Both the position numbers and the translations under genes were made by a program. From a virus, in IMG/VR virus record IMGVR_UViG_3300046028_010596, positions 1-23,450 of that record: a DNA stretch of 23,450 bases. The stretch is one strand, 5' to 3'. Positions within the stretch are counted from its first letter, which is position 1; each line of letters starts with the position of its first letter. This document shows, piece by piece, positions 1-23,450 of the stretch. The notes below the pieces were generated by a model that worked only from the letters and a program-made list of their open reading frames with translations, searched no databases and was not told the origin of the DNA.

Positions 1-2
1 GT

Positions 3-143
3 AAGTTCGTCTGCCATGGTTTCTGCCGTAGAAATCAGCGTTATGACGCACTTGCATATATCACCTTCTCCGCTGAGCAGGCCCGCTCCGTCTGCCAGCA
101 GCTCCACCCCGATTTCGCCATTGACCGCATTGAGCTTGTGTGA
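3..143 (+). CDS. C-terminal fragment of a small hypothetical protein (cut by window edge)
   Basis: The frame is open from the left edge to the TGA at 141-143 and encodes about 46 residues ending in FAIDRIELV. The start lies outside the window. The residues look protein-like (QRYDALAYITFSAEQARSV, then a short hydrophobic end) and the stop is followed directly by a terminator-type hairpin, as expected for the end of a gene. No family is recognised. It probably belongs to the same rightward array of small genes that fills the next 2.7 kb. Confidence 0.5.
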   Translation, partial: KFVCHGFCRRNQRYDALAYITFSAEQARSVCQQLHPDFAIDRIELV

Positions 144-153
144 AGCTTTGTAA

Positions 154-175
154 AAGGCCCCTTTCAAGGGGCCTT
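154..175 (+). terminator. GC hairpin after the partial gene
   Basis: AAGGCCCCTT is followed by its exact reverse complement AAGGGGCCTT, separated by two bases. It begins 11 nt after the stop codon of the first gene. There is no long T tract, so termination strength is uncertain. Hairpins of this style recur after many genes in this window. Confidence 0.55.
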
Positions 176-226
176 CATGCTGTATTGTTGTTCCAACGAG
201 GCGCGAGCTTCTCCTTTTTAAGACCA

Positions 227-511
227 ATGACTGACCGTCTTATCTTGACCATGGCTGCCTTCTCCCCCACGCAAGGGCAGTGGTGGCGTTCCTGCGCTCC
301 TAAGGGCACTGAGCGGCGCGTGAAGCTTTTTGCTTCTTGCCAGGGCTTCTGGCTTTGGACAGCAGACTTCCGCGATGCTCGCACCAGCAAGCTGCTCACC
401 AGTAAGTTCTTCTGCACTAAGCCCAACAGCGATGAGCCCGTTGCTCTCTTTGAAAGCGCTGATGATCGCCAGCGTTGGATGGACAAGCAATGGGCAATGC
501 AAGCCGCCTGA
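227..511 (+). CDS. Hypothetical protein, 94 aa
   Basis: No family recognised. The frame is open from 140, but I chose the ATG at 227 because it has the AGACCA-ATG context shared by other starts here and lies after the hairpin at 154-175. The product (MTDRLILTMAAFSPTQ at the N-terminus) is basic and tryptophan-rich, with a hydrophilic C-terminal helix-like segment (ADDRQRWMDKQW). No transmembrane segment or catalytic motif is visible. It is followed by a GC hairpin and the next small gene. The layout resembles early-region accessory genes of phages, but no function can be assigned. Confidence 0.55.
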   Translation: MTDRLILTMAAFSPTQGQWWRSCAPKGTERRVKLFASCQGFWLWTADFRDARTSKLLTSKFFCTKPNSDEPVALFESADDRQRWMDKQWAMQAA

Positions 512-520
512 TTCGCACAA

Positions 521-539
521 GGGCCGCCACAAGCGGCCC
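521..539 (+). terminator. GC hairpin between small genes
   Basis: GGGCCGC, a five-base loop CACAA, then GCGGCCC form a perfect 7-bp stem just after the stop of the 94-aa gene. The next start codon is only 17 nt downstream. It could be a weak terminator or an mRNA processing or stability element. The following pyrimidine stretch (TCCCTCTTT) is a poor U tract. Confidence 0.4.
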
Positions 540-556
540 GCTCCCTCTTTAGAACA

Positions 557-739
557 ATGAAAGCCATTAACATTATTGCCATTTCAAAGAAAGGCAAATC
601 ACGCATTGGCGCTAAGCTCACCACTGCCATTGTTGAACAGGATCATCACGACAAGCTTTTCGTAGTGTGGCCTGAGCTAAATCAATGCAGATGGATACAG
701 CGCAACAACGACCCTGATTTCCGCATTATCGAGGACTGA
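557..739 (+). CDS. Hypothetical protein, 60 aa
   Basis: No family recognised. It starts at an ATG in the context AGAACA-ATG without a Shine-Dalgarno sequence. The N-terminal MKAINIIAISKKGKSRIG is basic. The rest (TTAIVEQDHHDKLFVVWPELNQCRW) alternates hydrophobic and polar residues like a small beta-rich fold. It ends 3 nt before the ATG of the next gene, so the two are probably cotranscribed. The small size, position and start context support a real gene. Function unknown. Confidence 0.55.
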   Translation: MKAINIIAISKKGKSRIGAKLTTAIVEQDHHDKLFVVWPELNQCRWIQRNNDPDFRIIED

Positions 740-742
740 ATC

Positions 743-1084
743 ATGATGAATCAAGAAATCAAACAACGCTGGATAGAAGCTCTTCGCTCTGGCAACTATC
801 AGCAAGGCAAGAACAGTCTTTTTCATTGTGGCAAATTCTGTTGCCTAGGCGTGCTTACTGATCTTTATATCAAAGAGCGTGGTCTTCAATGGCAGCAAGA
901 TTCTGCTGATTTGTGGAGCTTTGAAACGGAAGGAGAAGTGCTTCCCCGATCAGTGCAAAAATGGGCTGGCATTGACGTTTTCAATCCCACAATCTCAGGC
1001 AACAGGGCTACTGATCACAATGACAATTATCATTTGAGCTTTAACGAAATTGCTGCTCTTATTGAAGAAGACAAGGAGCTTTGA
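743..1084 (+). CDS. Conserved phage hypothetical protein (FCCLGVL family), 113 aa
   Basis: The N-terminal half has the pattern RWIEALRSGNYQQGK ... HCGKFCCLGVLTDLY (about residues 9-43), then LPRSVQKWAGI and a C-terminal LSFNEIAALIEE. From memory this matches a widespread family of small phage proteins of unknown function that share the ALRSG-x-Y-x-QGK and FCCLGVL-(C/T)DL signatures. The start is either of the two adjacent ATGs at 743 and 746. The gene follows the previous one by 3 nt, and the next ATG is 2 nt past its stop, so it sits in a tight operon. The biochemical role is not known. Confidence 0.75.
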   Translation: MMNQEIKQRWIEALRSGNYQQGKNSLFHCGKFCCLGVLTDLYIKERGLQWQQDSADLWSFETEGEVLPRSVQKWAGIDVFNPTISGNRATDHNDNYHLSFNEIAALIEEDKEL

Positions 1085-1086
1085 TC

Positions 1087-1314
1087 ATGCCTTATTCTCT
1101 CATTGTTGATGACGAATGGGGCGTGCCTTACGCCCTCAAGACTTTTGAAACTATTCAAGACGTGCATGATGAAATTAGAACAATGGATGAAGCGTTAGAT
1201 AATGTGGGGCCAGGAGCTGCCTACGCTATTCGCTGCATTATTGATCAGCTCAGAGAAATTGTTCACGAGGCTGAAGAAGAGCCTGAAACCCTTCCTGACC
1301 GTCCTGCTTTCTGA
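1087..1314 (+). CDS. Hypothetical acidic protein, 75 aa
   Basis: No family recognised. The frame also opens at a TTG (1081), but the ATG at 1087 has the local start context (GATC-ATG) and lies 2 nt after the previous stop. The product is strongly acidic, with a probable helical centre (TIQDVHDEIRTMDEALDNVG and AIRCIIDQLREIVHEAEEE). No catalytic motif, signal peptide or membrane segment is seen. The next gene starts 3 nt after the stop, consistent with cotranscription. Confidence 0.55.
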   Translation: MPYSLIVDDEWGVPYALKTFETIQDVHDEIRTMDEALDNVGPGAAYAIRCIIDQLREIVHEAEEEPETLPDRPAF

Positions 1315-1317
1315 ACC

Positions 1318-1617
1318 ATGCTGACCATTTCCACTTATCAAGATAACGGCCCGTATTTCCCTCCCACTAAAGGCCGCTACCAAGCGGCCCGTTTGAGAGA
1401 CCTTCTCTTCCACGTCAGGCAGGCGATGGAGGATCGGGAGGACACTATTGCCATCTTTGACCAGCAAGGCTCTTGTAGGGGCATCTGGCGCATGGATGTT
1501 GAAGGCCACGTGGATAGCGCTGGCGATGCCATTATTGACCATGAAGGCTACGAGCTGATGCGCCCTGATACCAAAGAGCAATGGTTGTGGAAGAGGCTTC
1601 AGGAGGTGATGAAATAA
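1318..1617 (+). CDS. Hypothetical protein, 99 aa
   Basis: It starts at the ATG in the GAACC-ATG context. The product has a central segment LLFHVRQAMEDREDTIAIFD, then a GIWRMDVEGHVDSAGDAIID strand-rich part, and a helical end. The TAA stop overlaps the next ATG by one base (TAATG), which suggests coupled translation. A short inverted repeat (GGCCGC/GCGGCC, about 1372-1389) falls inside the coding sequence. No family recognised. Confidence 0.55.
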   Translation: MLTISTYQDNGPYFPPTKGRYQAARLRDLLFHVRQAMEDREDTIAIFDQQGSCRGIWRMDVEGHVDSAGDAIIDHEGYELMRPDTKEQWLWKRLQEVMK

Positions 1618-2027
1618 TGGGCACTAATTACTATCTTCATGCTCCTAAGTGCTTTCATTGCGGCAAAGAAGAAGAGCCTCCTCTGCATCTTGGCAAAAGC
1701 TCTTATGGCTGGTGTTTTGGCCTCCACGTCTATCCAGAAGATGGCATCAATAATTGGCAGCAACTATGGAGCCGTATTGATTATTTAACGAAAGATCATG
1801 ACTATGAAATAAGAGATGAATATGGAGACTTTGTGGATAATGGAAAGTTCTTCTCCATCGTCTGGGATAGGAGCGGCAAGCCTGATAAACTCTTTGATAA
1901 ACAATGGTTAAAAGACAACCATGCAGAAATAGGGCCTTATGGTCTTGCCAGGCATGCTTTGCTTGCAGGACATTGCATAGGGCATGGTGAAGGGCCTTTT
2001 GATTACATCATTGGAGAATTCTCATGA
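1617..2027 (+). CDS. Phage 'MGTNYY' family protein, 136 aa, possible zinc binding
   Basis: Although the frame opens at 1581, the ATG at 1617 is the clear start because the family begins MGTNYY. The sequence continues APKCFHCGK (a CxxC knuckle at about residues 10-13), LHLGKSSYGWCFGLH, and a central acidic part. This N-terminal layout (MGTNYY, CxHCG, H-x-GKSS-x-GW) recalls a common family of small phage proteins of unknown function. The CxxC with nearby His residues suggests a metal site, which is an inference. It overlaps its upstream neighbour by 1 nt and the downstream gene by 4 nt (ATGA), consistent with a translationally coupled operon. Confidence 0.75.
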   Translation: MGTNYYLHAPKCFHCGKEEEPPLHLGKSSYGWCFGLHVYPEDGINNWQQLWSRIDYLTKDHDYEIRDEYGDFVDNGKFFSIVWDRSGKPDKLFDKQWLKDNHAEIGPYGLARHALLAGHCIGHGEGPFDYIIGEFS

Positions 2028-2206
2028 TTGACGACGCAACGCTGAGGGCTTTTGTTGAAGATTGGTGGAGGGGATATGTTGTTTATGAAGGAGAAGAAGG
2101 TAGGGCTTATGTGGCTAATGTGTTTAATACTATTAGCAAGCAGCATTTAGTCGATTTTCTGCGTGATGCTTTGATTGAACTGGGAGAACAAAATGATCCT
2201 CATTGA
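2024..2206 (+). CDS. Hypothetical protein, 60 aa
   Basis: It starts at an ATG that overlaps the preceding stop (ATGA). The product is acidic and probably helical (TLRAFVEDWWRGYVVYEGEE, then NTISKQHLVDFLRDALIELG). No family recognised. Its last 14 nt overlap the start of the next small gene in another frame. The overlap pattern on both sides supports a real gene. Confidence 0.55.
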   Translation: MIDDATLRAFVEDWWRGYVVYEGEEGRAYVANVFNTISKQHLVDFLRDALIELGEQNDPH

Positions 2207-2351
2207 TTTCTTCTCTGAAGACTGCTGCAAGGGCACTGAACTAGTGGAAGGATGGTATTGGTATGACGACGATGATGAGAATGCAGTGGGAGGACCGTTT
2301 GCCAGCGAAGAAGCCGCCCTAAAGGCGGCTTTTGATGGTCATGGCTGGTAG
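2193..2351 (+). CDS. Small hypothetical protein, 52 aa
   Basis: The reading frame runs from the ATG at 2193 to the TAG at 2349-2351, overlapping the end of the preceding gene by 14 nt. The product starts MILIDFFSEDCCKGTEL, has an acidic and aromatic centre (WYWYDDDDEN), and ends GGPFASEEAALKAAFDGHGW. The GPF-S-EEAA-A ending is reminiscent of small phage proteins with a GPF-x-(T/S)-x-EEA motif. The GC hairpin at 2311-2331 lies inside the coding sequence, where it encodes AALKAA. Function unknown. Confidence 0.55.
   Translation: MILIDFFSEDCCKGTELVEGWYWYDDDDENAVGGPFASEEAALKAAFDGHGW
2311..2331 (+). terminator. Hairpin with T run at the end of the small-gene array
   Basis: AAGCCGCC, loop CTAAA, then GGCGGCTT followed by TT. 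An 8-bp perfect stem ending in a short T tract is typical of an intrinsic terminator. It lies inside the last codons of the 52-aa gene, so it could act only when translation does not cover it. Confidence 0.5.
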
Positions 2352-2395
2352 GGTCCGGCTGGAAAATCTGCAAGTAATTCTTTTTCACTAAGAAC

Positions 2396-2821
2396 ATGGG
2401 ACAATCCTCTCAGCGTAAAAAAAATCTTGGCAATGCCTATGGCGTTCCTCGTGATTTTTCTCGCATGCCAAAGAATGAATTACAACAAGAGTTTGCAAGT
2501 TGCTTGCCGCCTAGCTTGGGTGTTCCCCATTTTATAAATACTGTTCAATCGCCTCTAATTTTTGCTGCTTTTTATGATGCACAAGATCATGAACTTTCCA
2601 GTGGCGCAATTCATTACGGAACCGAATTTAGAATTTGGGATACGAGCGTCAACGCGACAAAACCTCGTATTCTTGCTGGGATAATTGGTTTTCATAGTAA
2701 TTTTTACGCCAAAATTGGAATAACTGCCTTAAGTGATTGCGGAACAAGTGCTAAAGATATTGAGCCTTATGGTAGGACGATCATGGAAATGATTGCGGAG
2801 CTTAATCTTCCGACAAAATAA
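2396..2821 (+). CDS. Hypothetical protein, 141 aa
   Basis: The start is the ATG at 2396 (AGAAC-ATG context). The N-terminus is basic (MGQSSQRKKNLGNAYGVPRD). The middle has a beta-rich stretch around FAAFYDAQDHELSSGAIHYG, and the C-terminus is helical (YGRTIMEMIAELNLP). No transmembrane segment, nucleotide-binding loop or metal motif is visible, and no family is recognised. Base composition is slightly more AT-rich than the genes before it. It is separated from the HNH gene by 75 nt containing a small hairpin (about 2844-2859). Confidence 0.5.
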   Translation: MGQSSQRKKNLGNAYGVPRDFSRMPKNELQQEFASCLPPSLGVPHFINTVQSPLIFAAFYDAQDHELSSGAIHYGTEFRIWDTSVNATKPRILAGIIGFHSNFYAKIGITALSDCGTSAKDIEPYGRTIMEMIAELNLPTK

Positions 2822-2896
2822 TTGCTAGCATGGCGAAACGACGCGAGACTGGCATCTCGTGACGTTTCTAACCACTACCAAAGGAGCAGTTTGGCC

Positions 2897-3493
2897 ATGG
2901 CTACAAATAAGCATAGCAGCGTGCCTGCAGGGTTTAAGGAGATTCCTGGGTACGACGGACGCTATTTCATCAATGAGAAGGGCGAAGTGTGGAGCGCTTT
3001 TAAAAGGGGCTTAATGAGCCCTCAGACCGATGCTTCCCATCCCTACCCATGGGTGTTATTGAGAGAAAATGGCAAATCTAAGCCTCGTACTGTCTATTAT
3101 TTAATGCGCCTTACTTGGATGCCTCACGCGCCTGGCGAAGTTGGTAGTGGTGGCAATAAGTGGTGCATAAACCATAAAGATGGCAACAAGCTAAATAGTC
3201 ATATTTCTAATCTTGAATGGACTACAAACAGCGACAACGCAAAGCACGCTTGGGATAATGGGCTGCAAGCTTGTGGGGAGGCAAAGAAAAATGCTAAATT
3301 TACATCGCGGCAAATTACAGCAGTTCGTTTGCGCGTGAAATATGGTGAAAGCGCTTATTCCATTGCAAAAGAATTAAATGTTTCGCATAAAACTATTAAA
3401 AAGATTTGTCGTTTTGATAGTTGGCGCCATCAAGACCTTAATCTTCGTGGCAGGATCCGGGCAAAGTGGTATAGCAAATTTGGACACGGATAG
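2897..3493 (+). CDS. HNH homing endonuclease with NUMOD4 and HTH modules, 198 aa
   Basis: The frame opens earlier, but the ATG at 2897 is preferred because it follows the purine-rich AAGGAG by 10 nt and gives a normal NUMOD4 start. Visible modules in order: NUMOD4-like EIPGYDGRYFINEKGEVWS (about residues 15-33), HNH_3-like CINHKDGN ... SNLEW (about 90-108, with the paired His/Asn residues of the beta-beta-alpha-metal fold), and a C-terminal helix-turn-helix (about 135-175, SAYSIAKELNVSHKTIKKI). This is the standard build of free-standing phage homing endonucleases, which cut DNA lacking the gene and spread by repair. It is not embedded in an obvious intron. The extra tail after the HTH may be read-through into neighbouring sequence. 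Confidence 0.85.
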   Translation: MATNKHSSVPAGFKEIPGYDGRYFINEKGEVWSAFKRGLMSPQTDASHPYPWVLLRENGKSKPRTVYYLMRLTWMPHAPGEVGSGGNKWCINHKDGNKLNSHISNLEWTTNSDNAKHAWDNGLQACGEAKKNAKFTSRQITAVRLRVKYGESAYSIAKELNVSHKTIKKICRFDSWRHQDLNLRGRIRAKWYSKFGHG

Positions 3494-3987
3494 AAAAAGG
3501 CTTGTTTTGAAAAATTGGGCACGGCTGGTTTTTGGCTTGTTTAGGGCACGGCTGGTTTTTGGCTTCTTTATATCGTTTCATCACGCTGCTGTTATATGCG
3601 GCTATCGGCTCCGGCCTGCTGTCACACCAGCCCTTTTGTCTGTATCCGTTGCTACATTCTGGCCCTTTGCAAGGTTTCGCAATATTTGCGCCGTTTGCCC
3701 CTGGCCGTGCTAACGGCCCCAGCCCTTTGCTCTTGCTTGTGCCAATCGACGGCCTGGCCTGCCCCAGGGTTGACGCAGGGGCCTGCCATGCGGCACGCGC
3801 GGGCGCGATCGTCTTGCTTTGCTTTGCCACGGGCCTGCAGTCAGCGGCCCCTACCATCGCTGGCCGCCCAAAGCCCCTAGCTAGTGGGCCACCTTTGGCA
3901 CTGGCCCAATTGCCCTGAGCTTTGGCCCTTGTGGTTGGCAATCTGGGGGCCTGGCGCGAGCCAGCCTTTCAACCAACGGACCGAACC
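3494..3987. other. Intergenic stretch with abrupt GC/GGCC increase
   Basis: No convincing gene. The left part holds a 22-nt direct repeat. From about 3590 the sequence becomes rich in GGCC, with more than ten occurrences between 3661 and 3960. Open frames exist on both strands here, but their residues look like translated low-complexity GC sequence. The stretch may contain the promoter for the large gene at 3988. I see no clear -35/-10 pair. Confidence 0.5.
3517..3565 (+). repeat. Tandem 22-nt direct repeat
   Basis: A 22-nt unit beginning GGGCACGGCTGG and ending TTTTTGGCTT occurs at 3517-3538 and again, identical, at 3544-3565, separated by five bases. It lies just after the HNH gene and just before the GC-rich island, so it may mark a recombination or insertion edge. 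Confidence 0.8.
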
Positions 3988-5478
3988 ATGCCCGCAACCA
4001 CTACCCCCGCCGGCCCCATCTCCTACTTGCAAGCCGTAGCCTCTGGCGCGATCAAAGCTCAGGGCCTCAAGCGGCCCACACTGGCAGCCCTGCGCAATGC
4101 CGCTGCTGCCTGCGCAATTGACTGCTGTATTGAAAGCATGCCAAAGGGCTACCGCGTCAGTCAGCACCGTGTGTGGTGCGAGGCTGCGAACCTTGCCGGC
4201 GTGGCAGCCCTGCTGCTGCAAATTCATGAAAAGGCCTGGGCTGTCAAGCCTGCAGCCCCTGCCCCTGTCAGCCCTGCCGAACGCGTGGCTGATGAGATGC
4301 TCGCCGCTTTGGTTGATCTGAGCCGCAAGTGGGAAGCTCAGGCCGCAGTTAGGGCCGCCATCGTGCCCGCTGGCCCTGCTGCCCGCAAGACGGCCCCCGC
4401 CGCAGTGCCCGCCGACGTCAAAGCCCACCTAGCACGCTTTGGCCTGGCTGTTGACGGCTTGCTGACCGTTGGCGCTTCCAATGCAAAGCTGGCAAAGGGC
4501 AAAGCCCTGGCCTGGCCCGTCATTCTCCACCACCTGCCCGCCAAAGCCCTGGCCCAGGCCGTGGCTGGCCCCCAGGCCGGCCCCACGGCCCCACGGTCTC
4601 GGATTGATGGCCTGGCTGAGCTGGCCAAAGCCACTAGCACATACAGCCTGGCTCTGGCCCATAACGGCTGCCCCTGGGCATCTACTGGCTGTGCTGCTGG
4701 CTGCCTGGCCTGGGCCGGCCATGGCGGCATGTCCACCACCGTTGCTGCTGCCCGCGCCCGTCGCACTCTGGCCATGCTGGCCGATGGCCGAACCTACGCC
4801 AGGGCCGTGCTTTGGGCCATCGCCAGGGCCTACCGTCAGGCCCAGGCCAAAGGGCTGCCCCTGGCCGTCAGACTGCGCGGCACAGACGACAGCCCTGTCC
4901 ACCTTTGGCGCTTTGATATCAGCGCAGCAGAGGCCCAAAGCCTGGCCCGCCGTTACGGCCTGCCCGTAGCCCCTGGCCAGGGCATGACACTGCCTGAGGC
5001 CCTGACACTGGCCCCTGCCGGCGCTGTGCACTTTTACGAATACAGCAAAGCCCCTGTAACTGGCCCCCACGGTCTGCAGGCCCAGGCCAGCGCTGGCTTT
5101 GACATCACAGCCTCACTGGCTGCTGACAGGCCCGGCGGCATTGATCAGGCCCTGGCCGCTGTGGCCGCTGGGTTCCGCCTGGCCGTACCTGCCAGCTTTG
5201 CCAAAGGCCAGGCCCTGCCCCCAGCCCTGCTGCTGCAGCCCCGCCAAGGCGGCCCCATCACAATGCTGCGTTGCATTGATGGCGACACTACAGACCATCG
5301 ATGGGCCGACCCTGCAGGCCCCCACGATGGCTTTGATGGCGTGGCTGTGCTGCTGCGCACCAAGCGCAGCAGGGGCAAAGGGCCAGAGGCCGATGCATTC
5401 AGCCTGGCCCCCGTTATTGGCCAATGGCAGCCCCTGGCTGGTGGTGGCTTTGCTTGTTTCTCCATGATGGGAACCTGA
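3988..5478 (+). CDS. GC-rich gene for a DUF7227-like CPxAS-GC-C protein, 496 aa
   Basis: The start is the ATG at 3988 in the local GAACC-ATG context; upstream codons in frame are non-ATG. Residues 1-160 are Ala/Pro-rich and variable. From about residue 160 a conserved core appears: ASNAKL, then CPWASTGCAAGCLAWAGHG (Cys at about 228, 235 and 239), LAVRLRGTDDS (about 293-302), VHFYEYSKAP (about 347-356), a FDITASLA stretch, and IDGDTTDHRWADP near 430. This order recalls a phage/plasmid family of unknown function in which I remember CPFAS-GCA-CL, R-L-x3-D, FYDYTK and GD-x-HDxR motifs, probably Pfam DUF7227. The Cys cluster suggests a metal site. Codon use is extreme (Leu mostly CTG, Ala GCC, Gly GGC, Pro CCC) and unlike the neighbours, a sign of transfer. 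The function is not known. Confidence 0.65.
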   Translation: MPATTTPAGPISYLQAVASGAIKAQGLKRPTLAALRNAAAACAIDCCIESMPKGYRVSQHRVWCEAANLAGVAALLLQIHEKAWAVKPAAPAPVSPAERVADEMLAALVDLSRKWEAQAAVRAAIVPAGPAARKTAPAAVPADVKAHLARFGLAVDGLLTVGASNAKLAKGKALAWPVILHHLPAKALAQAVAGPQAGPTAPRSRIDGLAELAKATSTYSLALAHNGCPWASTGCAAGCLAWAGHGGMSTTVAAARARRTLAMLADGRTYARAVLWAIARAYRQAQAKGLPLAVRLRGTDDSPVHLWRFDISAAEAQSLARRYGLPVAPGQGMTLPEALTLAPAGAVHFYEYSKAPVTGPHGLQAQASAGFDITASLAADRPGGIDQALAAVAAGFRLAVPASFAKGQALPPALLLQPRQGGPITMLRCIDGDTTDHRWADPAGPHDGFDGVAVLLRTKRSRGKGPEADAFSLAPVIGQWQPLAGGGFACFSMMGT

Positions 5479-5498
5479 TCAACAGCCCCTGGCCTCTC

Positions 5499-5525
5499 AA
5501 GCCCCCAGGCAGCCCCTGGGGGCTT
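5499..5525 (+). terminator. Strong intrinsic-type terminator after the GC-rich gene
   Basis: AAGCCCCCAGG, loop CAGCC, then CCTGGGGGCTT form a perfect 11-bp stem 20 nt after the stop codon, followed by TGCTTTG. It fits termination of the 496-aa gene. Confidence 0.75.
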
Positions 5526-5553
5526 TGCTTTGCCTGCCTGCCCCTACCCTCTC

Positions 5554-5625
5554 AGCCCCCGCTTTGGCCCTGTTGCTGGCCCATAGGGTGCCCTTTGCTG
5601 CTGCCCCTGCCCCTAGGCGGGGGCT
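5554..5625 (+). terminator. Second inverted repeat with the same 3' tail
   Basis: AGCCCCCGC at 5554-5562 pairs with GCGGGGGCT at 5617-5625 across a long loop. The 3' arm ends in GGGGGCTTTGCTTTG, the same 15 bases that end the terminator at 5499-5525, so it looks like a duplicated or decayed terminator copy. Confidence 0.4.
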
Positions 5626-5658
5626 TTGCTTTGGTGGTGACGGGGGATTAATAGCCTA

Positions 5659-5757
5659 TTGAGAGCGATTCTCAACAACATAATTAAGCTTTGCAACAAT
5701 CCGCCCTGTAACGTATTGTGACAAACGCTTGACAGTTGGGCTCTGGTGCAGTAACCT
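5659..5757 (+). promoter_or_regulatory. Palindrome and possible sigma-70 promoter
   Basis: TTGAGA and TCTCAA flank GCGAT at 5659-5675, a 6-bp palindrome vaguely like a Fur-type operator. Further on, TTGACA at 5729-5734 is followed after 17 nt by TAACCT at 5752-5757, a good -35 with a poor -10. No plus-strand gene follows closely; the next possible one is at 6424, so the role is unclear. The 5479-5846 stretch holds no gene. Confidence 0.25.
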
Positions 5758-5846
5758 GGCTGTTTTTGGTTGTGGGGCGGGGGTATACGCTCTCAGATGT
5801 GGTGCAATTTTTCACCCCATTTTTCGTCTAAGTATTTATACCTACA

Positions 5847-6368
5847 TCACATGACCGTATTAATGTAATCTTCTATGGTTGGGACGATGATGCAATTTTT
5901 ATAATGTTCAGGAAATTGTTGATGAATGGAGAATGCTAGTGACTGATCAATGGAAAAGATGTGTTGGACAAAGTTTTTATCAAGATTAAACCATTCTCCT
6001 CTGATGCGACTGTTTTTAAATTGAGAATGCAAAGCAGCTTCATCGTGAGGGCCATTCACTTGAGAAAGAGCAAGCATTAAGAGATTACTGGGAGAGCCAG
6101 TAAGGAAGGATTTCATGCGATCTAGCACGTTAGTTGTGAATCCTATTTTGATAGCATCTGGCCTGTCTTCCCATGCACAATAGTAAACAAAGTTGCCTTT
6201 ATTTTTCTTTTTATCGCGTTCAGCTTGGCGCTGTAATTCGGCTAGATAAGCTTTTTGATTATCGGGCCTTTGATGACGCAAACGAACGCTTCCGGGAGCG
6301 AAGAGGAGAGAGGGCATTAAAGAGGCACATGCTTTGCAGAAGATAGCAAAAGAACATAGTCGCGACAC
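5847..6368 (-). CDS. GIY-YIG family protein (T5orf172/MUG113-like), 173 aa
   Basis: The minus-strand frame starts at a GTG (6368); an internal ATG at MPSLLF (residue 18) is an alternative. After a Cys-containing N-terminus (SFAIFCKAC) and a charged helical linker (QRQAERDKKKNKG), the GIY-YIG-like domain covers about residues 58-130: NFVYYCAWE, DAIKIGFTTNVLDRM, a Glu at about 110 followed by ALHSQF, then IRGEWFNL. The pattern Y-Y, KIG-x-T-x-N-x3-R, E-x2-LH-x2-F and GEWF is that of T5orf172-type GIY-YIG proteins, which are putative nucleases common in phages. It may be a selfish endonuclease. It is transcribed opposite to its neighbours and stands alone. Confidence 0.75.
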   Translation of the reverse strand: MSRLCSFAIFCKACASLMPSLLFAPGSVRLRHQRPDNQKAYLAELQRQAERDKKKNKGNFVYYCAWEDRPDAIKIGFTTNVLDRMKSFLTGSPSNLLMLALSQVNGPHDEAALHSQFKNSRIRGEWFNLDKNFVQHIFSIDQSLAFSIHQQFPEHYKNCIIVPTIEDYINTVM

Positions 6369-6423
6369 GCTGAAAGCAAGCCGAAGGCGCCGCTTGAAGC
6401 GTTTCTAGCAATAGACAAGACCA

Positions 6424-6615
6424 ATGGAGACGGCCCTAAGCCGTCGTAATGACGCACAAAATCGCGCACTTTCCTTTCCATCGTTCTCAGCAAAAAGGCG
6501 GCCTAAAGCCGCCGTTCAAGCTTTTAAAGATAGAGAAAAACAAAAAAAAGCGCTTTCCTGGAGGCTACGCATAGCTTGGCCGTGTCATCACATAAGACTG
6601 ACACAGCTTTTTTGA
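6424..6615 (+). CDS. Doubtful small ORF, 63 aa
   Basis: It has an ATG in the AGACCA-ATG context seen at genuine starts in this window, and the frame is open to the TGA at 6613-6615. However, the coding region contains two terminator-type hairpins, and the stop lies in the T tract of the second. The protein is very basic and not obviously structured. It may be a decayed gene or a chance frame over an RNA-rich region. Confidence 0.25.
   Translation: METALSRRNDAQNRALSFPSFSAKRRPKAAVQAFKDREKQKKALSWRLRIAWPCHHIRLTQLF
6492..6513 (-). terminator. Minus-strand hairpin plus T5 tract
   Basis: On the minus strand GGCGGC, loop TTTAG and GCCGCC are followed by TTTTT, the layout of an intrinsic terminator. 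No minus-strand gene lies immediately to the right, so it could block antisense transcription or act on the plus strand as a plain hairpin. Confidence 0.45.
6573..6613 (+). terminator. Stem-loop followed by T6
   Basis: GTGTCA at 6582-6587 pairs with TGACAC at 6599-6604, and AGCT at 6573-6576 can pair with AGCT at 6605-6608. The tract TTTTTT follows directly. It would end any transcript entering from 5729 or 6424. Confidence 0.55.
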
Positions 6616-6620
6616 AATTC

Positions 6621-6829
6621 GCCCCTCGATGGAGAGGCTCCGTCCCTTTGGGGGACTCCGCTACTAGGACATCGGGGCTGGTCTAGCCTTTTTTGCCCGT
6701 CACTTCGCGCTTGGGGCGCTCCGTTGGAGGAGAGATGTCCGGGAGGGACTAAGCGAGAGGAGCCGGGTTTGGCGTGTGCTCCGCTTACGGTAATCGTATC
6801 TCAGCCTGTGGCTCAAATGCGGGCTTTTT
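6621..6829 (+). ncRNA. Candidate structured RNA or leader, unclassified
   Basis: This stretch has no gene but many paired elements. GCCC(CT)CGATG at 6621-6631 pairs with CATCGGGGC at 6670-6678. Inside, GTCCC/GGGAC (6642-6646/6652-6656) closes a five-base loop. GGCT/AGCC (6676-6679/6685-6688) followed by T6 competes with the outer stem, an attenuator-like arrangement. AAGCG/CGCTT with nested GAGC/GCTC spans 6751-6786. AGCCTG/CGGGCT followed by T5 ends it at 6803-6829. I compared it by eye with tRNA, tmRNA and RNase P RNA and found no convincing match. Function unknown. Confidence 0.4.
6803..6829 (+). terminator. Hairpin plus T5 at the end of the structured stretch
   Basis: AGCCTG (6803-6808) pairs with CGGGCT (6820-6825), including one G-T pair, and a T5 tract overlaps its 3' end. 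A smaller AGCC/GGCT hairpin is possible inside. After it, about 125 nt of AT-rich sequence lead to the next gene and could hold its promoter. Confidence 0.4.
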
Positions 6830-6956
6830 CGTATCATGGCGATACAAAAGCCTAAAAATCTTCACAATTTCTTAAGGATTTATAGGGCAGAGTCGAGGGC
6901 AGAGTGGGAGCATGGTCATTTGCTGAAGAATGTATTAAATAATGCATGCATAATTT

Positions 6957-7187
6957 ATGAGAAGAACTAGCGTGGTAAAACTACGGACTATTCCTATGTT
7001 TGGTTTGCCAGAACGCCAGCCATTTAACTATGGTCCCTATAAGCTATGGCCTTGTTTCAGCAAGCCAGAGTTCCAATGGTTTAGCGCCATCAACGGCAGG
7101 CCGTACTATTTCAAAAGCTTGAACGAGGCCAAGTTGTTTATCAAAGATTTGGTCTCAAACGAGGACGCTGAAAATCTGTGCGACTAA
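6957..7187 (+). CDS. Hypothetical protein, 76 aa
   Basis: Starts at the ATG at 6957 after an AT-rich leader. The N-terminus is basic (MRRTSVVKLRTIPMF), the centre is aromatic (NYGPYKLWPCFSKPEFQWF), and the C-terminus (NEAKLFIKDLVSNEDAENL) is helical. Its general design (short, aromatic, NEA-containing end) resembles the 67-aa protein at 9878, but similarity is too weak to call them paralogues. It lies just upstream of the reductase genes, separated by a terminator. Function unknown. Confidence 0.5.
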   Translation: MRRTSVVKLRTIPMFGLPERQPFNYGPYKLWPCFSKPEFQWFSAINGRPYYFKSLNEAKLFIKDLVSNEDAENLCD

Positions 7188-7243
7188 AGGAAAACTTCCC
7201 TTTTCCATCGTCCTGTCTGAGCTAGCCTGCCTAAGTTGATCGC

Positions 7244-7260
7244 GCCCCGCTGAGCGGGGC
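7244..7260 (+). terminator. GC hairpin just before the reductase gene
   Basis: GCCCCGC, TGA, GCGGGGC, then TTTG. The 7-bp perfect stem lies only 11 nt before the reductase ATG, so it separates the small gene upstream from the reductase or shapes the leader of its mRNA. Confidence 0.6.
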
Positions 7261-7271
7261 TTTGTCGTCTC

Positions 7272-8723
7272 ATGAGCCTGAAAGAAAAAGCAAAATGTGA
7301 GCCAATTGCACGCACTGGCAGGGTGCAAGACTGGCTGGACAATTCTGAAAGCCGCCTTCCCGTAAGCTGCACGGTTTTCAGTGTTGAAGATTCAATGGAG
7401 GGCGAAGATGGCATTGAAGCGTCTTGGCGGTTTGTTAGCCACGGCTTGCGCAATGGTGCGGGCGTCGCTATTCATCTTTCTTCTCTCCGTGAAAGGAATG
7501 CTGAAAATGGCAAGGGCTTGGTGGCAAGCGGACCGGTAAGTTTTGGCAAGATTTATTCCACGCTTAATGAAATTTTGCGCAGGGGCGGTGTTTATAAAAA
7601 TGGCGCTGTAGTTTTGCACCTTGATTATGACCATCCCGATGCGCTGGAATTTATCAATGCTTCGCGCAGTGAACTGCCTTGGGTGAAGCGTTGCATCAAT
7701 GTAGACGAGAAGTTTATTGAGAACAGTTCTCAAGAATTTATCGATGCATTGCTGAGGGGAATTGGCAATGGCGATATTTGGCTAAACAAGATTCGTTTCA
7801 ATGCGAAAGGAGAGCGCATTCGGGCAAATGTCTGCCTCGAAGTTTATCTTCCGCATCGTGGCACTTGTTTGCTGCAGCATGTAAATCTCGGTGCCTGTAA
7901 TTTTGATAATTTGCAAGGAGCCTTCATTGAAGGCATGCAGCAGCTAGTTAATCTCCATCCCAATACAGGCGTGGGCGACACCGGAGAATATCTTTCTCCC
8001 ACCATTGATAAACAAATTGGCCTGGGCGTGCTGGGCTTAGCTAATTTCCTTGCCATCCATGGCATTAGCTATGAAGATTTTGGCTATGCATTGAATGCAT
8101 TTCTTGCCGAGGATCCTCGTGCGTGGTTTGAGCAGTGGAAAGAGACTGTAGCTGGCGAAGCAGTATGGCAATTGGATCAAGGCATCCAGAAAGCGGCTGA
8201 AATTGCTCGTGAGCATGGCATGGAGCGTGCTTTCTGCATTGCTCCCACTGCATCGTGCTCTTATCGCTATTTAGACACTCGCGGCTTTACCACTGCCCCT
8301 GAAATTGCTCCTCCCATTGGTCGCATTGTTGATCGCGATTCAGGCACGTTTGGCGTGGAAACGTTTGACTATGGTGATGTAGAAATTGCTGCTGAAGTGG
8401 GCTGGGCTAATTACAAGCGCGCGGCAGATGGCATTGTTTCGCTTTATCAACGCACTGGCCTCTTCCATGGTTATTCGTTTAATTCGTGGAGCGATATGGT
8501 CATTTACGACGAAGCATTCCTTCGCGATTGGCTAGAATCATCTCAGACGAGCCTCTATTACAGCCTGCAAGTCCTGCCTGATACTCAGCGCAAGGATGAT
8601 GCATATGCTGCATTGGACGACGATTTTAAGAGCATGTTTGGCTTAGACGAAGAGTCTGAAGCTGACGGATCTTCTGCGTCTTGCAATTTAGAGGCAGGTT
8701 TCTGCGCTGCCTGCGCTGAATGA
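7272..8723 (+). CDS. nrdA: Class I ribonucleotide reductase, compact alpha subunit, 483 aa
   Basis: This enzyme reduces ribonucleotides to deoxyribonucleotides for phage DNA synthesis. The catalytic residues of the class I alpha subunit can all be placed: Cys33 (SCTVF, active-site cysteine), the N-x-C-x-E triad at Asn186/Cys188/Glu190, Cys199 followed by the NLGA motif (second redox cysteine), the phosphate-loop-like APTASCSYRYLD (324-335), the radical-transfer tyrosine pair Tyr429-Tyr430 in SLYYSLQ, and a C-terminal CAAC (478-481). At 483 residues it is much shorter than E. coli NrdA (about 760) and lacks the N-terminal ATP-cone. That short form is the one known from cyanopodo- and cyanosiphoviruses, long misannotated as class II. 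The adjacent beta subunit confirms class I. The start at 7272 follows a terminator hairpin by 11 nt. Confidence 0.9.
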   Translation: MSLKEKAKCEPIARTGRVQDWLDNSESRLPVSCTVFSVEDSMEGEDGIEASWRFVSHGLRNGAGVAIHLSSLRERNAENGKGLVASGPVSFGKIYSTLNEILRRGGVYKNGAVVLHLDYDHPDALEFINASRSELPWVKRCINVDEKFIENSSQEFIDALLRGIGNGDIWLNKIRFNAKGERIRANVCLEVYLPHRGTCLLQHVNLGACNFDNLQGAFIEGMQQLVNLHPNTGVGDTGEYLSPTIDKQIGLGVLGLANFLAIHGISYEDFGYALNAFLAEDPRAWFEQWKETVAGEAVWQLDQGIQKAAEIAREHGMERAFCIAPTASCSYRYLDTRGFTTAPEIAPPIGRIVDRDSGTFGVETFDYGDVEIAAEVGWANYKRAADGIVSLYQRTGLFHGYSFNSWSDMVIYDEAFLRDWLESSQTSLYYSLQVLPDTQRKDDAYAALDDDFKSMFGLDEESEADGSSASCNLEAGFCAACAE

Positions 8724-8731
8724 TAAAGAAA

Positions 8732-8751
8732 AAGGGGGCTTGCGCCCCCTT
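8732..8751 (+). terminator. Hairpin between reductase subunits
   Basis: AAGGGGGC, loop TTGC, GCCCCCTT: a perfect 8-bp stem 8 nt after the alpha stop. It could attenuate transcription into the beta gene and so set the subunit ratio, or protect the 3' end of the alpha message. Confidence 0.65.
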
Positions 8752-8787
8752 CGCTTTCCTCACACACCATTGAATGATACTACGACC

Positions 8788-9525
8788 ATGAACGCCGTCA
8801 AGAGCCCCTATCTGTCCATGATTGCTAAGAAGCGTCCTTGGCAGGCCGTGCCTGTTAGCAAGGGAAAGCTTAAGGAAGGTGGCGAGGACACGATTTACAA
8901 CCTGCTGGCTCTACGTCATCTGGAACTGCCCGTGAAGGACTTTCTACAGCAGGGACTAGAGCGCGACCTTCCTGCCACTCCTGGCGTGGTTGAAGCGTTG
9001 CGTCATAACCAAGACGACGAGCAACGTCACGACGAGGCATTGAACTACGTGACGGCTGCCCATGGCACCAATGAGAAGGCCGAAAAGGAGGTGGCGAACA
9101 TCCTTAGGGCATGGCAAGAGCATCCCGCCCATCCCATTTTGAAAGCTGCCATTTTGGAGCGGAGTATTTTCTTCGTTGCATTGCCATTTTTCCGTTTCAA
9201 TGGAGATATTGGCATTCGTACTGTGGCGGCTGATATTAGCCGGGATGAAATCACGCACGTAGGCGTGCATAGCCTTGTTGCTCGTGAGCTTGGCGAAACC
9301 GCTGGTCAGAGCTTGAACAAACTGCGTCGGGCCACTGCATTGTGGGCTTTTGATGCGCTGCAGGCAAACAATGACAAGTGGCTGAATAAAGATTTTTGGC
9401 TGCGTCAGAGTGATAGCTTGTTTGAGAAGGGCAAAGCCGAGGAGCTGAACGACACTGCTCGCAGCCGCATGCCTTCTTTCTTTGAAGCTGCCAATAATGA
9501 CCTGCCTCAGTACGGGCGGGCATGA
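8788..9525 (+). CDS. nrdB: Class I ribonucleotide reductase beta-like subunit, 245 aa
   Basis: The ATG at 8788 (CGACC-ATG context) is preferred over the in-frame upstream codon at 8740, which lies in the terminator. The protein is a ferritin-like helical protein with a class I dimetal site: E78-x-x-H81 (in DDEQRHDEAL), Glu124 (ILERSIFF) and E154-x-x-H157 (RDEITHVGVH). Glu46 is a plausible first carboxylate by spacing. The residue four after His81, where the radical tyrosine of E. coli NrdB sits, is Leu85; a tyrosine occurs two residues later (Tyr87). The C-terminus ends LPQYGRA, giving a tail tyrosine suited to radical transfer. At 245 residues it is far shorter than E. coli NrdB (about 375). 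It follows the alpha gene and must partner with it. The family is divergent and often missed by searches. Confidence 0.8.
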   Translation: MNAVKSPYLSMIAKKRPWQAVPVSKGKLKEGGEDTIYNLLALRHLELPVKDFLQQGLERDLPATPGVVEALRHNQDDEQRHDEALNYVTAAHGTNEKAEKEVANILRAWQEHPAHPILKAAILERSIFFVALPFFRFNGDIGIRTVAADISRDEITHVGVHSLVARELGETAGQSLNKLRRATALWAFDALQANNDKWLNKDFWLRQSDSLFEKGKAEELNDTARSRMPSFFEAANNDLPQYGRA

Positions 9526-9779
9526 TATAGTTAGTGAGTTCCCGCTCTGCTTTTGCATCGGGCATCACCACCACTGCTGCTCTGTCGGCAGTGTGCAGCC
9601 AGTTCTGAGGTCCACCGTTGGTTGTGGAGTGCCTTTTCTGGCTTGCGTAAAATCCTGCGTTTGCGGGTCGGGAGGACGCTCCCGCCAGGTTGATCCACTG
9701 GTGAGCCCTCGACCCATTTGGCAAGCTTGACGGATCCTCGCCCCTAAGCCTCTCAGCGATGCTCAAACCAGGGGCTGCT
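9526..9779 (+). other. Non-coding stretch with several hairpins
   Basis: No gene supported. Hairpins include CACTGC/GCAGTG near 9572-9593, TCCAC/GTGGA near 9611-9630, and a perfect CGGGAG-GACG-CTCCCG at 9669-9684. Outer arms GGGTCG and CGACCC could enclose the last one. The stretch leads into the tRNA-like structure at 9780, so it may be a leader or the remains of other tRNA-type genes. Confidence 0.4.
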
Positions 9780-9849
9780 GACGGTTAAGTGTTGTGGTAC
9801 ACGTTGGGCAGATAGCCCAGAATGCCAGGTTCGATTCCTGGGGCTGTCC
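9780..9849 (+). tRNA. tRNA-like structure, loop position gives GAT (Ile?), degenerate
   Basis: A 70-nt cloverleaf can be drawn: acceptor GACGGTT with GGCTGTC (three wobble pairs), D stem GTGT/ACAC with a short loop containing GG, anticodon stem TTGGG/CCCAG, variable AATG, and a perfect T arm CCAGG-TTCGATT-CCTGG. The T arm is classic. The anticodon loop CAGATAG would place GAT at 34-36, but position 33 is A instead of the near-universal U, and U8 is missing. CCA is not encoded. It may be a tRNA pseudogene or a tRNA mimic rather than a working tRNA. Confidence 0.45.
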
Positions 9850-9877
9850 TATGATGATTCTTCTTCTCCATTGAACC

Positions 9878-10081
9878 ATGGCACGGTTTCGCATTGTTCA
9901 AAAGCCTTCAATATTAGATCCACGGAGGCCCACGTATGAAGTGCAGGAAAAAGAGCTTTGGTGGTGGAATTTTCGTAACGTGTTTAACGATCCAAACGAG
10001 GCCGAAGAATGGACCATCACGATGATTGAAAGTCTTGGGCGTCCATTTGTGAAGACTTGTGTGCTAAGTGAATACAAGTAA
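9878..10081 (+). CDS. Hypothetical protein, 67 aa
   Basis: Starts at the ATG in the GAACC-ATG context after the tRNA-like structure. The product begins MARFRIVQKPSILDPRRPTY and continues with VQEKELWWWNFRNVF and a DPNEAEEWTITMIES helix. No family recognised with certainty. It resembles short phage proteins that begin with an F-x-IVQ-x-P strand and end with an EAE-containing helix. The stop TAA overlaps the next ATG by one base, so it is cotranslated with the phosphoesterase. Confidence 0.6.
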   Translation: MARFRIVQKPSILDPRRPTYEVQEKELWWWNFRNVFNDPNEAEEWTITMIESLGRPFVKTCVLSEYK

Positions 10082-10638
10082 TGAGCGCGTTCGTCACAAG
10101 CGATACTCACTTCGGCCACGCGAAGATGATTGATTTTGCTCGCCCCGATGGCGAGCCATTGCGTCCATTTGCATCGTGTGAAGAAATGGACGAAACTATC
10201 ATTGAACGATGGAACAAAAAAGTAGGAAAGCGTGATACTGTTTACCATCTTGGAGATGTGGTTATTCCCCGTGCATCGTTAAAACTTCTTTCTCGTCTCA
10301 ATGGAAGAAAGATTCTCATTCGCGGTAATCATGACCAAGGCGCATTAAAAGACTATTTGCCATATTTTGAAGACGTGAGGGGAGCATTTTTTCATCCTTG
10401 TGACAGCACTTTTCCTGGCGGTTTAATCTTCACGCATATCCCTGTACATCCATCGTGTTTGTCTGGGCATTACGCGGGCAATGTACATGGTCATTTGCAT
10501 TGCCATCGTATTTTGGATGACAATGGGCAAATTGATAAGCGCTATTTCAACTGTTGTCTAGAAGTGAATGACTTTGCTCCAGTAGCATTTGAAAGGGTGA
10601 AGGATTATTTCCGTGACTCAAGAAAGACGCACGTTTAA
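10081..10638 (+). CDS. Calcineurin-like metallophosphoesterase, 185 aa
   Basis: The full set of dimetal phosphoesterase motifs is present: D8-x-H10 in TSDTHFGH, GD59V in YHLGDVV, GNHD at 82-85, a His at 119 (FTHIP), and GHLH at about 137-140. Such small phage enzymes are members of the calcineurin-like superfamily and hydrolyse phosphomono- or diesters, often nucleotides; the substrate cannot be told from sequence. The length matches single-domain bacterial homologues. It overlaps the upstream gene by 1 nt (TAATG) and the downstream gene by 26 nt, so it sits in a coupled cluster with unknown small proteins. Confidence 0.85.
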   Translation: MSAFVTSDTHFGHAKMIDFARPDGEPLRPFASCEEMDETIIERWNKKVGKRDTVYHLGDVVIPRASLKLLSRLNGRKILIRGNHDQGALKDYLPYFEDVRGAFFHPCDSTFPGGLIFTHIPVHPSCLSGHYAGNVHGHLHCHRILDDNGQIDKRYFNCCLEVNDFAPVAFERVKDYFRDSRKTHV

Positions 10639-10843
10639 CACGCCCCTGCGTGAACCGCTCAACCCAATCATTTATCAATCATTGAGAGCCATTGATTGGC
10701 ACAATGCTCAATTTTTCCGTACCATGGACCATTGGCATCTTGAAAAAGCTGCCATCATTAGACAGTATGTAACAGAACTAAAGGCTTGGATTTATGCGCA
10801 GGAAGAAGCTATGGAGGGTGTGGGCAAAGGCTCTGGGGAGTAA
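10613..10843 (+). CDS. Hypothetical protein, 76 aa, GTG start
   Basis: It starts at a GTG inside the end of the phosphoesterase gene. The product has PLNPIIYQSLRAIDWHNAQ, a FFRTMDHWHLEKAA segment and a helical tail (IIRQYVTELKAWIYAQEEAM). The helix-rich, tryptophan- and His-containing design looks genuine, although no named family is recognised. Its end overlaps the next gene by about 50 nt. No membrane segment or catalytic motif is visible. Confidence 0.5.
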   Translation: MTQERRTFNTPLREPLNPIIYQSLRAIDWHNAQFFRTMDHWHLEKAAIIRQYVTELKAWIYAQEEAMEGVGKGSGE

Positions 10844-11000
10844 GGAGAGTAATTGCGACAAGGAAGCAGATACAGTGGCAATTGTCCGCACCTTTATTTT
10901 TGCTTCGTATTTGATTACAAATCTGGCGATATGCGCTAATGCCTGGCGCCATTGGAATGACAACGAATGTATCCCACAGGCTACAAAAAAGGGGCCTTAA
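10794..11000 (+). CDS. Small membrane protein, 68 aa, cyanophage type
   Basis: Begins at the ATG at 10794 inside the preceding gene. A basic, tryptophan-containing N-terminus (MRRKKLWRVWAKALG) is followed by one membrane-type segment (VRTFIFASYLITNLAICANA, about residues 31-50) and RHWND. From memory similar small proteins with WxKALG, a single hydrophobic helix and an RHW end are seen in cyanophages; their role is unknown. The stop codon lies inside the palindrome at 10989-11008. Confidence 0.55.
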   Translation: MRRKKLWRVWAKALGSKESNCDKEADTVAIVRTFIFASYLITNLAICANAWRHWNDNECIPQATKKGP

Positions 11001-11008
11001 GGCCCCTT
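10989..11008. terminator. Bidirectional terminator between convergent genes
   Basis: AAGGGGCCTTAAGGCCCCTT is a perfect 20-nt palindrome with A6 on its left side (T6 on the minus strand). It separates the rightward small membrane protein gene from the leftward 39-aa gene and can serve both transcripts. Confidence 0.7.
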
Positions 11009-11017
11009 GCTTAATGC

Positions 11018-11137
11018 TCAAAACCAATGAGGCTTGGGCACGTAGGCAATGCCGCGATAAACAAGTGAAGCGTGTTGAGCTTCACGCAGACGAGCGGCTT
11101 TCTCAAGCTGCTGCTTGATTAGGGCAAGAGGGTTCAT
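11018..11137 (-). CDS. DUF4278-like mini-protein, 39 aa
   Basis: On the minus strand the frame begins MNPLALIKQQLEKAARLREA and ends SLVYRGIAYVPKPHWF before a TGA. The YRG-x-x-Y core is the signature of DUF4278, a short domain found largely in cyanobacteria, here preceded by a helix. The stop is followed after about 10 nt by a strong palindromic terminator, which supports a real gene. Two hairpins (GCTGCC/GGCAGC at 11154-11175 and CCCCA-TCGC-TGGGG at 11185-11198) lie between it and the tRNA upstream on the same strand. Function unknown. Confidence 0.55.
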   Translation of the reverse strand: MNPLALIKQQLEKAARLREAQHASLVYRGIAYVPKPHWF

Positions 11138-11223
11138 GATGGTTCCCGATGATGCTGCCCCCGTTCCGTGGCAGCGAGCATGCGCCCCATCGCTGGGGTG
11201 AACGTATCTTCAGCTTAGCATGA

Positions 11224-11298
11224 TGCCCCTGACCAGATTCGAACTGGTACTCCTCTGGGCTTAAACCAGATGCCTGCTGCCAATTGGGCTACAGGGGC
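11224..11298 (-). tRNA. tRNA with anticodon TAA (Leu codon UUA), class I shape
   Basis: A 75-nt cloverleaf reads cleanly on the minus strand: acceptor GCCCCTG/CAGGGGC, TA at 8-9, D arm GCC...GGC with GG in the loop, anticodon stem TCTGG/CCAGA, loop TTTAAGC (U33 present, anticodon TAA), a 5-nt variable loop GGAGT, and T arm ACCAG-TTCGAAT-CTGGT. The discriminator is A and CCA is not encoded. The anticodon reads the leucine codon UUA, but leucine tRNAs normally carry a long variable arm, which is missing here. Confidence 0.85.
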
Positions 11299-11477
11299 GT
11301 GAGGAGCAAAGGTGCTGAGAGCGGGGCTTCAATCCGCCTTTGCACAGCGTTTAACCATGGGTCGGCCCATGGCCTTGGCTCCGTTTTGTGGCAACGAACA
11401 GCATCCCCCGATACTGTTCTTTTAAAACGCTGGCCAGCGTGCTTCGCGAAAGCTTTGAAATCATAACACGACGATGG
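11299..11477. other. Hairpin-rich gap beside the tRNA
   Basis: No gene seen. GCAAAG/CTTTGC (11306-11311/11338-11343) encloses GCGG/CCGC. CCATGGG-TCGG-CCCATGG is a perfect hairpin at 11355-11372. ACGCTGGCCAGCGT is a perfect 14-nt palindrome at 11427-11440. On the minus strand these lie between the small acidic protein gene and the tRNA. Confidence 0.5.
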
Positions 11478-11741
11478 TCAGGCGTCATATTCTCTTAAGC
11501 TTTCACTGCCGTCATGGTCTGGCATGTAGTCATCAGTAGTAGCCTCCGCCTCCCAAGAGCGTTCAAGCTGCTCCTCTTCCTTTAGTCGCTTGGCATGGGC
11601 TTTGAGCTTCGGGAGCAATGTGGGGATGTATAGATGTTCAGCGGCAAGAAGCTGGAGAGAAGTTTGCTTGCTAGTGGGAGCGTTTTCTAATAGTGCTACG
11701 AGGAATTTGGTTTCCTGCATAGTTAATTTGCAATAAGTCAC
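11478..11741 (-). CDS. Small acidic protein downstream of the terminase, 87 aa
   Basis: Starts at a GTG (11741) or at the ATG at 11720 (MQETKFLVALLENAP). The GTG context GAAGTGAC is the same as at the terminase start, so I kept the longer form. The product is mostly helical, with a leucine-rich first half (LLAAEHLYIPTLLPKLKAH), a charged middle (KRLKEEEQLERSWEAE) and an acidic tail (DDYMPDHDGSESLREYD). No family recognised. It follows the large terminase on the same strand with a gap of about 30 nt and is probably cotranscribed with it. Confidence 0.6.
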   Translation of the reverse strand: MTYCKLTMQETKFLVALLENAPTSKQTSLQLLAAEHLYIPTLLPKLKAHAKRLKEEEQLERSWEAEATTDDYMPDHDGSESLREYDA

Positions 11742-11772
11742 TTCATGGCAGAACTATTGTTTGAAAATCATA

Positions 11773-13143
11773 CTAGGAGATTAAGCTTTCGATCCAGCCA
11801 ATATCATCGTCTTTACTTGCAGCAAGAATGGCACCAGCCATTGCAAATGCCAAGTCGTCAATGCCAGTGGCTTTACCACCAGTTACACTCCATTGCCCAC
11901 TTGGTTTATAGACCACCGTTAAGTTCTTAAGCTGCATAATTGCCTTCTCGTGACGATAAATATTGATTTGTCCTGCATTGAAAAGTTCTCGCATTTTGCT
12001 GAAAGCTTTCATTTTTGAACTAACTGTCCAAGTGAGTTCTGTGATGGGCAAATCACTAGCCAAGCTTTGAATGGTGCCAGCACTATTGAACTGGTCCATC
12101 ACAATCGTGTCGAAAACGTATAGGCGATGCTGTTCTTTAATCCAATCTTCCACTGCATTGATATTCACTTCCTTTCTTCCATTGATTTCAAAATCAGCTA
12201 CGAACGAATGGAACTTATCCACGACGAGAGTGCCGTTTTCGTAGTGAACAATACAAGCAGTGTAATCGTCGCGGCCAACGCCACCACGGGCGGGGTCAAG
12301 GGCAAGGACGTAAGCTCCTTGGAATTCAGGGCGTGGTGGCAGTGTTGCACGGCGATCATCAATACAAGCATCAATCACGTCGCTATTCACCAAGGCTGAA
12401 AGATTGCTGGCGAATTGGGCTCCATATTCAACATTAAACTTGTCGGGGTCGCGTTGTCTCTCTGTGTCAAGAAACTCTTGCGAAATATTTGGGTTCATCT
12501 CCCACGTGGGGAGATTCACTGCTTGCATGAAAGGGAATCGTCCTGATGATGCTTCTTTGAAATGCTGGTAGAAAATACCGTCAGTCAACCATGGGGAAGA
12601 AAGTTCAAGGATGCGTCCTTTGCCTCCGAACTGGGCAATGGCGGGAGATAGTGCGTCGTAGATGCCTCTTCCTCCACTATTTGCATCGCCTTCATTGGCA
12701 AATGCAAGTTCGTCAAATACTGCTCCAGCGCAGGCAAGACCACGAGCAGCTCGGCCTGAAGTGGGGATCGCTTTAAACACGCAATTGTTGCTTAGTTCAA
12801 TGATGTCGGCAGTTTCGCGGACAATTTCTTGAGCGAAAGGGCTTTCGATGATTAATTGACGGATGTTGTTGAGAGCGATGCGGGCTTGATCTTGGCTATT
12901 TGCCACTGTTACCACATACCATCGTTCCCCTTTTCTCACCTTACGGCGATATTCTTCTTCTAGGACAAAGCACATATAGAGGCATGCCACTGCAGCCATC
13001 AATGTTTTACCGCTTCTTCGTCCCAGCGCCCATACTGCGTGGGACTTGCCTGGCTGAAAGAATTCATCCAGAATTCGAGCTTGTGCTGGATAGAGTTCTA
13101 AGCCAAGAGCATGCTTAGCGAATTGACTACAAGTAAGGTTCAC
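11773..13143 (-). CDS. terL: Terminase large subunit, 456 aa
   Basis: The ATP-driven DNA packaging motor and headful or cos nuclease. The N-terminal ATPase has Walker A GRRSGKT (41-47), Walker B AVFDE (141-145) and the coupling motif SSP (182-184). The C-terminal RNase H-like nuclease has Asp283 (ALDPARGG), Asp350 (VMDQFNSAG) and the Asp429-Asp430 pair (GIDDLAFAM). Length and order of parts fit a typical TerL. The start is a GTG that overlaps the stop of the upstream nuclease-like gene by 4 nt (GTGA), implying translational coupling. It is transcribed away from the portal gene. I did not find an obvious small terminase in the window. Confidence 0.93.
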   Translation of the reverse strand: MNLTCSQFAKHALGLELYPAQARILDEFFQPGKSHAVWALGRRSGKTLMAAVACLYMCFVLEEEYRRKVRKGERWYVVTVANSQDQARIALNNIRQLIIESPFAQEIVRETADIIELSNNCVFKAIPTSGRAARGLACAGAVFDELAFANEGDANSGGRGIYDALSPAIAQFGGKGRILELSSPWLTDGIFYQHFKEASSGRFPFMQAVNLPTWEMNPNISQEFLDTERQRDPDKFNVEYGAQFASNLSALVNSDVIDACIDDRRATLPPRPEFQGAYVLALDPARGGVGRDDYTACIVHYENGTLVVDKFHSFVADFEINGRKEVNINAVEDWIKEQHRLYVFDTIVMDQFNSAGTIQSLASDLPITELTWTVSSKMKAFSKMRELFNAGQINIYRHEKAIMQLKNLTVVYKPSGQWSVTGGKATGIDDLAFAMAGAILAASKDDDIGWIESLIS

Positions 13144-13637
13144 TTCAACAAAGACAAAGAAAGTAGCTCAGTCTTAGGAACGAAATAGGCAGGGCGACCA
13201 CCTGCTGGATCTTTCTTCCATTGTTCTTTCATGGCATCAGCGGCTTTTATCCAACCATGGATGAGCGTAATGCGGTTTTCAATTGTGACGAGCACCAATA
13301 TCTTATCTGGGCTTTCATCAAACTGCACTATTAAATCGTAATAATGACGAGAACGAGTTTTGATGTCAATATTTGGCGGAAGATCGAAAGATCCTCGCTG
13401 TGCTTCTGTTTCTTGATAGAGCTTATCTTCTATGCCGAGCATCACAGCAATTGCCATTTCTCCCGCGGCGCCGAGCAAATGATGACGCAGGGCCAATTCG
13501 CCGTTCTCTGCGCCGTTATTCCTACCCTTTCTGCCCTGCTGTTCATTGAGAGCTTGTCTGCGAAATGCTTCAGCACGAGCGCGTTGCCGTTGGTCTTCGC
13601 TAAAAGCAAAAGTGAGAGGTGGGGCCAGGAAGTCCAT
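13140..13637 (-). CDS. PD-(D/E)XK-like nuclease-fold protein, 165 aa
   Basis: After a basic N-terminus (QRQRARAEAFRRQALNEQ), the core reads GAAGEMAIAVMLG (Glu60), FDLP (Asp85), then IDIKTRS (Asp91, Lys93), with strands LIVQF and ILVLVTIE after it. The order E...D...(D)xK within alternating helices and strands fits a PD-(D/E)XK nuclease fold, and the later GWIKAAD and GRPAYFVPKTEL match the tail of similar phage proteins that I recall lying next to terminase genes. The role is unknown; a packaging-associated nuclease is a reasonable guess. It is the first gene of the minus-strand packaging block and overlaps terL by 4 nt. Confidence 0.6.
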   Translation of the reverse strand: MDFLAPPLTFAFSEDQRQRARAEAFRRQALNEQQGRKGRNNGAENGELALRHHLLGAAGEMAIAVMLGIEDKLYQETEAQRGSFDLPPNIDIKTRSRHYYDLIVQFDESPDKILVLVTIENRITLIHGWIKAADAMKEQWKKDPAGGRPAYFVPKTELLSLSLLK

Positions 13638-13711
13638 GATGGCCAGCTTCTACGGACAATGTATCCAGCTTTTAGACTAGAAGCAATACAACTTAGCCAT
13701 TAGCGTTCGTT
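13638..13711. promoter_or_regulatory. Divergent intergenic region, packaging versus head genes
   Basis: This 74-nt gap separates the minus-strand packaging block from the plus-strand portal gene and must hold their start signals if both are transcribed from here. It is moderately AT-rich. I cannot define a convincing -35/-10 pair on either strand, so phage-specific or host alternative promoters are possible. Confidence 0.3.
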
Positions 13712-15997
13712 ATGGAAGGCGAAGCGATTGATTTGGGCCATGCCACTGCTGGCGGTATTCGTTCAGACGGCCTCCAAAACGTACTAATTGGCATGGGAAC
13801 TGGCCGCGACAAGGCACAGTACACCAAAACCACTGCTACTGTCTTTCTTGCTCAAGAGGAGCTTGAAAATCTTTACGGCGAATGGCTGCCTCGTCGCATC
13901 GTTGACATCTATGCCGATCAAGCCACTAGGAAAGGCTTTAAAGTGTTGTTCGGTGGCGATGGCGTAAGGGCCGAGGAAGTGCAAGGCATTGAGCAAACGA
14001 TTGAAGACCTCTACATCCTCGAACACCTTAATCTCGCAGCCAAAAACTCCCGCCTTTATGGGGGTGCTTGTCTACTTCTCTTTATTGACGATGGGCGTCC
14101 CGCTTACATGCCTGTCGATAAACGTAACATCCGTCGCATTGAAGAAATTGAATGTCTTGATAGATGGCAAATTGCCCCAGTTATCAACGAAGAAAACTTA
14201 TACGACTATTCAAAAGCCACTTATTATCAGATCATCTCTGGAGATTTAATTAACGAGCCCACGCTCACTTATATTCATAAAGATAGGATTTTACGTTTTG
14301 ATGGTGATTGGCTGCCTTATCGCGTGAGACAGCGTAATTATGGTTGGGGCATGAGCAGTTTGCAAACTGTTTATGACAGCTTCCGTCATTATTGGACGGG
14401 CCTTAATTCTGCTGCAACGCTTCTCACTGAATTTGACATTTTTGTGCATAAAGTGAGGGGCTTAGCTGCGATGCTTGCGGCTGGAAAGGAAAGCTCCATT
14501 CGTGATCGTTTGCAGGTGAATGATATGAGCAAGAGCATTTATCGCGGCTACGCGATTGATGCTGAAAAAGAAGAGCTTGAATTTATTAGTCGGAACTTTG
14601 GCGGCATCGGGGAAATTTTAGAAAAGCTTCGCGTGGATATTATTGGCGCCAGCAAAATTCCTCATACTGTTCTATTTGGCGAAAGCCCTGGCGGCTTGGG
14701 CTCCACTGGTCGCAGTGAAGAGCGTGATTTCGCAAAAACCTTAGCGGATTACCAAGGTACGCATTTTAAGCGTCCTGTCAAGAAGCTAATGGAATACATC
14801 ATGCTTAGCAAAGAAGGCCCAACGAAGGGAGAGCTTCCCGAATCATGGCGCATCTCTTTCAATCCATTGTTCGAGCTTAATGAGCGCGAAATGGCTGACG
14901 TAAGGGCTCGCGTGGCGGCTGTAGATGGCCGTTACATTCAGCTTGGCGTGCTGAGTCCGAAAGAAGTGGCGGACGCTCGTTATGGTGGCTCTGAGTGGAG
15001 CATGGAGCTTACTCTGGATCCATCTGTCATTCGCGAGCTTCCCACTCAAGGCGGGGGTGGCTCCACTCAAAATGGGGGTGGAAATGGAGGCAAGCTTGCT
15101 GTTCCTCCTGGTGGGCGTGATCCAATGAATGAAGAAAATGGCACGCTTCCCATGGATGGAAGCAGGGAAGTGGAAGACAGCCGGGAAGATAGTGCTGCTG
15201 GCCTTTTCTTGCCTCGTGATCTAGAAGAAATTCGTGGTGACGTAAAATTCACCGATGCCGAGCTTCATTCTCGTGCGGTGAGTGCCGCCAAGGCAAAATT
15301 TAAAGTGTGGCCTTCTGCCTATGCAAGTGGCTATGTAGTGCAGCAATACAAGCAAATGTACAAGAAGAAGCACGGATCCCTAGCTGGCGCCTTCAAGAGC
15401 GACGAAGGTGATTTGCACGCAGATGATCTTGACAGATGGTTCAAAGAAAAGTGGGTGAGGATTGGAGCCAATGGTGAAATCCTTGGCCCTTGCGGCGCTC
15501 GCGAAGAAAAGGAAGGCAAGCCTAAATGCCTTCCTCAGGCAAAAGCTCAGGCCATGAGCAAAGAAGAGCGTCAGACAATCGTGCGCCGCAAGCGAGCTGC
15601 AGATCCAGACCCTGAGCGTAAGGGACCGGCAAAAATGGTCAGCAGCAAAACGGACGCCCAAGATCCGAGTATTCACATGTACAAAACGCAACAAGAAGCT
15701 GAGGCCACTGCTGCGAAAATTGGATGCGAAGGCTATCACGTTGAGCAAACTGAAGATGGCCCTGTTTACATGCCCTGCTCAACCCACGCTCTTTTTGAGA
15801 AAAAGCATAAAGAATTTGTATCTCAAAAACAAGATGCGATTGAACCCTTGAAAACCAGCGGACTCATTCTTGCTGATATTGACGAAGCTTCTCTCATTGA
15901 TGAAGAGGACATTTCCGCTGCATTGAATCAATGGAAGGAGGAAGCGCCTGAGCGCTTCAAGGATATTCTGGAGGCAGAGGATGTCCAGCCTCAATGA
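13712..15997 (+). CDS. Portal protein (DUF1073 type) with long C-terminal extension, 761 aa
   Basis: The portal dodecamer forms the DNA entry channel of the head. Residues 1 to about 440 match the DUF1073/phage_portal_3 type: WLPRRIVDIYADQATRKGF, LAAKNSRLYGGACLL, the DRILRFDGDWLP strand, IPHTVLFGESPGGLGSTG, and a terminal portal helix (HFKRPVKKLMEYI). A Gly/Ser/Asn-rich linker follows (about 447-466). The rest is an unusual extension: AKFKVWPSAYASGYVV (about 521-536), DRWFKEKWVRIG (about 573-584), GKPKCLPQAKA (about 603-613), both as in the DUF5872 type of phage domain, and a last module with IGCEGYHVEQ and YMPCSTH. In other phages I recall such modules as separate small proteins. The start ATG 13712 is the first in frame. 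It overlaps the next gene by 17 nt. Confidence 0.88.
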   Translation: MEGEAIDLGHATAGGIRSDGLQNVLIGMGTGRDKAQYTKTTATVFLAQEELENLYGEWLPRRIVDIYADQATRKGFKVLFGGDGVRAEEVQGIEQTIEDLYILEHLNLAAKNSRLYGGACLLLFIDDGRPAYMPVDKRNIRRIEEIECLDRWQIAPVINEENLYDYSKATYYQIISGDLINEPTLTYIHKDRILRFDGDWLPYRVRQRNYGWGMSSLQTVYDSFRHYWTGLNSAATLLTEFDIFVHKVRGLAAMLAAGKESSIRDRLQVNDMSKSIYRGYAIDAEKEELEFISRNFGGIGEILEKLRVDIIGASKIPHTVLFGESPGGLGSTGRSEERDFAKTLADYQGTHFKRPVKKLMEYIMLSKEGPTKGELPESWRISFNPLFELNEREMADVRARVAAVDGRYIQLGVLSPKEVADARYGGSEWSMELTLDPSVIRELPTQGGGGSTQNGGGNGGKLAVPPGGRDPMNEENGTLPMDGSREVEDSREDSAAGLFLPRDLEEIRGDVKFTDAELHSRAVSAAKAKFKVWPSAYASGYVVQQYKQMYKKKHGSLAGAFKSDEGDLHADDLDRWFKEKWVRIGANGEILGPCGAREEKEGKPKCLPQAKAQAMSKEERQTIVRRKRAADPDPERKGPAKMVSSKTDAQDPSIHMYKTQQEAEATAAKIGCEGYHVEQTEDGPVYMPCSTHALFEKKHKEFVSQKQDAIEPLKTSGLILADIDEASLIDEEDISAALNQWKEEAPERFKDILEAEDVQPQ

Positions 15998-16661
15998 TCT
16001 TTCTCAATTTTCTGAAGCCATTGTTCGTTTTGATGAATCATCCTGGCGTTACGACCCTATCAGTGGTCGGTATCGCGGCGCTAATGGACGCTTTCTCAGC
16101 GCTCGCGCAGTGGAAGCACTGGTGGATGGTCGAATTAATAAGCTTGGCGCTGAGCTACGGCGTTTTACACGTATGCTTAGCGCTGGTGATATTACGCTGG
16201 ACCAATGGCAAGGAAGCGTGAGGGAAGCGCTTAAGCTTGTCCACGTACAGGCAGCAATCATCGGCAATGGTGGCAGAGAAACCATGCGGGCAAACGACTG
16301 GGGGCGCATCGGGCAGCGTCTCCGTGTGGAATATGCTTACTTACAGGGCTTTGCTCGCGATCTTTTGGATGGCCGCGTTTCTAGTGCCATGGCTCTTGCT
16401 CGTATCGGGCTGTATGCTCAGAGCGTGCGAGGTAGTTTTTGGGAAGGCGCCAGTATTCGTCAAGAAAAGCAAGGATACTCTCTAATGAGACGCATCCTTG
16501 ATTCCCAGGCGAAGCATTGCCAAGATTGCCTTGACTATGCGGCTCGTGGCATGGTCCCCATTGGAAGCTTGCCTCTTCCTGGGCAACGCTGCGCATGCCG
16601 TGCTAACTGCCGATGCACCGTAAAATACTTCCGACAGCAAGCGCCGACTGTGGCAGTTTGA
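15981..16661 (+). CDS. Head morphogenesis protein, Mu F/SPP1 gp7-like, 226 aa
   Basis: Minor head protein that associates with the portal. The N-terminal two thirds are helical (RFTRMLSAGDITLDQWQ, VQAAIIGNGGRE). The C-terminus has the cysteine pattern of the Mu F-like family: HCQDCLDYAARG (Cys180, Cys183), then LPLPGQRCACRANCRCTVKY (Cys204, 206, 210, 212), likely a zinc site. The ATG at 15981 follows GGAGGCAGAGG, one of the few good Shine-Dalgarno sequences in the window, inside the end of the portal gene. Position directly after the portal is the usual one. The length is near that of the shorter family members. Confidence 0.85.
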   Translation: MSSLNDLSQFSEAIVRFDESSWRYDPISGRYRGANGRFLSARAVEALVDGRINKLGAELRRFTRMLSAGDITLDQWQGSVREALKLVHVQAAIIGNGGRETMRANDWGRIGQRLRVEYAYLQGFARDLLDGRVSSAMALARIGLYAQSVRGSFWEGASIRQEKQGYSLMRRILDSQAKHCQDCLDYAARGMVPIGSLPLPGQRCACRANCRCTVKYFRQQAPTVAV

Positions 16662-16662
16662 G

Positions 16663-17385
16663 ATGGACGTTTTAGTTGGCAGCACGGGTCTCATTGGACA
16701 AGTGCTCCGTGAGGCGCATGAGTTTGGCGCCTGCTTCCATTCCAAAAACATTCACGAGGCTCCACTGCTTAAGGAGCCCATTGAAAGGCTGTACTTGGCT
16801 TGCATGCCAGCGGAGAAATGGAAAGCAAACGCTGCGCCACTGGACGACTTTGACAATATGAATAACATCATTCAAAACATCCGACATCTTCCAAGCCCAG
16901 CGGAAGTCATTGTTTATTCAACGATTGACGTGCATGGGCAAACAGCGTATTATGCAGACGGCACGCCTGAAATTTTTGCTATTGACTACGGCACCAATCG
17001 CTACATCTTTGAAATGCTCGTGAAGGCGGTATTCCTTGATTCAGTGGTGACAATCATTCGCCTTCCTGCATTGTTTCATCGCCTTATTAAGAAGAATATT
17101 CTGTTTGATCTATTGACAAACAATAATGTGGAGAAGATCAATGCAAACTCTGCCTATCAATGGTATTGTTTAGATGATCTATGGAAGGACACGAAGAAAG
17201 CAATTAGTGGCACTACGAACGAATTTTACACAGCTCCCATTGAAACAGCGGAAATCGTTGAACGCTTCTTCCCTGACGCGAAAGTAGGCAGTGGACCACG
17301 CATTGAATACAACATTCCTCCATATAAATATGACAAGGCGAAGATAATGAAGAAGATGGAGGCTTTTATCAATGCTTGGAATTAG
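16663..17385 (+). CDS. NAD(P)-binding Rossmann protein, extended SDR/epimerase-like, 240 aa
   Basis: An N-terminal nucleotide-binding loop VLVGSTGLIGQ (Gly6, Gly9, Gly12, the GxTGxxG form) and a VIVYSTIDVHG strand fit the extended SDR fold of sugar-nucleotide epimerases and dehydratases. The catalytic Tyr-x3-Lys appears as Tyr109-x3-Arg113 (DYGTNRYIFE), so lysine is replaced. The protein is shorter than classical epimerases (about 310-340 residues). It starts 1 nt after the head protein stop and overlaps the next gene by 14 nt. In context it probably makes or modifies a nucleotide sugar for the glycosyltransferases downstream; the substrate cannot be deduced. Confidence 0.65.
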   Translation: MDVLVGSTGLIGQVLREAHEFGACFHSKNIHEAPLLKEPIERLYLACMPAEKWKANAAPLDDFDNMNNIIQNIRHLPSPAEVIVYSTIDVHGQTAYYADGTPEIFAIDYGTNRYIFEMLVKAVFLDSVVTIIRLPALFHRLIKKNILFDLLTNNNVEKINANSAYQWYCLDDLWKDTKKAISGTTNEFYTAPIETAEIVERFFPDAKVGSGPRIEYNIPPYKYDKAKIMKKMEAFINAWN

Positions 17386-18112
17386 CGCTATCGGCTGGAA
17401 GGATGAAGAGGAGGAGCAGATTTTAAGCGCAAATGCTGGAGCGTTTAATGTGCTAGAAATTATTCCTGCGCGTATCTTTGCTCAAAACAAAGACTATGCC
17501 GATATTGCCAAAGAATACCGCGAAAGCTATGGGCTATGGGCCTATTCGGCGCAGGCTTTATTCTTTCAAAGTAACGTGCAAAGCTTTGAAGACACTGCAG
17601 CAGTGTCCGAGCATTTGTTAAAAGTGATCAGCCTTGGCTCCCTCATGGGAATCAAGCGCTTCGTACTAGGTAGCCCCGGCTTGAGAAAGGGAAGTCCTTC
17701 CTGTTTGATGAATGTTCTGAAGCGCATGGATGCAGTGTTGGATGCAAATGGAGCCATTCTTTGCATTGAGCCTGTAGCGAAATGCTACGGAGGCTCTTAT
17801 TTCTTCACAGTCAACGAGATTGTCAATCACATTGATTTTTGCAATTTGAAGAATGTTAAGACGATGCTTGACACGAATAACGCTTGGCTTCAAGGCGATA
17901 GCCCTAAAAAGCTACTGAATCATTATTGGCCATACATTGCTCACGTGCATATCAGCGACACTGACAATGGACCGCTGCTAAATAAATACGAGCACAGGCA
18001 AATTAAGGGAATGCTTGATGGTATTAACTACGAGGGCGCGATTGTGCGCGAGCTATTTCAAGCCAAGAAGAATATGCGCGACTATCCGCTGTTCCGCAGC
18101 ATTTACGCTTGA
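17372..18112 (+). CDS. Sugar isomerase/epimerase-like TIM barrel protein, 246 aa
   Basis: The layout fits the xylose-isomerase-like TIM barrel (AP endonuclease 2 superfamily): an N-terminal strand MLGISAIGW, FVLGSPGLRKGS, ILCIEPVAKCYGG, TMLDTNNAWLQGD and IAHVHISDTDNGPL give the expected strand ends with Glu, Asp and His candidates for metal binding (Glu in CIEPV, Asp in LDTNN, His in HVHISD, Glu in VRELF). The length is typical. It overlaps the SDR-like gene upstream, so they form an operon, and it ends tail-to-tail with the minus-strand FAD gene, with the 3' ends overlapping by 10 nt. A sugar-processing role is likely from both fold and neighbours. Confidence 0.65.
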   Translation: MLGISAIGWKDEEEEQILSANAGAFNVLEIIPARIFAQNKDYADIAKEYRESYGLWAYSAQALFFQSNVQSFEDTAAVSEHLLKVISLGSLMGIKRFVLGSPGLRKGSPSCLMNVLKRMDAVLDANGAILCIEPVAKCYGGSYFFTVNEIVNHIDFCNLKNVKTMLDTNNAWLQGDSPKKLLNHYWPYIAHVHISDTDNGPLLNKYEHRQIKGMLDGINYEGAIVRELFQAKKNMRDYPLFRSIYA

Positions 18113-19080
18113 AACATGGCTTCTTTTGCCATCTCTTCGATGGCATAGATGCCTTGAATTTTGCCAGTGTAAAAAGACAGCAGATTATCCTGTTGCCTAA
18201 AAATGGGAACGCGTTGAGCGCTGGCGTTTTTGCATTTTGCTTTAATTGATACCACAAGGAATGCGTATTTAAAATAATCATGAAACTCGGACCAGTAGCG
18301 CACCACGTGATCCTCGATTAGCTGGCGCTTTTCCTTCAGTTGACCATAATTTTTGCTGAAACAATTTGTTTCTTTTTGCTCAATAACGCCAAGCTTCACA
18401 TGACTCAGCGAGAACATTGAAGATCCGTATGGATAGATGGAGAACAGCTCGCCATCAATAAAAGTGAGTGCGCCGAATGGGGGCGTTTTGATGGGACGAT
18501 AAACAAACATTGCCACTGCCTCAAAATAGTCCCCATCAAGAATTGGCAGCAAGGAATTGTTTGTGCAATCAATGACGAAATCATAATCTTGCTTCAAAAA
18601 AGCAAGTGAATTGTCATTGATTTCATCCCTTCTCGCAATGGGAGCCAATAGCTCATCAAAGTAATTGCCAGCGGCAGTTGGAGAAATATATTTCTCAATG
18701 GTATGTAGAAGCAGTGAGGAACGATTAAGGAAGTTCGCATCGGCTTCCGCGTGTGGCCAATCTTTAAAAATAAGGCGAATCGTTTCTGCGTCCAACAAGC
18801 TTTCGTCTTCTGACACTGCATAGAAATTATTCTGCACGTTTTCCGTTAGATGGCCATAGTCCATCATGAACTGTTCAAACGTATTCCTGCACAACATGCG
18901 CGTGGCATGATTCCTGGCGTAGTGATAGCCATAGTGCAATCGGTTCTGATTGATTAACGATGCTTCGGAGATGAGCATTTCATTGCGCTCAAACAAAGTC
19001 ACATCGGCTTTGTTCATCAAGCGTGAAGCTAAATGGCACCCCGTCCAGCCGCCACCGACGATTGCAATCTTAAGCGCCAT
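18103..19080 (-). CDS. FAD-dependent oxidoreductase-like protein, 325 aa
   Basis: The ATG at 19080 is chosen over the TTG just upstream. The N-terminus KIAIVGGGWTGCHLASRL is a dinucleotide-binding motif (GxGxxG), followed by VTLFERNE at the end of the second strand, as in DAO-type flavoproteins. SLINQNRLHYGYHYARN matches the NQ-x-RLH-x-GYHY motif that I recall from FAD oxidoreductases in surface-glycan clusters. A second strand DFVIDCTN lies in the middle. The reaction is unknown; oxidation or ring contraction of a sugar is possible from context. Its start overlaps the stop of the upstream glycosyltransferase-like gene by 1 nt (TGATG), giving a two-gene minus-strand operon. Confidence 0.65.
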   Translation of the reverse strand: MALKIAIVGGGWTGCHLASRLMNKADVTLFERNEMLISEASLINQNRLHYGYHYARNHATRMLCRNTFEQFMMDYGHLTENVQNNFYAVSEDESLLDAETIRLIFKDWPHAEADANFLNRSSLLLHTIEKYISPTAAGNYFDELLAPIARRDEINDNSLAFLKQDYDFVIDCTNNSLLPILDGDYFEAVAMFVYRPIKTPPFGALTFIDGELFSIYPYGSSMFSLSHVKLGVIEQKETNCFSKNYGQLKEKRQLIEDHVVRYWSEFHDYFKYAFLVVSIKAKCKNASAQRVPIFRQQDNLLSFYTGKIQGIYAIEEMAKEAMFQA

Positions 19081-19769
19081 CAAATGTCAATACAAAGCGT
19101 TGGCTGCACTCCTTGCCAATTTGACTTGGCCTTGAATAAGTCCAACTGTGGGAAGTATTCTATGCGGCGAGGCATGCCGGTTCCATAGACATCAGCATGC
19201 CCTTGATAGTTCCATTCATCTGGGCCATGCTTGTTTGGGTGGTAAAGGCCAGTAGGTGAATCCTGCAGTTTCCAGAGCATGTAGTCCTCGTTAGGCACTC
19301 CCCATTGTTTCCATGCTTGCAACGCCTGTGGTGAGCTGTCCATGTTCTTAATCGCCATGAGACGGTCCTTATGGTGCATGAGGTAGTCCATGCTGTAAAG
19401 GCCAATGCTCATTGATGGTGTATGTTTCATCGCCACCTTCTCAAAACCTTCTGGAGGGTCGTAGGCAAGGCTTTTGAAGGCAGGCCCAGCAATGCAAGTG
19501 TCGTGAAGGAGAAACCAGAAGGGGCTTGTCAGATGGTGTTCAACAATTTCAATGAGGGGCGTATATTCAAATGAATTCTGAGGAGTGCAAATCATCGGCA
19601 CATCTCCATAGTAATCAATGCGCCAATCTTCTTGTCCACCATTGACAATCAAAATTTCGTTGGCGCCAATCCCAGCGCGAGTTAGGGAAGGGATAATTAC
19701 AGGCAGCGTATGAACAGCAAATTTATTACAGGTGCTAATGCAGAAGCGCACAGAAGACGGTGGCAACAT
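19080..19769 (-). CDS. Glycosyltransferase-like protein (GT-A type?), 229 aa
   Basis: The N-terminus FCISTCNKFAVHTLPVIIPS and GANEILIVNGGQ resemble the first strands of GT-A glycosyltransferases. WFLLHDTC at about 85-92 could be the nucleotide-sugar metal site, but there is no clear DxD. Later segments (YSMDYLMHHKD, PNEDYMLWK) look like acceptor-side helices. The start ATG 19769 is clear. It lies head-to-head with the GT4 gene and directly upstream of the FAD oxidoreductase gene on the same strand. The family is not certain, and the context of three other glycosyltransferase-like genes is a large part of the call. Confidence 0.5.
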   Translation of the reverse strand: MLPPSSVRFCISTCNKFAVHTLPVIIPSLTRAGIGANEILIVNGGQEDWRIDYYGDVPMICTPQNSFEYTPLIEIVEHHLTSPFWFLLHDTCIAGPAFKSLAYDPPEGFEKVAMKHTPSMSIGLYSMDYLMHHKDRLMAIKNMDSSPQALQAWKQWGVPNEDYMLWKLQDSPTGLYHPNKHGPDEWNYQGHADVYGTGMPRRIEYFPQLDLFKAKSNWQGVQPTLCIDI

Positions 19770-19831
19770 GACTTTCTCCTTGTGCCGTCAGTATAGAAGC
19801 TGCTTATGATGACGAAGATTCCAAGAGAAAC
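19770..19831. promoter_or_regulatory. Divergent intergenic region inside the sugar cluster
   Basis: A 62-nt gap separates the leftward glycosyltransferase-like/FAD pair from the rightward GT4 operon, so it probably holds both start signals. AGAAAC precedes the GT4 ATG and no Shine-Dalgarno is seen there, while the minus-strand gene has AAGGAG about 5 nt before its ATG. I see no clear promoter boxes. Confidence 0.35.
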
Positions 19832-21055
19832 ATGGCAAAAATTCTCTACGCTGGCGACGCATTTGTAGAAACGGGATTTGGGCGAGTGGCCCAATACCTG
19901 TTACCTGCTCTGGATGAGAAGCATGAAGTGGTGGTGATGAGCACGAACTACCACGGTGACCCTCATCCCGAGGCGAAGAAATATAAGGTGTATCCAGCCA
20001 TGCTGCATGGATCCGATCCGTTTGGGTCGCATCGCATTTCTGAAATCATTCAGAAGGAAAAACCTGATCTGGTATGGGTGACAAATGATATTTGGGTGGC
20101 GCTTACTTTATGGGACAGGGCGAAGCCATTCAAGGAGCAAATTGGGTTTAAATGGTTTGTTTACACTCCCATTGATTCCTATGGTTTATTTCCTGAGTTA
20201 AACGCGAAGATGCAAGAATGGGATGGTCTCGCCACCTATACGCTATTCGCAAATAACGAATTAATTCGCATGGGTTATGACAAGACAGTTGACATCATCG
20301 GCCACGGCACTGATTTTGAAAAATTCTTTCCACTTGACAAGCAGCAATGTCGTCAAGAACTTGGCGTGCCGCAAGACGCATTTATCGTCTTCAACGGCAA
20401 CAGGAATCAACCGAGAAAGCGCATTGACCTTACGCTGAAAGCTTTTGTTAAGTTCGCCAAAGATAAAGACGACGCTCGCCTGTGGTTAAACATGGGCAGC
20501 AAAGACTTGGGATGGGACATTATTCCGTTGTTCAAGCGAATTGCTCGCGACGAGGAGCTTGATCCTACTGGCAAGCTTATTCTTACTAGTCCTCATTTTT
20601 CCACTGATAATTGTTTGCCAGTGGAGCAACTGAACAAAGTATACAATGCGGTTGATGTGGGCATCAATACTTGCATTGGTGAGGGTTGGGGCTTGGTCAA
20701 TACTGAACATGGCTCCGTTGGCGTGGCGCAAGTTGTTCCCGACCATACAAGCTTGGCTGAAATTTTTGACGAACTGCCACGCATTACTTGCAACGCTTCT
20801 GAAACCGACAGGAATTATGGCCTTGAGCGCCTACTTCCTGATCCTGATAGTGCCGCAGAAATCTTGTCGTATTACTACGAAAATCGCGATGCACTGAAAA
20901 AAGATGGGCAATGGTGCTACAAGCGTTTGCATGAAGAGCCATTCACTTGGCCGTATATTCAGCGGCAGTTGCTTGGCGTGGTAGAACGCACTCTCAATGC
21001 AAAGGCCGCTGAGCCCGAATTTAAAGGCTTTGGCACTCCCGCAAAAATTGTTTGA
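19832..21055 (+). CDS. Glycosyltransferase family 4 (GT-B fold), 407 aa
   Basis: Transfers a sugar from a nucleotide donor with retention. The N-terminal domain has AFVETGFGRVAQYLLPAL (about 10-27) and LVWVTNDIW. The hinge leads to the donor domain with FNGNRNQPRKRIDLTLKAF (187-205, the usual N-x-x-x-R-K-x-x-x-x-L motif) and the E-x7-E signature at Glu284/Glu292 (EGWGLVNTE). The length is normal for the family. The acceptor and sugar cannot be read from sequence. It heads a rightward operon with two further glycosyltransferase-like genes: the next ATG is 2 nt after its stop. Confidence 0.85.
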   Translation: MAKILYAGDAFVETGFGRVAQYLLPALDEKHEVVVMSTNYHGDPHPEAKKYKVYPAMLHGSDPFGSHRISEIIQKEKPDLVWVTNDIWVALTLWDRAKPFKEQIGFKWFVYTPIDSYGLFPELNAKMQEWDGLATYTLFANNELIRMGYDKTVDIIGHGTDFEKFFPLDKQQCRQELGVPQDAFIVFNGNRNQPRKRIDLTLKAFVKFAKDKDDARLWLNMGSKDLGWDIIPLFKRIARDEELDPTGKLILTSPHFSTDNCLPVEQLNKVYNAVDVGINTCIGEGWGLVNTEHGSVGVAQVVPDHTSLAEIFDELPRITCNASETDRNYGLERLLPDPDSAAEILSYYYENRDALKKDGQWCYKRLHEEPFTWPYIQRQLLGVVERTLNAKAAEPEFKGFGTPAKIV

Positions 21056-21057
21056 TC

Positions 21058-21774
21058 ATGCAAATTTCACAAATCTTCCTTTCAACTGATCCGTCAGAAG
21101 CGCTTAGCCCTTTCCTGAAACACGCTACGGGAACTATTGACGCATGCTTTCCCGAGGCGAAGCATGTTATTTACAACAGCGACTCACTTCGCGCCTTCAT
21201 TGCTGATAACTATGAAGAAGAAGTGTTGTGGGCTTACGACACGCTCAAACCGTTTTCTTACAAAGCAGATCTTGGTCGTTTCTGCTTGCTAAACAAGCTT
21301 GGTGGCTGGTATTTTGATATTGGCGTGAGGGCTTTTAATGCAGTGGAGCTTGGTGATCGCATCAAGTTTCTTGCCTTCCGCGACATTCAGCGTTTTAGCT
21401 ACACAAGCTGGGCGTGTGCCACAACAGTGCTTTATTCTCAGCCCGATAATCCTGCGTTGCAAACTGCCATTGAAATGATTGTGGCAAATTGCGTGCAACA
21501 ATACTATGGCATCACTCCATTGTGCCCTACTGGCCCCACGCTGCTTGGTAAAGCTTTGGCAGCGAATGGAAGCCAAACTGATTTTGTTTATGGAGACTAT
21601 CTTGAGCTGACGCCCACTCACGGCCAAAAGAATAGGGCTTTCGTTCTGCCTGATGGCACGATCATGGCATGGAGTAAGCCTGCTGGCGGTGGCGATTTGA
21701 CGGGACTTGGCGCTAAAGGCGTCAACAATTACAATGAGCTGTGGCAAGCTCGCAAGGTGTATGGCGATGATTGA
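21058..21774 (+). CDS. GT32-like glycosyltransferase (DXD-type sugar binding), 238 aa
   Basis: The ATG at 21058 (GATC-ATG) is used rather than the TTG at 21052. The core KADLGRFCLLNKLGGWYFD (69-87) is the hallmark of the GT32/Gly_transf_sug type, where YK-(A/S)D-x2-R-x7-GG-x-Y-x-D binds the nucleotide sugar. The residue two after the aspartate is Gly89 rather than Asp, so the DxD is incomplete. CPTGPTLLGKAL (156-167) supplies the TGP motif. It overlaps the next gene by 8 nt and follows the GT4 gene by 2 nt, so the three are cotranslated. Transfer of a hexose to a glycan on the virion or host is plausible. Confidence 0.75.
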   Translation: MQISQIFLSTDPSEALSPFLKHATGTIDACFPEAKHVIYNSDSLRAFIADNYEEEVLWAYDTLKPFSYKADLGRFCLLNKLGGWYFDIGVRAFNAVELGDRIKFLAFRDIQRFSYTSWACATTVLYSQPDNPALQTAIEMIVANCVQQYYGITPLCPTGPTLLGKALAANGSQTDFVYGDYLELTPTHGQKNRAFVLPDGTIMAWSKPAGGGDLTGLGAKGVNNYNELWQARKVYGDD

Positions 21775-22477
21775 TAGCACAATCTATGCGGTTTGCATTG
21801 CTGGCGAGAAAGTGCGTTACACGGCCAAGTCTCGCATTGTGCCAATCATGGGGGGAAGTTATGCGTTAACTGACGACGAGCGCGAAAAATTGCGCTTAGA
21901 AGGCTATGTTTTCGACGACGAAAATGCTTTTCTTTCTGGGCTAAATAGTCGCTGTGGCGAACTGTCTTGCGTGCATTGGATGATTCGCAATGCCAATGAA
22001 AGCAATATTGGCAATGCCCAGTATCGGCGCAATTGGATAGAGCCACAAGGTGAATGGTATTGCCCAGAAACGCTTTACTTGCCTGAGCCTGCTCAATTTT
22101 CTTGTACTCTTGAGCAACAATTTTATGGAGGACATTCTGCTTTTGATGCACCAGCGATCACGCGAGAATTGGCCGACACAAAAGAATGGCTGTTTTCTCG
22201 GGAAGAAATAGATCAGATATGGGCGCAGTCTTCATTTATTGGCTGCAACATGGCGCGTGGCCCACGGCAAAGTTATAAGCAGTTTATGGGAATTCTGCTT
22301 TCGGCATTGGGACCAATTTGGCTTAAGCATAAGGAGCATTTTCGTTCCATTAATGGTTATGACAAGCGTGCAATTGCTTTTATTGCAGAACGCTTGATTA
22401 CTGGCATGGTTTTATGCAGGGATAGGATTTTGCCAGGCGTTAAGATAGCCACGGCTCCGATAGGATTTATTAATTAA
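21767..22477 (+). CDS. DUF4422-type glycosyltransferase, 236 aa
   Basis: The ATG at 21767 lies in the end of the previous gene and is preferred to the earlier in-frame codon at 21707. Motifs GELSCVHWMIRN (64-75) and NIGNAQYRRNW (80-90) correspond to the DUF4422 pattern in which E-(L/M)-(T/S)-x2-Y/HW-x-W/IRN is followed by G-x2-HYRR. A Cys/Asn-rich C-terminal half (SSFIGCNMARGP) completes it. DUF4422 proteins are putative glycosyltransferases found in capsule and O-antigen clusters. It ends the rightward sugar operon; 18 nt later begins the small virion-type gene block. Confidence 0.75.
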   Translation: MIDSTIYAVCIAGEKVRYTAKSRIVPIMGGSYALTDDEREKLRLEGYVFDDENAFLSGLNSRCGELSCVHWMIRNANESNIGNAQYRRNWIEPQGEWYCPETLYLPEPAQFSCTLEQQFYGGHSAFDAPAITRELADTKEWLFSREEIDQIWAQSSFIGCNMARGPRQSYKQFMGILLSALGPIWLKHKEHFRSINGYDKRAIAFIAERLITGMVLCRDRILPGVKIATAPIGFIN

Positions 22478-22495
22478 TTGCGCTCAAGCTTAATC

Positions 22496-22759
22496 ATGAC
22501 TACAAAAGAAAAGCAAGCAAAAATTGCTCGTGTTCTTCGCGAATTTAAAGCTGGCACTCTTAAGGGTAGTGGCGGTGAGAAAATTAAAGACAGAAAGCGT
22601 GCAATTGCCATTGCTCTTTCAGAAGCTGGTATGAGTCGTCAAGGTAAGAGCGATGCCTATTGGGACAATTATTTCATGACTCTTATTGGCGAAGAGGAAG
22701 AAGAAGAGGAAGAGGGCATGGAAGAAATGGAGGACGGTTCCTGCGGAAAAAAGCGCTGA
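22496..22759 (+). CDS. DUF6496-like small protein, 87 aa (zero-frame product)
   Basis: The ATG at 22496 (AATC-ATG) is used, not the upstream TTG. Residues 1 to about 60 match the DUF6496 layout: KIARVLREFKAGTLKGSGG, a KDRKRAIAIALSEAGMS core and a short helix. Then comes an acidic linker (EEEEEEEE followed by GMEEMED) and SCGKKR. The gene ends at a TGA 4 nt past the slippery heptamer A AAA AAG (22747-22753). The acidic linker leads straight into the domain encoded in the -1 frame, so the 87-aa form may be only the short product of a two-product gene. DUF6496 proteins are common in phages; their role is not known. Confidence 0.8.
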   Translation: MTTKEKQAKIARVLREFKAGTLKGSGGEKIKDRKRAIAIALSEAGMSRQGKSDAYWDNYFMTLIGEEEEEEEEGMEEMEDGSCGKKR

Positions 22760-22786
22760 GGGGTGACGCCGAAAGCTTTGCCCCTC
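22729..22786 (+). promoter_or_regulatory. Probable programmed -1 ribosomal frameshift signal
   Basis: Three elements are in the dnaX-like order. GGAGG at 22729-22733 is a Shine-Dalgarno-like stimulator 13 nt before the slip site. A AAA AAG at 22747-22753 is in the correct zero-frame phase (codons AAA AAG after GGA). After a 4-nt spacer, GAGGGG at 22758-22763 pairs with CCCCTC at 22781-22786 to give a 6-bp GC stem. Slippage by -1 joins codon 86 of the DUF6496 gene to GCG at 22753 and gives a 203-residue fusion. Confidence 0.7.
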
Positions 22787-23106
22787 CTGCCGCTGTAAGA
22801 GCCGCTGCTCGCCGTGGCTTAGAACTACGCAAGAAACATGGCAAGGGAGGCTTGACGACGCAGGAAGCGGGCAAGCAAGGCATTGGAAGCGGCGTTGCTC
22901 GTGCGACAAGCCTGGCCAATGGCGAGAAGGTGAGCTATGAGACCATTAAACGCATGGCCGCATTTTTCTCAAGGCATGCCAAGAACAAAAGTGGCGGAGA
23001 GGATGATGCTGGTTATATCAGCCATAATTTATGGGGCGGCGATGCTGGTAGGGCGTGGGCAAATCGCATCATTAAGATGGTAGAGAATCGCAGAAAAGAC
23101 CAATGA
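22753..23106 (+). CDS. Downstream domain of the frameshift fusion (-1 frame), 117 aa
   Basis: The conserved part reads FAPPAAVRAAARRGLELRKK, GGLTTQEAGKQGIGSGVARA, NGEKVSYETIKRMAAFFSRH and ISHNLWGGDAGRAWANRI. This F-x-PP, GLE, GIGSGVARA, RM-x-(A/S)FF-x-RH, LWGGD-x-GR-x-WA series is a common phage domain of unknown function. Between the slip site and the FAPP motif there is no ATG, GTG or TTG in this frame (only CTG), and the first TTG falls inside the conserved GGLTT stretch. Expression therefore most probably comes from -1 frameshifting on the preceding gene, giving a protein of 86 + 117 residues. Its stop overlaps the next ATG by 4 nt. Confidence 0.75.
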   Translation, partial: ALRGDAESFAPPAAVRAAARRGLELRKKHGKGGLTTQEAGKQGIGSGVARATSLANGEKVSYETIKRMAAFFSRHAKNKSGGEDDAGYISHNLWGGDAGRAWANRIIKMVENRRKDQ

Positions 23107-23414
23107 GCGAATACGTGCGTGTTATCGAAGAAGAAGACGAAGGCATTGGTCTTTTAAAGGCTCTCTCTATTCTTTCCGCTAACGAGCATCGCAACACTTC
23201 ACGATGGGAACTAGTGGAGAAGCAGTGCTTTAAAAATGGACGACTAGATGAAACGCACATCTATGTAATGAGCGTTTACGAAAAGCCCGACCCTCATTTT
23301 GAACCGACAAAGTTTTTGACGTTTGAAATTGAGGCAATGGCAAAGTCCTACATTATGGAAGACATTGAAAATCAACTTGCCAGCATTCGCGGCGAAGACG
23401 ATGATGAGGACTGA
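23103..23414 (+). CDS. Hypothetical acidic protein, 103 aa
   Basis: It begins at the ATG that overlaps the preceding stop (ATGA). The product is acidic: MSEYVRVIEEEDEGIGLLKA at the N-terminus, a beta-rich centre (THIYVMSVYEKPDPHFEPTK), then FLTFEIEAMAKSYIMEDIEN and an all-acidic end. No family recognised. Its coupling to the frameshift gene suggests cotranslation. The remaining 36 nt of the window hold no gene. Confidence 0.6.
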   Translation: MSEYVRVIEEEDEGIGLLKALSILSANEHRNTSRWELVEKQCFKNGRLDETHIYVMSVYEKPDPHFEPTKFLTFEIEAMAKSYIMEDIENQLASIRGEDDDED

Positions 23415-23450
23415 CTATTGCGTTTCTTAATAAGCGCTTTTTATTGACTC

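Follow-up and report, generated by a model that had tools for sequence, protein, structure and literature searches.

Organization of the Locus

Towards the 3′ end of the window, as the whole 23,450-nucleotide stretch of viral DNA analysed is called here, a short gene with a DUF6496 domain overlaps an open −1 frame that encodes a second domain, and a putative frameshift signal lies where the two meet. The elements of the locus are the following:

22496..22759, + strand: zero-frame ORF, 87-aa short product
residues 4–44 of the zero-frame ORF: DUF6496 domain (PF20106, E 4.5e-8)
22729..22733, + strand: SD-like GGAGG, located 13 nt before the heptamer
22747..22753, + strand: slippery heptamer A_AAA_AAG, in the zero-frame phase
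22757..22759, + strand: TGA stop of the zero frame, the second codon past the heptamer
22753..23106, + strand: continuation in the −1 frame with stop TGA at 23104–23106; 203-aa protein when joined to the first part
22758..22786, + strand: putative downstream stimulatory stem of 9 bp + 2 bp after a 4-nt spacer, predicted and with covariation
22762..23103, + strand: second domain, 114 aa, of a head-associated family
23103..23414, + strand: next gene, 103 aa, no assigned function, with start/stop overlap ATGA

The match of the first part to PF20106 scores 33.8 bits, above the curated cut-off of 24. Behind this domain the zero-frame ORF encodes a helix with the motif SDAYWDNYF and then an acidic linker, and its 3′ end reads ...TCC TGC GGA AAA AAG CGC TGA. 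According to the ORF reading of the window, the open stretch of the −1 frame runs from 22660 to 23106 and contains no ATG. The initial annotation had interpreted this arrangement as a programmed −1 frameshift, and the elements on which it relied are in place: A_AAA_AAG stands in the correct phase at 22747–22753, GGAGG lies 13 nt before it and a GC stem 4 nt after it, products of 87 and 203 aa are obtained by reading both frames, and the second domain has no start codon of its own. The assignment of the first part to DUF6496 also holds, but the gene is a head-region gene and not a stray DUF6496 gene. Likewise, the acidic linker, presented as suited to connecting domains, is found in the window but is not a general trait, being basic in some relatives, including the Synechococcus phage S-CBS4.

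The window alone is not decisive, because the heptamer occurs in it at chance frequency (the string AAAAAAG is seen 8 times versus 10 expected, and is thus not rare) and the stem is only moderately better than shuffles. The arms of this stem (GAGGGGUGA.GC/GC.UUGCCCCUC) fold at 22758–22786 with a minimum free energy of −16.2 kcal/mol and a z of −2.05, and the wider 96-nt stretch reaches a z of −1.13, so that in the window sequence the stem is suggestive only. The weight of A_AAA_AAG lies in its phase, position and conservation, and not in the rarity of the string.

Conservation and Exchange of the Slippery Heptamer

Relatives were collected by protein searches of IMG/VR and phage isolates, which yielded 145 distinct sequences with both halves, carried by aquatic phages that probably infect cyanobacteria. 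Their second domains share 75–93% amino acid identity and fall into 88 clusters when grouped at 90% identity, and therefore the survey is not one sequence repeated many times. The second half is found in the −1 frame in 113 of the 145, in the same frame in 31 and in the +1 frame in one, L238 (1993–2590), where a single-base deletion in a GGAAAAAA run, either a mutation or an assembly error, has displaced the halves. Every one of the 113 sequences with the −1 arrangement carries a canonical in-phase XXXYYYZ heptamer at the junction, namely A_AAA_AAG (78), G_GGA_AAG (20) or C_CCA_AAG (15); the background of in-phase heptamers elsewhere in the same ORFs is 0.34% of codon positions. The spacing is equally constant, with 8 nt from the heptamer to the second domain in 111 of the 113 and 6 nt from the heptamer to the end of the zero-frame stop in 106, and in none of them is the second domain preceded by an ATG of its own. 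The initial annotation had suggested comparing both halves with related phages, and this comparison finds the slip site kept in 113 sequences and a single ORF in 31. Homologues whose second domain has its own start and lacks a slip site, which it had named as counter-evidence, amount to 0 of the 113, the rest of the survey being the 31 fusions and L238. The relatives therefore render it very likely that the junction is the site of a programmed −1 frameshift.

A DNA scan of IMG/VR was also carried out, in which AAAG, the stop and the stem region were fixed and the three preceding bases were left free. Among the matches listed, the free triplet was AAA in 77, GGG in 34 and CCC in 8, homotrimers in 119 of 119; the contigs overlap partly with those of the protein survey, but the triplet itself was not selected for.

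On a gene tree built from the second domain, with the junction left out, about 17 switches of heptamer were reconstructed, in each case from one slippery type to another, and about 8 changes between frameshift and fusion were counted, 5 of them forced by supported branches; these counts are approximate, because the tree rests on 300 nt only and phages recombine. The replacement of one slippery heptamer by another is what selection for tandem tRNA slippage would predict, and the fact that A, G and C triplets take each other's place speaks against both transcriptional slippage and sequencing error.

The single-ORF fusions of both halves comprise 31 distinct sequences, and these natural in-frame fusions demonstrate, at the level of the coding sequence, the joined product. 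As the fused form is viable, the ratio of two products is not strictly needed in the group. One of the fusions, L275 (2501–3148), has the junction AGA AAA AAA GTA, as would result from the insertion of one A into an A6G site. The DUF6496 domain, on the other hand, was not found in six contigs (L077, L082, L178, L179, L181 and L184), in which an ORF of about 25 aa with the SDAYWD helix ends in G_GGA_AAG plus stem; since both are kept without DUF6496, the junction has survived the loss of the first domain. The gene that precedes this mini-ORF in L178 is methyltransferase-like, as judged by eye.

The Downstream Stem and the SD-like Element

RNAalifold returned no consensus structure for the 87-row alignment, probably due to dilution by the slip site, the coding bias and a stem-less group, and the stem was then counted directly. 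On 87 distinct sites its pairing is preserved in 85.9% of cells, versus 47–64% for slid versions, and 44 double changes are observed versus 21 in shuffles. The clearest covarying pair, 18–34 of alignment A1, appears as A-U in 32, C-G in 28 and U-G in 15, and in L116 a double change falls within the GC core of the stem. Comparison of the relatives thus establishes the signal and the selection that acts on it, together with the natural fusions. The stem energy is −14.7 kcal/mol in frameshift genes versus −7.8 kcal/mol in single-ORF fusions, a difference that is not significant when independent pairs on well-supported branches are taken (5 pairs, median p 0.25). The stem is missing in a small set with C_CCA_AAG (L162, L163, L170, L173 and L211), and therefore would act as an enhancer and not as a requirement. 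As for the SD-like GGAGG, it is present at −13 in 15 distinct A6G relatives in all and missing in 20 others. Given its absence in many relatives, it was dropped as a conserved part of the signal, and it probably either arises incidentally from the Glu-rich linker or serves as an optional enhancer.

Head-region Context and the Second Domain

In S-CBS4 the homologue corresponds to gp018/gp019, annotated as two hypothetical proteins, and is followed by the 103-aa gene, an HTH gene on the opposite strand, the head maturation protease (DUF2213; phrog_530), the cement protein and the MCP. The same gene order is found in contig L006, whose junction is identical to that of the window. The 103-aa gene follows every copy checked, and DUF2213 lies 0.6–1.5 kb downstream in 126 of the 126 loci that are long enough, in frameshift and fused forms alike. 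On the upstream side of the window, a cargo-like block at 16663–22477 (isomerase-like, FAD oxidoreductase, glycosyltransferases and DUF4422) extends from a minor head gene to the frameshift gene, a place where the cargo of S-CBS4 is different.

The second domain has no Pfam match, and its structure model is all-helical (pLDDT 89, pTM 0.81). Neither Foldseek against the PDB, for which both the fused model and the isolated second domain served as queries, nor a sequence search of solved structures gave anything significant, but comparison with viral structure models returned matches named prohead protease, XkdF and portal. The domain forms the N-terminus of the XkdF protease of Limnohabitans phage DC31; S-CBS1 and Roseobacter phages have it at the N-terminus of large capsid proteins, and in Vibrio phages it begins the gene that precedes a coil protein and the MCP. 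It is also part of a halovirus prohead protease and of a halovirus protein whose annotation is head morphogenesis, and it ends a MuF-like protein in a MAG contig (MuF by eye). One scan of host genomes recovered two MAG contigs with distant relatives in a phage-like context, and no prophage of this kind.

Because protease, cement and MCP genes lie downstream, and because the fusion partners of the domain include prohead proteases, portals and MuF-like proteins, a role of the long product in head assembly, and not in tails, appears reasonably likely. It has also to be considered that the long product is made by frameshifting and acts elsewhere, for example in DNA binding or host take-over, in which case its gene would sit in the head region only as a passenger. 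The cargo-like sugar and glycosyltransferase genes just upstream (16.6–22.5 kb), the HTH regulator gene between the frameshift gene and the protease, and a DUF6496 domain without known function would all agree with this. However, such a role is unlikely, although it deserves to be taken seriously, given that the second domain recurs fused to prohead protease, portal, MuF-like and capsid polyproteins in unrelated phages and haloviruses.

Proposed Mechanism and Alternative Explanations

As the mechanism we propose programmed −1 ribosomal frameshifting by tandem slippage, to which we give a probability of roughly 0.9 on the basis of the sequence comparison. Ribosomes on the DUF6496 gene would arrive at A_AAA_AAG and be slowed by the stem, located 4 nt on and thus just past the entry channel, while the tRNA(Lys) in the P and A sites would re-pair one base back. 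A fraction of the ribosomes, at a slip rate that we infer like the slipping in the cell itself, would in this way bypass the TGA and read into the 114-aa second domain, so that one message with a single start would provide an 87-aa short and a 203-aa long protein. The short product, which lacks the head domain, may occupy positions that the long one also takes and thereby set the dose of the latter; this dose-setting step is only a guess, because in 31 relatives the fused form apparently suffices.

Slippage of the polymerase on the A run during transcription, by which mRNAs would gain or lose A residues and so encode the fused protein, is very improbable. A6G is indeed the majority site (78 of 113), but A6 is short for RNA polymerase slippage, and it is repeatedly substituted by G_GGA_AAG and C_CCA_AAG, which serve tandem tRNA slippage and not polymerase slippage; moreover, the covarying stem is placed at ribosomal spacing. 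A similarly small chance is left to separate translation of the second domain, by re-initiation or from a GTG, TTG or CTG start. The domain starts right after the first stop, and GenBank gives S-CBS4 gp019 its own start inside the domain, but this annotated start (locus position 12345) drops the first 11 conserved residues. Among the 113 relatives no ATG is found, 75 are without any ATG, GTG or TTG before the domain, and a TTG at −21 is present in only 16, while the constant slippery heptamer and the natural fusions would be left unexplained. Finally, the possibility raised by the initial annotation that resequencing would reveal seven A residues, the gene being really a plain fusion disrupted by a sequencing or assembly error, is hardly credible: in-frame fusions do exist in relatives and L275 has A7, but the window and six more IMG/VR contigs have the identical junction with six A, 35 relatives have the −1 arrangement with G_GGA_AAG or C_CCA_AAG and no six-base run to miscount, the isolate S-CBS4 has the same arrangement, and the −1 frame outnumbers the +1 frame by 113 to 1.

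Comparison with Known Frameshift Genes

The frameshift signal of E. coli dnaX is composed of an A_AAA_AAG heptamer, an upstream SD-like element and a downstream stem, and the window contains the same three elements, the stem lying just downstream in both. The likeness to dnaX that had been claimed stands for the heptamer and the stem, and not for the SD-like element, which is not conserved in relatives, where the heptamer types also alternate. In addition, slipping yields the shorter product in dnaX, whereas in this phage gene it would yield the longer one.

The frameshift of the lambda G/GT tail assembly chaperone was reportedly described by Xu et al. 2004. As far as the consulted sections of a 2016 review extend, the phage uses of frameshifting are tail chaperones and capsid extensions (PMC5009743). 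With the tail chaperone frameshift of lambda G/GT, as treated in those sections (PMC5009743), the locus would share one start with two products, a −1 slip shortly before the first ORF ends and XXXYYYZ heptamers; unlike the chaperone genes, the DUF6496 gene lies in the head region, upstream of the protease and MCP, and has no homology to them. The identity of a tail chaperone was accordingly rejected, since the gene precedes the protease, cement and MCP genes, and the start of the S-CBS4 tape measure gene follows only after about 7 kb. Directly before that tape measure gene, S-CBS4 has an unannotated −1 overlap (L002 19317–19452) with A_AAA_AAA at L002 19404–19410, which is likely a tail-chaperone frameshift missed in the record. 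The head-region site would then be a second candidate frameshift in this genome, beside the candidate tail-chaperone site.

The capsid frameshifts of T7/T3 gene 10, Lactobacillus phage A2 and Listeria A118/A500, as covered in the same sections (PMC5009743), are similar in that a head gene is affected and a minority product receives an extra C-terminal domain. Here, by contrast, the gene is not the MCP and the extension is not Ig-like, the domain added being helical and protease-/portal-associated. The closest parallel is S-CBS4 itself, whose gp018/gp019 are direct homologues, 75% identical across the part that matches, with the junction AGA AAA AAG GGC TAA GGGGCG...CGCCCC; they differ in being annotated as two separate proteins, the second of them truncated at its start.

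Frameshifting is a well-known mechanism, and as far as the searches reach the gene is new to it: the main text of the PRFect study mentions no cyanophage (PMC10885494), and a literature search of sources outside subscription journals and preprints found no paper naming DUF6496 or with this frameshift. On balance, we lean towards a third, previously unannotated class of phage frameshift genes beside tail chaperones and capsid extensions, a dose switch for a head-assembly factor with a protease/portal-associated domain, which would have been exchanged several times with a plain fusion. A new family would thus join the short list of phage genes with programmed frameshifting, the annotation of S-CBS4 gp018/gp019 and related contigs would be corrected, and a nameless domain gains a head-assembly context. 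Close relatives that differ in heptamer type, and in frameshift versus fusion, constitute a natural experiment, and therefore why phages retain frameshifting over fusion is directly testable.

Other Features of the Window

Two RNA elements adjoin tRNA genes. At 9740–9776 (+) an abiF RNA (Rfam RF03085, 45.5 bits) lies directly 5′ of tRNA-Ile (9780–9849), and at 11152–11207 (−) a Glutamine-II riboswitch (Rfam RF01704, 44.6 bits) adjoins tRNA-Leu and is followed by a 39-aa ORF (MNPLALIKQQLEKAARLREAQHASLVYRGIAYVPKPHWF) and then a terminator-like hairpin. A 518-aa ORF at 3922–5478 (+), in a stretch with about 67% GC versus about 48% elsewhere, gives a partial match to GP88 (PF17338, E 1.3e-9). The portal protein, encoded at 13712–15997 (+), has an unusual C-terminal extension with DUF5872 and DUF3721.
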